DNA from: Halovenus carboxidivorans
GTDB taxonomy: Archaea; Halobacteriota; Halobacteria; Halobacteriales; Haloarculaceae
Direction: 5' to 3'
Length of the DNA: 64,000 nt
Assembly (NCBI RefSeq): GCF_009831575.1
Contig: NZ_WUUT01000002.1
Location: forward strand, 372,001 to 436,000
Part shown: one piece after another, positions 1-64,000 of the stretch
How the letters are laid out: each line of letters opens with the position of its first letter
Numbering within the stretch: the first letter of the stretch is position 1
The notes under the pieces: generated by a model
What the model was told of the DNA's origin: nothing
The model's database searches: none
Seen by the model: the letters and a program-made list of their open reading frames with translations, nothing else
Program-made: the position numbers and the translations under genes

Positions 1-937
1 TCGGGATCCCGACGTTCAGCGAGGGTGTCCCGCCCCGGGCCGTGTAGAAGGCGTCCGCGTCCGTCCCGGTTCGGGTACCGGTCGCTTCGAGTTGGATCTC
101 GATGTCGGCCTCGGCGGCCACCTCGCGGACGGCCTCGACGACGTTCGGGTGGTTCGCGCTCCCGCGGGCGACCGAGGGGCCGCCTCCGAGTTCGACGCCG
201 CTTGACTCCTTGCCGGGCGCTCCCGGTTCGTCCGTCGCGTGGGTCACGTCGGTGGCGACGACGGCGTCGGGGTCGAGATCGAAGCCGACCATCTGCGCGC
301 CGCGGAGACCGAGTTCCTCCTGAACTGTGCTCACGGCGTAGACAGTCGCCTCCGGGTCGGATTCCGCCGCCCGGCGAAAGCCCTCCGCGGCGGCCCATAT
401 CCCGACGCGGTTGTCCAAACCCCGGCCGGCGATCCGTCCGTTCGCCAGTTCGGAGACTCGTTGCTCGAAAGTGATCGGGTCGCCGCGTTCGACGAGTTCC
501 TCGGCCTCCTCGGCGTCGGCCGCCCCGATATCGACGTGCTGTTCGCTGATGTCGGCAGTCTCCTCGCTGTCCCGGTCGCGGAGATGGATCGCCGTCTGGC
601 CGATCACGCCCGGGACCGGGCCGTCAGCCGTGTGGATCCGGACGTGTTGGCCACGGGTGACCGTCTTATCCGAGCCACCGATCGGCGTCAACTGGACGTA
701 GCCGCTGTCGGTGATGTCCCGGACCATGAACCCGATTTCGTCGCCGTGGCCGGTCAGCGCGACGGACTGGTCGCCGCCCTCCAGTACGGCGACTGCGTTG
801 CCGTATTCGTCGGTTCGCACGTCGTCGGCGTACTCCTCGACGTAGTCGATCCAGACTCGCTGTGCCGCCGACTCGAAGCCCGACGGACTCGCGGTTTCGA
901 GCAGTGCGTCCAGAAACTCCCGCTGTGTCGACTCCAT
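1..937 (-). CDS. M42 family metallopeptidase (partial, C-terminus beyond window)
   Basis: Reading the minus strand from the ATG at 935-937 gives 312 residues still open at base 1, so the C-terminal ~40 residues are missing. M42 enzymes (glutamyl aminopeptidase/endoglucanase M type) are cytosolic dinuclear zinc or cobalt peptidases that trim peptides. The metal set is readable: GHGDEIG (His and Asp), GLDNRVG (bridging Asp), QEELGLRG (Glu pair) and ATDVTHATD (Asp). The last His ligand would lie in the missing part. A TATA-like box, CCTAAC on the plus strand at 961-966, sits about 27 nt upstream and supports a leaderless start. The N-terminus (SPSGFE) is typical of the family. The exact peptide specificity cannot be read from sequence. 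Confidence 0.9.
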   Translation of the reverse strand, partial: MESTQREFLDALLETASPSGFESAAQRVWIDYVEEYADDVRTDEYGNAVAVLEGGDQSVALTGHGDEIGFMVRDITDSGYVQLTPIGGSDKTVTRGQHVRIHTADGPVPGVIGQTAIHLRDRDSEETADISEQHVDIGAADAEEAEELVERGDPITFEQRVSELANGRIAGRGLDNRVGIWAAAEGFRRAAESDPEATVYAVSTVQEELGLRGAQMVGFDLDPDAVVATDVTHATDEPGAPGKESSGVELGGGPSVARGSANHPNVVEAVREVAAEADIEIQLEATGTRTGTDADAFYTARGGTPSLNVGIP

Positions 938-1015
938 ACGTGTCGTTGTCGGGTCGGCCCCCTAACGGTTGGTGTAGTCACAACGGGTAAATGTGAGGTG
1001 ACCGAACTGAACGGT

Positions 1016-1303
1016 ATGGTCGAAATCACACTCATCGAACTCAACGTCGAGGACGGATCGTTCGACGCCAACCTCCCGTTCAGTGGGAGCGCTACCACCG
1101 GCACAGACGACGCGGGCGAGGACGAGGACGCCGCGACAGCCACCGAGGACGACTCCGGCGGAAACAAGGGACTCGCCCTGCTCGGCGTGCTCGTCTTTCT
1201 GATCGTCGCGACAGCCGCGGTGAAGTATCTCACCGGCGAGGACGACGACCCCGAGGTGGCAGTCGAAGCCGAGGAGGGGACGCCGTCGGTCACAGCCGAG
1301 TAG
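1016..1303 (+). CDS. small acidic membrane protein of unknown function
   Basis: A 95-residue protein starting MVEITLIEL. It has an N-terminal ~25-residue segment, an Asp/Glu/Thr-rich linker (residues ~27-48), one hydrophobic helix (ALLGVLVFLIVATAAVKYL, ~53-71) and an acidic tail. I chose the ATG at 1016 over earlier in-frame codons because upstream codons read through the M42 gene on the other strand and because a GTAAAT-like box lies about 27 nt before it. No catalytic motif is visible. It sits divergently from the peptidase gene and upstream of a zinc hydrolase gene. Small single-TM acidic proteins of this kind are common in haloarchaea, and I do not recognise a named family. Confidence 0.75.
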   Translation: MVEITLIELNVEDGSFDANLPFSGSATTGTDDAGEDEDAATATEDDSGGNKGLALLGVLVFLIVATAAVKYLTGEDDDPEVAVEAEEGTPSVTAE

Positions 1304-1341
1304 GATAAAGGCCTATATTGCTGACACCGTTCGTGACAGGC

Positions 1342-2295
1342 ATGAGCATTTATCGAAGCGTCCGGGCCGTCACCGGGGCGTCCGGCGACGGACCGGTCGA
1401 CTGGGGGGCGGTCACAGACGCTGCCCGCGCCTCCACGGACCCGGGTGACATCGAGATGGACGCCGCCGAGCAACGGGGCTACGCGGAGGACGTGGCCGAT
1501 GCCCGCGACCGCGTCCGCGAGGTGACGGCGCTGGAGTTCGACCTCCCCGACCGGGTCGAGGTGATGAACCGACACCACTGGCTGGATGCAAACGTCGGCA
1601 CCTTCGAGCGCGTGATGGACCCAATCGAGCAGCAGGCGGAGGTGATGCCCGGGTTCGCTCGGGTCATCAACACCGGTTCGATGGCGTTCGCGCTGTCGTT
1701 TCTCTCCAATCACGTCCTCGGCCAGTACGATCCCCTGTTGCTCGCCGACTCTGAGGCACACGCGCTGTATTTCGTCCGGCCGAACATCCGGCGAGTCGCG
1801 GAGATGCTCGACGCGGAGTACGACCGGTTCCGCCGCTGGATCGCCTTCCACGAGATCACTCACGCCGCGGAGTTCGGGGCCGCCCCGTGGCTTCCGGACC
1901 ACCTCGAATCGACGATGATGGAGGCCGTCGAGACCCTCTCGACGGGGTCGATCGACCGGGAGAGCCTGGGGGAACTGGATACGACGATGACCGCCGTCGA
2001 AGGGTACGCGGAGTTGATCATGGACGAGGCCTTCGACGACGAGTACGCCGACCTCCGGCGGAAACTCGACCAGCGCCGGCAGGGCCGCAGCCCGATCGAG
2101 CAACTGATCCGGCGACTCCTCGGGCTGAGCGTCAAACGCCGGCAGTACGAGCGCGGCAAGAAGTTCTTCGACAGCGTCGTGCAGGCCCGCGACATCGAGA
2201 CCGCGGGCCGGGTCTGGGAGTCCCCGGAGATGCTCCCGACCGACGCCGAGTTCGACGATCCACAGGCGTGGCTCGCTCGGATCGACCGGCTGTAA
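1342..2295 (+). CDS. zinc-dependent metalloprotease-like protein (DUF2342/F420-associated hydrolase family)
   Basis: A 317-residue protein starting MSIYRSVRAV. An HEITHAAEF motif near residues 170-178 supplies a zincin HExxH signature. The surrounding pattern (FARVINTGSMAFAL early, FHEITHAAEF centrally, YAELIMDEAFD after) matches the family annotated as 'coenzyme F420 biosynthesis-associated' or DUF2342, whose real substrate is unknown. The ATG at 1342 is preferred over an upstream TTG at 1318 because CCTATATTG at 1311-1319 is well placed as a TATA box for a leaderless transcript. It ends 10 nt from the convergent ubaA gene. No signal peptide is seen, so it is probably cytosolic. Confidence 0.85.
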   Translation: MSIYRSVRAVTGASGDGPVDWGAVTDAARASTDPGDIEMDAAEQRGYAEDVADARDRVREVTALEFDLPDRVEVMNRHHWLDANVGTFERVMDPIEQQAEVMPGFARVINTGSMAFALSFLSNHVLGQYDPLLLADSEAHALYFVRPNIRRVAEMLDAEYDRFRRWIAFHEITHAAEFGAAPWLPDHLESTMMEAVETLSTGSIDRESLGELDTTMTAVEGYAELIMDEAFDDEYADLRRKLDQRRQGRSPIEQLIRRLLGLSVKRRQYERGKKFFDSVVQARDIETAGRVWESPEMLPTDAEFDDPQAWLARIDRL

Positions 2296-2305
2296 ACCGC
2301 CGTGT

Positions 2306-3115
2306 TCAGTCTCCGAGTGTGCACGCGCCGGCGTACTCGCCCTCGGTCACGGAGTCGATGTGTGGCTGGTCGCCACAGACCGGACACTCCGGATTCGGTG
2401 CAATCGGGACGAAATCGAAGCTCATGCCGCCGGCGTCGTAGGCGAGCAACCGTCCTTCCAGGGTGTCGCCCTCGTCGAGGATGAGTTTGATGACCTCGGT
2501 GGCCTGGATCGCACCGATAGTGCCCGGAAGCACGCCGAGCACGCCCGCCTCGGCGCAGTTCGGGATCGTCCCCTCCGGCGGCGCTTCGGGGAACAGACAC
2601 CGGTAACACGGGCCGCCGGTCAGTGTCGTCGCCTGGCCCTCGAACTTGTAGACCGCGCCGTGGCTCAGCGGCTTATCAGCGAGCATGCAGGCGTCGTTGA
2701 GCAGAAACCGCGTCGGGAAGTTATCCGAGGCGTCGACGATCACGTCGTAGCCCTCGATCAGTGATTCGGCGTTGTCCTGAGTGACACGCGTCTCGTAGGT
2801 GTCGACATCGACATCGGGGTTGAGCGCGGCGATGAACTCCTCGGCGCTGTCGACTTTCGGCCGGCCCACGTCGTCGTTGCCGTGGATGACCTGCCGCTGG
2901 AGGTTGCTCAGTTCAACCACGTCGTCGTCGGCGATGCCGATGTGGCCGACGCCGGCGGCGGCGAGATACTGCAACACCGGCGCACCGAGCCCCCCCGCGC
3001 CGACGACCAGCACCGAACTGTCCAGAAGCGCCGCCTGTCCCTCCGGTCCCACGTCGTCCATGATGATGTGCCGAGAGTACCGATCCAGCTGCTCGGCGTC
3101 GAGATCTAATGCCAT
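2306..3115 (-). CDS. ubaA: E1-like SAMP-activating enzyme UbaA (HesA/MoeB/ThiF family)
   Basis: A 269-residue protein that adenylates the C-terminal glycine of small archaeal modifier proteins (SAMPs). In Haloferax the same enzyme serves both protein conjugation and sulfur transfer for tRNA thiolation and molybdopterin. The Rossmann ATP site is VVGAGGLGAPV (residues 37-47). The zinc Cys pairs are CYRC (170-173) and CPVC near the C-terminus. The candidate catalytic Cys is C187 in TIPNCAEAG, equivalent to the active Cys of UbaA. It lies alone on the minus strand, convergent with the zinc hydrolase and downstream of ndk. MoeB would be the alternative name; haloarchaea normally have one such protein serving both roles. 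Confidence 0.93.
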   Translation of the reverse strand: MALDLDAEQLDRYSRHIIMDDVGPEGQAALLDSSVLVVGAGGLGAPVLQYLAAAGVGHIGIADDDVVELSNLQRQVIHGNDDVGRPKVDSAEEFIAALNPDVDVDTYETRVTQDNAESLIEGYDVIVDASDNFPTRFLLNDACMLADKPLSHGAVYKFEGQATTLTGGPCYRCLFPEAPPEGTIPNCAEAGVLGVLPGTIGAIQATEVIKLILDEGDTLEGRLLAYDAGGMSFDFVPIAPNPECPVCGDQPHIDSVTEGEYAGACTLGD

Positions 3116-3163
3116 GCCTACGGCTACGCCGTCGGCAAGTAAAAAGCGGTGGGTCGGCGGCCG

Positions 3164-3628
3164 CTACTCGTACAGCCAGGTCTCGTCGACTCGCTCCCAC
3201 TCGACGAGTTCGTCCTCGTCGAAGAAGAGATCGATTTCGCGCTCGTTCGCGCCCGGATCCTCGTGATCCGAGGCGTGGATGACGTTGCGTCCGAGGTCGA
3301 GTCCGAAGTCGCCGCGGATCGATCCGGGCGGGGACTCGGCGGGGTCGGTCTCCCCGACCATACTGCGGACCTGTCGGGTCGCGTCCTGCCCTTCCCAGAC
3401 CATCGCCATCACCGGATCGGCGGTGATGAACTCGACGAGGTCGTCGAAGAAGGGTTTGTCCTCGTGTTCGCCGTAGTGGTCTTCGGCCAGATCCTGATCG
3501 ATCTGGATGAACTTCGCGCCGACGAGTTTCAGTCCGCGCTCCTCGAACCGGGAGATGATCTTCCCGATGAGTCCGCGCTGGACGCCGTCGGGCTTGACCA
3601 TCACGAAGGTGCGCTCGGTCTCGCTCAT
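3164..3628 (-). CDS. ndk: nucleoside-diphosphate kinase
   Basis: A 154-residue cytosolic enzyme that transfers the gamma phosphate between nucleoside triphosphates and diphosphates via a phosphohistidine. The family start [15 protein letters not shown] and the catalytic His in NVIHASD (H118) are both present, and the length is standard. Its ATG overlaps the rpl24e stop by 4 nt (ATGA), so it is the last cistron of the rpl7ae-rps28e-rpl24e-ndk operon. This order is typical of archaea and ties nucleotide balance to ribosome synthesis. Confidence 0.97.
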
Positions 3629-4002
3629 GCTTCGGCTTCCTCCTGCTCGGCCTCCTCGGACTCCTCTGCCTCAGAGTCGTCGGTTTCGGCCTCCTCGGCC
3701 CCCTCGTCGTCCTCGCTGGCGTCCTCGGCCTCCTCTTCTTCGGAAGCCGCCTCGTCGGTCTCGGTCTCCTCGGCCGCTTCGGAGTCGTCCTCCTCGGCCT
3801 CCTCTTCGTCGGCTGACTGCTCGGCTTCCGCTTCTTCGTAGCCGATCCATTCGAGATCCCGGGACTCCCGGCCCATCATGTAGTTCTTCTGGGCCTTGGA
3901 GTCTTTGAACCAGAGGATCGTGCCGTCTTTCTTGACGAACATCTTCCCGGTTCCGGGCTCGATCTCCTCGCCGGTGTAGTCGCAGGTGCGTTTCTGGACC
4001 AT
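3625..4002 (-). CDS. rpl24e: 50S ribosomal protein L24e with long acidic tail
   Basis: A 125-residue protein. Residues 1-55 are the L24e core ([19 protein letters not shown] followed by [18 protein letters not shown]). Haloarchaeal L24e is normally about 60-70 residues; here another ~70 residues consist almost only of Glu, Asp, Ala, Ser and Thr. The core also lacks the family zinc knuckle: the usual C-x2-C / C-x3-C pattern is reduced to one Cys (C7), with Thr, Lys and Ala at other ligand positions, so this is a 'C-minus' form. The tail stays open and in frame up to the ATGA overlap with ndk, so it is not a frameshift product. The start overlaps the rps28e stop by 1 nt (TAATG). Confidence 0.93.
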
Positions 4003-4232
4003 TATTGTCCTCCGATCTGGTCGGCTTCGCGGGCTGTCTCGCGCAACTGGAGCACGTCGCCCTCCCGGACCGGACCGAGCACGTTTCGGGTGATGATCCG
4101 ACCCTTGTTCGAGCCTTCACGGATGCGGCACTTGACCTGCATGGCCTCGCCGTGCATCCCGGTCCGGCCCACGAGCTCGATCACTTCCGCGGGCGTCGAT
4201 CCGCCGCTGTCTTCGGATTCCTCTGCGCTCAT
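4002..4232 (-). CDS. rps28e: 30S ribosomal protein S28e
   Basis: A 76-residue small-subunit protein. The diagnostic C-terminal half, [22 protein letters not shown], is the OB-fold S28e signature. It is preceded by [20 protein letters not shown] and a short acidic N-terminus rich in Ser/Glu. Length is near the family norm of 70-75. It is the second gene of the rpl7ae operon: 11 nt separate it from rpl7ae, and its stop overlaps the rpl24e start by one base. It acts in the ribosome near the mRNA exit path. Confidence 0.96.
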
Positions 4233-4243
4233 ATGCAGTCACC

Positions 4244-4606
4244 TCAGCGGAGCTCCTCGACTTTCTCGACGATGTCCTCGACATCGCTCGTGGCGTCGCC
4301 GGCGTCGACGATGGCCGCGGCGGCGCTGCCGACTTCGAGGCCGGCGGAGCGTCCGAGGTCGTCCTGTGCGCCGACGAAGACGTACGGGACGTTTTTCTCG
4401 TCGGCGATCTCCGGGAGATGCATCACGATCTCTTCCGGCTGCACGTCCTCGGCGACGTAGATGAGCTCGGCGTTGCCGCGCTCGACTGTCTTGGTTGTCT
4501 CGTTCGTTCCCTTCTTTACCGTTCCTGTGTCCCGCGCTACTTCGAGGGCTTCGAGTGCGTCGTCCTCGAGATCCGCAGGGACGTCAAAGTCAGCATATAC
4601 TGGCAT
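4244..4606 (-). CDS. rpl7ae: 50S ribosomal protein L7Ae / kink-turn RNA-binding protein
   Basis: A 120-residue protein starting [10 protein letters not shown]. In archaea L7Ae binds kink-turn RNA in the large ribosomal subunit and also in C/D-box and H/ACA guide RNPs and RNase P. The RNA-binding signature [18 protein letters not shown] and the [15 protein letters not shown] segment are clear. The ATG at 4604-4606 is fixed by a strong Shine-Dalgarno GGAGGTGA (minus strand, within 4611-4622) about 7 nt upstream, unusual here where most genes look leaderless. It heads the rps28e-rpl24e-ndk operon and has a long leader. Confidence 0.96.
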
Positions 4607-4757
4607 GATTTGGTCACCTCCCGTGCGTGGGCTCACACTTCCCCGCTCTCGTGGGCTCGACCCACGTTCCGCCACGCGGCGGCAGATCCTATTCGAGCTG
4701 GAAGCGTCATCAACCCCGCACAGGCTGTACACACAACTGGCTCAGCAGGCCTAAAAG
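4607..4757 (-). promoter_or_regulatory. promoter and structured 5' leader of the rpl7ae operon
   Basis: On the minus strand a CTTTTAG box (plus-strand CTAAAAG, 4751-4757) predicts transcription start near 4730 and thus a leader of about 120 nt. The leader contains a perfect 6-bp hairpin, CGTGGG-CTCGA-CCCACG (plus-strand 4650-4666), and ends in a GGAGGTGA Shine-Dalgarno. Long leaders are the exception in haloarchaea. L7Ae autoregulates through kink-turns in some archaea, so the leader is a possible site, but I cannot identify an unambiguous kink-turn. Confidence 0.45.
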
Positions 4758-4898
4758 TGCTTTCGATGGGACATCCGCGTGCGAGAGCGGCCCACGCGTC
4801 CGGAGTGGGGGGGATCGCTTCCCGCGGCCGGGGGCCGTCGAAACGGTGCCCGCGACGCAGAGAGAACTGTTATACTCGTGGCGTCCACCCGAGTGAGT

Positions 4899-5642
4899 AT
4901 GGAAGTGGAACTGCTCGAAGCGACCGACCGGCCCGAGCGGCTGATCTGTCAGGCGGCGCGCAACGACTACATGGAGGACTTTGTCGGCGAGACCGCCTTC
5001 GAGGACGTGATGAGCGACATCGAGGGGGAGACGCTCGAGGACCGCAAAGAGACGCTCATCCACCGCCTGCTCGACCACGGCCACTTCGGCCCGTTCGAGC
5101 ACCCTCACGCCACGATTGCGGTCAAGGGGATCAGCCGATCCTGCATGGCACAGATCACCCGACACCGCCACGTCTCCTTCGACATCCAGTCGATGCGGTA
5201 CGTCTCCTTCGACGAGGTCGACCCCGCCGAGGTGCGGGAGGGGGAGATGGTCGTCGTGCCGCCGTCGGTGACTGATCCGGACTGGGTCGGGCGCAACCAG
5301 AAGACGGCAGACGTGGACGAGGAGACCGCCGCCGAGCGCGAGGAACTGTTCCGGGACACCATCGAGACGGCCTTCGAGTCCTACCAGGAACTGCTGGATC
5401 TCGGCCTCCCGCCCGAGGACGCCCGGTTCGTGCTGCCCATCGGGACGAAGGTGAACATGGTGATGTCGATGAACGCCCGGATGCTGATGCACGTCGCGGA
5501 CATGCGCGCGGCGGCTGACGCCCAGTGGGAGATCAGGGAACTGACCGAACAGGTGCTCGACGTTGCCGCCGAGTGGTGTCCGATCACCTTCGAGTACTAC
5601 GAGGAGCACATGAAAAACCGGAAGAACCGACTCGCACCCTGA
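4899..5642 (+). CDS. thyX: FAD-dependent thymidylate synthase ThyX
   Basis: A 247-residue enzyme making dTMP from dUMP using methylene-tetrahydrofolate and FAD/NADPH. The hallmark RHR-x7-S motif appears as RHRHVSFDIQS (88-98). The C-terminal half carries DARFVLPIGTKVNMVMSMNARML, typical of the dUMP/FAD site. The ATG at 4899 is chosen because TTATACT at 4870-4876 is a well-placed TATA box for a leaderless message; an upstream in-frame ATG would add an Arg-rich segment with no family match. It is divergent from the rpl7ae operon. Presence of ThyX suggests the organism does not rely on ThyA. Confidence 0.96.
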   Translation: MEVELLEATDRPERLICQAARNDYMEDFVGETAFEDVMSDIEGETLEDRKETLIHRLLDHGHFGPFEHPHATIAVKGISRSCMAQITRHRHVSFDIQSMRYVSFDEVDPAEVREGEMVVVPPSVTDPDWVGRNQKTADVDEETAAEREELFRDTIETAFESYQELLDLGLPPEDARFVLPIGTKVNMVMSMNARMLMHVADMRAAADAQWEIRELTEQVLDVAAEWCPITFEYYEEHMKNRKNRLAP

Positions 5643-5834
5643 ACGTCTGCCACAGCGCGGTACAGGTTGGCGCGGTCGGTCCCCCTCGGCCGGTGACGGG
5701 GAAACCCCGGACGTGCCCGCCGAGCGTGTTCCGCGAAAGGAAGCTATTTTTCGACCGGGCCGGTCGACAGAACTACCCGCAGGAGGGCCGACGACCGTCG
5801 AGCGGACCCGGCCGGGAGACGGAGAAAGCCGGTG

Positions 5835-5841
5835 GTTTAAT
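5835..5841 (+). promoter_or_regulatory. TATA-like box of the FAD/Fe-S oxidoreductase gene
   Basis: GTTTAAT lies about 27 nt before the ATG at 5866, the spacing expected for a leaderless haloarchaeal transcript. It helps reject in-frame starts further upstream at 5713, which would begin before the promoter. Confidence 0.55.
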
Positions 5842-5865
5842 CCGTCCCCAGACGTAGCCGGGAGC

Positions 5866-8800
5866 ATGTCACGTCGGGGCGACACAGGCCGGACTCCGTG
5901 GAACCAGTCGACCGATCAGGACCCAGCGAGTCGGCCGGGTCCGGCCGCGGACGAGCGGGCCGACTACGACTACACCGGCGGCCCGGTCGAACGGCCGGCA
6001 CCGGCAGCAGAGTTACAGGAGCGGATCGACGGTGACGTACGCTTCGACGACCTCTCTCGACAGCTCTACGCGACCGACGCCAGCGCGTACGAGGTGACGC
6101 CGATCGGCGTCGTCTATCCGACATCGACGGCCGACGTGAAAGCCGTCGTCGAGTACTGCAACGCCCGGGAGACGGGAGTGCTCCCTCGCGGCGGCGGGAC
6201 GAGCCTGGCTGGCCAGTCGGTCAACGAGGCGGTCGTGCTCGATTTCACGCGGTACATGGACGAGATTCGGGCGATCGATCCGGACGAGCGGAAAGCGCGG
6301 GCGCAGCCGGGGGTCACCCTCGGTGACCTGAACGCCGCCGCGGAGCCGGCGGGGCTGAAGTTCGCGCCCGACCCGGCGTGGGGAGAGAAAAGCGCCCTCG
6401 GCGGTGCGATCGGGAACAACTCGACGGGCTCGCACTCGCTTCAGTACGGGAAAACCGACGCGTACATCGAGCGCTGCGAGGCAGTCCTCGCAGACGGGAC
6501 GGTCACCGAGTTCGCCACGGTGTCCGTCGAGGAACTCGAAGCGGGTGCCGCCGGCGAACTGGACCTCTCCGAGGCCGAACGGCGGATCTATCGCGCCGTC
6601 TGCTCGATTCTCGACCGACGGGAACTCGTCGAGCGGTCGTATCCGGAACTCAAGCGCAACGTCTCGGGGTACAACCTCGACCGACTGATCGCGGAGGCCG
6701 AGTCGGGAGAGGTGAACCTCGCGAGACTGCTCGCGGGCAGCGAGGGAACGCTCGCAATCGTGACCGAAGCGACGGTCTCGCTCGAACCGATTCCGCCCGA
6801 GAAGGCGGTCGCTCTGCTCAGGTACGAGACCGTCGGGGACGCGATGGCCGACGTTGCGCCCATCGTCGAGCACGACCCCGCCGCGGTCGAGGTGCTCGAC
6901 GACGTGTTGCTCGACCTGGCCCGGGAGACCGAGGAGTTCGGCGACCTGGTGGCGGAGATGGTGCCGGAGGGGACCGCTGCGGTGTTGCTCGTCGAGTTCT
7001 ACGCGGACTCGCCGGAGGAGGGCAGGGAGAAAGTACAGGCGCTTCTGGCCGACCGCCTCCCGGACGGGGACGGTTCCGACCAGGGAGCGGGCGACGCGCC
7101 GAGGTACGCCCGCTCGGCCAGCGAGGCCTACGACGCCGACGAGCGGGCGCGGTTCTGGAAACTCCGCAAGAGCGGGCTGCCGATCCTCCTCTCGCGGACG
7201 AGCGACGCCAAACACGCGAGTTTCATCGAGGACGTTGCGGTCCCTCCGGAGTCGCTACCGGAGTTCGTCGCGGACTTCCAGGAGGTGCTCGAAGAGTACG
7301 ACACGTTCGCGAGTTTCTACGGGCACGCCGGCCCGGGCTGTCTGCACGTCCGGCCGCTGGTCAACACGAAAGAGGAGTCCGGCATCGAGCAGATGTCGGG
7401 CATCTCGGAGGCGGTCACGGACCTGGCCGTCGAGTACGGCGGCAGCGTCTCCGGCGAACACGGCGACGGCCGCGCGCGGACGAAGTTCAACCAGAAGCTC
7501 TACGGCCAGGAGGTCTGGGAGCTGTTCCGCGGGTTGAAGACGGCGTTCGATCCCGACTGGATTCTCAATCCCGGACAGGTCTGTGGCTACGCGCCAGACG
7601 AGCAGTTGCCCGACGAGGTTCCCGGCCGGGCAGTCGCCGTCTCGATGACCGATAACCTCCGGTTCTCGCCGGAGTACGACGCCGACATCGACTTCGAGCC
7701 GACGATGGAGTGGGACAACGACAACGGGATGCAGGGGATGGTCGAACTCTGTCACGGCTGTGGCGGCTGTCGCGGACCGCAGGAGACGACCGGCGGCGTG
7801 ATGTGCCCGACCTACCGCGCGAGCGACGAGGAATCGACCAGCACGCGCGGCCGCGCGAACGCGCTCAGACAGGCGATCAGCGGTGATCTCGCGCTGGAGG
7901 AGACCGACGAGGAGTTCCGCCGGGAAGTGATGGATCTCTGTATCGGCTGCAAGGGCTGTGCGCGGGACTGTCCGAGCGAGGTCGACATGGCCAAACTCAA
8001 GGCGGAACTGCAGCATCAGCACCACGAGGAGTCCGGGCCGGCCCTCCGTGATCGACTGTTCGCGAACGTCGACCGGATCAGCGCAATCGGGAGCACGCTC
8101 GCGCCGCTTCCGTCCCTCCTGCAGCGCCTGCCGGGGAGCGGACTCGTCACGGAGAGACTGTTCGGCATCGCACGCGAGCGAGAGCTACCGACGTTCCGTC
8201 GGGAGACGCTGGTCGACTGGGCCGACGACCGCGAACCCCAGGTGTCCGCCGAGCAGAGCGCGCGGAAGGTGTTGCTCTTTCCCGACACGTACACGAACTA
8301 CAGCCACCCGGAGGTCGGACAGGCGGCAGTTCAGTTGCTCGAAGCCGCCGGCGTCCACGTCCGCGTCGCGGACTCGGTCACCGCGAGCGGGCGGGCCGCT
8401 CACTCGAAGGGATTTCTCGACACGGCGCGCGAACGGGCACGGACGAACGTGGACACGCTGGCACCGAAGGCCGCGACCGGTTGGGACATCGTCGTCCCGG
8501 AGCCGTCCGATGCGGTCATGCTCCAGTCCGACTATCTCGACCTCCTGAGCGGCGAGGATGCCGAGCGTGTCGCGGCGAACACGTACGGCTTCTGTGAGTA
8601 TCTCGACCGGTTCCGCCTCGACGAACGGCTCGATTTCGAGGCTCGGACGGAGCAGTTGGTGTATCACGGGCACTGCCACCAGAAGGCGAGCAACAAGGAC
8701 CGCCACGCCGCGGCCGTTCTTCGCAGGGCGGGCTACGCCGTCGACGCGCTCGATTCCGGTTGTTGCGGGATGGCCGGTAGCTTCGGCTACGAGGCCGAAC

Positions 8801-9003
8801 ACTACTCGATGAGCCAGTCCATCGCCGATATTCTCGACGACCAGATCGAGCAAAGCGACGGCGAAGTGGTCGTCACGCCCGGGGCGTCCTGCCGGAGCCA
8901 ACTCGGCCACCGACGCGACGCCGAGGATCCGTTCGAGCGACAGAGCGACCTCCCGCCACACCCCGTCGAGGTGCTCGCCGGGAGCTGTCGCGACTGTTCG
9001 TGA
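5866..9003 (+). CDS. FAD-linked oxidase / Fe-S oxidoreductase fusion (D-lactate or glycolate dehydrogenase type)
   Basis: A 1,045-residue fusion. Residues ~40-280 form a PCMH-type FAD domain (VVYPTSTADVKAVVEYCN, then GVLPRGGGTSLAGQSVN). The middle is a GlcD/D-lactate dehydrogenase C-terminal domain (YGHAGPGCLHVRPLV, SGEHGDGRARTKF). After residue ~620 come ferredoxin motifs: a Cys-rich CHGCGGCRGP segment and the classic CIGCKGCARDCPSEVD. A C-terminal GlpC/CCG-type domain contains YHGHCHQKASN and DSGCCGMAGSFGYE. Such proteins oxidise D-lactate, D-2-hydroxyglutarate or glycolate and pass electrons to the respiratory chain. The substrate cannot be decided from sequence. It stands alone with its own promoter. 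Confidence 0.9.
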   Translation: MSRRGDTGRTPWNQSTDQDPASRPGPAADERADYDYTGGPVERPAPAAELQERIDGDVRFDDLSRQLYATDASAYEVTPIGVVYPTSTADVKAVVEYCNARETGVLPRGGGTSLAGQSVNEAVVLDFTRYMDEIRAIDPDERKARAQPGVTLGDLNAAAEPAGLKFAPDPAWGEKSALGGAIGNNSTGSHSLQYGKTDAYIERCEAVLADGTVTEFATVSVEELEAGAAGELDLSEAERRIYRAVCSILDRRELVERSYPELKRNVSGYNLDRLIAEAESGEVNLARLLAGSEGTLAIVTEATVSLEPIPPEKAVALLRYETVGDAMADVAPIVEHDPAAVEVLDDVLLDLARETEEFGDLVAEMVPEGTAAVLLVEFYADSPEEGREKVQALLADRLPDGDGSDQGAGDAPRYARSASEAYDADERARFWKLRKSGLPILLSRTSDAKHASFIEDVAVPPESLPEFVADFQEVLEEYDTFASFYGHAGPGCLHVRPLVNTKEESGIEQMSGISEAVTDLAVEYGGSVSGEHGDGRARTKFNQKLYGQEVWELFRGLKTAFDPDWILNPGQVCGYAPDEQLPDEVPGRAVAVSMTDNLRFSPEYDADIDFEPTMEWDNDNGMQGMVELCHGCGGCRGPQETTGGVMCPTYRASDEESTSTRGRANALRQAISGDLALEETDEEFRREVMDLCIGCKGCARDCPSEVDMAKLKAELQHQHHEESGPALRDRLFANVDRISAIGSTLAPLPSLLQRLPGSGLVTERLFGIARERELPTFRRETLVDWADDREPQVSAEQSARKVLLFPDTYTNYSHPEVGQAAVQLLEAAGVHVRVADSVTASGRAAHSKGFLDTARERARTNVDTLAPKAATGWDIVVPEPSDAVMLQSDYLDLLSGEDAERVAANTYGFCEYLDRFRLDERLDFEARTEQLVYHGHCHQKASNKDRHAAAVLRRAGYAVDALDSGCCGMAGSFGYEAEHYSMSQSIADILDDQIEQSDGEVVVTPGASCRSQLGHRRDAEDPFERQSDLPPHPVEVLAGSCRDCS

Positions 9004-9070
9004 TAGTTGTCTGATGGGTTGCGTTCGCAGGCGTAGTGTTTTTACCCTGCCTACCGGTGTTTGAACATAG

Positions 9071-10255
9071 ATGGATCGCCGAGTGCTCGTCGGCATTGCG
9101 GTTGCGATCGTTCTGGTGGGAGGAGCCGGTATCGCGATTTTCGGCGCCCCGGTAAAGCCGGATCCCGCGAGCGAGCGGACGCCGTCGAGGTCGGCGCTGG
9201 AACTCTCACAGGTCGAGGAGGCGAACGAGACTCGGTTCCAGGCGACGGTCTTCGAGAACGGGGACGCGCGGTGGACCGTCGAGTACCGCCAGCGGATCAC
9301 GACCGAACAGGAGCGAGAGAACTTCGAGCAGTTCGCCGAGCAGTTCAACACGACGGAGACGGAGACGTTCACGAACTTCAAGACGCGGGCGAATCGGCTC
9401 ACCGAGGACGGCACCCGACTCACGGGGCGACAGATGAACGCGACGGAGTTCCAGCGCGAGGCGCTGTATCTGACCTCGCCGAATCCCGCGGTGATGGGTG
9501 ACGGCGTGATCAGGATGTCGTTCCGGTGGACCGGCTTCGCGGAACAGCGCGGCCAACAGGTCGTCGTCTCGGATGTCTTCGACGGCGGGTTCGTGATCCT
9601 GGAAAACCAGCAGTTCCGGATCGTCAGCGGTGAGAACGTCAGTTTCGACAGCGTGTCACCGACACCGGATCGCGTCGAGAGCGGCAACGCGTCGAACCCC
9701 GGGTCGTACGTCGAGTGGAACGGATACAGGGAGTTCGAGTCGGGAGCCATCGACGTGCGGCTCTCGCCGCCGGACGTCTCGCCGGACGGTGCCGACGGCC
9801 AGAGCGGCGACGGCTCCGCGACCCCGACCGACGACGCGAACAGTGGCTCGGGGATGACGGTTCCGATTATCCTGGCCTTGCTCGTCTTGCTCGGCGTCGG
9901 CGGGACCGCGGTCTGGTACACGATGTCCGGAACCGCCGACAGCGACGACGAAGGAGCGACAGAGTCGGCGGCAGAGCCACAGCCAGCGGCCGACAGTCAG
10001 GCGGATCTCGACGCCGATCAACTGCTCTCCGACGAGGACAGGGTGCTCAAACTGCTCGAAGAGAACGGCGGCCGGATGCGGCAGGTGACGATCGTCGAGG
10101 AGACCGACTGGTCGAAATCGAAGGTGAGCATGCTGCTCTCGGAGATGGAAGACGAGGGAGAGATCAGCAAGCTACGGGTCGGCCGCGAGAACATCATCAG
10201 CCTCGCCGGCGAGGAGCCAGAGGCCGCCGGTTCGCCGTTCGACGAGGAGGAGTGA
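9071..10255 (+). CDS. membrane-anchored protein with cytoplasmic winged-helix domain (DUF7345/DUF7343-like)
   Basis: A 394-residue protein. An N-terminal hydrophobic segment (residues 5-26) may be a signal peptide or anchor. It is followed by an extracytoplasmic domain (~40-250) with several N-x-S/T sequons, a second membrane helix (IILALLVLLGVGGTAVWYTM, ~267-287), an acidic linker and a C-terminal helix-turn-helix (EDRVLKLLEENGGRMRQ then WSKSKVSMLLSEME). This layout places a sensor outside and a DNA-binding domain inside, a one-component transmembrane regulator. A TTTTA box at 9040-9044 supports the ATG at 9071. The signal and the target genes are unknown; the next genes are tRNA-Glu and the giant surface protein. 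Confidence 0.82.
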   Translation: MDRRVLVGIAVAIVLVGGAGIAIFGAPVKPDPASERTPSRSALELSQVEEANETRFQATVFENGDARWTVEYRQRITTEQERENFEQFAEQFNTTETETFTNFKTRANRLTEDGTRLTGRQMNATEFQREALYLTSPNPAVMGDGVIRMSFRWTGFAEQRGQQVVVSDVFDGGFVILENQQFRIVSGENVSFDSVSPTPDRVESGNASNPGSYVEWNGYREFESGAIDVRLSPPDVSPDGADGQSGDGSATPTDDANSGSGMTVPIILALLVLLGVGGTAVWYTMSGTADSDDEGATESAAEPQPAADSQADLDADQLLSDEDRVLKLLEENGGRMRQVTIVEETDWSKSKVSMLLSEMEDEGEISKLRVGRENIISLAGEEPEAAGSPFDEEE

Positions 10256-10322
10256 TCCCGGCGAGCGGTCGGGCGAAAACGCAATGGTTAAACGGATACT
10301 CCCAGTACGTGTGACTGCCGGC

Positions 10323-10397
10323 GCTCCGGTGGTGTAGTCCGGCCAATCATATTGCCCTCTCGAGGCGATGACCTGGGTTCGAATCCCAGCCGGAGCA
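10323..10397 (+). tRNA. trnE: tRNA-Glu (anticodon CTC)
   Basis: A 75-nt cloverleaf without intron. The acceptor stem is GCTCCGG (10323-10329) with CCGGAGC (10390-10396), and A is the discriminator base. The D-arm begins TGGTGTAGTCCGGCC. The anticodon stem TTGCC/GGCGA encloses the loop CTCTCGA, giving anticodon CTC, which reads GAG. The T-arm is CTGGG-TTCGAAT-CCCAG. CCA is not encoded. A TTAAAC box at 10288-10293 lies about 35 nt upstream. GAG is the dominant Glu codon in this GC-rich genome. Confidence 0.97.
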
Positions 10398-10558
10398 TAC
10401 TTCTGTCGGCCAGCGTTCGAGCAGTATCGGTACTCTTCGGAATTCGACCCGGAACGGCCAGTCAGGACGTAATTCTTTCCGAACACGTTCCGGCGTGTTA
10501 TTTGATCTGAAAACCGAGCCCGAACCGTCATTATACGAACTTCGATAGTGGCAGGGAA

Positions 10559-13500
10559 ATGGGGGCGGGAGTAGCAGATGGTCGGACAGACGAGAAACAG
10601 ACATACGGTGACGGCACAGCGACGGAACGCGACGGTGTGGCGCACAGCAGACGCCAGTTGGTTCTTCTCGCGCTGTTCGCGCTCGGACTGGTTCTGGTCG
10701 GGGCGCCGACGGACGGCGCCGCAGCGTCGAACAACGTTACCGATCCGACGCTCGTGTACGTGCAGGAATCGTCGGGCAACCTCACAATCGTCGACAGCGA
10801 AGGGACGAAAGTCTACACTGGAGTCAGCCACGACACCTCGAACAGTCACTACATCAAGTCAATCGGACCGTCGGTGGACTACGACGGCGACGGAACGCTC
10901 GAAGTCCCGTACACGAAACAGGACGGGACGAACGGGCCGCACTGCGGATCGTCGACGTCGAAACCGGGAACGTGACGACGCTCGTTCAGGATACCTACGA
11001 CAAGAAAAGCAAGCTTGCGATCGGGAACTTCGATCAGGACAGCCACCCGGATCTGTTCTACGTCACGCCGAACAACGGGGTCGGGCGGGTGGACAACGAC
11101 ACCACTCCGACGGAGGTAATCGTCAGTGACAGCGACAGCACCGACGCGAAACCGAAGGCGTATCTGGGCGTCGTCGACGCCACTGGGGACGGGATTCGTG
11201 ACGTGATCTGGTACGACGACAGCAGTGCGATCAAGTACATCAACTACAGCGTTCCGGACGATATCAAGAAACTCACCCTCGATACGACGCCGGGATCGAA
11301 CAAGAACACCGGTGTCGGCGAGCCGCGGGATTTCAACGGCGACGGAGAGGTTCGGGTGCCGATCATCGACGGCTCGAAGAATCCGCAGGTGCTCGACCCC
11401 GACGGACCGAACGACCTGCAGTTGGCCGACGACGGCCCGGCGTACAAGACGACCGTCGGGACGGCGGACGTCGTCAACGACTCGCAGGCAGAACTGCTCT
11501 TCGTCAAAGACTCCTCGACGGAGATTTACTACATCGAGACAGACCAGGAACTCGACGCGCCGTACGACATCCTCTCGATCAACGGCAACACGTACGACGC
11601 GGACGCCAGTCTCGGCGGTCTCGCGTCGGGAGAGACGACGGTCACACAGCGGTTCGAGGGGCTCGATTCGACGAGTCCGGCGATCTCCGACGGCTCGGTG
11701 CCGGCGGACAACGGCTACGTCGAGGTGAGTTTCAGCGAAGGGGTCTACGCGAACAGCGACGGAACTGGCGGGCTGACCGCCAGCGACTTCACCGCGACGT
11801 TCGCCCGGAACGGTGGTTCCGCGACCGGCGTGAGCATCGACAGCGTGACCAACACGAGCGGGCAGAGTCCGTCCGGGGGCGAGAAGACGCTTCGCCTGCA
11901 GATCAGCGTGAGCGACGCCCCCGCCTCCGGCGACGAAACTGTCGAAATCCAGCCCGCCGACGGGAGTTCGATCTACGACAACGCCGGCAACGCGATGACC
12001 GACACCGAGTCGACTGGACCACTCTCACTGTCGGACCGTCGGAGTCCCGCGTACACGAGCGGCCCATCGACAGAGAACGTCAGCACGAACGGCTTCGATA
12101 TCACTCTCACCGCCGACGAAAACGGCACGGGCTACTACGTCGTCCTTCCCGACGGTGCGGCCGAGCCGTCTGTCAGCGACGTGAAAAACGGGCAGGACGG
12201 CAGCGGTACCACCGCGGCGGACAGCGGCAATGCCAGCATCGCTGCGGGGACGACAGAGAGCTTCTCTGCCTCGGGGCTGAGCGAAGACACCGCATACGAC
12301 GTGTACGTCGTCGCCGAGGACACGAACGGTAACGCGAACAAATCCACGAGAGTCGATCAGTCGACGGCGGATACGACCGCACCGAACTACACCACCGGCC
12401 CGTCGACGGGCAACGCCGGCGGCAGTGGCTTCGACATCGATCTGACCGTCGACGAAAACGGCACGGGCTACTACGTCGTCCTCCCCGACGGCGCGACCGA
12501 ACCGACCCCCACAGATATCAAAAACGGTCAGGACGGCGACGGGAACACCGCCGCGGACGACGGTAACAAGTCACTCACTGCGGGCACGGGAGAGACGCTC
12601 ACGGCGTCCGGGCTGAGCGAGGACACCGCATACGACGCGTTCGTCCTCGCGGAGGACACGAGCGGCAACGCCAATAAATCGGCTCGACTCGATCAGTCGA
12701 CGACCGACATCACCGCGCCGGGCTACATGAGCGGCCCGTCGACAGGGAACGTCGGGACCAACGGCTTCGATATCAACTTCACCGCGAACGAAAGTGGAAC
12801 CGGCTACTACGTCGTCCTCCCCGACGGCGCGAGCGAACCGTCCGTCAGCGACGTGAAAGCCGGACAGGACGGGGACGGAAACGCCGCATCGGACAGCGGT
12901 AGCGCGAGCATCAGCGCAGACACCAAGCAGACCGTCTCTGCCTCGGGGCTGAGCGAGGACACCGCCTACGACGTGTACGTCGTTGCTGAAGACGCCAGCG
13001 GCAACGCCAACAAGTCCGCAAAGGTCGATCAGTCGACGGCAGATACGACCGCGTCCTCGTTCGGTAGCGGACCGTCCACGGCCAACGTCGGCGCCGACGG
13101 ATTCGACATCGAGTTCACGACAGACGAGAACGGCACGGGCCACTACGTCGTCGTCGGAGACGGCTCCCCGGCCCCGTCGGCGAGTCAGATCGAGAACGGC
13201 AACAACGCCTCGGGCGCGCCCGCCCGCAAGAGCGGGAGAGGCGGGGTCACCGGCGGAACCACCACCAGCCTCCGGGCCGCAGGCCTGAGCGAGTACACCG
13301 CCTACGACGTGTACGTCCTCGTCGAGGACGACAGCGGCAACGCTCGCGCCGCCGGACCGGTCGACGAGGTGACCGACCCCGCGGGCGTGACGTTCCCGGT
13401 CGACGCGGCGTTCGACGGCTCTGATCCGGCGGGCTGGCTGCTCGACAGGCGGGCGAGTTCCGGAGTCGAAGTCGGTGGCGAGAGCGAACCGGCGGCCCGG

Positions 13501-16500
13501 TTGACCGAGGCGAGCGGCGACCAGCAGGGGACCGCGCTGTACGAGCGCTCGCTGCCGACGGATAACGGGCTCACGACCGAGTTCCGGTACTACAGCGACG
13601 GCGGCGACGGCGGCGACGGGCTGTCGGTGATGTTGTTGAATGCCTCGAACGTCGACACGGACCGGTTCGGGGCCGGCGCCGGCGGCGACGGTCTCGGATA
13701 CACCGGTAGCGACAGCACGGCCGGAGTCCCCGGCGGGTTCGTCGGCGTCGGCTTCGACGAGTCCGGGGCGTTTACCGCCGAGGATAGCTGTGTCGTCGGC
13801 GGGACATCGAGCGCACAGCCAGGTGTGACCGTCCGCGGTGCCGGCGACGAGGCGCCGACCGACAGAGCCTGTGACGGCAGCGGCGACGAAGGCTATCCGT
13901 TCCTCGACACCACCGCGGCGAGCGAACTCTCCGGCGATATCGACGGCGGCTGGCGCCGAGTCCGACTCACGCTCGATCCCACGGTCGGCGGGTCGACGGA
14001 CGTTGGTCTGCGTGTCGAGATGAGCTTCGACGGCGGCAGTAGCTGGGAGACGGTCCTGAACACCAGCTACGCCGAATCGACGGTCGGAGCGCCGGTTCCG
14101 GACCGCGTCTCGCTCGCGCTCTCGGGGACGACGAGCACCGCGACGAACGTCCACGCGGTCGACGAGCTATCGGTCGGGACGCCGACGAACGCCACCGTCG
14201 AGACGACGAGTTCGCCCGCTGACGGACCGTACAAGGCCGGCGAGACGGTCTCCTACGACTTCGAGGTGACCAACGGCGGTCCGAACGCCGGCAACGTGAC
14301 CCTCTCGCCGACGGTGTCAGTCGGACCGTCCGGATTCGAGCAGGTCGACTGGGACACCGACGACGACGGCAGTTTCGAGGTACTCGGGTCGGAGAACGCG
14401 ACGGTATCGGTTCCGAGCGGCGCAACGAAATCGATCACGCTCCGGGGGACCGTCGACAGCGCGGCGAGGGGAACGCTTGACCACCGGGTCGAAGCGACGG
14501 CCGAGACGGGCCACATCGATCCGAACCCGTCGACAGCGAAGGACTCGGTCGCGGTGTCGATTCAGGACGCGCCCACGATGAGCGACGACGAGCGCTCACT
14601 GGCGCCCGTCGACGAGGATGCGACCGACCCCAACGGCACGACAGTCTCGACAGTCCTCGACTCAGCCGGAACGGCGAGCGATCCGGAAGGGGACGCCCTC
14701 GGCGTGGCAGTCGTCGGTGTCGACGACACTGGCGGTCAGTGGGAGTACTCGACGGACGGCGGGTCGACCTGGACCGCGGTCAGTGACGCCGCCCCGGACG
14801 GCGAGAGCGCGCTGTTGCTGGCTGGAGACGACCTGATCCGGTTGGTGCCGGACGCCGACGTGTCGGGAGCAATCGCCGGAAACGTGACGATTCGCGCCTG
14901 GGACCGGTACGGCGGATCGGCGGGAACGACGACCGCCGATACCGTCCCGAACGGGGGATCGACCGGATACTCACAGACGACCGGAACCGTCGGAGTGACC
15001 GTCCGGGACGCCCCGGAAGTCGCCACGATCAGCCGCGAGACCGAGAGCCCGACGAACGCCAGTTCCGTCGCCTTCGAGGTGACGTTCAGCCAATCAGTCT
15101 CCGGAGTCGACGCCGGGGATTTCGCCGCGACACAGAACAGCGGCGGCGTGTCCGGATCGGTCGCGGAGGTCAACACCAGCACCGGGACGGCCGTCACGGT
15201 GACCGTCGGTAACGTTAGCGGCGACGGGGAACTGAGTCTGGAACTGCTCGACGACGACAGCATCACCGACTCGACCGGGGTTCCACTCGGTGGGGTCGGA
15301 ACCAGCGGAAGCGGTGACGGGAGTTCCACCGGGGGCGAGAGCCTCCAGATCGACAACACCGCGCCGGAACTCGCCAGCGTTTCACGAGTCGACGCGACGA
15401 CGCTCGACCTGTCGTCGTCCGACGGCGTAGACATAGACGAGTCCACCGTCACCGCGGCAGACCTCTCGACGGACAACGGGTCGATCAGTTCCGTCTCGGT
15501 CGCGGAGAACGGGACAGACGCGAACGCGACTGTCGAGTTGGAAGCGCCCGTCGATGCGGAGACGGTCACGGTCTCACTGGCCGGGACAATCGCTGATCTC
15601 GGCGGGAACAGCGTCGACACCGGAGCGGTGACCGCAACGGAGATGGACGGGGCCGGACCGACACTCGTCGATGTCAGCAAGGTCAACTTCACGACCCTCT
15701 CGGTGACTCTCGCCGAGAACGGAAGCGGCATCGACGCCGGAACGATCGAACAGGCGGATTTCAGCGCCGACAACGGCACAATCGACAGTATCGACGCGAC
15801 GAACGTGACAGACGGCTCGACCGGCGAGCAGACGCTCACGCTCACGCTCGCGGAGGCGGTCGAGACGGAGACAGTGACAGTCTCCGTCCAGAGCGGCAAC
15901 GGCGGGATTGCAGACGTGGCGGGCAACGCCCGGACCGCCGGGGAGGGGACCGCCACGGGGATGGACCCGCTCGATCCGGCGGCGTTCGTCGAGGGGGCGA
16001 TCACCGATCAGAGTCCCGACAAGATCGAGGTGACCTTCGACAAGTCGGTCTCGGTCACGGCGGGGGCCGACGGATTCGCCGCCGCGATCGAGGGGATCGA
16101 ACGGGACATCGAGGCCGTCGATCCCGGCGCGAACGAGACGACGGTCGTGGTCACGCTGTCGGATACGACCGTCTCCGCCGGTGAGAACGTCTCCGTGCAG
16201 TACGACGGAGCCAGCGGTAACCTCCGCAACGCCGACGGCATCGGGACGGAGACGTTCTCGATCAGCACCGACGAGACGGACGGATTCTCGAACGACGTCG
16301 AGCCAGATGTCGGTGCCCTGACCGTCGACATCGACGAAGGGAGTAGCACGTTGAGCGCCACAGAGGGCGGAACCATCAGCGTCGATGCCCCCGTCACGAA
16401 CACGGGCGACGCCGAGTTAGCCCAGACAGTCGAGGCCGAAATCGCGGGCGCTGTGCGGGACAGCGAGACGGTGACGGTCGGAGGTGGCGAGAGCCGGACA

Positions 16501-19500
16501 GTCACGCTCTCGTTCACCGCAGAGGCGTCTCTCGACGGCGAGTCAGTGACGGTCAGCACGGCCAACGAGTCGGCGTCGACGACAGTCAGCGTCGCGGAAG
16601 CGCCCGAGGGGGCCTTCTTCGGGGTGACCGTGGACTCGATCAGCCGGGAGGTGACCGCGGGCGAGTCCGTCCAGGCGACTGTCACGGTCGAAAACACGGG
16701 CGACCAGCAGGCGACGAAGGCTATCGAGTTACTCGACGACGAGGGTGCGGTCGTCGACAGCCAGTCCGTAACCCTCGCCGGCGGCAGTACCGAGACGGTC
16801 TCGGTGAGGTGGGCGACGAACACGGAGGGTGTCGGAACGGCAACGCTCGCGATCCGGACGCCGGACGATCAGACGACGGCCACGGTCGCCGTCGAGTCGC
16901 CGGCACCGGAGATTTCGGCGTTCGAGATGAACGGTTCCGAGTCGGGCGAACTCACTCTCACAGTCGAGAGCGACCGGCCGCTGGAAGAACTCGACGTTAC
17001 GGTCTCCGGGCCGTCGGAGACGACGCTGGCGACGGAGGCGTCCGACGAACAGGCCAGCGGCGAGGGCTACACGTACACCGCGACGACGACGGTGACGGCG
17101 GCGGGCACCTACGAGGCCACGCTCGAAACGGCCCGAGACGCCGAGGGAACGGACGGCGCGTCCGGGCAGTCGGCGACTGTGCGCTTCGACGACGAGGTGG
17201 CGGCGGTCGCGACCGCTGACAGCTACGTCGTCAGCGTGAACGCGTCGGTCGGTCTCCGGGCGACGGAATCGACGGTATCGACCGACTCGGCGACCTACGA
17301 GTGGCGGGTCGACGGCGACGTGATCGGAACCGGCGAAACGACGACCGTCTCGTGGCCGACGCCGGGAGAACGGAACGTGACTCTCGTCGTCGCCGCGGGC
17401 GGGAAGACGGACACAGCGACGGTCTCGGTGACCGTCGAGGACGAGACCGATCCCGTCGCCCGATTGACCGCCCCCGAGACGGTCGAGTTCGGCACCGGAG
17501 CGGTCTTCGACGCGTCGAACGCGACCGACAACGTCGGGATCGACCGCTACGAGTGGGTCTTCGGTGACGGGAGGACCGCATCGGGGCCGGATCTCGTCCG
17601 CCCGGCCCACAGCTACAACGCGACCGGCGAGTACACCGTCGAACTGACCGTCGTCGACGCCAGCGGTGGGTCGACGACGACGAGCGCGCAGGTCTCCGTC
17701 GAGGGAGCGGACGTGACGGTCTCCGACAGCGGGCTCGAGTTCGGAGCGGTTTCGACCGGTTCCGAACGGACCGAGACAGTGACGCTCACGAACAACGGAA
17801 CCGAGCCGTTCGTCGCCGAGAACGTGTCCGTCGCCGGTCCCGGGAGCGGTCCGTTCACCGCGGCGGAGGAGGTCCGCGTCAACCCCGGCGAGCGCCGGCT
17901 CCTTCCGGTGACGTTCGAGCCCGAGACGCCCGGCGAGCGGTCCGCGACTCTCGAACTCGGGGAGGTCGGCTCGCTCCCGCTGACGGCCACGGGGATCGAA
18001 GGCACACTCACCCCCGAAACGGGTAGTGCCGGATTCGGTTCCGTCCCCGTCGGTGAGACCGCCGAGACCACGGTCGCCGTCCGCAACGACGGCACCGAAC
18101 CGGTCGCTACCGAGGAAGTCACAGCGACCGGCGAACAGTTCACCGCGACCGGCGGACCGGAACGGATCGCACCGGGCGAGCGGGGAACGGTCACCGTCGA
18201 GTTCACGCCGACCGCACCCGGCGAGGCGAGCGCCACCCTGACGGTCGCAGGCGGAGAGACGCGGGCGAGTCTCAGCCTCGCAGGGACCGGGGCGGGGCCG
18301 AAACTCTCGGTCGTGCAGTCGGCGGTGCAGTTCGGCACAGTCGGCGTGGACCAGCGTAGGCAGCGAACTCTCGAACTCGCAAACTACGGGACCGAGCCGC
18401 TCGGAATCGACGAGATAGCTACCAACGGGACGGCCTTCGAGGTGGTCGACGCTCCGGAAACGATCAGTGCCGGTGAGCGGGCGACCGTCGATATCGCCTT
18501 CTCGCCTGCGGAAGCAGGCGAGTACGAGGACAGCCTGCGAGTCCGGAGCAACGCCACGGGCGGTCCCGCGACGGCGGGCGTCTCCGGAACTGGGGTCGCG
18601 CCGAAGATCAGCCTCGACCGCCGGACGCTGGACTTCGGGAACGTCTCCGTCGGCGAGCGAAAGCTACTGGAGTTGGTCGTGACGAACAAGGCCAGTTCCA
18701 GAGCGCCGCTGTCCGTCACGAGAACGGAGATCGTGGGTGAGAATCCGGACGCCTTCGAGATTGTCGGCGGCGACGCCGAGTACAGCCTCGCACCCGGAGA
18801 GAACCGGACGATCACCGTCGCGTTCGAGCCACAGAGCACCGGGGTCAAGGAGGGACAACTCCAGATCAAAAGCACCGCGGCCAACCAGCCGCTGATAAAC
18901 GTCTGGCTCTCGAACACGCGAACGTACATCGTGGTTCAGGAGGTCGACGCCGTCGACGGGGGCTCGACCGAGAGCGAGACGGAGCCGACCGACTTCGAGA
19001 CGCGCTCGACGGAGCCGGTGACGATCAACGTCGACGGTGAGAACGCCGACGAGGGAAGCGAGTTCGTCGTCAATACGTCGACGCCGTCGGTCAGCGCGCG
19101 CCGCGCCGGCGTCGACAAACTCGATTACGAGCTCCAGCGAGCGGGTGGCTTCGAGCTGAACATCAATCACTCACAGCGTCCGCACGGGCCGACCTTCGAG
19201 GATCCGGGCAAAGCGGTCGCGGAGTACATCGAGATCGAACACGTAGAGGGCGATCCCGACTCGACGTACACTGACCCCGGGATGCAGTTCCGCGTCAGCA
19301 AGTCCGAACTGCCCGACGGTGCCGGTCCGGATGCTCCGACGCTGTACCGCTGGAACGAGAGTACCGAACAGTGGGTCGATATGAGCGACTCGACGACGCC
19401 CGTCGGAGAGACCGACGGCCACTACCGCTACCGGACGGATCTACCCGGCTTCTCGCAGTTCGCCGTGACCGTGCCGACGGCGACCGATCCCGTCCTCGAG

Positions 19501-19944
19501 ATCCAGCGGCTGTCCGCCCCCGAGTCGGTCGAAGCGGGCGAGGAGTTCTCTGTCGACGCGGAGATCCAGAATACCGGCGGGACCGGCGAGGGGACTGTCG
19601 AGTTGACTGTCGGCGGCGAGACCGTCACCACGGCCACGGTGACGCTGGACGCCGGCGGAACTGAGACTGTGACACTGCGATATCAGCCCGAGACGGGCGA
19701 CGGTCAAGTCACGCTCACGGCTACGACCGGGTCCGACGAGGCGTCGGCCACGACCGAAATCCGAGCCGCGGAGTCACCGCCACAGACCGAGAACTCCGGT
19801 GACGACTGTGAACTGCTCGGGCTGAACTTCGGTTCGTTCATCGTCTGCTGGTACTGGTGGGTGCTGCTGATCGCGGTCGGCATCGTCAGTGGCGCGTTTG
19901 TCTGGCGGCGGACGGGCGACGACTCCTCGCGGACGCACTACTGA
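10559..19944 (+). CDS. giant multi-domain surface adhesin-like protein with apparent frameshift near residue 126
   Basis: Two overlapping frames together encode about 3,128 residues. The first (10559-10975) holds a signal peptide (RRQLVLLALFALGLVLVGAP, ~31-50) and the start of an FG-GAP/VCBS-like region. The second is open to 19944. The protein sense passes from one frame to the other at GGGCC, 10934-10938 (DGTNG then AALRIVDVETG), as if one G were missing. Then come four 112-residue repeats (~502-945), a concanavalin/L-type lectin-like domain (~950-1208), DUF11-like and cadherin/Ig-like units, CARDB-like and PKD domains (~2300-2383), four choice-of-anchor-D-like repeats (~2385-2780), a PGF-pre-PGF-like domain, another CARDB unit and a C-terminal membrane helix (~3094-3118). 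It is likely exported, glycosylated and membrane-anchored. The role in adhesion or ligand binding is inferred. Confidence 0.8.
12061..13404 (+). repeat. four tandem 336-bp coding repeats
   Basis: Units start at 12061, 12397, 12733 and 13069, each exactly 336 nt (112 residues) apart. Each begins GPST-x-N, continues GFDI...T-x-(D/N)E-(N/S)-GTG(Y/H)YVV, and ends with a fibronectin-like segment (GLSE(D/Y)TAYD-(V/A)-(Y/F)V then SGNA or NGNA). The first three are very similar; the fourth has diverged. The exact period with no indels points to recent tandem duplication inside the surface-protein gene. Confidence 0.92.
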
Positions 19945-20033
19945 GGTTGCGGTTCCTCTCCTCGGAACACGTTCTTTCAGGGGAATCCGAATAAATAAGC
20001 GACAGGGCGGCGCTTAGCCCCACTGCGGGGCGC
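19945..20033. other. convergent intergenic region with possible terminator hairpin
   Basis: Between the surface-protein stop and the end of the FtsZ-like operon lies a short AT-richer tract (GAATAAATAAG, near 19988) followed by a GC hairpin, GCCCC-ACTGC-GGGGC, near 20017-20031. It could terminate either transcript. No gene is visible. Confidence 0.35.
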
Positions 20034-21860
20034 TCACCCTGCTGATACACCGCCGACGCCACGGGCGCCCCGCGGGTCGGCGCCCGACCACGGGCCAGCG
20101 TCGGCGCTCGATAACGCCGGCATCTGGGCGGCAGCCGTCTGGTAACTATCGACCTGTACCGTCGCGTTGACTCCCGTCGGGCGGTGCGTGGCCGTGACCG
20201 TGAGCGACTCTGCCGGGTTGACGCCCACACCGGAGAGCGTCGACTCGTTCACGGTCGCGGAGAAGCCAGCGGTGGTGGTCTCTACCGTCGTGTTGTACTC
20301 TGTGGACCCGGGATCGGTCACGACGATATCGACCGTCTCGTTGGCCGAACTGGTCCCGTTTCTCGTCACGTTGCCCGTCATGGATAGCTCCTGTTGGTCG
20401 CCGGCGTCGTTCCACTCGGCGTCGAGATTGACGCCGATCTCGTCTCTACCGGCCGTTCCCTCGGTCGAGTCCGAACCGTCGGTGGAGTCGGAGCTATCAG
20501 TACCGGTCGAGTCCGACGTACTGTTCGTCGCATCCGATCCCTCGCCGGTCTCGCTGTCCTGTTCCGGTCCGGGGCCCGGATACGCCAGACGCTGGTTGAA
20601 TCCGGACTCCAGATGTTCGAGTTCGATGTCGAACTCCTCAGTGATCGTAACATCCTCGGCAATCTCCGAACTCGGAATGCGTTGCTCGAAGGTGCCGTTC
20701 GCGTCGGTGGTGAACTGCTCGGAGAAGTTGCCTGTCGAGGAGTTGATCACCAGTTGCAGCCCCGCATCGGCCATCGGCTCCCCGTTTTCCGTGAGCGTGC
20801 CGTTGACGGCGAGATCGGTGCTGCTGCCGTTTGCCACCCAGTCGGCGGTTACGTTGGTCATCGCCAGGTCACCGAATCCGGTGCCGGTGTCGCCGCCGTC
20901 GGAGAGAAAGCCCGGAAGTCCGAACAGGCCGAGGACGTACGCGGCGGCGACGGCAATCGCGAGAATCGCGACGACAGCCCCGCCAGCGGCGAGCAGTTTG
21001 AGCCGGTTTCCGTCGTCGTCGCTACTGAGTGCCTTCTGTCGCTGTCTGCGGATCTGTTCGATCCGATCCTGATAGGTCTGGTAGGCCTGACCTGTCTCTC
21101 CGAGCAACTCCAGGCCGACGTACGAACCGGTCTCGATGACGACGTCGTACTCGTCCAGCGCGTTGCTGGACGGATTTTCCGCGACGACGAAGCCGCTCAC
21201 GTCCGTGCTCAGATACTGTGCCACGTTCAGCGCGGCTTCGGGGTTCCCGACCCCGAGGCGGGCCTGGTCGAGAGTTGGCGGGTCGGCCGCCTCTTTCGGA
21301 CTCTGGGAGAAGGCGCCACCGCTGGACTCCGAGAACGGGTCGAGAGCGTCCCCCGAGTTTCCGTACCGGTCGGTCGATCCCGAGTCGAGCGGGTCACCGT
21401 GCCGTCCGTACGACCCCCCGGAACTGAACTCGTCTCCGTCACCGAACTCGGAGGCGCCGCCGGTGAGCATCTCGACAACGTCGTCGAGTTTGTTCGTTTC
21501 GGGGGGGTTCCCCGAGGGGTCTCGATCCCCGATGACGTACCGGAAGAGTTCGGTATCGTCGGTCGAAGTGTCGAAGGAGAGGCCGTACTCGTCCTCGATG
21601 CGCCGTCGCAACGCGGTCGGGAACGCCTCGAACGCCTCTCGCTGTGAGGTCTGCGAGCGGTAGACGGCGTAGTACTGCTCGGATCGAGCGGCGCTCGACT
21701 CCCTGGCTCGGAAGAAACAGATGATCTCGTAGCTCCCACCAGTCTGCGTCCCAGCCAGTCTGACGCCGTCGAAAAACAGGTCCTTGATTCGCTGGCTCTG
21801 CGTTCCGCTGTCCGCGCGGATGCCGTCGCCCTGGGAGTCGTAGATGGTGAGGTCAGCCAT
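20034..21860 (-). CDS. single-pass membrane protein with external Ig-like domains, third gene of FtsZ-like operon
   Basis: A 608-residue protein I do not recognise as a named family. Residues 1-285 lack a signal peptide and look cytosolic, with a Gly/Ser/Asp-rich low-complexity stretch at ~135-195. One strong membrane helix spans ~288-318. The outer part (~325-608) has two beta-rich domains resembling carboxypeptidase-regulatory or Ig folds (NGTLTENGEPMADAG; GNVTRNGTSSANETV), many N-x-S/T sequons, and a Ser/Thr/Asp-rich linker between them (~430-475). Its start lies 2 nt after the stop of the GTPase gene, so translation is probably coupled. It could link an internal FtsZ-like/GTPase assembly to the cell surface; that role is inferred from layout only. 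Confidence 0.8.
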   Translation of the reverse strand: MADLTIYDSQGDGIRADSGTQSQRIKDLFFDGVRLAGTQTGGSYEIICFFRARESSAARSEQYYAVYRSQTSQREAFEAFPTALRRRIEDEYGLSFDTSTDDTELFRYVIGDRDPSGNPPETNKLDDVVEMLTGGASEFGDGDEFSSGGSYGRHGDPLDSGSTDRYGNSGDALDPFSESSGGAFSQSPKEAADPPTLDQARLGVGNPEAALNVAQYLSTDVSGFVVAENPSSNALDEYDVVIETGSYVGLELLGETGQAYQTYQDRIEQIRRQRQKALSSDDDGNRLKLLAAGGAVVAILAIAVAAAYVLGLFGLPGFLSDGGDTGTGFGDLAMTNVTADWVANGSSTDLAVNGTLTENGEPMADAGLQLVINSSTGNFSEQFTTDANGTFEQRIPSSEIAEDVTITEEFDIELEHLESGFNQRLAYPGPGPEQDSETGEGSDATNSTSDSTGTDSSDSTDGSDSTEGTAGRDEIGVNLDAEWNDAGDQQELSMTGNVTRNGTSSANETVDIVVTDPGSTEYNTTVETTTAGFSATVNESTLSGVGVNPAESLTVTATHRPTGVNATVQVDSYQTAAAQMPALSSADAGPWSGADPRGARGVGGVSAG

Positions 21861-21862
21861 GT

Positions 21863-23329
21863 TTAGAGTCGCCCTAGTTTATCGAGTAGTTCGTCGAAGC
21901 CGACAGTCATCACCGTGCCAGTGTCGTCGCGCATCGGCACCCGGTTGCCGTCGTCGTCGACTTTCGTCTGGTAGTAGACGGGATGGATGTCCTGGTTCGT
22001 CTCCGCGACCAGTGCCTCGATGTTCTCGTTCTGGCGGAGCCGCCTGTTGACGAACTCCGTGAACTCCTCGTAATCGAGGTGGGCTTCGAGCCCTCGCTCC
22101 GACTCGAACTCGTCGAGCAACACGTCGGCTTTCGTCGCGACGAGCAGGATATCCTTGCCGTCGACGGCCTGCAGGATGCTGAAATACTCCGAGATATCGA
22201 GCGGTTCGTCCCTGGCGTACCGGCTCATATCGATCGTGAGCACCAGCGTGTCCGAGTCTTCGATCCCCTCGACGAGCCGCCGTTCCGTGTTGTCGAGTTC
22301 CTCCCACTCCTTCGCTCCCGTCAGCGCGTCCGGCAACCGGCTGAGATACTCGCCGGCGTAATCCAGCGCGGAGAGGCGGATGTTCTTCGGGAACACGGAG
22401 CCGTGAACGTACTGGAAACTCAGTTCGTTCACCTGCCCCGGCGGCGTCGCCTCGACGATCCAGTCGGTCTCCTTGCGGTCGAGCGCCTCCAGAATGCTCA
22501 TCAGATCCTGACTCGGCTCCAGCGGAATGTTCTTATCAGACGAGCGGACGCGTTCGAGCGCTTCGAGATACGCGCCGATGAGAAACAGGCTCTTCCCGGA
22601 CGCTCGCGGACCGAGGATGAAAAACTCCCTGTCGGCGTCGTACTCCACGAACCGTTTCGCCGTCGCGATGAACACCACGGAGGCCCCGAGATGCAACGGC
22701 AGGTCAGCGGTGTTGATGCCGAAGCCGTTGTTGACGATCTGAGGCTGGAACGGTGTGTCGGCGTCGATGTAGATGCCGGGGTACTGCAAGTGGACCTCGA
22801 CGAAACAGACGACGACCAGTCCGGCCATGACGAAAAACAGCGCACGGGAGGCCCGCCGGAACTCGACTGTCTCGCCCTCGAACAGGTCGATCACCTGGCG
22901 TCCACCGCCGAACAGAAAGCCGACGACGACGCCACCGACCAGCGCCGGTCCCTGCTCGGCAACGTTCAGTTGGGGCAACAACAGCCCGAACGACTGGAGT
23001 CCGACCAACGCGATGACGGTACCGATCCAGAGCAGCGCGGCCTGCCACCGTTTTTTCGGATCGATCGTCATCAATACCAACAGACCGAGAAAGAGCCCCA
23101 GTCCCGCGGCGGTTACGGTCTGATGCGAGGAGCTGAGAACGGGTCCGAAGACCGCAAACCGGAGAAAGCGGATGATCGCGTTCGGAATCCCACGGCCCGT
23201 CAGCGTCGCCTGCCAGGCGTCGGCGAACATGCCGGACATCGGCCACGCCAGCGCGAGGATGAGGGCGAAGTAACCGACGAGGGTGAGCTTCTCCTTGTTG
23301 TCCCGCAGATACTGGATCGCGTTACTCAT
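21863..23329 (-). CDS. polytopic membrane protein with C-terminal P-loop GTPase domain
   Basis: A 488-residue protein with about five hydrophobic helices (~17-36, 74-90, 100-120, 128-141, 162-182), then a cytosolic P-loop domain. G1/Walker A is GPRASGKS (240-247), a G3-like motif is DYAGEYL (323-329), and G4-like TKAD is at 399-402, after TLVLTIDMSR and DILLVATK strands. The TKAD motif argues for GTP rather than ATP. It sits between an FtsZ/tubulin-like gene (62-nt gap) and a membrane protein gene (2-nt gap). Makarova and Koonin described an FtsZ-like family linked with 'a distinct GTPase' and membrane proteins; this gene fits that partner role. A membrane-tethered switch controlling the FtsZ-like protein is my inference. 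Confidence 0.82.
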   Translation of the reverse strand: MSNAIQYLRDNKEKLTLVGYFALILALAWPMSGMFADAWQATLTGRGIPNAIIRFLRFAVFGPVLSSSHQTVTAAGLGLFLGLLVLMTIDPKKRWQAALLWIGTVIALVGLQSFGLLLPQLNVAEQGPALVGGVVVGFLFGGGRQVIDLFEGETVEFRRASRALFFVMAGLVVVCFVEVHLQYPGIYIDADTPFQPQIVNNGFGINTADLPLHLGASVVFIATAKRFVEYDADREFFILGPRASGKSLFLIGAYLEALERVRSSDKNIPLEPSQDLMSILEALDRKETDWIVEATPPGQVNELSFQYVHGSVFPKNIRLSALDYAGEYLSRLPDALTGAKEWEELDNTERRLVEGIEDSDTLVLTIDMSRYARDEPLDISEYFSILQAVDGKDILLVATKADVLLDEFESERGLEAHLDYEEFTEFVNRRLRQNENIEALVAETNQDIHPVYYQTKVDDDGNRVPMRDDTGTVMTVGFDELLDKLGRL

Positions 23330-23391
23330 AGCTGACTCCTCTCGGGTCGACAGTAGAGCGTTAGTTGATACATCGTAATCCTGCTGAGAGA

Positions 23392-26300
23392 TTAGTTGTC
23401 GCCCACTTCGACGGTCTCGACGTAGTTGTTCAGTAGGTCGTCGACGATTTCGTCCTGATCGCGGAGGTAGAAGGCCACGTCGTCGTCAGTTTCCAGGTTG
23501 AGCAGATCCTTCCGCCGGACGTAGATCCCGTCTTCGAGGCCGTAGCTGTGGTGGATGCGGAGGTCGCCGTTTTCCTCCTCGTATTTCTGCTCGTAGCCGG
23601 CGTAGTAGCCGTCGGCCTGGACGACTTTCCTGATGTTGTCGAGGAAGACGCCGGTGATGAACACTGAGAGACCGATATCCCACGGGCCGCCGCTGTCCTG
23701 GGGCCAACTCGTGAACGGGCTCTCGACGCGCTTGCCGCTCGCGCCGAGGTCGAACGCGTCGCGGAACGTATCCTCGAAGTCGAGGGCGTCCGAATCGATC
23801 TGGTCGACGGCGGGACTGGAGACCGCGACTCGAACCTTGAGATCGCTGTACCGCGAGGTCCCCTTGTCCAGTTTCCGTCGGAGCAGACCCGTGTACTGCT
23901 CGCGGCGGGCGTTCTGTGCCAACTCTTCGAGGTTGCTGCGGAGGCGCTGGTTCTCCTCCTCGCTGCTGAACAGGTCGCTCTCCGCGATGTCGTCCCGGCC
24001 GGTCGCCCGGAAGATGTCGTTCGGCTGGACGTTTTTGAGATAGACGTAATCGTCGCTCTGTGCGACGCTACCCCGGTCGGTGTTGTCGGTCTGTTCGGCG
24101 AGTTTCTTCTGGAAGGAACTGGTCTTCTGCTCCCAGTTCTCCCGGCGGTTGTTCACCTCCTGGAAGAGGTCGATTGCCGGGCCGTACACCTCCATCTCGG
24201 TTTCCATCTCGTCGAGGTCGGCCTGGAGGTCGTCCCGACGCTGTTCGAGCTGGTCGGTCTCGCCGATGTCACGCCGGATCACGGACCGACCGATCTCGCG
24301 GATCCGGTCGATATCCGGCTCTGGCGAGCCGAGTTCGGTCTCCAGCGATTCCTGTTCGTCGGGCGGAATCTCCTCGACCTGCGAGCGGAGCCGGTCGATT
24401 GCCGTCTCTCGGAGCCGCTGTTCTTTCCGCCGGCACTGATCGAGGATCACCTCCGTATCGAAGGTGATATCGACGTTGAAGTTGCCCGTCGGCGGCCCGA
24501 CCTGGAAGACGCCGCTCTCGGCGAGGTTGTTCTTCTGGATGCGGTAGTCCTTGTTGGCCTCCTCGCGGCGCTCCTCGGTGTCGCTCTTCCAGGGGGTGAT
24601 CGATTCGAGAGTGCCCTCCTCCTGGTTCATCGTCAGGAAGGCTTTCTTCGCTCGCTTGAGATCAGTCAGCGAGCCGGAGACCGCGCGGAGGTGGTCGTCG
24701 GCCGCGACGCCGCCGGCGTCCAGCGCCTCGCCCAGTCGGTCGATCTGCTCCAGGACGAGATTATCCCGCGCCTGATCGACTTCCTGGTGGGACGCCGCGT
24801 TGACGACATCCCCGACGAACCGGTCCATCGCTCCCATCAGATCGGACAGGATCGCCTGGATCTGGTCGGTGTCCAGCCGCTGGAGCTGTTCGAGATCCGC
24901 CTCCACCTCGCGCATCCACTCGGAGGTCTGGCGTTCGATCTCCGCGGACTGTTCGTCGCGTTTCTCCTCGAGTCGCTGTGTGACATCTTCGAGGTCTGCG
25001 GTCAGTTCGTCGTACGTGTCCTCGATGTCCTCGTATTTCGCCTCCAGCCGCTGGAGCTTGACACCCGGTGCGGCGGTCGCGTCACCGATGCCCATCAGGT
25101 ACTCGACGGCGTCGCGGATCCGGTTGTGCTCGATTGCCTGGCGGCGCTGGAGCAGTTCCTTCCGCCGGACGATCATCGTCAGGTCCTGTTCGAGAATCTC
25201 CGCGAGCCGTTCGTCGATGTTGTCGACGAACGTCCCCGTCTCCTGGCTCGTGGCGTCGACCGCCCGGAGCGAGCCGGAGATGATGTCGATCTGTTCGACC
25301 ACGTCGTCGGTCTCGCTTTTGGCGTCGGCGATGATGTCCTCGAAGATTCCGAGCGAGTGGTACTCCAGTTCGTCGAATAGCTCGAAATCGAGCCAGGATT
25401 CTACGTCTTCGAGCCGCTCTTTGAGGTCGGTCTCGTCCAGATCACGCAGGCCGCCGTCGAGGTCGGCGCTGTCGGGGTCGTAATGTCGCGTGAGGAACCG
25501 GTCGATACGGTTGTAGATCTCCGCCTCGTGCTGGAGCGCCTCGTCTTTCTCCGTGAGCACCTCGCGGAACTGCCCGCGGGAGTCGTTGATCGCCTCGACG
25601 TTGTACCGGAGCACCTGTGGAATCCCGATCGTAAAGGGCGCGAACGACGGGGTGTCCGCGAACGGGTCCTCCAGCCCCTCGGTGTTGTAATACGCCGTCA
25701 ACAGGTAGAGGATCGCCTCGTCGAGTTCCTCGAGCAGTTTGTCCGACTGCAGCCGGTTGCCGATCTTTCCGTCGAAATCGGTCGGGTCGATCGGGATCAG
25801 AATCCGGTCTTTGAACACGTTGTTGCCCGACAGCGCGTCGTACTCGAGTTCGGACAGCGCCGCGAAGGCGTTGGTGTTCTCTTTGATGCCTTCGGTGTGG
25901 TTCGGAAGGATACCGAACAGCGTGATCTCTGCGGTTCGCTGTCGTTCCTGGAGGTGTTGTGCGAGATCGAGGAGGATGCCCGATCCCGTGCCGCCACCGA
26001 GACCCGCGATGATCGCCACCTTGCCCTTCTGTGAGAGATCGATGTACGAGGAGATCTGGTCGTCCTCGGCGTAGGCCTTGTAGTAGATGGCTTTGCCGAG
26101 CCCGCGTTTCCGGACGACCCCTTTCGCGAAGTCCAGGTTCTCGTTGATGTGCTCCTCTTCGATCCACCAGTTGTCCTCGTCCATCCCGTTTCCGGCGGCG
26201 ATTCTGGGGACTGCGTCGTCGCCGATGAGGTCGATACTGCCGCTCAGATGGATATCCTCGGTGATAAGCTTGTACTCGACCTCGATAGTTCCGGTCCGGC

Positions 26301-26538
26301 CCTTCGACGGATCGCGTAGCTCCTCTTCTTTCTCCTGGATCCGCTGTCGAATCTCGTGAATCCGTTCCTGATCGGTGTTCTTCTCACCCTCCGCCGTGTC
26401 GATGATCGTGACGGTGAGCGACGAGGGGTCCGGACGCGGCTCGAGAAGGTCCTCAAGTATCCACTCCGCCTCGAGTAATTCCAGTGCAATCGCTTTCCCC
26501 GCACCGCCCACTGCAAAGATTTTGTCGGGAAGATTCAT
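23392..26538 (-). CDS. large FtsZ/tubulin-superfamily protein with coiled-coil region
   Basis: A 1,048-residue protein. The N-terminus KIFAVGGAGKAIALELL is a glycine-rich nucleotide-binding turn. AIIAGLGGGTGSGILLDLAQHL contains the tubulin/FtsZ signature GGGTGSG (181-187), followed by NTNAFAALSELEYDA (~221-235), equivalent to the FtsZ helix contacting the base. After ~400 residues the chain becomes heptad-rich and charged (~440-620 and ~720-840), then ends in a globular C-terminal part. Classical haloarchaeal FtsZ1/FtsZ2 and CetZ are about 350-400 residues without coiled coils, so this is a different branch, closest in concept to the FtsZ-like families of Makarova and Koonin. It heads a three-gene operon with GTPase and membrane partners. 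Confidence 0.88.
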   Translation of the reverse strand: MNLPDKIFAVGGAGKAIALELLEAEWILEDLLEPRPDPSSLTVTIIDTAEGEKNTDQERIHEIRQRIQEKEEELRDPSKGRTGTIEVEYKLITEDIHLSGSIDLIGDDAVPRIAAGNGMDEDNWWIEEEHINENLDFAKGVVRKRGLGKAIYYKAYAEDDQISSYIDLSQKGKVAIIAGLGGGTGSGILLDLAQHLQERQRTAEITLFGILPNHTEGIKENTNAFAALSELEYDALSGNNVFKDRILIPIDPTDFDGKIGNRLQSDKLLEELDEAILYLLTAYYNTEGLEDPFADTPSFAPFTIGIPQVLRYNVEAINDSRGQFREVLTEKDEALQHEAEIYNRIDRFLTRHYDPDSADLDGGLRDLDETDLKERLEDVESWLDFELFDELEYHSLGIFEDIIADAKSETDDVVEQIDIISGSLRAVDATSQETGTFVDNIDERLAEILEQDLTMIVRRKELLQRRQAIEHNRIRDAVEYLMGIGDATAAPGVKLQRLEAKYEDIEDTYDELTADLEDVTQRLEEKRDEQSAEIERQTSEWMREVEADLEQLQRLDTDQIQAILSDLMGAMDRFVGDVVNAASHQEVDQARDNLVLEQIDRLGEALDAGGVAADDHLRAVSGSLTDLKRAKKAFLTMNQEEGTLESITPWKSDTEERREEANKDYRIQKNNLAESGVFQVGPPTGNFNVDITFDTEVILDQCRRKEQRLRETAIDRLRSQVEEIPPDEQESLETELGSPEPDIDRIREIGRSVIRRDIGETDQLEQRRDDLQADLDEMETEMEVYGPAIDLFQEVNNRRENWEQKTSSFQKKLAEQTDNTDRGSVAQSDDYVYLKNVQPNDIFRATGRDDIAESDLFSSEEENQRLRSNLEELAQNARREQYTGLLRRKLDKGTSRYSDLKVRVAVSSPAVDQIDSDALDFEDTFRDAFDLGASGKRVESPFTSWPQDSGGPWDIGLSVFITGVFLDNIRKVVQADGYYAGYEQKYEEENGDLRIHHSYGLEDGIYVRRKDLLNLETDDDVAFYLRDQDEIVDDLLNNYVETVEVGDN

Positions 26539-26901
26539 AACGGTACCTTAACACAGAGAGGGTGTGTTCGAGCCGACTTATAACTTAGTGATACACTATA
26601 ATCAAACGAAAGACAGTTCTGTGATTTGAAGTACAAATTAGCTATTTCAAGAAATTCACGGGGGATTAATGTACGTTCGTTGTCCAATCCGGTCAGTTCT
26701 GTAAACAGCGTAGAGTAAGGTCCTTCGAGCGAGAGACGCAGACGATACCCTCGGGCGGGGGTCGACGGCGAGTTCGTCGACAGCGAGTAAGACCTCTCTG
26801 TGCACCCGGCAGTCAGAGGCGGACTGGCGAGTACGATCCGATTACCAAAGAATATTTGTCGAGTATGGCCAGCCGAGCGCGGCCCTCTTTTGACCCGCGG
26901 G
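26539..26901. promoter_or_regulatory. AT-rich intergenic region with promoter of the FtsZ-like operon
   Basis: This 363-nt stretch is clearly richer in A/T than its surroundings. On the minus strand a GTTATAAG box (plus-strand 26577-26584) predicts a transcription start near 26554 and a leader of ~15 nt before the FtsZ-like ATG. The remainder (26590-26900) holds AT-rich tracts such as ACACTATAATC and ACAAATTAGCTATTTC, and I find no convincing gene in it. Confidence 0.5.
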
Positions 26902-27009
26902 TCACTGGATCGAGAGGGGCCGGCCGCAGTCGGGACAGTGCTCGGTGACAATCGTGACCTCGGCGTCGCAGTCCGGACAGTACTCCCGGTAACAGGCTGT
27001 ATCGCCCAT
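26902..27009 (-). CDS. 35-residue double CPxC zinc-ribbon microprotein
   Basis: The minus-strand ATG at 27007-27009 opens a 35-residue frame starting MGDTACYREYC and containing two CPDC knuckles (residues 11-14 and 25-28), a complete four-Cys zinc ribbon, and then a TGA stop. A CTTTTTTG box (plus-strand 27033-27040) lies exactly one leaderless-promoter distance upstream. Small zinc-finger proteins with paired CPxC(G) motifs are a recognised group in haloarchaea. Function is unknown. It lies upstream of the FtsZ-like operon but has its own promoter and a ~360-nt gap, so co-transcription is not implied. Confidence 0.75.
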   Translation of the reverse strand: MGDTACYREYCPDCDAEVTIVTEHCPDCGRPLSIQ

Positions 27010-27111
27010 ATCGGTGGTACGCTGGCGGCCGGCAAAAAAGCTCGCTCCGGCCGAGAATCCCGAAGACGTTCGGGTTCACTGCTTTGGATCAGGCGGGAGC
27101 AGAGACGGGTA

Positions 27112-27420
27112 ATGAGTGATCGACGCGACGCCCTTCAGGAGGTCGCAGATCAGTTGGTGGAGTACGACGGGATCCGGGACGCGTTTCTGGCGAAAAGTTT
27201 CACAGATCGGCTCCTCATCGTCGATGTCGAACGGGACAGGGAGTTGCCCGACCCGGCGCTGGCTCTGCTCGACGAACACGACCTCCGCGGAATCGAGGAG
27301 GTCTACGGCGAGGACAGCGAGCGGCGGTCGGTCGTCGGCGACGTCGGAGACGCGACCCGGCATCACTTTGTCGACGTGCAGACGCGCGGCGACCACCAAT
27401 CGTACGTCGTGGACACCTGA
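27112..27420 (+). CDS. conserved haloarchaeal hypothetical protein
   Basis: A 102-residue acidic cytosolic protein starting MSDRRDALQEVADQL. It has a helical N-terminus, a central strand pair (RLLIVDVE), and a C-terminal HHFVDVQTRGDHQSYVV stretch. No catalytic signature or membrane helix is visible and I do not recognise the family. The ATG at 27112 is chosen over an upstream in-frame ATG at 26800 that would run across the microprotein gene. It is convergent with the NarK-type transporter gene and ends 42 nt from it. Confidence 0.75.
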   Translation: MSDRRDALQEVADQLVEYDGIRDAFLAKSFTDRLLIVDVERDRELPDPALALLDEHDLRGIEEVYGEDSERRSVVGDVGDATRHHFVDVQTRGDHQSYVVDT

Positions 27421-27462
27421 CGGAGAGTCCCCGCGGTGGGTTGCTACTCCGGGGGTCAGCGG

Positions 27463-28785
27463 TTAGTCAGTCCCGACGGCGGCCCGGGCCGTCGAGGAGG
27501 TCGGTCGGTACCGACGGAGTTGCCAGCAGAGCACGACGCCGACGACACCGAGGGCCAGATAGAGGACGAATCCGTGGCCGTAGCCGGCCCGACCGGAGAT
27601 GTCCACGGCGGCACCGAGAATGGGCGGGAAGACGAACCCACCGAGGCCACCCAGACCGCCGACGAGACCGGAGGCGCCGCCCACGGCGTCGGGGACGTAT
27701 TCGGGGACGAGTTTGAACACGGCGGCGTTCGCAACGCCGACACCGAGGCCGACGACGAGTGCCGCGACAACCGCCGCCGGCAGTGTCCCGGCGAGGACAA
27801 ACAGAGCGGCTCCTAACGCCACGAACGCAAAGCTTACCGCCGCGACCCGTTCCCCGCCGAATCGATCCGTGAGCCGTCCGCCCGGAACCCGACAGACCGT
27901 CGCGAACAGCGTGAACGCGAGCGCCGTCACCAGCCCAGCAGTTCGGGCGTCGAGGCCGTGAAACTCGCTCCAGTAGGAGGGGAGCCAGACCGTCAGCGCC
28001 AGAAACCCACCAAAGGAGATGAAGTACAGCGCGACGAGCGCCCAGGTTCGAGCGGTCCCCGCGGCCCGTCGAAACGCCTCGGTGGCGTCGCCGGACGGAA
28101 ACAGTTCTTGTCCGTCCGCGCGCGCCTGCTCACGAGCGCGCTCGTGCGCCTCGCCGCGAGAACGATACTGGAAGTACGGCGCGTCCACCGCCGAGACTGC
28201 GTACACCACGGTTCCGACAACGAGAAAGCCCAGCCAGAGCAGATAGGAGGCGACGACGCCGAGCGCGCCCACTGCCAGCGGGAGGACGATCGTAAACAGC
28301 CCGGGCGAACTGTTCCCGACTCCGCCGTAGACAGCGAGAGCGGTGCCCTGGCTGTCCGCCGGATACCAGTACGAGGTTCCCGCGGCACCGACCGAGAAAC
28401 TCGCGACGCCGCACCCCGTCAGCGTCGCACAGAGAAAGACGAGCGGATAGTGGGCCATCGAGAGGCCGTCAGGATACAGCCAGACCAGAACGGCCGCCAG
28501 CCCCGCCATGCCCAGAACCGACAGACAGAGTAACACGAGCAACGGGCGCTTCGAGCCCGCTCGCTCGACCCACGCGGCGAACGGAATCCGAAGCACCGAC
28601 CCGACGAAACTCGGAGCGCCGACGAGCAGACCGAGCCACAGCCCCGACAGTCCCATCGCGCTCCGAAACGCCTCACCGACCGGGCCGATGACGGCAACTC
28701 CGGCGAAACCGACGAAAAACCCGAGCGTCGCGGCGGCCAGTCCACGCCGGGGCGAGCCATCGACCGGAGGGTCAGCAACGGACAT
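27463..28785 (-). CDS. narK: NarK-type nitrate/nitrite MFS transporter
   Basis: A 440-residue 12-helix major facilitator protein. Both nitrate-porter signatures are recognisable: GGVGNSSPGLFTIVLP (154-169) in helix 5 and GLVGGLGGLGGFVFPP (373-388) in helix 11. Arg residues lie in the expected substrate positions (R66 in SVLRIPF and R299 in VCRVPGG). The start MSVADPPV at 28785 is chosen because the hydrophobic core begins soon after and a TTGTAAT-like box lies ~27 nt upstream on the minus strand; a longer frame to 29091 would add a Ser/Arg-rich, non-homologous extension. It is divergent from the molybdoenzyme operon, so it probably imports nitrate or exchanges nitrate for nitrite for that enzyme. 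Confidence 0.88.
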   Translation of the reverse strand: MSVADPPVDGSPRRGLAAATLGFFVGFAGVAVIGPVGEAFRSAMGLSGLWLGLLVGAPSFVGSVLRIPFAAWVERAGSKRPLLVLLCLSVLGMAGLAAVLVWLYPDGLSMAHYPLVFLCATLTGCGVASFSVGAAGTSYWYPADSQGTALAVYGGVGNSSPGLFTIVLPLAVGALGVVASYLLWLGFLVVGTVVYAVSAVDAPYFQYRSRGEAHERAREQARADGQELFPSGDATEAFRRAAGTARTWALVALYFISFGGFLALTVWLPSYWSEFHGLDARTAGLVTALAFTLFATVCRVPGGRLTDRFGGERVAAVSFAFVALGAALFVLAGTLPAAVVAALVVGLGVGVANAAVFKLVPEYVPDAVGGASGLVGGLGGLGGFVFPPILGAAVDISGRAGYGHGFVLYLALGVVGVVLCWQLRRYRPTSSTARAAVGTD

Positions 28786-29073
28786 CGGTGTGTCGGTATA
28801 CCCCGTCCTCGTTGTAATGTGTCTCCACGATTCCAGAGCACTGAAAATGCGAACCGGTCCGCGGGCCGTCGGGCACCGGGGACCGACGACGGCCTGTCGC
28901 GGCAGAGGCTCCCGCGGAATTCCTCGCGTATATAACTGCTGGCACGAATATGTTCGCCTCGTTTCGGATAACCGGAGACCCGAACAATTCCGGCAGATGT
29001 GCGAGTTGTTCTCATTGAGGTTGAAATCGGCTACACGCCTTCTATACTCCCCTGTTGAACTGTCGTGTGTAGC
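28786..29073. promoter_or_regulatory. divergent regulatory region between narK and the molybdoenzyme operon
   Basis: This 288-nt spacer carries a perfect inverted repeat CGAA-TATG-TTCG at 28944-28955, next to a TATATAAC tract (28929-28936). TTCTATACT at 29040-29048 is a TATA candidate for the rightward transcript, and GTTGTAATG (28811-28819) one for narK. The half-sites CGAA/TTCG with a 4-nt gap recall the cis element reported for anaerobic denitrification promoters in Haloferax; I recall that element only in outline. The remaining bases show nothing else. Confidence 0.5.
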
Positions 29074-29136
29074 ATGACTCCCAACCAGCACGCCACGGAA
29101 ACGGCGCGCGGATCGGAAGGCAGGTGGTTCCCATGA
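29074..29136 (+). CDS. 20-codon leader ORF overlapping the molybdoenzyme start
   Basis: ATG at 29074 opens a 20-residue frame ([20 protein letters not shown]) whose TGA (29134-29136) overlaps the molybdoenzyme ATG (29133-29135) as ATGA. A TATA-like TTCTATACT lies ~29 nt before the mini-ORF start, so the transcript would be leaderless for this peptide and the large subunit would be translated by coupled re-initiation. No match to a known peptide. It may be regulatory rather than a functional protein. Confidence 0.45.
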   Translation: MTPNQHATETARGSEGRWFP

Positions 29137-32100
29137 GCGAGGACCAGCCCGACTCCCAGGGGGGCGAGTTGCCGTTTACCAGACGTGAGATCCTCGGCGG
29201 CGCGGCCAGCACCGCCGGGGCAGTGGGTCTCGGCTATCTCGGGTACAGGCGGTTCTCCGAGGACGACGGTCAGTCCGGCAGCGGCGACGACCAGCCGGAC
29301 CAGCGCGAACCCCTCTCCAATCCCTTCGAGCAGTACCCCAACGAGGACTGGGACCAGCACTACCGCGATGTCTGGGACGTCGACAGCTCCTACTACCTCG
29401 CCTGTCGGCCCAACGACACGCACAACTGCTATCTCGAAGCGAACGTCAAAAACGGGACAGTCACCCGCCTCGGCCCGTCGATGAACTACGGCGACGCGGA
29501 GGATCTGTACGGTAACGGCGTCTCCGATCGCTGGGATCCCCGGGTCTGCAACAAGGGGCTGGCGATGATCGAGCGGTTCTACGGCGAGCGCCGCGTCACC
29601 TCGCCGAAGATCCGGGAGGGGTTCAAACAGTGGGTCGACGACGGCTTCCCGCGGGACGACGACGGCTCGATGCCCGAGGAGTACGCTCGACGCGGGGAAG
29701 ACGGCTGGTACGAGGCCAGTTGGGACGAGGCCTTCGAGTACGCCGCGGAGACGTTCATCGAAATCGCGGATCACTACTCCGGCGAGGAGGCCCAGCAGAT
29801 GCTCCTCGACCAGGGCTACGACGAGCGGGTCGTCGAGGAGATGCAGGGCGTCGGCACCCGGACGATGAAGTTCCGCGGCGGGATGCCGCTTTTGAGCGTC
29901 CTGGGCCTGTTCGGCGAGTACCGCGTGGCCAACTCGATGGCGCTTCTGGACCACCACGTCCGGGACGTGCCCGAGGACGATGCACTGGGCGCGGTCGGCG
30001 GGGACAACTACTCGTTCCACACCGACCTGCCGCCGGGCCACCCGATGGTCACCGGCCAGCAGACCGTCGACTTCGACCTGGCCAACGTCGAGTACGCCGA
30101 CCACATCGTGCTGTCGGGGATGAACTGGACGTGTACGAAGATGGCCGACTCCCACTGGCTGACGGAGGCCCGGATCAAGGGCACCAAGGTCACCGGCGTC
30201 TACACCGACTACAACGCGACGGCCTCGAAGTGCGACGAACTGGTGATCATCCGGCCGGCGACGGACTCGGCGCTGTTTTTGGGCATCGCACAGGAGATCA
30301 TCGCCAACGGCGACTACGACGAGGAGTTCGTCACGTCGAACACGGACCTGCCGCTGCTCGTGCGGATGGACACGGGCGAACACCTGCGCGCGAGCGACGT
30401 GTTCGAGAACTACGACCCCGACGACCTCGAACGCACGCAGGTCGCGCCGGCCTCCGAACACCCGGCGCCGACGACGGTCAACGAGGCCGACCAGTGGATC
30501 ACGCCGGACCAGCGCGAGGAGTGGGACGACTTCGTGGTCTACGATCCCGGCGAGGGCGGCGTCCGCGCGGTCAACCGCGAGGAGGTCGGTGACAACTTCG
30601 AGGGCGACGCCAGCCTCGAAGGGAGCTGGGAACTCGAACTCGCAGACGGCGAAACCGTCGAGGTCCGCCCGGTGTTCGACCTGGTCAAGGAGTACCTGCA
30701 GGAGACCTGGGATCCGCAGTCGACCGCCGAGGTGACCGGCACCGAACCGGAAGCGGTCACGAACATGGCGGCCGAACTCGCCGACAACAAAGAGCAGACG
30801 CTCATCCTCACCGGGATGGGGCCGAACCAGTACTTCAACGGCGACCTGAAGGATCGGGCCGCCTTCCTCGTCGCCAGCCTGACGCGAAACATCGGCACCC
30901 ACAGCGGCAACATCGGCAGCTACGCCGGCAACTACCGCGCCCCGATGTTCAACGGGATCCCCCACTACCACGTCGAGGACCCGTTCAACCCCGAACTCGA
31001 TCCCGAGGCGGACCCGCAGGTGGACCCGCGGCTGACGATGGAGTCGATGCACTTCTACTCGAACATCGACAAGCCGCTGAAGATCGAAGGCGAGTACTTC
31101 CAGGGCGACTCCCACATGAACACGCCCTCGAAGTCGTTCTGGGTCGCCGGCTCGAACTCGATTCTCGGCAACGCCAAGGGGTCGTACAAGATCATCGAGG
31201 ACATGTTGCGGGAGGGTAAGATCGAGGCGTTCTTCTGCAACGAGTGGTGGTGGACGATGACCTGCGAGTACTCCGATATCGTCTTCCCCGTCGACTCCTG
31301 GGCCGAGCAGAACGTCCACGACGTGACCGCCTCGGTGACGAACCCGTTCATGCTGGTCTATCCCGAGACGGGAATCGACCGGATCTACGACACGAAACAC
31401 GACACGCAGGTCTACAAGGGCGTCGCCGAGAAACTCGCGGAGAAACTCGACGAGCCACGCTTCGCCCAGATGTGGGAGTTCATCGACGAAGAGGAGTACC
31501 GGGGCAAGCCGTACCTCCAGCGCATCCTCGACAACTCCAACATGACCAAAGGGTACGATGTCGAGGAACTGATCGAGAAGGCCGAACGCGGCGAACCGGT
31601 GACGATGATGGGGACGACCTATCCCTCGAAGGTCGGCACCCGCCAGATCGAGGACGACCACCCGTGGTTCACACAGACCGGCCGCCTGGAGTTCTTCCGC
31701 GAGGAGGAAATCTGGTCGACGATGGGCGAGAACCTCCCGGTCCACCGGGAGGCCGTCGACGGGACCATCTACCGGCCGAACGTCATCGTCGACGACAGCG
31801 ACCACCCGCTGATCGACCCCGAGACGCCGGAGGATCTCGGCTGGCCCGACGATAAGGTCGACGACCCGAGCGCCCGGCAGGTTCGCAACGAGGTGCTGGG
31901 CACCGACGAACTGCTCGACTCACACCACCCGCTCCAGGACGTCGACCCCGGCTACAAGTACTCCTACATGACGCCGAAGTACCGCCACGGGGCGCACACC
32001 TACTGTAACGCCCTGCCGAACATCGCGGTCTGGTGGGGGCCGTTCGGCGACCGCGACCGGGCCGACAACCGGAAACCGTACTTCGGCGAGGGCTACGTCG

Positions 32101-32669
32101 AGATGAACCCCGAGGACGCCCGCGAAGAGGGCTTCGAGGACGGCGACTACGTCTGGGTCGACGCCGACCCGTCGGATCGGCCGTACCCGAGCGCCGACGG
32201 CGATCCCGAGGAGTACACCCGGGCGCTGATGAGAGTGCGTTACCAGCCCGCGATGCCGCGCGGAGTCACCCGTAGCTGGTTCAACCTCAACCAGTCCAGC
32301 CACGGCACCGTCGAGGCGACGCCCGAGCGCGAGGGACTGGCGAAAAACGAGGAGACCGACTACGTCTCGCTGTACCGCCGCGGCGGCCACCAGTCGATGA
32401 CCCGCTCGTGGCTCCGGCCGACGATTCTGGGCGACAACATGAACCGCAAGGACCTGATGGGCCAGTCCATCGGCCAAGGGTTCGCACCCGACGTCTACTG
32501 CGCCAACGGCGCGCCGCGAGAATCGTTCGTCAAATTCGAGAAGGAAGGCGACGCCGGCGAGGACGGCGACGGGCTGTGGCGGCCCGCAGAACTCGGCCTG
32601 CGTCCCGGCTACGAGACCGACGAGATGGAGCAGTACCTCAACGGCGAGTACATCGAAGGAGGTGAGTAA
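29133..32669 (+). CDS. Tat-exported type II molybdopterin oxidoreductase, catalytic subunit (NarG/NxrA-like)
   Basis: A 1,178-residue catalytic subunit with bis-MGD. A twin-arginine signal ([12 protein letters not shown], 16-27) indicates folded export. The N-terminal Fe-S region has C91, C99 and C139 spaced like the NarG FS0 ligands, but the usual leading His is Cys and the second position is Asp (D95). HTDLPPGHP places the molybdenum-ligand Asp at D298, marking the type II DMSO-reductase branch (nitrate, nitrite, chlorate, selenate, ethylbenzene enzymes). [14 protein letters not shown] is typical of NarG relatives. At ~1,180 residues it is longer than classical haloarchaeal NarG (~980) and nearer to NxrA. 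Its partner NarH-like subunit and NarK suggest nitrate or nitrite as substrate. The start at 29133 is chosen over GTG at 29124. Confidence 0.87.
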
Positions 32670-32671
32670 CC

Positions 32672-33877
32672 ATGCCACAAGTCGAAAACTGGCAACTCGG
32701 CCGCGAGATGGAGTTCCCCTACGACGGGCAGCGACCCGACGACCAGTGGGCGGCCGTCTTCGACCTGAACAAGTGTATCGCCTGTCAGACCTGCACGCTG
32801 GCCTGTAAGACCACCTGGACCCACGGCGAGGGCCAGGAGCACATGTTCTGGAACAACGTCGAGACCAAACCCTACGGCTCACACCCCGTCGGCTGGGACC
32901 AGCGGTTGCTCTCGGAGATGGGGCCCAACGAGTGGAGCGACGACGGCACCTACGAAGGCGAGACCATCTTCGAGGCGATGGGCACCGACTGGGACGCCCG
33001 GGAGAACCACCCCCAGGAGTCCGCGAGCGCCGCCAGCGACATTGCTGGCTTCTTCCCGGGCAGTGAGGACTTCCGCTACCCCAACCTCGGCGAAGACGAG
33101 ATTGCCGGCGACTCCATGGAGTCGATCAACTACTTCGACGAGGAGACCCACCCGGTGTGGTTCTTCTACCTGCCGCGGATCTGCAACCACTGCACGTACG
33201 CGGCCTGTGCCGGGTCCTGTCCCGTGCCGGCGATCTACAAGCGCGAGGAAGACGGCATCGTGTTGATCGACGAGGAGTCCTGTCAGGCCTACCAGCAGTG
33301 CAACGAGGCCTGCCCGTACAAGAAGTCGATCTTCAACGCCGCGGAGGGAATCTCACAGAAGTGTGTCGGCTGCTACCCCAAGACCGAGCAGGGCAAGGCG
33401 CCGCAGTGTTTCGAGAACTGTCTCGGGAAGATCCGGATGCACGGCTACATCAACACGCCCGAGGAGGCCAACGTCGGTGACCCGACCCAACAGCGGGTCA
33501 ACCCCATCGACTACCTCGTTCACGAGAAGGAGATCGCCAAGCCGCTGTACCCGCAGTTCGGGCTGGAGCCGAACGTCTACTACATCCCGCCGATCACCGC
33601 GCCGACCGACTACCTCACCCAGATGTTCGGCCCGGGCGCGGCCGACGCGGTCGAGACCTACCGAGCGGTCCGCAACGGCGACGAACCGGAGATCCGAGGG
33701 CTGTTGCACCTGATCGGCAGTACGGAGTGGTCGCTGACCGGCTTCGAGATCGACGGCGAGGAGGCCGTCGGCTACTACGAGGGCGACGAGGTCGGCCGCG
33801 TCCCGATCGAGGAACCGACCGCCGAGCGGCAACGCTACGACGAGGACGAAGACGTCTACCGACTCGACATCACGTAA
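32672..33877 (+). CDS. four-cluster Fe-S electron-transfer subunit (NxrB/NarH-like)
   Basis: A 401-residue beta subunit. Cys groups follow the four-cluster pattern: CIACQTCTLACK, CNHCTYAACAGSC, the CQAYQQCNEACPYKK region and KCVGCYP with CFENC. The opening PQVENWQLGREM and GQEHMFWNNVETKPYG, and the late PLYPQFGLEPNVYYIPP and QMFGPG, match my recollection of Nitrospira/anammox NxrB closely; haloarchaeal NarH lacks the NWQLGR start. Unlike Nitrospira NxrB, the first cluster keeps its fourth Cys. It follows the catalytic gene by 2 nt, with a strong GGAGGTGA ribosome site (32658-32665). It carries no signal, so it would be exported piggyback with the alpha subunit. Confidence 0.9.
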   Translation: MPQVENWQLGREMEFPYDGQRPDDQWAAVFDLNKCIACQTCTLACKTTWTHGEGQEHMFWNNVETKPYGSHPVGWDQRLLSEMGPNEWSDDGTYEGETIFEAMGTDWDARENHPQESASAASDIAGFFPGSEDFRYPNLGEDEIAGDSMESINYFDEETHPVWFFYLPRICNHCTYAACAGSCPVPAIYKREEDGIVLIDEESCQAYQQCNEACPYKKSIFNAAEGISQKCVGCYPKTEQGKAPQCFENCLGKIRMHGYINTPEEANVGDPTQQRVNPIDYLVHEKEIAKPLYPQFGLEPNVYYIPPITAPTDYLTQMFGPGAADAVETYRAVRNGDEPEIRGLLHLIGSTEWSLTGFEIDGEEAVGYYEGDEVGRVPIEEPTAERQRYDEDEDVYRLDIT

Positions 33878-33879
33878 CG

Positions 33880-34845
33880 ATGAGCGACAACACCATCTTC
33901 GGCAAGTCACGGACGGATTCTGAGGCAGACGAGCCGGATCCAGCCCCGACGGAGGCAGGTCGACAGGAGGCCGAGGGTGTCGTCCCGACGGTCGGCCGGA
34001 GCGAGTCCGGCCTCTCGGAGCACCCCGGCGATACCAACACTGCCTTCCAGCGCGCTCGGCTGTACGGACTGCTCGCGCTGGGGTTCGAGCGCCCCGGCGA
34101 GGACCTCTCGGCGGCCTTCGATGACGACGCCTACTGTACCGATCTGGTCGCGGCCGCCGACGCCCTCGGTGAGGGCGTCGCGGAAGCGGCGGTCGGGGTC
34201 GGGGCCCACGTCACCGACCCGGAGACGCTGTACGACGACTGGGGACCGATGTTCGGCGTCGAGGAGGGCCACAGCGTCTCGCCGTACGAACTCAACTACC
34301 TGCCCGGGCCGCTGGTGACCAACGTCCGTCGGCTGGCGGATATCAACGGCTTCTACAAGGCCTTCGATCTGGAAGCCGCCTCCGACAAGAACGACCGGGG
34401 CGATCACATCTGCTTCCAACTCGAGTTCCTCAGCCACCTCTGCCTGCGGGAGGCACACCTCCGCGAGGGGGGAGACGACAGGGGTGTCAGGATCGTGGGC
34501 GACGCACAGCAGCAGTTCATCGAAGACCACCTCGGGCGCTGGTTCTGGCGGTTCACCGACGAGGTCAGCGCGAGCGGGGACGGCTTCTACGCGGCGCTTG
34601 CGGATGCGCTCGCGGCGTTGCTCGAATCCGAGATCGACCGATTCGGACTCGATCCCGAGTGGGTTCCCGACGATCCCGGCGTCGAGGAATGGAGCGAGGG
34701 AATCTTCGGCGAGTCGGGCCGCGGCTGCGGTGGCTGTGGCATGAACTCCGACGGGAGCGAGATCCCGACCGATCAGTACGACCCCACCGAAGAGCTACGG
34801 GGCGTCGACGGCGGGGACGGACCGGACAGCGTCGACGGCTCGTAG
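33880..34845 (+). CDS. TorD/DmsD/NarJ-family molybdoenzyme chaperone
   Basis: A 321-residue protein with a disordered N-terminus (1-50) and an all-helical TorD-like body (RARLYGLLALGFERP; SPYELNYLP; HICFQLEFLSHLCLREA; FIEDHLGRWFWRF). Such chaperones insert cofactor into the catalytic subunit and proofread its Tat signal before export. It begins 2 nt after the Fe-S subunit, completing a three-gene unit. The C-terminus has a Cys cluster (CGGCGM), which could bind metal. No gamma (haem b) subunit gene follows, unlike NarI or NxrC arrangements. ATG at 33880 is chosen as the first after the upstream stop. Confidence 0.85.
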   Translation: MSDNTIFGKSRTDSEADEPDPAPTEAGRQEAEGVVPTVGRSESGLSEHPGDTNTAFQRARLYGLLALGFERPGEDLSAAFDDDAYCTDLVAAADALGEGVAEAAVGVGAHVTDPETLYDDWGPMFGVEEGHSVSPYELNYLPGPLVTNVRRLADINGFYKAFDLEAASDKNDRGDHICFQLEFLSHLCLREAHLREGGDDRGVRIVGDAQQQFIEDHLGRWFWRFTDEVSASGDGFYAALADALAALLESEIDRFGLDPEWVPDDPGVEEWSEGIFGESGRGCGGCGMNSDGSEIPTDQYDPTEELRGVDGGDGPDSVDGS

Positions 34846-34890
34846 GCTGGCTCCTCGTGTCGATCCAAGGAGCTGGGAATCTGGGCTATC

Positions 34891-34897
34891 CTTTTAG
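34891..34897 (+). promoter_or_regulatory. TATA-like box of the PAS/GAF regulator gene
   Basis: CTTTTAG lies ~27 nt before the ATG at 34922, supporting a separate leaderless transcript rather than read-through from the chaperone gene 76 nt upstream, and excluding the in-frame TTG at 34898 as start. Confidence 0.55.
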
Positions 34898-34921
34898 TTG
34901 TCGGTCAGCTGTGATAGGCAT

Positions 34922-37843
34922 ATGACCGAAACCGAACCGACCGCAGCGAGGGGGTCGTCCGTCCCCGAACCGGTGCTCCGGGCGGGGTTACAGGGCCGGA
35001 CGGACGAGGCCGTCATCGGACTGACAGCCGACGGGACCGTGAGTTCGTGGTCGGCGGGCGCACGGGCGCTGACTGGCTCCCGCGTGGCCGACGCGGAAGG
35101 AACGCCGGTGTCGTCGGTACTCCCCGGGCTGTTTCCCGACCGGAGTTCCCTCGACACCGCTCTCGAAACGGCCGGTGCGGACGGCAGGGCCGTGGTCGAG
35201 GGGTGGTGTCGGCGTGACTCGGGAGAGAACTTCTGGGCGTCCGGGGTGATGACGGCCGTCGAGGACGGTGAGGGGTTCGCGCTCCTGCTCCGGGACTGTA
35301 CGGAACAGAGACAGACCGCCGGTGAGCGGAAACTGCTCGCGGACGTAACTCGACGCATCGCGCAGGCCGACTCGTATATCGAGGGGATCCGGACGGCTAT
35401 CGTCGAGGTGTGTGACCACACCGAGTGGGCCTACGGGGAGGCATGGGCTCCCGCAGAGGGAGACGACCGTCTCGAATACGTCACCGGGCACGCTGCGGAT
35501 CGGACCCTCGAACCGTTTCTCGACGAGAGCGAAGCGGTGACGTTCGGTTACGGGGAAGGACTCCCGGGCCGCGTGTACGCGTCGGGCGAGTCGGAGTGGA
35601 TTCCGGATACGTCGGACCAGCCGCGGGACGTGTTCCGCCGGACGGCGCTGGCCGAGGAGGTCGGTCTCCGGGCGGCCCTGGGGGTGCCGATCACCACGGA
35701 GGACGGCGTCGTGGCCGTGTTGACGTTTTTCCTGCGGGATCACCGGGACCCCGACGACAGCCTGGCCTCGGTCGTCAGCGCGGTCGCGGCGGATCTCGGC
35801 GGCCTCGTCGCGCGGATGCAGACCGAGGAGGAACTCGACCGCGAGCGGGCGTTGCTCGGGCGGGTCTTCACGACGAGTCCGGTCGGATTGATCGTGACCG
35901 ATACCGACGGGGAGATCGTTCGGTCGAACCTGCAGGCGTCGGAGATCCTCTGTGGCGGCGAGAGCTCCCTCGTCGGGCGGACGTTCGACGGCCTCGACGG
36001 GGAGTTTCTGCATCCGGACGGATCCGCGGTCGACCCGGAGGAGTTCCCGGTTGCACGCGCGCTCGATACCGGGGCGACTGTCGGAGATATGGAGGTCGAG
36101 CTACGGGACGAGGACGGAGAGAGCCGATGGGTATTGTTGAGTGCGACCCCGATTCACGGCGATGGCGGCGATGTCGAACGGGTCACGGTGGTCGTCGAGG
36201 ACATCACGACCAGACGGGAACGCGAGCAGTCCCTGCGTGCGTTCCGGGAGGCGATCGAACAGGCCGGCCACTCGATTTACTTCACCGACAGCGACGGGAC
36301 AATCGAGTACGTCAACCCGACCTTCGAGGAGGTGACCGGGTACAGCGCCGAGGAGGCAGTCGGGAGGACGCCACACATTCTCAACTCCGGCGAACACGAC
36401 GAACAGTTCTTCGCGGAACTCTGGGAGACGATCCAGGCCGGGGAGGTCTGGACGGGCGAGGTGACGAACGAACACAAGTCCGGAGACAGATACGTCGTCA
36501 ACCAGACGATCGCGCCGATCACCGACGAGACCGGCGGCATCGAGCGATTCGTCGCGATCAACGACGACATCACCGAGCAGAAACGCCGCGAGCAGACGGT
36601 TCGTCGACAGCGCAACTCACTCCAGCGGATCCGGCAGATCATCGAGAGTCTTCGCCCGATCAACCGGGAGTTGACGCGGGCCGGCACGCGTCAGGAGATC
36701 GACCAGGTTATCTGCGAGCAGTTGGCCGCCTCCGACGCGTACCTGTTCGCCTGGATCGGCGATCACAACCAGGCCACCGAGGAGATCACGCCGAGAGAGT
36801 GGGCCGGTGTCGAATCGGAGTTCGTGCAGGATCTCGATCTGACGCTCGACGACGCCGAACTCGGGACGAACCCGTTTCAGCAGGCCGTCACGAGCAGCGA
36901 GATCCAGGCGATCCAGGAGGTGCCGACCGACCCCGCCGGCCAGGACCGCCGCGACCGTGCCATCGAGTACGGATTCCAGTCGGTCGCGGCCATTCCGATC
37001 ACCTACGGGGAGACGGTGCTCGGGATCATCGGCGTGTACTCCGCTCGCCCGGACGCCTTCGACCGGTACGAGCAGGGGCTGTTACGCGAACTCGGCGAGC
37101 GGATCGGGCACGCGATCAACGCCGCGGAGAACAAGCAACTGCTGCACACCGACACCGTCGTCGAGTTGGAGTTCGAGATCGGTGTCGCGGACTCCCCGCT
37201 CGTCTCGGTGACCGAGCAACTGGACTGTCGGCTGTCACTGAACAACCTGACCCCGACGACGGAGGCCGGCTATCTCTGTTACGTCGACGTCGACGGTGTC
37301 GCCCCGGAGGAACTCCTGGACATCGTCGGGTCGGCCCCCAGCGTCGAGAGCACGCGCGTCGTCCGCGCCCGGGGCCAGACCGGAATCGTCGAACTGCGGG
37401 TGAAAACCGGGCCACTGACCGCGCTGTTCGAACACGGAGCGACGATCAGTTCGTTCGAGGCCGCCGACGGAAGCGGGCGACTCGTCGGGGAGACCACGCC
37501 CCAATCCGACGCTCAGTCGATGATCGAGACGCTACAGGGCACCTACCGCGAGACGACGTTCGTCGCGAAGCGAACGCGGACCCAGGAGAGCACGACGCTC
37601 ACGATGACGAAAAACGCCGTCGAGGCGGAACTCACGGACCGCCAGCGGGAGGTGCTCGGGCTGGCGTACCACGGCGGGTACTTCGAGTCGCCCCGCGATT
37701 CGACCGGGGACGAACTCGCGGACGCGTTGGGCATTAGCTCGCCGACCTTCTACCAGCACGTCCGGAAAGCCATCCGAAAGATCCTCGCTCTCCTCATCGA
37801 GAACGAACAACTCGAACCGACTCAATCCCCCGTCAGCCCCTGA
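34922..37843 (+). CDS. PAS/GAF multi-sensor regulator with bacterio-opsin-activator HTH_10 output
   Basis: A 973-residue cytosolic protein. Order: PAS (~10-130), GAF (~140-290), PAS (~300-430), PAS (~440-560, FTDSDGTIEYVNPTFEEVTGYSAEE pattern), GAF (~580-720), BAT-associated domain (~745-890) and a C-terminal HTH_10 helix-turn-helix (LTDRQREVLGLAYHGGYF then TGDELADALGISSPTFYQHV, ~905-965). Members of this Bat family integrate redox or light signals and bind DNA directly without phosphotransfer. Its place directly after the molybdoenzyme operon suggests it may tune that operon, but this is inference. No histidine kinase catalytic core is present. Confidence 0.9.
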   Translation: MTETEPTAARGSSVPEPVLRAGLQGRTDEAVIGLTADGTVSSWSAGARALTGSRVADAEGTPVSSVLPGLFPDRSSLDTALETAGADGRAVVEGWCRRDSGENFWASGVMTAVEDGEGFALLLRDCTEQRQTAGERKLLADVTRRIAQADSYIEGIRTAIVEVCDHTEWAYGEAWAPAEGDDRLEYVTGHAADRTLEPFLDESEAVTFGYGEGLPGRVYASGESEWIPDTSDQPRDVFRRTALAEEVGLRAALGVPITTEDGVVAVLTFFLRDHRDPDDSLASVVSAVAADLGGLVARMQTEEELDRERALLGRVFTTSPVGLIVTDTDGEIVRSNLQASEILCGGESSLVGRTFDGLDGEFLHPDGSAVDPEEFPVARALDTGATVGDMEVELRDEDGESRWVLLSATPIHGDGGDVERVTVVVEDITTRREREQSLRAFREAIEQAGHSIYFTDSDGTIEYVNPTFEEVTGYSAEEAVGRTPHILNSGEHDEQFFAELWETIQAGEVWTGEVTNEHKSGDRYVVNQTIAPITDETGGIERFVAINDDITEQKRREQTVRRQRNSLQRIRQIIESLRPINRELTRAGTRQEIDQVICEQLAASDAYLFAWIGDHNQATEEITPREWAGVESEFVQDLDLTLDDAELGTNPFQQAVTSSEIQAIQEVPTDPAGQDRRDRAIEYGFQSVAAIPITYGETVLGIIGVYSARPDAFDRYEQGLLRELGERIGHAINAAENKQLLHTDTVVELEFEIGVADSPLVSVTEQLDCRLSLNNLTPTTEAGYLCYVDVDGVAPEELLDIVGSAPSVESTRVVRARGQTGIVELRVKTGPLTALFEHGATISSFEAADGSGRLVGETTPQSDAQSMIETLQGTYRETTFVAKRTRTQESTTLTMTKNAVEAELTDRQREVLGLAYHGGYFESPRDSTGDELADALGISSPTFYQHVRKAIRKILALLIENEQLEPTQSPVSP

Positions 37844-37867
37844 ACGGCCCGTTTTACAGAAGCACCG

Positions 37868-37922
37868 CCCCGGCTGATCGGGGTGGGACGCCGTGAACCG
37901 CCTCGGGGTCAAGCCCCGAGGC
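37868..37922. other. two tandem GC hairpins downstream of the regulator gene
   Basis: First hairpin: CCCCG-GCTGAT-CGGGG at 37868-37883. Second: GCCTCGGGG-TCAAG-CCCCGAGGC, a perfect 9-bp stem at 37900-37922. They could form a terminator for the 37843 stop, although no T-run follows. The second is reminiscent of subterminal hairpins seen at IS200/IS605-type ends in haloarchaea, but there is no transposase or TnpB nearby. Confidence 0.4.
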
Positions 37923-38091
37923 ACTCGGCCTGCCCCGCCTGTAGACTCCCGCCAATCACGGGACGATTGCTGATTCGTATTCTATTCTCAATACTAGTAG
38001 GATAGGGTCATCCCGACCGTTCAGATTTCTAGACACTACCTGGCTAGGTCCACTTCATAATGCAGTCACCGTCGTACCCTCTACTAACGTG

Positions 38092-38427
38092 ATGCCCCCC
38101 AAAGAAACCGAAACCTTCGTTCGAACGATCACCGACGACGAGTGTTGTCAGATCCTCTCGGCCATCGAATCGGAGGCAAAGGCGGTCAAAGAGCTATCCG
38201 AGGAGTGTGAAATTCCGCTGTCGACGACCTATCGGAAGGTCAATCGACTGCAGGAGGCCGGCCTGGTCAGAGAGAAGATCAGGCTGAGTAGCTCCGGAAA
38301 CCACACGAGCGTGTACGAACAGGAGTTCGACGGCGCGATGATCACGCTCTCGAACGACGGCGAGTTCGAGGTCGAACTCGTCTCGGAGACGGGACAACCC
38401 AACCGCCACAGGATCACGGCCGACTGA
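38092..38427 (+). CDS. ArsR-like winged-helix transcriptional regulator
   Basis: A 111-residue protein. Helix-turn-helix: DDECCQILSAIESEAKAVKELSEECEIPLSTTYRKVNRLQEAGLV, spanning residues ~16-60, with a recognition helix around STTYRKVNRL. A beta-hairpin wing and a short C-terminal strand region follow. A CC pair (~19-20) and a further Cys near 38 could sense redox, but this is not a known motif. ATG at 38092 is preferred over GTG at 38089 because of a TTCATAAT box ~30 nt upstream. The next gene, a tiny Cys-His protein, begins 10 nt after its stop and is likely co-transcribed. Confidence 0.82.
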   Translation: MPPKETETFVRTITDDECCQILSAIESEAKAVKELSEECEIPLSTTYRKVNRLQEAGLVREKIRLSSSGNHTSVYEQEFDGAMITLSNDGEFEVELVSETGQPNRHRITAD

Positions 38428-38437
38428 CAACGACGGT

Positions 38438-38581
38438 ATGGAAACGTTTCACCTGTACTGCGAGACGTGCGCCTTCGAGCGCGAGATCGACTCCTTAGAG
38501 GACGCGCTGGAGGTCGAAATCGATCACAAGGCCCAGCACGGAAGCGCACACCAGGTCACCATCGAACGACAGGACGGCTAA
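38438..38581 (+). CDS. 47-residue CxxC/His microprotein
   Basis: The ATG at 38438 lies 10 nt after the upstream regulator stop and opens a 47-residue frame: METFHLYCETC (CxxC at 8-11), an acidic helix, then DHKAQHGSAHQVTIE with His residues at 29, 33 and 37. Cys and His spacing would allow a zinc site. Codon usage is normal for the genome. Such short Cys-rich proteins are often missed by gene callers. Function is unknown; co-transcription with the regulator is inferred from spacing. Confidence 0.65.
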   Translation: METFHLYCETCAFEREIDSLEDALEVEIDHKAQHGSAHQVTIERQDG

Positions 38582-38666
38582 TGGACTCGTCGGTGTGACC
38601 CTGCTGGTTCGGCCCCACTTCAACTCCTTCATATTAGCGGACAACCGGTACCGGATCGGAGCGACT

Positions 38667-38689
38667 ACCTCCACATGTGAGGTGAAACG
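38667..38689 (+). promoter_or_regulatory. hairpin sequestering the ribosome-binding site of the DoxX gene
   Basis: GAGGTGA (38679-38685) is a good Shine-Dalgarno 4 nt before the ATG at 38690. ACCTC (38667-38671) is its exact complement over five bases, leaving a 7-nt loop CACATGT. A CATATTA box near 38630 would start the RNA about 10 nt before the hairpin, so nearly all of the leader is this structure. Confidence 0.45.
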
Positions 38690-39238
38690 ATGGCAACGAC
38701 AGAGACGACTGACAGCGTACAGACCCGCCTGCTCGGACGAGAGTTCACCTTCCCCGTCGAAGGGACGTGGCTCGCGTACTGGCTGGTGATGTTCCGACTC
38801 GTCGGTGGGTGGTGGCTGCTACACGCCGGTCTCGACAAGCTAGTCAACTGGCCGTTCGACGCCGGCTGGTTCGTCGGAGGCGCGGCGCAGGGAACGAGCC
38901 TCGGACCGTTCGTGACCCTGTTCAGCGACGGTGCCGCGCTAACCTTTGTCAACATCGCGATCCCGATCGGCCAGACGATGATCGGGCTGGGGCTCATCCT
39001 CGGGGCACTCACCAGGACGGCCGCCTTCTTCGGGGCCTTCCTGATGGTGTTCTTCTACTTCATCAACGGCGAGACCGGCGGCTGGGCACACGGTGTGGTC
39101 ACGGGCGAACTGCTCGGCCTGCTGGTGTTCGGGATGATCGCGACGCTCGGGGCCGGGCGCGTGCTCGGTGTCGACGGCTACCTGATCCGGACGGAGTTCG
39201 TCGACAAGCACCCACGGTTGCGGTATCTCATCGGCTGA
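38690..39238 (+). CDS. DoxX/DoxD-family membrane protein
   Basis: A 182-residue protein with four hydrophobic helices (WLAYWLVMFRLVGGWWLLHAG; ALTFVNIAIPIGQTMIGLGLIL; TAAFFGAFLMVFFYFI; VVTGELLGLLVFGMIATLG). The RxxxGxxxLxxGxxK-like N-terminal pattern (R-LVGGWWLLHAGLDKL) is typical of DoxX. The family includes the small subunit of archaeal thiosulfate:quinone oxidoreductase and several oxidative-stress proteins; the exact role here is unknown. It leads a run with a 96-residue membrane protein and an HTH_10 regulator, all closely spaced. Confidence 0.85.
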   Translation: MATTETTDSVQTRLLGREFTFPVEGTWLAYWLVMFRLVGGWWLLHAGLDKLVNWPFDAGWFVGGAAQGTSLGPFVTLFSDGAALTFVNIAIPIGQTMIGLGLILGALTRTAAFFGAFLMVFFYFINGETGGWAHGVVTGELLGLLVFGMIATLGAGRVLGVDGYLIRTEFVDKHPRLRYLIG

Positions 39239-39248
39239 GGTGATCGAA

Positions 39249-39539
39249 ATGGCAGACAGAACACTTCCAACGAAAGTCGCACAGTACGTCGGCGGCGGAC
39301 TCGTCGTCTTCGGTGTCGTGGTCGTCGGACTCGTCGAGATGATCGCCGGTGCGAGCCATCCGGTCACGGCGGAGGGACAGATCGTCCACGAAGCGCTCGT
39401 CCCCATCGAGATGAGAGCCTATCTCATCCTCGCGGGGCTGGTGATCTGGGGGCTGTACGCGCTCTACCGTGTCGCCGCCGTCGCACCGGTCGGCGCCGCG
39501 GGCCAGCGGCGCAGAGTCGAAACCCGACAGCCAGAGTGA
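39249..39539 (+). CDS. small two-helix membrane protein, partner of DoxX-type gene
   Basis: A 96-residue protein with two membrane helices (QYVGGGLVVFGVVVVGLVEMIAG; RAYLILAGLVIWGLYALYRVA) joined by a short loop (HPVTAEGQIVHE), ending in a basic tail. ATG at 39249 is chosen over GTG at 39240 because GAGGTGA (38-nt-scale view: bases 39237-39243) lies 5 nt upstream as a Shine-Dalgarno. It follows the DoxX gene by 10 nt. I do not recognise a named family; the pairing suggests a small membrane complex. Confidence 0.75.
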   Translation: MADRTLPTKVAQYVGGGLVVFGVVVVGLVEMIAGASHPVTAEGQIVHEALVPIEMRAYLILAGLVIWGLYALYRVAAVAPVGAAGQRRRVETRQPE

Positions 39540-39573
39540 CGACCCCCGGAAACCCGCCGTATCTATCCGACAG

Positions 39574-39930
39574 ATGACACAGACAACGACGCCCGAATCC
39601 CTCACGGTCGTGCTGGAGATTCCCGACCGGCAGACACTCGTCGAACTGTTGTCGACGGTCGAGGAGTCGGAGTCGCCAGTCGTGACGAGAGACATCAGAC
39701 GCGCAGATGAGAGCGGGGACGGATACGTCTCCGTCGACCTCGGCGAACTGACGGCGAAACAGAAACAGGCGCTCGAACTCGCGGTCGAGGCCGGTTACTA
39801 CGAGCGGCCCAGAGACGCCGATCTCGGTGAGTTGGGCGACAGACTCGCCATCTCGAAGTCGGCGGTGTCACAGCGGCTCAGGTCCGCCGAGCGAAAACTG
39901 ATCGAGACGGCGATACGGCAGGTTGTCTGA
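39574..39930 (+). CDS. short HTH_10 (bacterio-opsin-activator-type) regulator
   Basis: A 118-residue protein. Residues 1-60 form a small alpha/beta domain (LTVVLEIPDRQTLVELLSTVEE) and ~62-112 the HTH_10 domain (LTAKQKQALELAVEAGYYERP, then LGELGDRLAISKSAVSQRL). It lacks the Cys-rich N-terminal module of its two larger neighbours on the opposite strand, though the HTH sequence (AISKSAVSQRL vs GISKSAVSQRLNAAE) is closely related. It ends 1 nt from the convergent stop at 39932 and is 34 nt after the small membrane gene, so it probably regulates or is co-expressed with the DoxX unit. Confidence 0.85.
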   Translation: MTQTTTPESLTVVLEIPDRQTLVELLSTVEESESPVVTRDIRRADESGDGYVSVDLGELTAKQKQALELAVEAGYYERPRDADLGELGDRLAISKSAVSQRLRSAERKLIETAIRQVV

Positions 39931-39931
39931 G

Positions 39932-40603
39932 TCAGGTCCGCTCTGACTGGCCGAGAAACGCTCTGACGAGTTTCGTCTCGGCGGCGTTGAGTCGCTGTGA
40001 GACGGCGGATTTCGAGATGCCTAACTTCTCGGCGCAGTCGCTCAGATCGGCACTGCGAGGGCTGTCGTAATAGCCGAGTTCCAGCGCCGTTTCGAGCGCC
40101 TCCTGCTGTTTCGCGGTGATCGCACTCACGTCGAGTTCCGTCGTGGCTCCGACGTGTCCGTCTTCGACCAGCCACTCGACAGCGACGGTCGCGCCGACAT
40201 CCCGGAGCGCGTCGACGAGCGCCCGGATTGTCTCACGGGACGGGACCGACACGACGACCGTGATCGCCCCGTCGCTGACGTCCGTGAACTCCGTGAGGCA
40301 GTCGTACTCCTCGAACACCGGACAGATGCAGTGCCCGTCGACGCGGGCCGTTCGGTAGGCCTGTGGCCGATCCTCGTACTCCAGAAGCGTATGACACTCA
40401 CGCTCCGAGTTGGCGGAGCCGGTTCCCCCCTGCTCGTCGGGATCGTACGTGAGCGACTGCGTGATCCGATCCGGCTCGTCCCCGCCGTCGAGCGCGGCGC
40501 AGGCGGCCGCGGGATCCGGACGGACCGCGAGTTGTGCCCGGACTAGCGACTGCTGGCAGTCGACCCGCTGTTCACTCCCCGAGGACCGCTCTGAATGAGC
40601 CAT
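39932..40603 (-). CDS. Cys-rich HTH_10 regulator, NarO/DmsR-like (copy 1)
   Basis: A 223-residue protein. The N-terminal half contains ECHTLLEYEDRP and DGHCICPVFEEYDCLTEF, giving a C-x(n)-CxC-x7-C cluster; then comes a small alpha/beta domain and a C-terminal HTH_10 (ITAKQQEALETALELGYYDSP, KLGISKSAVSQRLNAAE). In Haloferax, NarO and DmsR are regulators of this layout that switch on denitrification and DMSO respiration when oxygen falls, with the Cys cluster as the presumed sensor. The gene lies 5 kb from the molybdoenzyme operon and next to a paralogue, so a role in anaerobic respiration is likely but inferred. Confidence 0.82.
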   Translation of the reverse strand: MAHSERSSGSEQRVDCQQSLVRAQLAVRPDPAAACAALDGGDEPDRITQSLTYDPDEQGGTGSANSERECHTLLEYEDRPQAYRTARVDGHCICPVFEEYDCLTEFTDVSDGAITVVVSVPSRETIRALVDALRDVGATVAVEWLVEDGHVGATTELDVSAITAKQQEALETALELGYYDSPRSADLSDCAEKLGISKSAVSQRLNAAETKLVRAFLGQSERT

Positions 40604-40667
40604 TACACACGTGTACCTACCAGCGCCCCTCGTAAACGCGTGCGGCCGATTCCCAACGAGGTGGTAA

Positions 40668-41342
40668 TCACGTTGGATCGCTGTCAGATATCTCCCCGAG
40701 AAACGCCCTCACGAGCCGCGTTTCGGCGGCGTTTAGACGCTGGGAAACCGCCGATTCGGAGAGTCCGAGGCGTGCGGCGAGGTCGGACAGCGTCGCGCCA
40801 CCCTCGTAGTGGCCAGCGTTGAGGGCCGTTTCGAGGGTGTCACGCTGGGTGTCCGTGATCACGTCGGTGTCGACGGTGATCGTCTCTCCCTCGCCGTCGA
40901 CAGTCGTGATCCAGTCGATCGAGACCGTCGCGGCGACGGTACGGAGGTCGTCGATGAGATCGAACAGTTCGGCTCGACGTGAGGAGACAACTGTCACGAC
41001 GAGCGTCCCGGAGCGGACCGCTTCGAGCCGCGTAAGACAGCTGTGTGCTTTCAAAACCGGGCAGATACAGCCGTCCGTCGGTCGGGCGGAGATGTACGTA
41101 TCCCCCCCGTCACCGAGGTGGGTGTGACACCTCCCGCACCGTACCGGGTCACAGCGCCCTGATTCGTCGTGTTCGGGACACGAAGGCGGAATCTTCAGTT
41201 CGTGGGCGATCACCGCCGAATCGGTGTCGCCACTGAGGAGTACGCACGGAGCGTCCTGGTCGGGTTCGACCGCCAGTTTCGCGCGGAACAGCGGTGAGTC
41301 GTCCCTTCCGTCCGACCCTCCCGCCCGTTTGGACTGTGCCAT
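40668..41342 (-). CDS. Cys-rich HTH_10 regulator, NarO/DmsR-like (copy 2)
   Basis: A 224-residue paralogue of the neighbouring gene. It has more Cys in the N-terminal half: CPEHDESGRCDPVRCGRCHTHLG and TDGCICPVLKAHSCLTRLEAV. The shared core is CHT, DG-x-CICPV and a final Cys followed by LT. The C-terminus is HTH_10 (LGLSESAVSQRLNAAETRLVRAFLG), nearly the same recognition helix as copy 1, so the two may compete for the same sites. ATG at 41342 is preferred; a GTG immediately before (41343-41345) is also possible. Spacing of 64 nt to copy 1 allows co-transcription. Confidence 0.82.
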   Translation of the reverse strand: MAQSKRAGGSDGRDDSPLFRAKLAVEPDQDAPCVLLSGDTDSAVIAHELKIPPSCPEHDESGRCDPVRCGRCHTHLGDGGDTYISARPTDGCICPVLKAHSCLTRLEAVRSGTLVVTVVSSRRAELFDLIDDLRTVAATVSIDWITTVDGEGETITVDTDVITDTQRDTLETALNAGHYEGGATLSDLAARLGLSESAVSQRLNAAETRLVRAFLGEISDSDPT

Positions 41343-41450
41343 CACCGGGTGCTACTCGCCGGGAGGGATTAAGTAGCCATCTCGTTTCGATCCGGTAGGA
41401 ACGATTATCAGCCCACTGAAAACCGCACGGGGGAACCGTTCTGGGGGGTG

Positions 41451-42432
<982 letters not shown>

Positions 42433-42477
42433 TGATCTGTACAACCGGCTGATACCCCGACCGGCGAGAGACCGAGA

Positions 42478-42484
42478 CTTATAC
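42478..42484 (+). promoter_or_regulatory. TATA-like box of thiR
   Basis: CTTATAC lies ~27 nt before the ATG at 42507 and fixes a leaderless start. It is about 45 nt from the GTTATCA repeats, so autoregulation is possible. Confidence 0.55.
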
Positions 42485-42506
42485 TGGTTCACGCCGAAGG
42501 AGGGGT

Positions 42507-43430
42507 ATGTCGTTGCAGCTCCCGAGCGAAATCGTCGTCGAGCGGTTTCTCCCCACCGTCCGGGCGATGCTGGCGGCCGAGTTGAACGAGCGCGGACTGA
42601 CCCAGCAGGAAATCGCCGACGAGTTAGGCGTCAGTCAGGCCGCGGTCAGTCAGTACGTCCGGGGTGATGTCACCGTCGAACAGCGATTTGCGGAAGACGA
42701 GCGGCTCCGGTCGGCCGTCGATCGGATCGCCGCCGGCCTCGCGACGGACTCGATGGACAGCTACGAGGCCTTGGGAGAGCTGTTGGCCGTCATCCGGGCT
42801 TTCGAGGACCGCGGTCCGATCTGTGCCGTCCACGAGGAGGAGATGCCCGAACTGGCTGGGATGGGCTGTGATCTGTGCGTTCGGGGTGTCGACGATACGG
42901 TCGAACAGGAGCGCTCGGCGCTGGCTGCGGTCCGTCGGAGCGCCAGGCAACTCGCCAACACCCCGGGGATTGCGGAGCTGATTCCCAACGTCGGGACGAA
43001 CATCGGAACGGCGATTCCCGGGGCGACCGACGAGACCGACGTGGCGGCGGTCCCAGGCCGGCTACAGACGGTCGGGTCGCGCGTGCTCGTCCCCGCCGAC
43101 CCCGAGTTCGGCGCGTCGAAGCGAGTCGCCTCGACGATCCTCGCCGCGATGTCGATCGAACCCGATCTGCGGGGGGCGATCAACCTCGCGACGGTCGACG
43201 CCGTGCTCGATGCCGCCCGCGAACTCGGCTACGAACCCATGGTGTTCGACGCGGCGTACGAGAATCGGGAGTCACGGCTCCGCGAGGCGTTCCGACAGCG
43301 CGGGTCGGTTCCCAGAGTCATCTACCACGAGGGCGCGTTCGGGATCGAACCGATCACGTACGTGTTCGGCGAGACAGCAACGGAAGCGACGGCGCGACTG
43401 CTCGAACTACAGGAACAGATCGACAGCTAG
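42507..43430 (+). CDS. thiR: thiamine-responsive transcriptional regulator ThiR (HTH-ThiN)
   Basis: A 307-residue protein. The N-terminal XRE-type helix-turn-helix (LTQQEIADELGVSQAAVSQYVRG, ~31-53) is followed by a linker with CAVHEEEMPELAGMGCDLC (three Cys, possible metal site). The C-terminal ThiN domain (~135-307) carries IPNVGTNIG and an end (IYHEGAFGIEPITYVFG) typical of thiamine-phosphate synthase ThiN. ThiR was described in archaea as a repressor that senses thiamine phosphates through its ThiN domain. Its position divergent from thi4 fits that role. The 3' end overlaps the convergent cheC gene by 4 nt. Confidence 0.92.
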   Translation: MSLQLPSEIVVERFLPTVRAMLAAELNERGLTQQEIADELGVSQAAVSQYVRGDVTVEQRFAEDERLRSAVDRIAAGLATDSMDSYEALGELLAVIRAFEDRGPICAVHEEEMPELAGMGCDLCVRGVDDTVEQERSALAAVRRSARQLANTPGIAELIPNVGTNIGTAIPGATDETDVAAVPGRLQTVGSRVLVPADPEFGASKRVASTILAAMSIEPDLRGAINLATVDAVLDAARELGYEPMVFDAAYENRESRLREAFRQRGSVPRVIYHEGAFGIEPITYVFGETATEATARLLELQEQIDS

Positions 43431-44068
43431 TTGACGAAATTCTCGTCCGGGACCACGTCTTCCTCGACGTCGGTGTCGAGGTCGATCCCCTGGACGAGTT
43501 CGACGAGATCCCGGACCTGCGGGAACGTGTAGACAGTCAGGTCGACGTCGGCGTCGGCGGTCGTGATCTGCGAGTCGAGGACGAACACGATCTCCTCGTC
43601 GGGCCAGCCGCCCATCTTCTCGATGATCTTGTGGCTCGGGCCGTAGCTGAACGTCGGTGTCCCCATGTTGATCGTCGTATCGAGGACGTTCGCCCAGCCG
43701 TCGATGTAGCCCGAGGTCATGATGTTGCCGATCTCCTGGATGGCGGAGCGCTCCATGTCGCTGAAGCCGTTCTCGGCCGAGGAGTCGCCCGGCACCATCG
43801 ACCGGGCGAGCTGTTTGCTGTCCACAGGATCGAGCAAGAAGAGCACGTAGCCGTACGGCGGCTCGGTCAGTTCGACGAAGATCCCGACGGCTTCCTCCTC
43901 CCCCAGGTGGGTCTTCACGTCGTCCATGTGGAGGAGGTTGATCTTCGCCACCTCGATTTCGGCGTCCATCCCCGACATCTGACTCAGGCTGTCGGCGACC
44001 TGCCGGGACCCCTCCTTGGAGACCCGGTTAAAGATCTCTAATTTCCGCACGTCGACCTTGAGACTCAT
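43427..44068 (-). CDS. cheC: CheC-family chemotaxis phosphatase
   Basis: A 213-residue protein with the CheC/CheX fold. The phosphatase motif appears once clearly as S-A-I-Q-E-I-G-N within MERSAIQEIGNIMTSGYIDGWAN (~106-128); the N-terminal copy is degenerate. CheC removes phosphate from CheY-P and so resets archaellum switching. It is away from a che cluster here, convergent with thiR (4-nt overlap of stops), with a 67-nt AT-richer upstream region (ATATACG). One of several CheC paralogues is expected in haloarchaea. Confidence 0.85.
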   Translation of the reverse strand: MSLKVDVRKLEIFNRVSKEGSRQVADSLSQMSGMDAEIEVAKINLLHMDDVKTHLGEEEAVGIFVELTEPPYGYVLFLLDPVDSKQLARSMVPGDSSAENGFSDMERSAIQEIGNIMTSGYIDGWANVLDTTINMGTPTFSYGPSHKIIEKMGGWPDEEIVFVLDSQITTADADVDLTVYTFPQVRDLVELVQGIDLDTDVEEDVVPDENFVN

Positions 44069-44135
44069 ATCACGTATATTGATGTCGCCCTGTGTAAATT
44101 CTCCGCTTACCTGCCGAACAAAAAATCCGGACGAG

Positions 44136-44888
44136 TCAGCCGTCGAGATCCCCGCCCCGGATCGCTCGTTCGGCGGCGACCAGCGTCTCCTCGGGATCGA
44201 ACTCCTCGATGATCTCTGCGAGGTCGTCGTCCGCGGCGCCCGCTAACTCGCGGGCGTGAGCGGTCATGTTCGGCACCGCCCGGATGATGTTGTCGACGAC
44301 GGGGACGGCGGCCGATTGCGCCGAACGCGAGAGGGGGTTGAGGTCGATCACGATCTCTGTTTTCCCCATCTCGGCGAGGGCCTCGGCACGGTCGCCGTCC
44401 TCCAGCGGGACGAGGACGACGTCCGCGCTACCGATCCCGTCGGCGTCGACTTTCGCTCGCTCGTGATCCAGCCCTGGAATTCGGCCGTCGGCTTCGAGCC
44501 CCTTGATCTCCGTGCCGCCGTGGTCGCGGAGATGGTCGGCGATCCGCTCCATGCGCTCTCTGGTCCGGTTGAACAGGTTGACCTCGATGTCGGCGCCGGT
44601 CGCTTCGGCGAGGTCGACGATCTCCCCCGGGACCAGCGCGGCGACGTTACCGTTGACCGACAGCACCGCGTGGTCGGCGGCGAGCAGTTGGGCCGCCGCG
44701 ACGCGTTCGGCCGCGTCGGCGCTCGGGATCGTTTCCTCGCCGAGCAGGTAGTCGAAGGCCTCTCCCCGGCCCTGGGCGATCAGCCCCTGCTGGCTCGTGA
44801 TTCCCTTCTCGACGCCCGCCTCGATACGGTGTCGAGTCAGCAGCGACTCGTATCGAGGGTGACTCTCCGGGATATCGATCTCCGTCAT
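44136..44888 (-). CDS. 4-phosphopantoate--beta-alanine ligase (phosphopantothenate synthetase)
   Basis: A 250-residue archaeal enzyme joining 4-phosphopantoate to beta-alanine with ATP, replacing the bacterial PanC step. Recognisable stretches are SHPRYESLLTRHRIEAGVEKGI, NGNVAALVPGEI, EVNLFNRTRERM and VIDLNPLSRSAQSA. The ATG at 44888 begins MTEIDIPES; an earlier in-frame start would lie within the gap to the pantoate kinase gene. It follows that gene by 43 nt, so the two-step archaeal CoA branch is encoded as one unit. Confidence 0.92.
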   Translation of the reverse strand: MTEIDIPESHPRYESLLTRHRIEAGVEKGITSQQGLIAQGRGEAFDYLLGEETIPSADAAERVAAAQLLAADHAVLSVNGNVAALVPGEIVDLAEATGADIEVNLFNRTRERMERIADHLRDHGGTEIKGLEADGRIPGLDHERAKVDADGIGSADVVLVPLEDGDRAEALAEMGKTEIVIDLNPLSRSAQSAAVPVVDNIIRAVPNMTAHARELAGAADDDLAEIIEEFDPEETLVAAERAIRGGDLDG

Positions 44889-44931
44889 ACAGACGATTCC
44901 GGGCAAACCCTCGAAAACGCATCGATTCTCG

Positions 44932-45774
44932 CTACGGGTCGGGCGCGGGTTCGAGCGTCGCTCCGCCGGGATGGATCGCCGCTACCTCGGGATCGTACCC
45001 CGCCGCCGAGAGGCCGTCGTCGAGTGCGAACACCGTCTGTCCGAGCATCGCCATCGCCGCGGTGCCGCCGGCTTCGGTCACGTCCTCGATCACCCGTCGG
45101 ACCTCCTCGGTGAGCAGCCCCGATTCCCGGGAGAACCGACGTGAAGCCCGCATGAACGTCTCCAACGTCGGTTCCCCGACGACCGTCGACAGCGCCTGCT
45201 TGCCGGCCTCGGTCAGCGCGTCGGTGTCGCCGCCGAGCACCTCCGGCGTTTCGAGTTCGCCGAGGACGTGGTACTCGATCCGGCGGCGGGCCGGAATCTC
45301 GTCGAGGTCGTTGTCCTGGGGACCACCCGGCTCTAGTCTGATCGGAACACCGCCCCGGGCCTGCGCGACGACATCGCCCAGTCCGGTTCCGGCCTGGACT
45401 TCCGCGCCGTGTGCAATCGTGACGAGTTCGTTCACCGAGAGCCGCCGGTCGAAGGCCTCGTTGACCGACAGCGCCGCGCCCAGCGCCATCCCGCCCGAGA
45501 CGCCGAACCCGGAGCCGAGCGGAAGGTCTGTAACGCCGCGGATCTCCGCCGGCGCTTCGAGCGCGTCCAGAACCCGGTCGACGGCCTCCATCTCGACCGG
45601 GTCGCCGTTGAGGACGGCTCGGGGCTCCTCGGCCGGACGGGCGGTGACGGTCACCCCCTCCGTCAGCGCGAGTCCCCCCCCGCGCGAGCCCGCCTTCGTC
45701 GGATCTGGATCCGGGTTGCTGGTGAAAAACCCGGTGATGTGTCCCGGCACGAATGCCTGCGCCACGTTCGTCAT
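44932..45774 (-). CDS. pantoate kinase (GHMP family)
   Basis: A 280-residue GHMP kinase that phosphorylates pantoate, the first archaeal-specific step to CoA. FVPGHITGFF at the N-terminus and the phosphate-binding LPLGSGFGVSGGMALG motif are diagnostic. I start at the second Met (TNVAQAFVPG, 45774) because GTTAAG on the minus strand (plus-strand 45799-45804) is then ~27 nt upstream; the Met at 45783 would be too close to it. It is followed by the phosphopantothenate synthetase gene. Confidence 0.92.
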   Translation of the reverse strand: MTNVAQAFVPGHITGFFTSNPDPDPTKAGSRGGGLALTEGVTVTARPAEEPRAVLNGDPVEMEAVDRVLDALEAPAEIRGVTDLPLGSGFGVSGGMALGAALSVNEAFDRRLSVNELVTIAHGAEVQAGTGLGDVVAQARGGVPIRLEPGGPQDNDLDEIPARRRIEYHVLGELETPEVLGGDTDALTEAGKQALSTVVGEPTLETFMRASRRFSRESGLLTEEVRRVIEDVTEAGGTAAMAMLGQTVFALDDGLSAAGYDPEVAAIHPGGATLEPAPDP

Positions 45775-45894
45775 GGGGAGCATTCAGCGAGCCAGCGGCT
45801 TAACGGTGATTGTCTGCGGAGCCGCCCGGATCTGTTCGCTCGCCGTCTCGTACCCCGTCGCTTATGTGTGTTTGCGCTGCATTGCTGTGTATAC

Positions 45895-46197
45895 ATGCCA
45901 ACGGTAAGCGTTCGGATCCCCGAGGAGGAGAAAGAAGAACTGGACGAGGTCGCCGAACTGCTCGAACAGGACCGGAGCACGACGATGCGGCAGGCGATTC
46001 GCGAGGGCGTCGAGACGCTCCGGACCCGCCACGCCGTCGAGCGATACCAGAGCGGCGAGGTCTCGATCAACGAGGCCGCCCGGTTGGCCGGCGTCTCGAT
46101 CGCCGAGTGGCTCGAACTGGCGCAGGATCGGGGGCTGACGACTCAACTCGACGAGACCGATCTCACCTTCGACGCCGAGCGGGCGGGTGAGCTGTGA
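45895..46197 (+). CDS. UPF0175-type antitoxin
   Basis: A 100-residue protein. Residues 1-45 look like a ribbon-helix-helix DNA-binding domain (TVSVRIPEEEKEELDEVAELLEQDRSTTMRQAIREGV), and 46-90 carry the UPF0175 helix-turn-helix (YQSGEVSINEAARLAGVSIAEWLELAQDRGL). CTTATG at 45861-45866 is a suitable TATA box for the ATG at 45895. One base separates its stop from the toxin start, the usual type II arrangement in which the antitoxin neutralises the toxin and represses the operon. Confidence 0.87.
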   Translation: MPTVSVRIPEEEKEELDEVAELLEQDRSTTMRQAIREGVETLRTRHAVERYQSGEVSINEAARLAGVSIAEWLELAQDRGLTTQLDETDLTFDAERAGEL

Positions 46198-46198
46198 G

Positions 46199-46708
46199 AT
46201 GGTCGTGTACGTCGACGCGACGCCGCTGTACGACCTGGGACAGATCGGGGAACTCGACTTGCTCCGGGTCTTCGAGACCGACCCCGTGATCCCGCAGGCG
46301 GTCGTCGAGGAGATCACCGTCGAACCGGCCGCCACGAACCTCGGCCGGTTCATCGAGGAACACGAAATCGAGACAGATCCGGACACCGCGGAGTGGATCG
46401 ACGACGCGAAGGGGCTGTTAGACGAATCCGAGACGACCAGCGACGTCGTGCTCGTCGCCTGTCTGCTCGGGGCCCGTGACCGGGAGGGACCGGCCGCGCT
46501 CGTCTCCGACGACCGGCGGTTGCGCGCCGTCGCAGAGGGACTCGGCGCGACGGTCACCGGCACCTTCGGCGTGACGACCCGGGCGGCGGTCGACAGCAAG
46601 TACTTCCCGGCGACACAGGCCAAACGCGTGATTCGCCGCACCGACCACCACGGCGTCCAGATGACCGGGCGGTTGCGCGAGCGAGCGATCGGCGAGGTCG
46701 ACGGGTAG
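46199..46708 (+). CDS. PIN-like (DUF3368-type) toxin
   Basis: A 169-residue protein. Acidic PIN-domain positions are visible: VYVDATPLYDLGQIG (Asp near residue 5), QAVVEEI (Glu), DVVLVACLLGARD (Asp) and LVSDDRRLRAVAEG (Asp pair). PIN toxins of the VapC type cleave RNA, while DUF3368 members are less studied. The paired upstream UPF0175 gene supports a toxin-antitoxin module. Its stop abuts the menE stop on the opposite strand with no spacer. Confidence 0.85.
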   Translation: MVVYVDATPLYDLGQIGELDLLRVFETDPVIPQAVVEEITVEPAATNLGRFIEEHEIETDPDTAEWIDDAKGLLDESETTSDVVLVACLLGARDREGPAALVSDDRRLRAVAEGLGATVTGTFGVTTRAAVDSKYFPATQAKRVIRRTDHHGVQMTGRLRERAIGEVDG

Positions 46709-48214
46709 TCACTCGAACAACTCCCGGAGACGCTCCCGCTCGACGGTGCCGGACTGGGTGCGCGGCAGCGACTCGACGAAACGGATCCGCCGCGGAATCT
46801 TGTAATCCGCCAACCGCTCGCGGCAGTGCCGTTCGACCTGCTCGCGCAGTTCTCGATCCGACTCGTGGGACCCGCTCGGGACGATGGCCGCCGCGACCTG
46901 CTCGCCCCACTCCTCGTCCTCGATTCCGACGACGGCAACGTCCGCGACGGCCGAGAGGTCGCGGATCGCTTCGGCGACGGTCGCCGGTGCGACCAGTTCG
47001 CCGCCGGTGATGATCGTCTCGTCCAGCCGCCCGAGGATCCACAGTCGTCCATCCTCGTCGCAGGTGCCGAGGTCGCCGGTGTGCAATCCGAGCGACGAGG
47101 TCGCCTCGGCCGTCCGCTCGGGATCGAGATACCCCGGCGTGACCGTCGGCCCCGAGACGACGACCTCGCCGCGCCCACCCGGGTCGACCGGGTCACCGTC
47201 GGGGTCGACGACGGCGACGGAGGTCCCGTACAGCGGCTGGCCGACCGTGCCGGGATGGTCGCGGTGCTCTGCCGGCCGCGCCGTCGCCACCTGCGAAGCC
47301 GTCTCCGTCATCCCGTAGGTCGGATAGACCGGAACCCCGGCGTCGGCCGCCCGGTCGAGCAGCGACTCCGACGCCGGCGCACCGCCGAGCAGCACGGTTC
47401 GCAACTCCGGCGCGGAGAAACCCACGTCGAGCAACCGACCGAGTTGCGTCGGGACGAGGGAGACCCCGGTAATTCCATCCTCGTTCAGCACGGCGGCGGT
47501 CGCCTCGGCGTCGAACGCGGGCTGGAGGACCAGTGTGGTCCCGTACAGCGCAGAGCGGAAGACGGGAGCCAGTCCGCCCATGTGGTACATCGGCAGACAA
47601 CAGAGCCACCGGTCGGTCGGCGTGACACCCAGTCGGAACGCCGACGCGACCGCGCTCGCGGTCAGATTCCCGACCGTGAGCCTGACACCTTTCGGCTCGC
47701 CGGTGGTTCCGGAGGTGAACAGGACGAGGGCGGTATCGTCGGGGGCGTGAGGGGTCGCCGTCGGCTTCGATGCCGGCGACGGGAGCGGGCGAAACGACGG
47801 ACTTCCGGGGTCGTCGACGCTGAGATACGCCGGCTCGCGGGCGGGTGATCGCCGCCGCTCGGCCTCGACGAGCAGTTGCTCGGTCTCCTGCCCGCAGAGC
47901 AGGAGATCCGGCTCCACCCTGTCGATCCGCGTCGCCAGTTCCGCCTCCGACAGGCGGGTGTTCAGCGGGATCAACTCCCAGCCCAGTCGGAGTGCGGCGT
48001 GGGTGACACACACGAAGGGTACCCCGGTCGGCAGCGCGACAGCGAGGCGTGGATCCGGTCGGTCGGTCCCGACGGAGTCGAGCGCGGCGGCCATCTCGGT
48101 GACCGCGGTATCGAGTTCTCGGTACGTCAACTGTTCGTCGCCTTCGGCCGCCGAGAGAGCGATCCGGTCGGGCGTCGCGTCGGCGCGCGTCCGGAGCAGA
48201 TCGGTCCCGAACAT
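46709..48214 (-). CDS. menE: o-succinylbenzoate--CoA ligase MenE
   Basis: A 501-residue adenylate-forming enzyme activating o-succinylbenzoate to its CoA ester in menaquinone synthesis. ANL motifs: LVLFTSGTTGEPKGV (AMP/phosphate loop), YPTYGMTETAS, LHTGDLGTCDEDGRLWILGR and the C-terminal lysine region RTQSGTVERERL, in which the usual catalytic Lys of (S/T)GKI(D/L)R is replaced by Thr-Val; ADYKIPRRI precedes it. The last point may affect adenylation and deserves checking. It begins 1 nt after menC, last in the menA-menC-menE series. Confidence 0.88.
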   Translation of the reverse strand: MFGTDLLRTRADATPDRIALSAAEGDEQLTYRELDTAVTEMAAALDSVGTDRPDPRLAVALPTGVPFVCVTHAALRLGWELIPLNTRLSEAELATRIDRVEPDLLLCGQETEQLLVEAERRRSPAREPAYLSVDDPGSPSFRPLPSPASKPTATPHAPDDTALVLFTSGTTGEPKGVRLTVGNLTASAVASAFRLGVTPTDRWLCCLPMYHMGGLAPVFRSALYGTTLVLQPAFDAEATAAVLNEDGITGVSLVPTQLGRLLDVGFSAPELRTVLLGGAPASESLLDRAADAGVPVYPTYGMTETASQVATARPAEHRDHPGTVGQPLYGTSVAVVDPDGDPVDPGGRGEVVVSGPTVTPGYLDPERTAEATSSLGLHTGDLGTCDEDGRLWILGRLDETIITGGELVAPATVAEAIRDLSAVADVAVVGIEDEEWGEQVAAAIVPSGSHESDRELREQVERHCRERLADYKIPRRIRFVESLPRTQSGTVERERLRELFE

Positions 48215-48215
48215 C

Positions 48216-49247
48216 TCAGATCGGCGGCTCCTCGATGCCGAGACCGGGCCGCTGGGGGACGGTGATCGCACCGTCGGCCACCGGAGCGGGGTCCCGAGCG
48301 AGGTCGGTCGCGAGTCGTTCGCCGGTCGCCAGCCCGCAGGCGCGGACATCCGGGATGGACGCGGCGACGTGGACCGCCCCGACCCGGGCGACGACGGCGT
48401 CGATCGTCGTCGAGACGACGGGATCGATTCCGGCTTCGCGACAGTCCTGAGCGGCTTCGACCGCCCGGTCCGGCCCGCCCAGCACCATCGGCTTGAGCAC
48501 GATCACGTCCGCGGCGTCCGCGGAGATAATGTCGGCGACGCTGTGGGTGGCGAGCGATTCGTCCAGGGCGATATCGACGCCGCTGCCCCGGAGGCTGGCT
48601 GTCGAACTCAGTTCGGCGGTCGGCAGTGGTTGTTCGACGTAGGCGACATCGAGGGCCGCGAGCGCGTCGATGGCCTCGCTCGCCTGGTCGACGGTCCAGG
48701 CGCCGTTGGCGTCGACGCGGAGTTCGACGCCGTCACCGACGGCGTTGCGAACGGCCCTGATTCGCTCGATGTCCTCCTCGATGCCGTTGGTCCCGACCTT
48801 GATCTTCACCGCGGGGTAGCCGTCGTCGACGGCGGCGCGCGCCCGCTTCGCGAGCGCCTCCGGTTCGTCCGCACCGAGAGTGACGTTGACCGGGACCGAC
48901 TCGACGGTCCGGTCTGCGTCGCCGAGTGAGCGATACAGCGGCTGATCCCGCGAGATCGCGCGACCCTCGGCGAGCGCCAGCGAGAGGCCGTGACGGGCCG
49001 CCGGGGCTTCGAGTTTCCCGAGCGCGATACCCCAGTCGAGTTCCTCTGCCACGCGCTCGGCCTGGGCCAGTCCCTCGCGGCACTCCTCGTAGGATTCAGT
49101 CCAGCCGACCAGCGGCGTCGCCTCCCCGAGTCCGCTCAATCCCTCGGTCTCGACGCGCACCAGAAAGCCCTCTCGGGCGTCGATTGTCCCTCGGGCCGTC
49201 TCCAGTGGCGAAGCGAGACGAACGCTGAACTGCTGTGTGTCGAGCAT
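48216..49247 (-). CDS. menC: o-succinylbenzoate synthase MenC
   Basis: A 343-residue enolase-superfamily enzyme that dehydrates SHCHC to o-succinylbenzoate. Catalytic features: AVKIKVGTNG (K-x-K), RVDANGAW (metal Asp), YVEQPLP (metal Glu), ALDESLA (metal Asp) and VIVLKPMVLGG (second Lys). The N-terminal capping domain begins QFSVRLASPLETARGTI. One base separates it from menA and from menE, so the three are translationally linked. The remaining menaquinone genes (menF, menD, menH, menB) are outside the window. Confidence 0.92.
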   Translation of the reverse strand: MLDTQQFSVRLASPLETARGTIDAREGFLVRVETEGLSGLGEATPLVGWTESYEECREGLAQAERVAEELDWGIALGKLEAPAARHGLSLALAEGRAISRDQPLYRSLGDADRTVESVPVNVTLGADEPEALAKRARAAVDDGYPAVKIKVGTNGIEEDIERIRAVRNAVGDGVELRVDANGAWTVDQASEAIDALAALDVAYVEQPLPTAELSSTASLRGSGVDIALDESLATHSVADIISADAADVIVLKPMVLGGPDRAVEAAQDCREAGIDPVVSTTIDAVVARVGAVHVAASIPDVRACGLATGERLATDLARDPAPVADGAITVPQRPGLGIEEPPI

Positions 49248-49248
49248 C

Positions 49249-50202
49249 TCAGATCACCACCGGTGCGGTCAGCCCCGCCGCCAGCAACAGGGCGTAGACG
49301 GCGAGTAACTGTCCAGTCCGTTCGAGGGCGGGATTGAGGGCGCTGCCGTCCCGTTCGGTCACGACCACGCGGGCGACCGACACCGCCAGCGGGAGCGAGA
49401 GGGTCGGCGCGAGCGCGGCCGGGTGGTAGCCGAACTGCGCCCACAGCACGACCGGAACGGCGTACGCCGCGGCCAGCAAGCCGCAGAACTCGACGCGTGA
49501 GAGGCGGTAGCCGAGCAACACCGCGAGCGTTCGCTTGCCCGCGGCCGCGTCGGTCTCGCGGTCGCGAATGTTGTTCACCACCAGGATGCAGGTCGCGAGC
49601 GCGCCGGCCGCGACCCCGGCGAGGACCGACTCCGGCGTGACCGTCCACCCGGGTATCGCCACCACGAGCGGATCGATACCGAGGGCCGTGACCGCCTGCA
49701 CGTAGTAGGTTCCGGTGACGGCGACGACCCCGAAGTAGACGAACACGAACAGATCACCGAGTCCGTAGTAGCCGTAGGGATACGGACCGCCCGTGTAGAG
49801 GATGCCGGCGACGATGCTGGACAGCCCGACGACCAGGATCGGGAGGCCGCCGACGTACACCAGATAGAGCCCGACCACGAGCGACAAGACGTAGGTCGCG
49901 ATCATCGCGCGTTTGACTTCCGGGGGATCGATCAACCCGCCGGCGGTCACGCGGGTGAAGCCTTCGCGGTCCTCGGTATCGGCGCCGTTGACCGCGTCGT
50001 AGTAGTCGTTCGCGAAGTTCGTCCCGATCTGGATCAACAGCGCACCGACGAGTGCTGCGACTGCCGGAAGCGGCGCGAACACGCCGTCCGCGACCGCAAG
50101 CGCCACGCCGATAACCACTGGTGCCCCGCCCGCCGGCAGCGTCTGCGGCCGGGCCGCCATCAGCCAGGCCTGCCGCCGGGTCACGTCCGCAGTCGCTGTC
50201 AT
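49249..50202 (-). CDS. menA: 1,4-dihydroxy-2-naphthoate polyprenyltransferase MenA
   Basis: A 317-residue UbiA-superfamily membrane prenyltransferase with about eight or nine helices. It attaches the polyprenyl tail to DHNA to give demethylmenaquinone. The two Asp-rich prenyl-diphosphate motifs are NDYYDAVNGADTED and NNIRDRETDAAAGKRTLAV. Haloarchaea use menaquinone as their main quinone. It is the first men gene in the run and lies 75 nt after scpA. Confidence 0.93.
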   Translation of the reverse strand: MTATADVTRRQAWLMAARPQTLPAGGAPVVIGVALAVADGVFAPLPAVAALVGALLIQIGTNFANDYYDAVNGADTEDREGFTRVTAGGLIDPPEVKRAMIATYVLSLVVGLYLVYVGGLPILVVGLSSIVAGILYTGGPYPYGYYGLGDLFVFVYFGVVAVTGTYYVQAVTALGIDPLVVAIPGWTVTPESVLAGVAAGALATCILVVNNIRDRETDAAAGKRTLAVLLGYRLSRVEFCGLLAAAYAVPVVLWAQFGYHPAALAPTLSLPLAVSVARVVVTERDGSALNPALERTGQLLAVYALLLAAGLTAPVVI

Positions 50203-50277
50203 TGCTGTTTCGTACGGGCGGGAGACTCAAAGCAACTATGGTTGGATGACAGTACTGACTCGTTTCGTCCGGCGGAA

Positions 50278-51192
50278 TTAGTCCGCGGCCACTTCGCCCG
50301 ACCCGGTCACGGCGTTTGGGTCCTGCACCCAGAGGTCGCCGAAGAGGTCGTCCTGCTGGAGGCGGACCTGACCGCGATGGGAGAGGAACAACAGCCCGAG
50401 GTACGTGCTGATCCGCGACCCGCCAGCGGTTTCGATCTCCCTGAACAGTACCTCCGTCCGGCCCTGCTCGTACTGCTCTCGGACGGCCGCGTGCACGCCG
50501 TCGATGATCTCGTCGATATCCTCGCCGTGGGTCTTGCCGGTGACCTCTTCCTCCGTGGGTTCGTCGTCCATGCGGAACTGGTCGCCGGAACGGTAATCCA
50601 ACTCCTGTGTGCCCTGCTGGCGGCGCTGCGGGGAGTCGCTGGTGTCGTACTCTCTTGACTCCTTCCACCAGCGGTCCCGTTCCGCTTCCCGGAGGTCCCG
50701 GACCAACTCCTCGAGCGTCTGGGGCGTCCCGCGAGCGCGTTTCCGCTCCAATCGGCGGTCGATTTCGGCCTCGAGCGTCGCGAACGGATCCGGCTCCTCG
50801 AACCCACCCTCGGCCTCCATCGCCTGCTCCCACGGCTCTCGCTCGGGTTCGTCGTCGTCCTCCTCGAGCATCGCGTCGCTTTTCATCCGCAGGAGAACGC
50901 TCGCGTAAAACAGCGCCCGGCCGGAGGTGCGGAGATCAGCCTCGTCGAGTCTGTCGAGGAACTTGTCGGTCACCTCGACGATGTCGATATCCCACGGGTC
51001 GATCTCGCCGTCTTTGGCCAACTGCACGAGCACCTCGACCGGTTCGATCTCCTCGTCGTCCGCGTCCTCTGCTTCCGGCTCAGCGTCGCCGGAGACGACA
51101 CTTCCCGCCCCGGGGCGGTCGTCGGCGCTCTCGTCGGGGCGGTCACGATCCTCGTGACCGGTGATGTCGAGCGGAATCTCCTCGTCTGTCAT
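50278..51192 (-). CDS. scpA: segregation/condensation protein ScpA (kleisin)
   Basis: A 304-residue kleisin. The N-terminal half has VEVLVQLAKDGEIDPWDIDIVEVTDKFL, which binds the Smc neck, and the C-terminal winged helix (~225-290: EVLFREIETAGGSRISTYLGLLFLSHRGQVRLQQDDLFGDLWV) binds the Smc cap. Compared with bacterial ScpA it has an acidic N-terminal extension (1-45) and an acidic, charged middle, as expected in haloarchaea. It follows smc by 78 nt. No scpB gene is seen in the window. Confidence 0.93.
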   Translation of the reverse strand: MTDEEIPLDITGHEDRDRPDESADDRPGAGSVVSGDAEPEAEDADDEEIEPVEVLVQLAKDGEIDPWDIDIVEVTDKFLDRLDEADLRTSGRALFYASVLLRMKSDAMLEEDDDEPEREPWEQAMEAEGGFEEPDPFATLEAEIDRRLERKRARGTPQTLEELVRDLREAERDRWWKESREYDTSDSPQRRQQGTQELDYRSGDQFRMDDEPTEEEVTGKTHGEDIDEIIDGVHAAVREQYEQGRTEVLFREIETAGGSRISTYLGLLFLSHRGQVRLQQDDLFGDLWVQDPNAVTGSGEVAAD

Positions 51193-51270
51193 CGATGAAC
51201 ACCTCGCTCGCGGAAACCGACCTGCGTTGCTGGCCGTTCTGACTCCCCCGCAATAGCTCTTCTGGCGGAG

Positions 51271-54200
51271 TCAGTCATCGGCGGCCACCTCCGGCCCGTC
51301 GGAGAGATCGATCCCCGTCACGGCCGAGATGTTGTCGTCCTGCATCGTCACGCCGATGGCCCGCTCGGAGCGATCCAGCATCGCCGAGCGGTGCGAGACG
51401 ACGACGAACTGCGCCTCCCCGGCGAGTTCGTCGACCATCTCGCCGACGAGTTCGGCGTTGGCCGCGTCGAGGAAGGCGTCGACCTCGTCCAGCGCGTAGA
51501 ACGGCGCTGGGTTGTGCCGCTGGATGGCGAAGATGAACGCCAGCGCCGTCAGTGACTTCTCGCCGCCGCTCATCGCGTTGAGCCGCTGGATCGGCTTGTC
51601 CCCCGGCTGTGCCTTCATCGTCAGACCGCCGTCGAACGGATCCTCTTCGTTTTCGAGGTGGAGCCGGCCCGTGCCGTCCGAGAGCCGCTCGAAGATATCG
51701 CGGAACTGCTCGTCGATCGCCTCGAAGGAGTCCATGAACGTCTCGCGTTTCCGGTCCTCGTAGGTCTGGATCCGGTCGCGGATCCCGTCGGCCTCCTCGA
51801 CGAGCGTCTCGCGTTTGTCCTGCAGTTCGTCGAGTTCCTCGCTGACCCGGTCGTACTCCTCGATTGCGAGCATGTTCACGGGTTCGAGCGCCTCCATCTC
51901 GCCCTCCAGCCTGTCGATCTCGGCCTCGACGGTCTCGTGGTCGGGAATCTCCTCGGGGTCGTACTCCCCGACCTTCGCTTCGAGTTCGTCGATCTCCCAC
52001 CCGAGGCGCTCGCGCTCGTCGCGCAGTTCCGCGAGGTCGTCCTCGACCGAATCGACCGCGTCCTGCGCCTCGTCGCGTTTCCGCTTGGCCTCGCTCAACC
52101 GCTCGCGGAGCCTCTCGCGTTCGTCTTTCAGTTCGGCCAGTTCCGATTCGAGTTCGGCGACCTCCTCCTCTTTGGCTTCGAGTTCGGCCTCCTTGTCCTC
52201 GATAGTCGCCTCGAACTGCTCGATCTCCTCTTCGGCTTCTTCCTTGCGCTTCTGGGCGGCCTCGATATCGTCGTGGAGGTCCTCGATGGCGTCCTCGGCG
52301 TACTCCTTTTCGAGGGTCAGTTCGTTGAGTTCGGCGTCGAGTTCGTCCTGACGGGTCTCCAGATCGTCGATATCCTCGCGGATAGACTCCGCCTCGGCAG
52401 TGAGTTCGGGGAGTTTCGAGTCTTCGACCTCCGCCTCGAGGTCGTCGATCATCTCCTGAATCTCGGCGATCGTCTCGTTCTGGGCGGCGATCTCGGCTTC
52501 GAGTTCGTCCATTCGCTCGGAGACTTCCTCGCGTTCGGCCTCGATGTCGGCCAGTTCCGACTCCAGCCGGTCGATACGGGCCTCGGTCTCCCCGATCTGG
52601 CTCCGGCGTTTCTCGATCTCGCTTTCGATCTCGCGGACCTGCTCGTTGGCGTCGCTCTCCCGGTCGCGGGCGTCTTCGAGCCTGCTCTCCACGTCGCGGA
52701 TCTCCTCGCGGATCTCCCGGCGCTGTTCTTCCAGATCGTTGATCTTCGCCGCAACCCGTTCCAGTTTGCCGTCGCTGCCCTCGAAGGAGTACCGGGAGCC
52801 GCTTTTCGAGCCGCCGGTCATCGCGCCGGATTTCTCGACGAGGTCGCCGTCCAGCGTGACGATCCGGTAGCTGCCCATGAGTTCCCGGGCCGTCTCGATG
52901 TCCTCGACGACCAGCGTATCGCCCAGCACGTAGGAGAACACGCCGGCGTACTCGGGGTCGAAGTCGACGAGGTTGTACGCGAAGTCGATCACGCCCTCGC
53001 GGTCCGGCGGCGACGACAGCGACCGGTTCTGCATGTCGGTGATCGGGAGGAAGGTTGCGCGGCCGGCGTTGCGGGACTTGAGGTACTCGATACAGCGCTG
53101 GCCGACCTGATCGTCGTCGACGACGACGTTGGCGAGGCGGCCGCCGGCGGCGGTCTCACAGGCCGTGGCGTACCGCCCCGAGACGCTGCCGAGTTGGGCG
53201 ACCGCGCCGTGGACGCCGTCGATGTCGGCGTCGAGAATCGTCGTCACGGCACGTCCGTAGGAGCTGTCGCCGGACTGGCTGGCCTTGGCTTCCAGTTCGG
53301 CGTACTCCTGCTGTGCGGCGTTCAGATCGTCCTCAACGTCGTCGAGTTGCTCCTGTAGCTCGCGTTTCTCCGCGCGGAGGTCGTCGACGACCTCGGCGAT
53401 GGTCTCCTGGTTCTGTTCGGCCTTCTCGAGTTCGAGTTCGAGGTCGTCGATCTCCGCCTCGATGTCGGGAATCGTCGCCTCCGCCTCCTCGATTTCGGCC
53501 TCCAGTTCCTCCTGCTCTTTCGAGCGGCGCCGCGCCTCGTCGAGCAGGCGATCCTGCTCGCGCTGGAGCTCGTTTTTCTCGGCTTTGGCCTCCTCCAGCT
53601 GTTCCTTCTGGGTCTGGAGGCGGTCTTTGACCTCCTCGAACTCCTGGCCGATCTCGTCGATCTCGGCCTCGACGGATTCGAGGGTGGCCTCTTTCTCCTG
53701 GATGTCGGCCGCTATCGAGGATTTTGACACCTTGAGCTCCCGGATGTCGCCTTCGAGTTCGTCGATCGTCTCCTGTTTCCGGTCGATCTTGACGAAGGCC
53801 TGTCGGCGCTCGTTTTCGGCGTCCTCGACGCGCTGGTGGGCGCTGTCGATCTTGTCCTCCAGGCGGGAGATGTCGCCTTTGACCTCCTCGATCTCGCGTT
53901 TGATCTCCAACTGTTCGTCCTCGCCTTTCCGTTCGATCTCCTCGTTTAGCTCTTCGAGTTCCTCGTCGAGACGCATCACCTCGCCCTGGCGCTCGTCCAG
54001 GGTGGACTGCCGCTCCGAGAGCGTCGCTTCGAGGTCGTCGATCTCTTCCTCGACGCTGGCTTTCTGCTCGCGTTTGTCCTCCAGTTCGGCGGCGCGGCGG
54101 TACCCCTCGTAGGTCTCTTTCTCCTCGCGAAGCTCCTGGTACTGGAGCGCCGTGTCGCGTTCGTCTTCGAGTTGGTCGAGGCGCGTACTCTTCTCGTCGA

Positions 54201-54843
54201 TGCGCAACTGGGCCTCCTCGATTCGCTCCTCGACGACTTCGAGTTCCTCGAAGGCGTCCTCCTTTTTCGCGTCGAACTCGGCGACGCCGGCGATTTCGTC
54301 GATGATCTTCCGGCGCGCGCCCGGCGTCATGTTGATGATCTCGGTCACGTCGCCCTGCATCACGACGTTGTACCCCTCCGGGGTGATGCCCGCCTGTGCG
54401 AGCAGATCCTGGATGTCCGAGAGGTTCACCGACCGGCCGTTGATGTAGTAGTAGGAGTAGTAGTTGTCCTCGGTCTCTTTGACCCGGCGCTTGATGCTCA
54501 CTTCGTCGATGTCGCCAACGTCGTCCGTCCCGGCGGCGTTGACGATCTGTGAGCGTTCGAGCGTGCGGTCCTCGTTGTCGAGGATGACCTCGACGCTGGC
54601 CTCGCGTTCGCCCTCGAAGGAACTCCCTTCCTGGTGGCCGGGATTGTAGATCAGGTCCGTCAGTTTCTCGGCGCGGATACCCGACGTTCGGGCGAGGCCG
54701 AGCGCGAAGAGAACCGAGTCGATGACGTTGGATTTCCCCGAGCCGTTGGGGCCGGTAACCGTCGTGAAGTCCTCGTAAAACGGGATGCGGGTCTTCCGGC
54801 CGAAACTCTTGAAATTGTCAAGGACGAGTTCTTTGATGTGCAT
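51271..54843 (-). CDS. smc: chromosome segregation ATPase Smc
   Basis: A 1,190-residue SMC protein. The N-terminal head has Walker A GPNGSGKSNVIDSV (31-44). Long coiled coils run ~165-500 and ~680-1030, separated by a hinge (~520-650) with the glycine pattern around GAMTGGSKSGSRYSFEG. The C-terminal head carries the signature AMSGGEKSLTALAFIFA and Walker B FYALDEVDAFLD. With ScpA it forms the archaeal condensin that organises and segregates the chromosome. The upstream coiled-coil gene (21-nt gap) and downstream scpA share its strand. Confidence 0.97.
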   Translation of the reverse strand: MHIKELVLDNFKSFGRKTRIPFYEDFTTVTGPNGSGKSNVIDSVLFALGLARTSGIRAEKLTDLIYNPGHQEGSSFEGEREASVEVILDNEDRTLERSQIVNAAGTDDVGDIDEVSIKRRVKETEDNYYSYYYINGRSVNLSDIQDLLAQAGITPEGYNVVMQGDVTEIINMTPGARRKIIDEIAGVAEFDAKKEDAFEELEVVEERIEEAQLRIDEKSTRLDQLEDERDTALQYQELREEKETYEGYRRAAELEDKREQKASVEEEIDDLEATLSERQSTLDERQGEVMRLDEELEELNEEIERKGEDEQLEIKREIEEVKGDISRLEDKIDSAHQRVEDAENERRQAFVKIDRKQETIDELEGDIRELKVSKSSIAADIQEKEATLESVEAEIDEIGQEFEEVKDRLQTQKEQLEEAKAEKNELQREQDRLLDEARRRSKEQEELEAEIEEAEATIPDIEAEIDDLELELEKAEQNQETIAEVVDDLRAEKRELQEQLDDVEDDLNAAQQEYAELEAKASQSGDSSYGRAVTTILDADIDGVHGAVAQLGSVSGRYATACETAAGGRLANVVVDDDQVGQRCIEYLKSRNAGRATFLPITDMQNRSLSSPPDREGVIDFAYNLVDFDPEYAGVFSYVLGDTLVVEDIETARELMGSYRIVTLDGDLVEKSGAMTGGSKSGSRYSFEGSDGKLERVAAKINDLEEQRREIREEIRDVESRLEDARDRESDANEQVREIESEIEKRRSQIGETEARIDRLESELADIEAEREEVSERMDELEAEIAAQNETIAEIQEMIDDLEAEVEDSKLPELTAEAESIREDIDDLETRQDELDAELNELTLEKEYAEDAIEDLHDDIEAAQKRKEEAEEEIEQFEATIEDKEAELEAKEEEVAELESELAELKDERERLRERLSEAKRKRDEAQDAVDSVEDDLAELRDERERLGWEIDELEAKVGEYDPEEIPDHETVEAEIDRLEGEMEALEPVNMLAIEEYDRVSEELDELQDKRETLVEEADGIRDRIQTYEDRKRETFMDSFEAIDEQFRDIFERLSDGTGRLHLENEEDPFDGGLTMKAQPGDKPIQRLNAMSGGEKSLTALAFIFAIQRHNPAPFYALDEVDAFLDAANAELVGEMVDELAGEAQFVVVSHRSAMLDRSERAIGVTMQDDNISAVTGIDLSDGPEVAADD

Positions 54844-54864
54844 AGGCTGGGGGGAGACGAGTCC

Positions 54865-55206
54865 TCATGCGATGATGATGTCGCTGTCGGAGTCGTCCGT
54901 GTTGTTCTCGCTGTCGGCCCCCTCCGTTTTAGTTGCTTCGGCCTCCGTTTCCGCTGGAGATTCCGCGGCACCGAACGGTTCGCCGGTCTCGCCGTCGATC
55001 GTCTCTGCCCCGACAGAGGGCTCGGCGGTCTCGATGTCGTCTCCGCTCTCGGCGTCCTCCGAGCCGAATCCGATGTCCTCGTCGACTGCGTTCTCCAGTT
55101 CGCGGATGCGAACCTTGCACTCGACCAGTTCGTCGGTCAGCCCCTCGACGGAGGCTTCCAGTTCCTGCACGCGCGATTCGAGTTCTTCGACTCTGTTGGG
55201 GCACAT
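54865..55206 (-). CDS. small coiled-coil protein upstream of smc (DUF7518-like)
   Basis: A 113-residue protein. Residues 1-40 form a heptad-pattern coiled coil (RVEELESRVQELEASVEGLTDELV). The rest is an acidic, Ser/Thr/Glu-rich disordered tail ending IIIA. A CTTATG box on the minus strand (near plus 55229-55236) gives a leaderless start. The fixed position directly before smc suggests a conserved haloarchaeal partner or accessory factor of condensin, but no function is established that I know of. Confidence 0.82.
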   Translation of the reverse strand: MCPNRVEELESRVQELEASVEGLTDELVECKVRIRELENAVDEDIGFGSEDAESGDDIETAEPSVGAETIDGETGEPFGAAESPAETEAEATKTEGADSENNTDDSDSDIIIA

Positions 55207-55295
55207 ACCAGCAGGGTGCCACTCCGTTCACATAAGCGTACGTCAGACAATCATTTTCCAGCCGACAGAAATCCACCCCCAGCCGTCCCAGAAGC

Positions 55296-55302
55296 CTTTA
55301 GC
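55296..55302 (+). promoter_or_regulatory. TATA-like box of gatB
   Basis: CTTTAGC lies ~27 nt before the gatB ATG at 55326, divergent from the coiled-coil/smc promoter about 70 nt away. Confidence 0.5.
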
Positions 55303-55325
55303 GGCCGGACGACGAACCGCGGGTA

Positions 55326-56807
55326 ATGGCGCAAGTACAGGAACGGAGCGATCTCGCGGTGGTGATCGGGCTGGAGGTCCACGTCCAGCTCGAAACCGAG
55401 ACGAAGATCTTCTGTGGCTGTTCGACCGAGCCCGCGGCGGAGCCGAACACCCGAACCTGTCCGGTCTGTCTCGGCCTGCCCGGGGCGCTACCGGTGCTCA
55501 ACGAGGGCGCGGTCGAGGCGGCCGTCAAGGTCGGCAAGGCCATCGACGCGGATATCCCCGAGACGACGGAGTTCCACCGGAAGAACTACTACTACCCCGA
55601 TCTCCCCAAGAACTTCCAGATCACGCAGTACGACTCGCCGATCTGTCAGGACGGCGAACTGGAGTGTACGGTCGAGGGCGAGCGCCGGACCATCGGCATC
55701 GAGCGCGCACACCTAGAGGAGGATCCCGGCAGTCTCGCCCACCAGGGCGGCTCGATCGACACCGCGGAGTACACCCTGGTCGATTACAACCGGGCGGGGA
55801 CGCCGCTGATGGAGATCGTCACGGAGCCCGATTTCCGCGGGGCGGCGGAGGTCCGGGCCTTCCTCGCCAAACTGGAGGAGGTACTCGAATACCTCGGCGT
55901 CTTCGACCCGGAGCGCGACGGAAGCCTGCGGATCGACGCGAACCTCTCGGTCGTCGACGCCGACGAGATCGGGGCTGACGGCGAGATCGACGAGGCGGTG
56001 CTGGAAGGGGCAAACCGCACCGAGGTCAAGAACATCTCCAGTCACAAGGGCGCGGAGAAGGCCCTGGCCTACGAGGCCCAGCGGCAGAAAAACGCCGTCG
56101 AGCGCGGCCGGGAGGTCGAGCAGGAGACCCGACACTGGGACGAGTCCCGCGGGATCACCGTCTCGATGCGCTCGAAAGAGGAGGAGAAAGATTACCGCTA
56201 CTTCCGGGAGGCGGACATCCCGCCGTTGCAGGTCTCGGACTGGAAGGAGGAGATCGAGATTCCGGAGCTACCGGATGCCCGCCGCGAGCGGTTCCAGTCG
56301 GAGTACGGCCTGAGCGAGGAGGCCGCCGACAAACTCACCAGCACGAAGCAGGTCGCGGACTTCTACGAGAGCGTCGCGGAGGCGTTCGATCCCGACCTGG
56401 CGGCGACGTGGGTCGCGGACGAACTGCTGGGCGAACTGAACTACCGCGACATGGCGATTACGGACATCGAGGAGCGGTTCGACGAGGTCGAGCGGCTGAT
56501 CGAACTCGTCGACGACGAGGAGATCACGGTCAAAAACGCCCGCGAGACGGTGCTGCGGTCGATGCTCGACGACGGCGACGACCCGGATACCATCGTCGAC
56601 CGGGAGGGTCTCGGCAAGACCAGCGGCGACGAGGTCCAGGCGGCTGTCGAGGAGGCAATCGAGGAGAACCCCGACGCTGTCGAGGACTACCACAGCGGCG
56701 AGGACGGGGCGATCAACTTCCTCGTCGGTCAGGTGATGCAGAAGACCGGCGGCAGTGCCGACCCCGGCGACGTGAACGGCCTGCTGCGAGAGGCCTTAGA
56801 GGAGTAG
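55326..56807 (+). CDS. gatB: Asp-tRNA(Asn)/Glu-tRNA(Gln) amidotransferase subunit B
   Basis: A 493-residue subunit that binds the mis-acylated tRNA and activates the carboxyl group with ATP. The family start VIGLEVHVQLETETKIFCGC, the zinc cysteines CGC and CPVC, PDLPKNFQITQYDSPI and the C-terminal YqeY-like domain (FLVGQVMQKTGGSADPG) are all present. GatA and GatC must be encoded elsewhere. Archaea use GatDE for Gln-tRNA, so GatCAB here mainly makes Asn-tRNA(Asn) from Asp-tRNA(Asn), consistent with the AspRS features seen downstream. Confidence 0.96.
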   Translation: MAQVQERSDLAVVIGLEVHVQLETETKIFCGCSTEPAAEPNTRTCPVCLGLPGALPVLNEGAVEAAVKVGKAIDADIPETTEFHRKNYYYPDLPKNFQITQYDSPICQDGELECTVEGERRTIGIERAHLEEDPGSLAHQGGSIDTAEYTLVDYNRAGTPLMEIVTEPDFRGAAEVRAFLAKLEEVLEYLGVFDPERDGSLRIDANLSVVDADEIGADGEIDEAVLEGANRTEVKNISSHKGAEKALAYEAQRQKNAVERGREVEQETRHWDESRGITVSMRSKEEEKDYRYFREADIPPLQVSDWKEEIEIPELPDARRERFQSEYGLSEEAADKLTSTKQVADFYESVAEAFDPDLAATWVADELLGELNYRDMAITDIEERFDEVERLIELVDDEEITVKNARETVLRSMLDDGDDPDTIVDREGLGKTSGDEVQAAVEEAIEENPDAVEDYHSGEDGAINFLVGQVMQKTGGSADPGDVNGLLREALEE

Positions 56808-56836
56808 AGCGTGAGACCCGTCGAGAGAAACTGAGA

Positions 56837-57604
56837 ATGGACGAGCAGAGTTGGCAGGCCGAGGACTACGACGGCGGCCACGAGTTCGTCTACGAGTACG
56901 GCGGCGACGTAGTGGACCTGCTCGATCCGCAACCCGGCGAACGGGTCCTCGATCTGGGATGCGGAACGGGCCACCTGAGCGCCGAAATCGACAGCCGCGG
57001 CGCGGAGGTCGTCGGTATCGACGCCGCGCCGGAGATGATCGAGCAGGCCAGAGCGAACTATCCGGACCTGGAGTTTCGGACCGTCGATGCCCGGGATTTG
57101 GACGCCGAGGGAGAGTTCGACGCCGTCTTCTCGAACGCGGCGCTGCACTGGATCCCCGACTCGGACCACGACACCGTACTTGAGCGCGTGCGCGACGCGC
57201 TGGCCACGGGAGGGCGATTCGTCGCCGAGATGGGCGGTAACGGCAACGTCGAACAGATCGCGGCGGCGGCACTCGAAGCGGTTCGAGCGCGGGGATACGA
57301 AGCCGACCACCCGTGGTACTTCCCCGCGCTCGGCGAGTACGCCAGTCGCGTCGAATCCCACGGGTTCGAGGTGACCCGGGCGGTGCTGTTCGACCGGCCG
57401 ACCGAACTTGAGGAGGGTCCGGCGGGGCTGGCAAACTGGCTGGAGATGTTCGGTGACAGCATCTTCGCCCCGCTCGGGGCCGAGGAGCAGACGGCGGTGA
57501 TCGAGGCGGTCGAAGACCGGCTTCGGGCGTCGATGTTCGATCCGGAGACGGAGACGTGGACCGCCGACTACCGCCGGTTACGGTTCGTCGCGCAGTGTCG
57601 TTAG
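56837..57604 (+). CDS. class I SAM-dependent methyltransferase (trans-aconitate methyltransferase-like)
   Basis: A 255-residue protein. Motif I is VLDLGCGTGHLS (~38-49), then GIDAAPEMIEQARANYP, ARDLDAEGEFDAVFSNAALHWI, and a C-terminal substrate region beginning at WYFPALGEY. The pattern NAALHWIPD is typical of the Tam/UbiE-like group; the substrate is unknown. The ATG at 56837 is 29 nt after the gatB stop. It converges on another methyltransferase gene, with a 4-nt overlap of coding ends. Confidence 0.85.
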   Translation: MDEQSWQAEDYDGGHEFVYEYGGDVVDLLDPQPGERVLDLGCGTGHLSAEIDSRGAEVVGIDAAPEMIEQARANYPDLEFRTVDARDLDAEGEFDAVFSNAALHWIPDSDHDTVLERVRDALATGGRFVAEMGGNGNVEQIAAAALEAVRARGYEADHPWYFPALGEYASRVESHGFEVTRAVLFDRPTELEEGPAGLANWLEMFGDSIFAPLGAEEQTAVIEAVEDRLRASMFDPETETWTADYRRLRFVAQCR

Positions 57605-58221
57605 CACTCTGTCGAGGGGTCCCAGCGGGACGGGTACTGCTGTTTCTGCCCGGTCGAGTTGCGGGCGAGGATGCGAGCGCTCGCCCGGCGTTTGTCCTCC
57701 GGCCGTCGCTCCGTCGTCGCGTCGTAGTGGATCACGGTGAGATCCAGACAGGCGTGCAGGAGTTCGTTCGCGCCGAACCGATAGCGGTCGGTGCTCGGCC
57801 CGGAAGGGGTCGGATCGGTCGACCGGAGGTGGTGTTCGACGAAGAGATACCCGCCGTCGGCGAGCGCCTCCTTGATGTCGGGAAACCGGTCGACAGCCCG
57901 GTAGAAACTGATCGTGACGAGGTCGTATCGGTCCGTCGGGAACTCGAAGGTCGGAATGTCGGCCTGGATCGGCTGGATGCGGTCGGCGACGCCCTCGTCG
58001 GCCGCGTTCTCGCGGGTGATCCTGAGTCCGGTCCGGGACTGATCGAGGGCGTCGACGGTGTAGCCTTCGGTGGCGAGAAAGACGGCGTTTCGGCCGGTGC
58101 CGGTCGCGACGTCCAGCGCCCGTCCGTCCGGCAGGTCCGGAAGGTACGCCCGGAGCATCGGAGACGGGTCGGGGTTGGTCGGGTACTCTCCGCTCTCGAA
58201 CCGTTCGTCCCACGTCGTCAT
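57601..58221 (-). CDS. class I SAM-dependent methyltransferase (TehB/thiopurine-type)
   Basis: A 206-residue protein starting MTTWDERFESGEYP. Motif I is ALDVATGTGRNAVFLA, then VDALDQSRTGL, QADIPTFEFP and YDLVTISFYRAVDRFPDI. The WDERFESGEYP opening resembles TehB and thiopurine methyltransferase-like proteins, which methylate small toxic compounds. The substrate is unknown. Its 3' end overlaps the convergent methyltransferase by 4 nt. The two are not close paralogues. Confidence 0.85.
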   Translation of the reverse strand: MTTWDERFESGEYPTNPDPSPMLRAYLPDLPDGRALDVATGTGRNAVFLATEGYTVDALDQSRTGLRITRENAADEGVADRIQPIQADIPTFEFPTDRYDLVTISFYRAVDRFPDIKEALADGGYLFVEHHLRSTDPTPSGPSTDRYRFGANELLHACLDLTVIHYDATTERRPEDKRRASARILARNSTGQKQQYPSRWDPSTEC

Positions 58222-58330
58222 ACCGGGGGTAGGTCGCCGAGACGAATAAAACCGGACCCGGGGTAGGACGGGTGGACCGTGTGCCCTCCCCCACCCATTC
58301 CGCGACAGCGGCGTCCGGGGGTACGAAAGG

Positions 58331-58337
58331 CTTTAGA
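58331..58337 (+). promoter_or_regulatory. TATA-like box of topA
   Basis: CTTTAGA predicts transcription start near 58360, which rules out the GTG at 58272 as start and leaves the GTG codons at 58371 and 58383. Confidence 0.5.
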
Positions 58338-58382
58338 CTGTATCCAGCCGTACTATCCGTCAGCAATCGGGTGATTCTCGGA

Positions 58383-60866
58383 GTGAAGCTAATCATTACA
58401 GAGAAGGACAACGCGGCCCGGCGAATCGCGGAGATACTGAGCGACGGGACCGCGGAGGTCGACCGACACAACGGCGTCAACGTCTACCGGTGGGGGGACA
58501 AACGCGTGATCGGCCTCTCGGGACACGTCGTCGGGTTGGATTTCCCGGAGGAGTACGAGAACTGGCGCGACGTCCAGCCGGCGGAGTTGATCGACGCAGA
58601 CATCGTCACGGAGCCGACCCAGAAGAACATCGTCACGACGCTGGATGCGCTCGCACGGAAGGCCGACGAGGCCGTCATCGCGACTGACTACGACCGCGAG
58701 GGCGAACTCATCGGGAAGGAGGCGTACGAACTCATCGAGGACGACATCGAGGGGCCGATCGAACGCGTTCGCTTCTCGTCGATCACGGACAACGAGGTCA
58801 AGGAGGCGTTTGCGAACCCCGACGACCTCGATTTCGATCTCGCGGCCGCGGGGGAAGCCAGACAGATTATCGATCTCATCTGGGGGGCCGCACTCACCCG
58901 CTTTCTCTCGCTTTCCGCACGCCAGTTGGGCGACGACTTCATCTCCGTCGGCCGGGTCCAGTCGCCCACGCTGAAACTGATCGTCGACCGGGAACGGGAG
59001 ATTCAGGCGTTCGACCCCGAGACCTACTGGGAGCTGTTTGCCGACCTGGCGAAAAACGGAGAGCGCTTCGAGGCGCAGTACTTCTACGAGGACGACGACG
59101 GCACCGAGGCGGAACGAGTCTGGTCGGAAGGCGACGCCGAGGAGGTCTACGAGACTCTCGCAGGGGCGGACTCCGCCGGGGTCGAGTCGGTCAGTCGCCG
59201 GACGCGGACCGACAACCCGCCCGAGCCGTTCAACACGACAGCGTTCATCAGCGCCGCCGGGTCACTCGGCTACTCCGCACAGCGGGCGATGTCGATCGCC
59301 GAGGAGCTGTACACCGACGGCTACACCACCTACCCGCGGACCGACAACACCGTCTATCCCGAGGATCTCGACCCCGACGAGCTATTGGATTCGTTCACGG
59401 GGAGTCGGGAGTTCGGGTCGGACGCCGAGCAACTGCTCGCCGCCGAGGAGATCGAGCCGACCCGCGGCGACGAGGAGACGACCGATCACCCGCCCATCCA
59501 CCCCACCGGGGAGTTACCCGCCCGAAGCGAGTTGAGCGACGACGAGTGGGAGATCTACGAGCTGATCGTCCGCCGGTTCTTCGCGACCGTCGCCGAGTCC
59601 GCGACCTGGGAGCATCTCCGCGTCGTCGCGGGCGTCGACGACGTGCGCCTGAAAGCGAACGGGAAGCGACTCGTCGAAGAGGGATATCACGCCGTCTACC
59701 CCTACAGCAGCACCAGCGAGAATCACGTGCCGGATGTCGAGGAGGGCGAACAGCTCTCGGTCACCGACGTGCGCCTCGACGAGAAGGAGACACAGCCGCC
59801 GCGGCGGTACGGCCAGTCCCGGCTGATCCAGAAGATGGAGGAGATGGGGATCGGAACAAAGTCGACGCGTCATCACACTGTCGAAAAGTTGTACGACCGC
59901 GGCTACTTAGAGGACGACCCGCCGCGACCGACCGCGCTGGCGGAGGCGGTGGTCAACGCCGCCGAGGAGTTCGCCGAGATGGTCGTCAGCGAGGAGATGA
60001 CCGCCGAACTGGAGGCAGATATGACCGCCATCGCCGAGGGAGAAGCGACGCTGGAAGACGTGACCGACTCCTCCCGAGAGATGCTCGAAGCCGTCTTCGA
60101 GGAGCTACACGAGTCCCGGGAGGAGGTCGGCGAACACCTCCAGGAGTCGCTGAAGGCGGATCGACGGCTCGGGCCGTGTCCCGAGTGTGGGAGCGACCTG
60201 CTCGTTCGCCAGAGCCGGCAGGGGTCGTACTTCGTCGGCTGTGACGGCTTCCCGGACTGTCGGTTCACCCTTCCCCTGCCGAGCACCGGCGAGCCGCTGG
60301 TCCTCGAAGACACCTGCGACGAGCACCAGACTCACCACGTCAAGATGCTCGCCGGGCGGGACACGTTCGTCCACGGCTGTCCGCGGTGTGCGGCCGCCGA
60401 AGCCGACGAGAGCGAGGACCGCGTGATCGGGGCCTGTCCCGAATGCGGCGACGAGCACGACGGAGAGCTAGCGATCAAACAGCTCCGATCCGGCTCGCGG
60501 CTGGTCGGCTGTACCCGTTATCCCGACTGTGAGTACTCGCTGCCGCTGCCCCGTCGGGGAGATATCGAGGTGACCGACGAGTACTGTGACGAACACGGAC
60601 TGCCGGAGCTACACGTCCACGACGGCGACGACCCCTGGGAGCTTGGCTGTCCCGTCTGCAACTACCAGGAGTACCAGGCCGAACAGGCCATCGACGACCT
60701 CGAAGACATCAGCGGAATCGGCGAGAAGACCGCCGAGAAACTGGCGGCGGTCGGCGTCGAGAGCCCCGACGACCTCGGGACGGTCGACCCCGACGAGATT
60801 GCGGACCGAGTGCAGGGCGTGACGACCGATCAGCTCGAAGACTGGCGACAGCAGCTCGCGGGTTGA
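58383..60866 (+). CDS. topA: DNA topoisomerase I (type IA)
   Basis: An 827-residue enzyme that relaxes negative supercoils. The N-terminal Toprim domain has LIITEKDNAARRIAE (catalytic Glu) and TDYDREGELIGKEAY (DxD). The catalytic Tyr is Y317 in TYPRTDN. C-terminal zinc ribbons are CPECGSDLLV...CDGFPDC and CPECGDEHDG...CTRYPDC, plus degenerate ones (CPRC, CPVC), and a helix-hairpin-helix pair ends the protein (ISGIGEKTAEKLAAVG). The start is GTG at 58383, giving the family N-terminus MKLIITEKDN; an upstream GTG at 58371 is also possible. The extra HhH tail is common in haloarchaeal TopA. Confidence 0.94.
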   Translation: MKLIITEKDNAARRIAEILSDGTAEVDRHNGVNVYRWGDKRVIGLSGHVVGLDFPEEYENWRDVQPAELIDADIVTEPTQKNIVTTLDALARKADEAVIATDYDREGELIGKEAYELIEDDIEGPIERVRFSSITDNEVKEAFANPDDLDFDLAAAGEARQIIDLIWGAALTRFLSLSARQLGDDFISVGRVQSPTLKLIVDREREIQAFDPETYWELFADLAKNGERFEAQYFYEDDDGTEAERVWSEGDAEEVYETLAGADSAGVESVSRRTRTDNPPEPFNTTAFISAAGSLGYSAQRAMSIAEELYTDGYTTYPRTDNTVYPEDLDPDELLDSFTGSREFGSDAEQLLAAEEIEPTRGDEETTDHPPIHPTGELPARSELSDDEWEIYELIVRRFFATVAESATWEHLRVVAGVDDVRLKANGKRLVEEGYHAVYPYSSTSENHVPDVEEGEQLSVTDVRLDEKETQPPRRYGQSRLIQKMEEMGIGTKSTRHHTVEKLYDRGYLEDDPPRPTALAEAVVNAAEEFAEMVVSEEMTAELEADMTAIAEGEATLEDVTDSSREMLEAVFEELHESREEVGEHLQESLKADRRLGPCPECGSDLLVRQSRQGSYFVGCDGFPDCRFTLPLPSTGEPLVLEDTCDEHQTHHVKMLAGRDTFVHGCPRCAAAEADESEDRVIGACPECGDEHDGELAIKQLRSGSRLVGCTRYPDCEYSLPLPRRGDIEVTDEYCDEHGLPELHVHDGDDPWELGCPVCNYQEYQAEQAIDDLEDISGIGEKTAEKLAAVGVESPDDLGTVDPDEIADRVQGVTTDQLEDWRQQLAG

Positions 60867-60913
60867 GGGCTCCCGACGACGGGAGCCGTACGTTTCTCGA
60901 ACAAAAGAGACCG

Positions 60914-60920
60914 ACTTAAG
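60914..60920 (+). promoter_or_regulatory. TATA-like box of aspS
   Basis: ACTTAAG lies ~27 nt before the ATG at 60944, consistent with a leaderless transcript separate from topA. Confidence 0.55.
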
Positions 60921-60943
60921 TTACGCGGCCAGATAGTACGGGT

Positions 60944-62248
60944 ATGGAATCGCGCACCCATGCAGCAGACGCGACGCCGGGCGACACCGTAACTGTCGCC
61001 GGGTGGGTACACGAGATCAGAGATCTCGGCGGTATCGCTTTCCTGATCGTCCGGGACAGCTCCGGCAAGATTCAGGTCAAATTCGAGAAAGACGAGATGG
61101 ACGACGACCTCGTCGAGACCGGGCTGGACGTCCAGCGCGAGAGCGTCGTCACGGTGACGGGTGCCGTCGAGGAGGAGGAACGCGCCCCGACGGGCGTCGA
61201 GATCGTCCCCGATGAGATAGAGGTTCTCTCTGCCGCAGATCCGGAACTGCCGCTCGATCCCTCCGGCAAGGTCGACGCCGAACTCCCGACGCGACTCGAC
61301 AACCGGACGCTCGATCTCCGCAAAGAGGAGGTGAAGGCCATCTTCGAGATCCGCGCAGAGATCCTCCGTTCGGTGCGAGAGGCCTTCCGCTCGCTGGGCT
61401 GTACGGAGATCAACACGCCGAAGATCGTCGCCACGGGGACGGAGGGCGGCACGGAGCTGTTCCCGATCACCTACTTCGGTCGGGAGGCCTTCATGAACCA
61501 GAGCCCACAGCTGTTCAAACAGCTGATGGTCGGCTCCGGGCTCGAACGGGTCTTCGAGATCGGTCCGATCTTCCGCGCCGAGGAACACAACACGCCGCGT
61601 CACCTCAACGAGGCGACCTCGATCGACTTCGAGTCCGCCTTCATCGACGAGTCCGGCGCGATGGACGCCTGTGAGGAGGTCGTCGTCTCCGCCTACGAGG
61701 GCGTCGCCGAGAACTGCCAGGAGGAACTCGAAGCGCTCGGCCTGGCGGAGGAGTTCACCGTCCCGGAGCGGGACTTCCCGCGGCTCACCTACCAGGAGGC
61801 GATCGAGCGGATCAATGCCACCGGCGAACTCGACGAACAGCTCGTCTGGGGCGACGATCTGCCGACCGAAGGCGAGCGTGCGCTCGGCGACGACGTGGGC
61901 CAGCACTACTTCATCACCGAGTGGCCCAGCGAGATCAAGCCGTTCTACATCAAGGACAACGAGGACGACGACGAGCTGTCGACCGGGTTCGACATGATGC
62001 ACCCGTCGATGGAGCTGGTCTCCGGCGGGCAGCGCGAGCACCGCTACGACCATCTCGTCGAAGGCTTCGAGCAGCAGGGGCTCGATCCCGAGCAGTTCGA
62101 CTACTACACGAAGATGTTCAAATACGGCATGCCGCCTCACGCCGGCTGGGGACTGGGCGGGGAACGGCTCGTGATGACGATGCTCGGGCTGGACAACATC
62201 CGCGAGGCCGTCCTCTTCCCGCGAGACCGGCAGCGGTTGAGTCCGTAG
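60944..62248 (+). CDS. aspS: aspartyl-tRNA synthetase, probably non-discriminating
   Basis: A 434-residue class II synthetase. The OB-fold anticodon domain ([20 protein letters not shown]) is followed by the catalytic core: motif 2 [16 protein letters not shown] and motif 3 [12 protein letters not shown]. In archaeal AspRS, Trp and Lys at two anticodon-domain sites mark enzymes specific for tRNA-Asp, and His and Pro mark relaxed ones. Here the sites read H23 (WVHE) and P82 (APTG), as I align them, pointing to an enzyme that also charges tRNA-Asn. GatB 5 kb upstream supplies the amidation route. Length and motifs are complete. Confidence 0.95.
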
Positions 62249-62436
62249 CGAGGGGCGCGAACGGAGTGAGCGGCCCTCGGCAAGGCGAGCGGGAACGGAG
62301 TGACACGCGAGCCGCGAAGACGTTGAGAGCCGGCGAGACGAGCGAGAGCGGAGCGAGACGCGAGCCTGTCCGTGTCGTGAGCCGGTCGCGGTATCGATTG
62401 GAGAATTTTTCCGTTAGGCCGCTCGTACCCGAAGGA
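62249..62436. repeat. degenerate GAGCGA/GGAGTGA-rich tract
   Basis: Between aspS and the KH-protein gene the DNA repeats short motifs: GCGAACGGAGTGAGCGG, GCGGGAACGGAGTGACACGCGAG, GACGAGCGAGAGCGGAGCGAGACGCGAG. Such imperfect purine-rich G/C tracts recur between genes in many haloarchaeal genomes. No gene is visible. The tract could be a former duplication or an RNA end region. Confidence 0.5.
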
Positions 62437-62443
62437 CTTTAAC
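62437..62443 (+). promoter_or_regulatory. TATA-like box of the KH-domain gene
   Basis: CTTTAAC lies ~30 nt before the ATG at 62472. Confidence 0.5.
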
Positions 62444-62471
62444 AGTCCAATCGACTACTTTCGGGCATATT

Positions 62472-63020
62472 ATGCAGCATGTGAAGGTGCCCGACGACCG
62501 GATCGGCGTGTTGATCGGTCGTGGTGGGGAGACGATGCGGGAGATCGAAGAGCAGGCGGAGGTCCGACTGGACATCGATTCCGAGTCGGGCAACGTCCGG
62601 ATCGAGAAGGTCGGTGATCCGGTGCTGGGACTGAAGGGTCCGGATATCGTCAAGGCCATCGGCCGCGGATTCTCGCCGGAGGACGCGCTCACCCTGTTGG
62701 AGGACGACATGATGATGTTCGAGTTGATCGACATCGAAGCGGCGTCACGAAACAAGAACGACCTCCGCCGGCAGAAGGGCCGGCTGATCGGCGAGAGCGG
62801 GCGGACGCGCGAACTGATGGAGGAACTCACCGGCGCGTCCGTCGCGATTTACGGCTCCACGCTGGGTATCATCGGCGGCCCGCGCCAGGTCGAGGCCGTC
62901 CGCGAGGCGGCGGAGATGTTACTCGAAGGAGCGCCCCACGGAACGGTCTACTCCTTCCTCGAGGAGAAGCGCAACGAACTCAAACACAAGGGAATGGAGT
63001 ATCACCCCTACCAGGGATAA
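62472..63020 (+). CDS. KH-domain protein, archaeal Dim2/Pno1-like ribosome biogenesis factor
   Basis: A 182-residue protein with two KH domains. KH1 has GVLIGRGGETMREIEEQAEV; KH2 has GRLIGESGRTRELMEELTGASVAIYG. The C-terminus (KRNELKHKGMEYHPYQG) is characteristic of archaeal Dim2 homologues. In eukaryotes Dim2/Pno1 binds the 3' end of pre-18S rRNA, and archaeal Dim2 contacts 16S rRNA and aIF2-alpha. Length is standard. It is monocistronic here, between aspS and an Hsp20 gene, with its own promoter. Confidence 0.9.
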   Translation: MQHVKVPDDRIGVLIGRGGETMREIEEQAEVRLDIDSESGNVRIEKVGDPVLGLKGPDIVKAIGRGFSPEDALTLLEDDMMMFELIDIEAASRNKNDLRRQKGRLIGESGRTRELMEELTGASVAIYGSTLGIIGGPRQVEAVREAAEMLLEGAPHGTVYSFLEEKRNELKHKGMEYHPYQG

Positions 63021-63059
63021 TCGGAGTCCGGGAGAGTCGGTCTGGAACATCACAGTACG

Positions 63060-63066
63060 CTTATAC
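63060..63066 (+). promoter_or_regulatory. TATA-like box of the Hsp20 gene
   Basis: CTTATAC lies ~27 nt before the ATG at 63090. Confidence 0.55.
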
Positions 63067-63089
63067 CGGGTCGGATTGTATCCGGAGAT

Positions 63090-63485
63090 ATGACAGATCC
63101 AGATCCGTTCAGCGAGATCGAAGAGCTGTTCGACCAGTTCGCACAGCTCGGCGAACCGCTGGCCGGACGGTTCGAACTCGACGTGATCGATGCCGACTCG
63201 GAGATACTGGTCAAGGCCGACCTGCCGGGGCGGGACCCGTCTGCGCTCTCGGTCCAACTGGAGGAAAACCGGACGCTGCGAATCGAGGTACCGGAGGGAG
63301 AGACGAGCGAGGACGGTCGGTTCGTCGTGCGCGAGCGGACCCGAGAGAGCGGGAGTCGGTCGGTGACGCTGCCGGCGGCGGTCGACGAATCCGAGACTGA
63401 AGCGAGTTACGACCGGGGCGTTCTGACCGTTCGTCTGCCGAAGCTATCCGGAGACGGCGACGAGACCGAAATCCAGGTCAACTGA
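63090..63485 (+). CDS. Hsp20/alpha-crystallin small heat-shock protein
   Basis: A 131-residue chaperone. The alpha-crystallin domain spans ~30-120: ILVKADLPGRDPSALSVQLEEN at the front, RFVVRERTRESGSRSVTLPAAVD in the middle, and ASYDRGVLTVRLPK as the conserved end (normally A-x-x-x-x-G-V-L). The C-terminal I-x-I-type anchor is seen as EIQV. Such proteins form oligomers that hold unfolding proteins. It is compact, typical of haloarchaea, and stands alone with its promoter. Confidence 0.9.
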   Translation: MTDPDPFSEIEELFDQFAQLGEPLAGRFELDVIDADSEILVKADLPGRDPSALSVQLEENRTLRIEVPEGETSEDGRFVVRERTRESGSRSVTLPAAVDESETEASYDRGVLTVRLPKLSGDGDETEIQVN

Positions 63486-63568
63486 CCGGTCAAATAACAA
63501 GACAGACCTCCGGTTCGGAAAAAGGTTCAAGTTCGGGCGCCGTAACTAACCAAGTAGAACAACTCGTG

Positions 63569-64000
63569 ATGAGCAGCGTTCTTCTGCAGATTAAGCCGGT
63601 CGCAGTCGCCTACGTCGGTGCGTTCGGGATAACGGGGCTGGCGTGTTTGTTGGCGATTACTCGGGCACGGGATGTCGACGCCCGAGATGTCCGACACGGG
63701 CTGGTCGGTCTGCTCGGCACGACCAGCGTGTGGGCGCTGCTCAAGGTCGTCTACTTCGTCGTTCCGGACCCGTTCAGGGGACCGGCGTACACGGTCGGAC
63801 TCGTGTTCGGGTTCGCGACCGTCTGGGCGTGGCTGTACTTCTGCTCCGCGTACACCGGGCGAAGCTACCACAGGGACCGCACCCTCAGGCTACTCGGTGC
63901 CGGCGTGTTCGCGGGAGTCGTCGCCGTCAAACTCACGAATCCGTACCACGGGCTCTACTTCGAGACGACGGTTCGGACGACACCGTTCAACTACCTGGCG
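63569..64000 (+). CDS. N-terminal part of a 7TM membrane sensor (histidine kinase-type), truncated by window end
   Basis: From the ATG at 63569, 144 codons are visible and the frame is still open at the end. The sequence shows at least four hydrophobic helices (VAYVGAFGITGLACLLAITRA; HGLVGLLGTTSVWALLKVVYF; VGLVFGFATVWAWLYFC; LLGAGVFAGVVAVKLTN), then NPYHGLYFET. This matches the 7TM N-terminal sensor domain (HisKA_7TM-like) of haloarchaeal kinases, typically followed by PAS and kinase domains. The downstream domains lie outside the window, so the kinase call is inferred. A GTG at 63566 is an alternative start. Confidence 0.75.
   Translation, partial: MSSVLLQIKPVAVAYVGAFGITGLACLLAITRARDVDARDVRHGLVGLLGTTSVWALLKVVYFVVPDPFRGPAYTVGLVFGFATVWAWLYFCSAYTGRSYHRDRTLRLLGAGVFAGVVAVKLTNPYHGLYFETTVRTTPFNYLA

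Follow-up and report, generated by a model that had tools for sequence, protein, structure and literature searches.

A locus in the haloarchaeon Halovenus carboxidivorans raises the question of what a very large tubulin relative, a membrane GTPase and a single-pass membrane protein do together, and whether they form a machine that reaches from the cytosol to the cell surface. The window analysed here (a stretch of 64,000 nucleotides of contig NZ_WUUT01000002.1) had been said, in a preliminary description made from the sequence, to carry a three-gene operon at 20034-26538 behind one promoter. All three open reading frames lie there and point in the same direction, the order on the minus strand being FtsZl1, GTPase and third protein, separated by 62 and 2 nt:

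23392-26538, minus strand: FtsZ/tubulin-like protein of the FtsZl1 family (Tubulin_2), 1048 aa (Pfam, AlphaFold, Foldseek)
21863-23329, minus strand: membrane GTPase, 488 aa, with an N-terminal transmembrane (TM) bundle and a C-terminal P-loop GTPase domain
20034-21860, minus strand: third component, a single-pass membrane protein, 608 aa
26578-26583, minus strand: TATA-box-like TTATAA, candidate promoter, 40 nt before the first ATG (read directly)

A conserved and co-inherited operon

The trio is a real operon that is conserved in many archaea, and because its order and orientation are seen again in dozens of genomes, the arrangement is not due to chance. Control by a single promoter, as had been claimed, is plausible only, with the TTATAA element as its candidate. 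The order FtsZl1-GTPase-third protein is conserved across loci, with gaps mostly of -4 to +7 nt. Among 391 Halobacteria genomes, FtsZl1 occurs in 46, the GTPase in 55 and the third protein in 49; the GTPase is present in every one of the 46 FtsZl1 genomes as against 9 of the 345 others (Fisher p=3e-51), the third protein accompanies FtsZl1 in 44 of 46, and 48 of the 49 genomes with a third protein also encode the GTPase. Co-occurrence in other genomes, on which the idea of a functional trio had been staked, is therefore borne out. Pairwise distances among the three proteins also correlate (r=0.98, 0.93 and 0.91; none of 2000 permutations reached these values), a correlation that partly reflects shared host ancestry.

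Four genomes (G109, G205, G333 and G397, of which three have a completeness rating of 99%) encode the GTPase and the third protein but lack FtsZl1, both at the locus and elsewhere. Loci of this two-gene kind are L110, L111, L112 and L113. In Methanosarcinales and other methanogens, a short signal-peptide protein is followed by FtsZl1, a membrane GTPase and a single-pass protein; the N-terminus of the latter is like that of the third protein by motif, and the profile match is clear for L043, L050 and L197 and weak or absent for most. Fragments of FtsZl1 were seen in L030 (G105:C31) and at G249:C11, and as both genomes also hold an intact copy, these are probably decayed second copies.

The surroundings of the trio vary. 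Pfam recognises kinase-like genes near the trio at L024, L025, L026 and L115, and no kinase or vWA gene was recognised beside the window trio among the portion of window genes scanned. On the Haloplanus rubicundus plasmid pCBA1112-01 (L169), genes for vWA, Hsp70, GrpE, FtsZl1, two GTPase-family proteins and a PQQ beta-propeller protein are clustered. In the window, a convergent gene ends 89 nt beyond the 3' end of the operon (10972-19944, plus strand) and encodes a 2,990-aa surface protein that has PKD domains, CARDB domains, Ig repeats of the HYDIN/ASH type and a TM helix at its C-terminus. A tRNA-Glu gene (10323-10397, plus strand) lies shortly upstream of that gene and may mark an island boundary; the gene that flanks it is one with many paralogues. 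Just upstream of the operon, a 35-codon open reading frame (26902-27009, minus strand) with two CPxC pairs (MGDTACYREYCPDCDAEVTIVTEHCPDCGRPLSIQ) could encode a zinc-ribbon-like microprotein.

Architecture of the three proteins

The first protein is a member of the FtsZl1 family (Pfam Tubulin_2) and has its architecture, an N-terminal FtsZ-like domain, an extended coiled coil and a C-terminal domain in about 1050 aa:

25978-25998, minus strand: T4 GTP-binding loop GGGTGSG, residues 181-187; glycines identical in all 47 homologues
25654-25686, minus strand: candidate T7-like stretch N285-TEGL-EDPFAD295, after the long helix 262-284 in the model (putative assignment)
24877-25068, minus strand: first long helix of the predicted coiled-coil arm, residues 491-554 (AlphaFold secondary structure)
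24070-24255, minus strand: second long helix of the predicted coiled-coil arm, residues 762-823 (AlphaFold secondary structure)
23407-24039, minus strand: conserved C-terminal alpha/beta domain, residues 834-1044, with invariant D967, Y982, G1004 and R1009 (AlphaFold, alignment)

The earlier claim of a 1,048-residue tubulin/FtsZ relative with a GGGTGSG motif thus holds, both in the motif and in Pfam matches to Tubulin_2 (PF13809, E=5e-11) and Tubulin (PF00091, 3e-9) that exceed the curated cut-off. The AlphaFold model, built with 47 sequences, has a mean pLDDT of 86.8, and Foldseek matched it with probability 1.00 to TubZ, CetZ2, FtsZ and tubulins (best E 6e-6), with a TM score of up to 0.51 on the length of CetZ2 and alignments of about 310-370 columns, consistent with the N-terminal third; together they confirm the tubulin/FtsZ fold. 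Pfam finds no FtsZ_C or Tubulin_C match in the window protein. In the T7-like stretch, N, E and F are invariant and D is kept in 24 of 26 members of the close group, and distant members are without this conservation. The family as a whole shows no clear conservation of the T7 catalytic loop, so that any filaments may have different dynamics or none, a point likewise noted by Makarova and Koonin (PMC2875224). The source genome has separate FtsZ/CetZ-sized genes elsewhere, which are weakly similar to FtsZl1. PADLOC matches of the arm to ZorA were weak coiled-coil matches and were rejected as low-complexity.

The GTPase motifs of the preliminary description are all present and conserved:

22589-22612, minus strand: P-loop GPRASGKS, residues 240-247
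22349-22363, minus strand: Walker B / switch motif DYAGE, residues 323-327
22124-22135, minus strand: guanine-specificity motif TKAD, residues 399-402

The five membrane helices ascribed to this protein are a reasonable count, a simple hydropathy scan giving four in the window copy and mostly four to six in homologues. The window GTPase has no Pfam GTPase family match, and a DO-GTPase2 search of the source genome did not detect it, leaving it below the PF19993 cut-off of 27 bits, so that its link to DO-GTPase2 comes from relatives. Among these, DO-GTPase2 is the commonest Pfam match (7 of 15 aligned haloarchaeal members), the best haloarchaeal value being 0.0085 and partly due to the P-loop alone; a Methanoperedens relative matches at 1.1e-5, and other methanogen relatives reach 7.3e-6 (26.3 bits). 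The best scores among all relatives are 26.3 and 25.6 bits against the cut-off of 27. The glutamate of DYAGE, a Walker B feature of DO-GTPase2, is E in 11 of the 15 aligned members. Judged from these sequence comparisons, the GTPase is probably a distant, sub-threshold relative of DO-GTPase2 and not a member. In diverged haloarchaeal loci (L033, L035, L036, L132, L134, L137, L138, L044 and L047), a GTPase paralogue without a P-loop adjoins FtsZl1, and most of these loci also hold an intact paralogue nearby, forming a pseudo-GTPase/GTPase pair. Phage records gave no match to the GTPase.

The third protein crosses the membrane once, as proposed, with about 294 residues inside and 295 outside:

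20979-21860, minus strand: conserved cytosolic domain, residues 1-294 (alignment of 39 homologues; AlphaFold)
20922-20978, minus strand: TM helix, residues 295-313 (hydropathy scan)
20037-20921, minus strand: ectodomain, residues 314-608 (295 residues), with 13 N-X-S/T sequons

These sequons agree with the glycosylatable ectodomain that had been described, although its Ig-like nature is a weak call (DUF6795 at 5.8e-5, below cut-off); ectodomains of homologues match CarboxypepD_reg, CARDB or PEGA in some cases (Pfam). The inner domain carries the motifs IYDSxG and FFRARExxxRxEQxYAxY in the 39 homologues, and residues 1-310 are modelled by AlphaFold with pLDDT 84.3. A Foldseek search of this domain against solved structures returned nothing at E<=0.001; among its weak matches are sensor domains of the PAS type and GTPase regulators of the longin type, and the order of strands and helices in the model resembles a longin domain, a likeness that may serve as a lead only. 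By hydropathy scan, the outer part ranges across homologues from 18 to >400 residues, with >800 in one, and since it measures just 18-59 residues in L127, L043, L050 and L131, great length is no requirement for the ectodomain. The third protein of L033, found by profile, carries PQQ repeats; the start of the PQQ beta-propeller protein of the Haloplanus plasmid locus resembles the inner domain by eye, and the profile gave no confirmation of that resemblance.

Inner and outer parts of the third protein change at very different rates. In close pairs of loci, the ectodomain is 38-78% identical as against 95-98% for FtsZl1: L143 and L144 share 95% of FtsZl1, 86% of the inner domain and 38% of the outer part, and L028 and L141 share 96%, 97% and 55%, respectively. 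For pairs with unsaturated dS, dN/dS is 0.38-0.63 in the outer part, 0.10-0.21 in the inner domain and 0.07-0.13 in FtsZl1. Flanking orthologues in the same pairs are mostly 76-97% identical, a lipoprotein-like one included, with one L143/L144 membrane protein at 68%, which places the outer part among the fastest sequences there and not as the sole fast one. An ectodomain dN/dS below 1 would fit relaxed constraint as well as diversifying selection.

What the module may do

A trans-envelope machine, as the preliminary description proposed, can fairly be inferred from topology and co-inheritance. We consider a module with an outside-in receptor, a membrane switch and a tubulin-like polymer to be the best fit, and hold this with middling confidence. 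Its computed basis is the tubulin fold, the GTPase motifs, the topology, the co-inheritance of the trio, the pair lacking FtsZl1 and the concentration of change in the ectodomain; the contacts, polymerisation, direction of signalling and biological output are what we infer. The third protein would be the receptor: outside the cell its variable part would meet some target, and inside, its conserved domain would contact the membrane GTPase. The GTPase would act as a nucleotide switch held in the membrane, and its state would control the assembly or membrane attachment of FtsZl1, a tubulin relative that carries a long coiled-coil arm and would bind GTP. The output might be local reshaping or an envelope response to a surface cue. 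We also offer tentatively a broader version, which we think possible though improbable: receptor and switch would make up a core of general use in archaea, in which the diversifying ectodomain of the third protein does the sensing, the GTPase is the switch, and the tubulin-like polymer is one output that could be swapped for others. Signals would then pass from the outside inwards, from a hypervariable receptor at the surface to a polymer of the tubulin family.

The same observations could be read otherwise, membrane remodelling and a conflict role being the serious alternatives. A machine for membrane remodelling or vesicle formation, with an FtsZl1 polymer that bends the membrane, a GTPase that times the event and a third protein that anchors it to the envelope, is possible but on the whole unlikely. 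Tubulin-fold relatives usually work at membranes or in partition, two of the three products are membrane proteins, and this is the role that Makarova and Koonin put forward for FtsZl1 from gene context (PMC2875224). Yet one of that paper's reviewers had doubts about it at the time and proposed transport or signalling, the fast-changing ectodomain and the GTPase-third protein pair without FtsZl1 suggest sensing over pure mechanics, and no ESCRT or dynamin-type partner was found among the neighbours scanned. A surface or envelope cue might also come from a virus or a rival cell and trigger assembly of a tubulin-like effector, making the set a conflict or immune-like system and an archaeal cousin of the systems that combine DO-GTPases with tubulin, vWA and Hsp70. 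The sub-threshold relationship of the GTPase to DO-GTPase2 with its conserved Walker B glutamate (PMC7159879), the gene content of the Haloplanus plasmid locus, the patchy distribution of FtsZl1 and the fast ectodomain all speak for such a role, which we nonetheless judge quite unlikely: Pfam finds no GAP1 partner in third proteins or scanned neighbours, PADLOC offers nothing beyond the coiled-coil matches to the arm, no defence genes were recognised within the window, and inheritance is vertical, with fixed flanks, inside clades (L028/L029/L141/L148).

It is also conceivable, though very improbable, that the genes are merely co-transcribed and that FtsZl1 alone forms a plasmid- or chromosome-positioning filament like TubZ. 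TubZ is indeed the closest fold match and some FtsZl1 copies are on plasmids, but the GTPase accompanies FtsZl1 in all 46 genomes that have it, many copies, that of the window included, lie in large contigs that look chromosomal, and the conserved set is without a DNA-binding partner.

Few branches of the tubulin superfamily have diverged as far as FtsZl1. A fast ectodomain joined to a conserved inner domain provides a concrete and falsifiable idea of sensing outside the cell. Haloarchaea are genetically tractable, and together with the compact three-gene form this makes the question posed in 2010, of polymerisation, membrane site and trigger, directly testable.

Relation to known systems

FtsZl1 has the tubulin/FtsZ fold and the GGGTGSG loop in common with haloarchaeal CetZ and FtsZ, and differs from them in its 1048 aa, its coiled-coil arm and its own C-terminal domain. 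TubZ/RepX offers the closest solved fold (4ei7, E=6e-6); unlike it, FtsZl1 is without plasmid-partition partners and has instead a fixed membrane GTPase and a receptor-like partner.

Huta_2051 of Halorhabdus utahensis is the founding member of the family, which was recognised by computational analysis in 2010; the Huta_2051 locus also holds three kinase and three hypothetical genes (Makarova and Koonin; PMC2875224). The FtsZl1 homologue of H. utahensis in our set (G018), which is Huta_2051 or a close equivalent, is 59% identical to the window protein over residues 1-1043; its gene is likewise the first of the trio, and kinase-like genes lie on both sides. The link to this family that had been suggested is secured by Pfam Tubulin_2, the tubulin fold and this identity; the accompanying statement that such sets are not characterised in haloarchaea needs correction, as the founding member is itself haloarchaeal and the set is therefore not new to the group, though it stands as regards experiment, our literature search having found no experimental study of FtsZl1. 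As far as the founding member is described in the parts of that paper cited here, it is like the window protein in family, length (1051 against 1048 aa), architecture, GTPase partner and a locus of three hypothetical genes. It is unlike in the Ser/Thr kinase genes that flank it, none being recognised beside the window trio among the genes scanned. Those parts of the text are also without the variable ectodomain and conserved inner domain of the third protein, the DO-GTPase2 link and the loci lacking FtsZl1. New in the present analysis are the co-inheritance across genomes, the recurrence of the order in methanogens, the FtsZl1-less pair, the contrast between inner and outer parts of the third protein, the relation to DO-GTPase2, the P-loop-less GTPase copies and the Haloplanus locus.

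Systems in which a DO-GTPase goes together with tubulin-family proteins, vWA, Hsp70 and GrpE have been described, chiefly from bacteria, and a role in conflict has been proposed for them (Kaur et al., 2020; PMC7159879). The trio resembles those of the GAP1-N2 type in its TRAFAC-like GTPase with a Walker B glutamate and N-terminal TM helices, in its coiled-coil tubulin-domain protein and in membrane proteins with beta-sandwich outer domains, and the diverged haloarchaeal locus adds vWA, Hsp70 and GrpE. It differs in that no GAP1 was found by Pfam in third proteins or scanned neighbours, in a GTPase that scores under the DO-GTPase2 cut-off, and in its archaeal origin, the descriptions of those systems being mainly from bacteria. 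With its vWA, Hsp70, GrpE, FtsZl1 and two proteins of the GTPase family, the Haloplanus plasmid locus joins the FtsZl1 and DO-GTPase descriptions on the archaeal side.

Follow-up and report, generated by a model that had tools for sequence, protein, structure and literature searches.

The haloarchaeal regulators NarO and DmsR act by oxygen-dependent activation for which every one of their cysteines is required, and NarO itself was reportedly defined by the motif C-Xn-CxC-x7-C. One account of haloarchaeal denitrification gives NarO as the only described regulator of the process (PMC11218638). The DNA considered here, referred to as the window, is a stretch of 64,000 nucleotides from Halovenus carboxidivorans in which three HTH_10 genes follow one another, a short one on the forward strand and two long ones, copy 1 and copy 2, on the reverse strand. 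The long proteins share with NarO of Haloferax volcanii and DmsR of Halobacterium the order of their domains, a similar length, N-terminal cysteines and the CxC element, and copy 1 scores over the cut-off for the DmsR_N domain. They differ from the stand-ins compared for those two proteins in a fifth conserved cysteine, in a recognition helix of the form SAxSQRL instead of STxxEHL and in lying on a separate, well supported branch. The Bat-type regulators (PAS/GAF/BAT/HTH_10) resemble copy 1 in joining HTH_10 to a related preceding domain, but the pair has no PAS/GAF match and carries a cysteine domain in its place. A further comparison is offered by the bacterioopsin-activator-family proteins of haloarchaeal Psr operons and by HMUK_RS15815 of H. 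mukohataei (row L029). The latter is a five-cysteine protein that the tree places with the pair and whose gene lies upstream of a molybdoenzyme-DsrO-NrfD-TorD operon; unlike the pair it belongs to another sub-branch, and regulators of that type lacked a short partner within 2 kb at all 22 loci.

The tandem pair and its branch

Copy 1 (39932-40603, reverse strand) is a five-cysteine, DmsR-like HTH_10 regulator of 223 residues, and its tandem paralogue copy 2 (40668-41342, reverse strand) has 224 residues counted from its ATG, or 225 if a GTG three bases 5' of it is the start. The 64 bases between them (40604-40667, reverse strand), either the copy 1 promoter or a gap within an operon, contain no CGAAN4TTCG. 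The source genome, 3.25 Mb in 10 contigs, has 21 HTH_10 matches in all, and the three considered here all pass the HTH_10 cut-off (PF04967; 23.1 bits), with 66.5 bits for copy 1, 37.7 for copy 2 and 70.0 for the short protein. For DmsR_N (PF24277; cut-off 27) copy 1 is over the cut-off at 46.2 bits and copy 2 just under it at 25.6, and the BAT score of copy 1 (19.8 bits) is under the cut-off of 25.8. The initial annotation described the long proteins as paralogues sharing C-Xn-CxC-x7-C and nearly identical HTH segments, and this is borne out: the motif is present in both (DGHCICPVFEEYDC and DGCICPVLKAHSC), the HTH segments are near-identical (SKSAVSQRLNAAE and SESAVSQRLNAAE), and the proteins are 45% identical (E 5.9e-41) and fall into a joint within-genus group. 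Copy 2 is also, as had been stated, richer in N-terminal cysteines, C55, C64 and C69 being extra. What did not stand was the count of four in the cluster, as the conserved set numbers five: C35, C70, C92, C94 and C102 in copy 1, which has C16 and C190 in addition, and C33, C72, C92, C94 and C102 in copy 2.

Relatives were searched for in 146 genomes of the family and a tree of 95 rows was then built, the rows of trees and alignments being those that resembled copy 1 or copy 2; a simple script called the genes of the relatives' genomes, and three homologues (L038, L041 and L042) were added from reading frames. H. volcanii NarO and Halobacterium DmsR were represented in the trees by stand-ins and not by the named proteins, namely by narG-linked genes and by high DmsR_N scorers. 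Among 15 canonical narG stretches, only 6 yielded an HTH_10 gene of the DmsR-like kind. The DmsR-like proteins split in two (SH-aLRT 96), with the six genes linked to canonical narG (L103, L106, L107, L108, L109 and L111) and this genome's two top DmsR_N proteins (158.6 and 127.2 bits) on the NarO side and the pair and the short proteins on the other. The trees were rebuilt without the cysteine columns to exclude circularity of the fifth-cysteine trait, and the same split was obtained with a support of 100 from the C-terminal columns after the last cysteine, both without and with 25 added class-wide rows, which were the best matches to copy 1, trimmed to their last 235 residues. The initial annotation had aligned the pair with the NarO/DmsR group, and a phylogeny with stand-ins that places both copies outside that group speaks against this. 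On sequence grounds the pair almost certainly lies on a distinct five-cysteine branch whose sister is that of NarO and DmsR. No mention of such a branch was found in the open-licence papers searched, so that a published description elsewhere is possible. The Pfam DmsR_N model, with its cut-off of 27, accepts five-cysteine proteins too: four of them other than the pair scored between 28.5 and 37.7 bits, compared with 120.6-157.7 bits for four NarO-branch proteins.

Conservation of the cysteines was counted in copy 1 numbering over 41 NarO-branch and 44 pair-branch proteins, excluding rows shorter than 165 residues and four distant HTH_10 rows. The C70 column (C70/C72) separates the branches completely, with cysteine in none of the 41 and all of the 44, and since all 25 further class-wide rows also have the fifth cysteine the overall figures are 69/69 against 0/41; on the cysteine-free C-terminal trees, with or without the class-wide rows, the trait requires one change. 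Cysteine at the C35 column was found in 38/41 NarO-branch and 43/44 pair-branch proteins, at C92 in every protein of both sets (41/41 and 44/44), at C94 in 41/41 and 35/44, and at C102 in 23/41 and 41/44. The pair's branch thus keeps the last cysteine of CxC-x7-C better than the NarO branch does, and because only 23 of 41 NarO-branch rows have it, C-Xn-CxC-x7-C does not define the NarO/DmsR group. The recognition helix follows the same division: copy 1 positions 203-204 read EH or GH in 41/41 NarO-branch rows and QR, KR, RR, HR or NR in 69/69 rows of the pair's branch, and both copies carry QR, so that neither has the STxxEHL-type helix of the NarO/DmsR group. The copy 1 stretch SAVSQRLNAAETKL recurs letter for letter in two relatives (L043 and L056). 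The near-identity of the two recognition helices is therefore true of the pair but not particular to it, and as the consensus of an entire branch it is scarcely informative on the two copies themselves, although the identical helix cores make common DNA sites for the pair plausible.

Both copies fall among 10 rows that form a within-genus group (support 96/98, and 100/100 in a second tree), which makes the duplication a young one. As each other's closest relatives they received 52/74 and then 76/0, and the starred set of three includes L044 (genome G097). The extra cysteines of copy 2 (C55, C64 and C69) are matched by cysteines of the SHR40 homologue (CFDRTAEGECSQETCGEC compared with CPEHDESGRCDPVRCGRC), so that to judge from the alignment they probably predate the duplication instead of forming a new sensor. 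Tandem five-cysteine pairs also occur in G215, G279 and G189, all of one family, where the first members cluster together and the second members likewise, in G146 and G151 of another family, and in other parts of the five-cysteine branch in G005 and G001; the NarO branch has tandem pairs of its own in G092-G094. A single ancient tandem pair common to several families was considered and rejected, the f3 and f2 pairs lying elsewhere in the tree.

It could be argued that copy 2 is a duplicate in decay or one that has become specialised, with its sensor kept but its DNA binding impaired, and that it acts on copy 1 through mixed dimers. Its HTH_10 score (37.7 against 66.5 bits), the loss of PR from the GYYxxPR stretch of HTH_10 and a branch about twice the length of that of copy 1 all fit such a role. 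However, PR is also missing from 8 of the 43 other family rows of the pair's branch, and copy 2 retains its recognition helix, all five cysteines and a full-length reading frame, which makes an impaired copy 2 unlikely. A structure model built from three sequences was weak (pLDDT 63.2, pTM 0.62) and gave no Foldseek match at E <= 0.001, so that a meeting of the five cysteines in space is not supported; a sequence profile search of the PDB gave two weak NapD matches only (E 0.014 and 0.015).

Gene company of the pair and its relatives

The third HTH_10 gene (39574-39930, forward strand) encodes a protein of 118 residues that, as earlier claimed, has no cysteine and is convergent with copy 1, a single base separating the two gene ends. 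It aligns with copy 1 residues 110-217 and thus retains the HTH and the stretch that precedes it, without the sensor. Upstream of it on the forward strand are genes for a DoxX-family membrane protein of 182 residues (38690-39238; DoxX 26.7 bits, cut-off 23.6), which is unique in its own genome (the sole match being itself, E 1e-5), and for a small membrane-type protein of 99 residues with no Pfam match (39240-39539). The run from DoxX through the membrane protein to the short gene has gaps of 1 and 34 bases. A small winged-HTH gene occupies 38092-38427, and its relatives were seen near 5 of 22 NarO-branch loci, at five other close five-cysteine loci and at 2 of 20 random loci.

The surroundings of the nearest relatives were compared in a close set of 39 loci (the window, L016, L038-L054 and L244-L263). 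A short, sensor-less HTH_10 gene was found within 2 kb of the long gene at 12 of the 39, the window included, and at none of the 22 other five-cysteine loci, 26 NarO-branch loci or 20 random loci compared. This limit omits one of the 22, L179 in G097, where the short gene is 4 kb from the five-cysteine gene, and the count of 12 omits L246, where the long partner has CxR instead of CxC. In G097 the short HTH_10 gene closes a molybdoenzyme operon, overlapping the chaperone gene by 4 bases, and the operon and its short gene are divergent from the five-cysteine regulator. DoxX together with a membrane-type protein of 94-100 residues was found near the regulator at 6 of the 39 close loci and at none of 20 random ones; the six, from the window (G000), G122, G215, G357, G326 and G256, represent three families, and in each genome the regulator-linked DoxX is the best match to that of the window. 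In two genomes of the same genus (G098 and G099) a short HTH_10 gene directly follows DoxX on the same strand, and the copy-1-like gene sits on a different contig. Weighing against a regulatory link, DoxX and its partner were seen in G146 and G005 with about 7 kb of surroundings free of any HTH_10 match, and by the gene-calling script 27 of the 39 close loci have no short partner and 33 have no DoxX. Because the loci cluster by lineage, none of these counts represents independent events. FixABCX-like genes were found near 7 of 38 relatives, and two of the four were seen at one random locus. At nine close loci of three families (L047, L048, L050-L052, L248, L249, L257 and L260) the five-cysteine gene is near genes for a conserved protein of about 477 residues and an ABC-type permease, both absent from the 20 random loci; seven of the nine have the short HTH_10 gene.

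Taken together, this gene company is consistent with the pair being regulators of a redox or thiol type that control the operon of DoxX, the membrane protein and the short protein, with the short protein as a competitor, a reading to which we assign a probability of roughly 0.5. Of its parts, a role of the DoxX operon as the pair's target would have about an even chance, and a role of the short protein as a feedback competitor may be regarded as possible, if rather less probable than that.

A comparison of the DoxX promoters of the window (38428-38700), L054, L244, L251, L252 and L254 yielded a loose CTTnAAnnnCTGTA element in 5 of the 6, compared with 2 of 281 controls, and the element is degenerate in the window. 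No exact match to CTTNAANNNCTGTA was found in this genome, whereas the reversed control has three; this and the degenerate copy in the window weigh against the pair as regulators of the DoxX operon. The element may be core promoter and is not claimed as a binding site. In L054 and L251 an inverted repeat, CACC[TC]GTAnGGTGA, stands just before the DoxX start codon and was seen in none of 281 controls.

The molybdoenzyme operon and the palindrome before it

On the forward strand the window also contains an operon for a molybdoenzyme (29133-34845) that is nitrite-oxidoreductase-like by its best PDB match, with genes for the alpha subunit (29133-32669), the beta subunit (32672-33877) and a chaperone (33880-34845), directly followed by the gene for a PAS/GAF/BAT/HTH_10 regulator (34922-37843, forward strand) that is a rival candidate for the local regulator. 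The alpha and beta subunits, labelled 'nitrate reductase', match NxrA and NxrB (7b04) best, with 708.9 and 322.3 bits, and NarG and NarH with 96.5 and 162.3 bits; a canonical haloarchaeal NarG scored 435.4 and 179.4 bits in the same comparison. Identity between the window enzyme and canonical NarG is 35-37% over about 600 residues, and enzymes of the same type are encoded by a second copy in the same genome (67%), by G129 (65%) and by a plasmid of Natronococcus occultus (63%). The second copy (G000:C1:1001057-1004605; L100) lies beside universal-stress-type genes. On the N. occultus plasmid (NC_019976.1; L270:9001-12192) tblastn matches the alpha subunit, for which there is no gene in the PLSDB table, a table that is incomplete and omits pseudogenes; the beta subunit and the chaperone are listed in it.

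One alternative is that the pair serves this operon through another, unrecognised site, as distant five-cysteine relatives probably do with theirs. Of 41 family-set loci from the wider five-cysteine branch, 18 have a catalytic molybdoenzyme subunit nearby, compared with none of 20 random loci. The 18 comprise the H. mukohataei plasmid locus, 16 of the 20 distant loci L163-L182 and a single one of the 20 loci nearest to the pair, and PMC6176080 places bacterioopsin-activator-family proteins in Psr operons. For comparison, a catalytic subunit was near 8 of 22 NarO-branch loci, in addition to the 6 of 6 that had been chosen for narG. Among close relatives of the pair, however, the association amounts to that 1 of 20 in the family, a locus (L055) of the distant five-cysteine type, and 0 of 20 in the class, where two loci have Fe-S and NrfD subunits. 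The wider branch is thus tied to molybdoenzymes and the pair's sub-branch hardly so, despite the operon 5-10 kb away in the window. In addition, all six same-genus genomes with a copy-1-like gene (E <1e-40), two of them less than 85% complete, gave no enzyme match at 1e-60, and the PAS/GAF/BAT regulator stands directly after the operon. Control of the operon by the pair through such a site is accordingly unlikely, and the operon is a doubtful candidate for a direct target of the pair.

Searches for a binding site of the five-cysteine branch found none, which also counts against the reading of the pair as regulators of the DoxX operon. With exact 5-base half-sites and gaps of 0-12, no pattern was common to four or more of 18 five-cysteine molybdoenzyme loci (the maxima of 30 shuffles being 2-3), and half-sites of 4 bases, sought in the promoters of 18 molybdoenzymes and 18 regulators, gave best patterns in 5 and 4 loci, equal to the maxima of 40 shuffles. 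In six narG promoters one half-site pattern occurred in 4, with a shuffle maximum of 3, but these came from a single genus.

Between a narK-like gene and the operon lies the palindrome CGAATATGTTCG (28945-28956), whose letters are those of the H. mediterranei nirK promoter motif (PMC10062603). That paper reports the motif in H. mediterranei and yet no NarO homologue there, and no significant effect of mutating the motif in the nar promoter of that species. CGAAN4TTCG is present in 9 of 15 canonical narG promoters, including 3 of the 6 with linked NarO-like genes, as against 5 of 280 control promoters. It was found in none of the 18 molybdoenzyme and none of the 18 regulator promoters of the wider five-cysteine branch, and it does not occur upstream of copy 1, copy 2 or DoxX. 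The window has six loose CGAAN4TTCG sites where a mean of 2.5 is expected, a number reached by 5 of 100 shuffles, and only the one at 28945 fits CGAAYATRTTCG, which has four matches genome-wide, compared with none for its reversed control. An exact CGAACATATTCG was seen at G000:C1:663737 (L093:6738), between glycerol kinase-like and glycerol-3-phosphate dehydrogenase-like genes.

The homologous operon of G129 (65% identity) has CGAACATGTTCG at 183-194 bases upstream, compared with 177-188 in the window. That genome, which is 87% complete, gave no match to copy 2 at 1e-10; what matches copy 1 best there is a protein of NarO type whose helix reads EHL, and the ten HTH_10 matches examined include no five-cysteine protein. 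The homologous operon of N. occultus has a gene for an EHL-type regulator 2 kb away. The palindrome was not found at the N. occultus operon, and CGAAN4TTCG was not found in the 500 bases around the start of the second operon copy, both of which count against a simple NarO reading, as do the findings of PMC10062603 in H. mediterranei. Action of the pair at the palindrome, which the initial annotation placed at 28944, is not supported in view of the 0 of 36 five-cysteine-branch promoters, the 9 of 15 narG promoters and the retention in G129; judged from these distributions, a regulator of the NarO/DmsR branch is a more likely reader of the palindrome than the pair. The proposal that the two copies are NarO/DmsR-type oxygen regulators acting here on narK and the molybdoenzyme operon can draw on the C-Xn-CxC-x7-C of both copies, the DmsR_N score of copy 1, the proximity of the operon and the published denitrification motif, but in view of the separate branch, the fifth cysteine, the different recognition helix, these promoter counts, the regulators seen in G129 and N. 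occultus and two stronger DmsR_N proteins in the same genome it is improbable.

A possible circuit and its meaning

If the pair regulates the adjacent operon of DoxX, the membrane protein and the short protein, the five cysteines would give the N-terminal domain a switch that responds to redox state, thiols or metal, and the two copies would bind a common site through their identical helix core. Two sensors of unequal cysteine content could then make one operon responsive over a wider range of conditions. The short protein would be produced together with the rest of the operon and would compete for the sites or mix with the long proteins; because it keeps the DNA-binding half without the sensor, either competition or mixed dimers would give negative feedback. 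The whole would be a self-limiting redox circuit in which two five-cysteine activators are restrained by a sensor-less brake from the operon that they switch on, a tentative proposal with less in its favour than the feedback role of the short protein taken singly. In varied arrangements, and accompanied by either DoxX or a molybdoenzyme operon, the parts of this circuit recur in several haloarchaeal families.

The five-cysteine sister branch, with its fully conserved extra cysteine, its own recognition helix and its recurring partners, divides proteins that are now filed jointly under Pfam DmsR_N, and a consequence is that the CxC-x7-C motif is by itself unfit for naming NarO homologues. The contrast between the branches raises the question of whether the fifth cysteine makes for a different signal or cofactor. 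If the proposal is true, the sensor-less partner would be a simple example of feedback exerted by a reduced version of a regulator.
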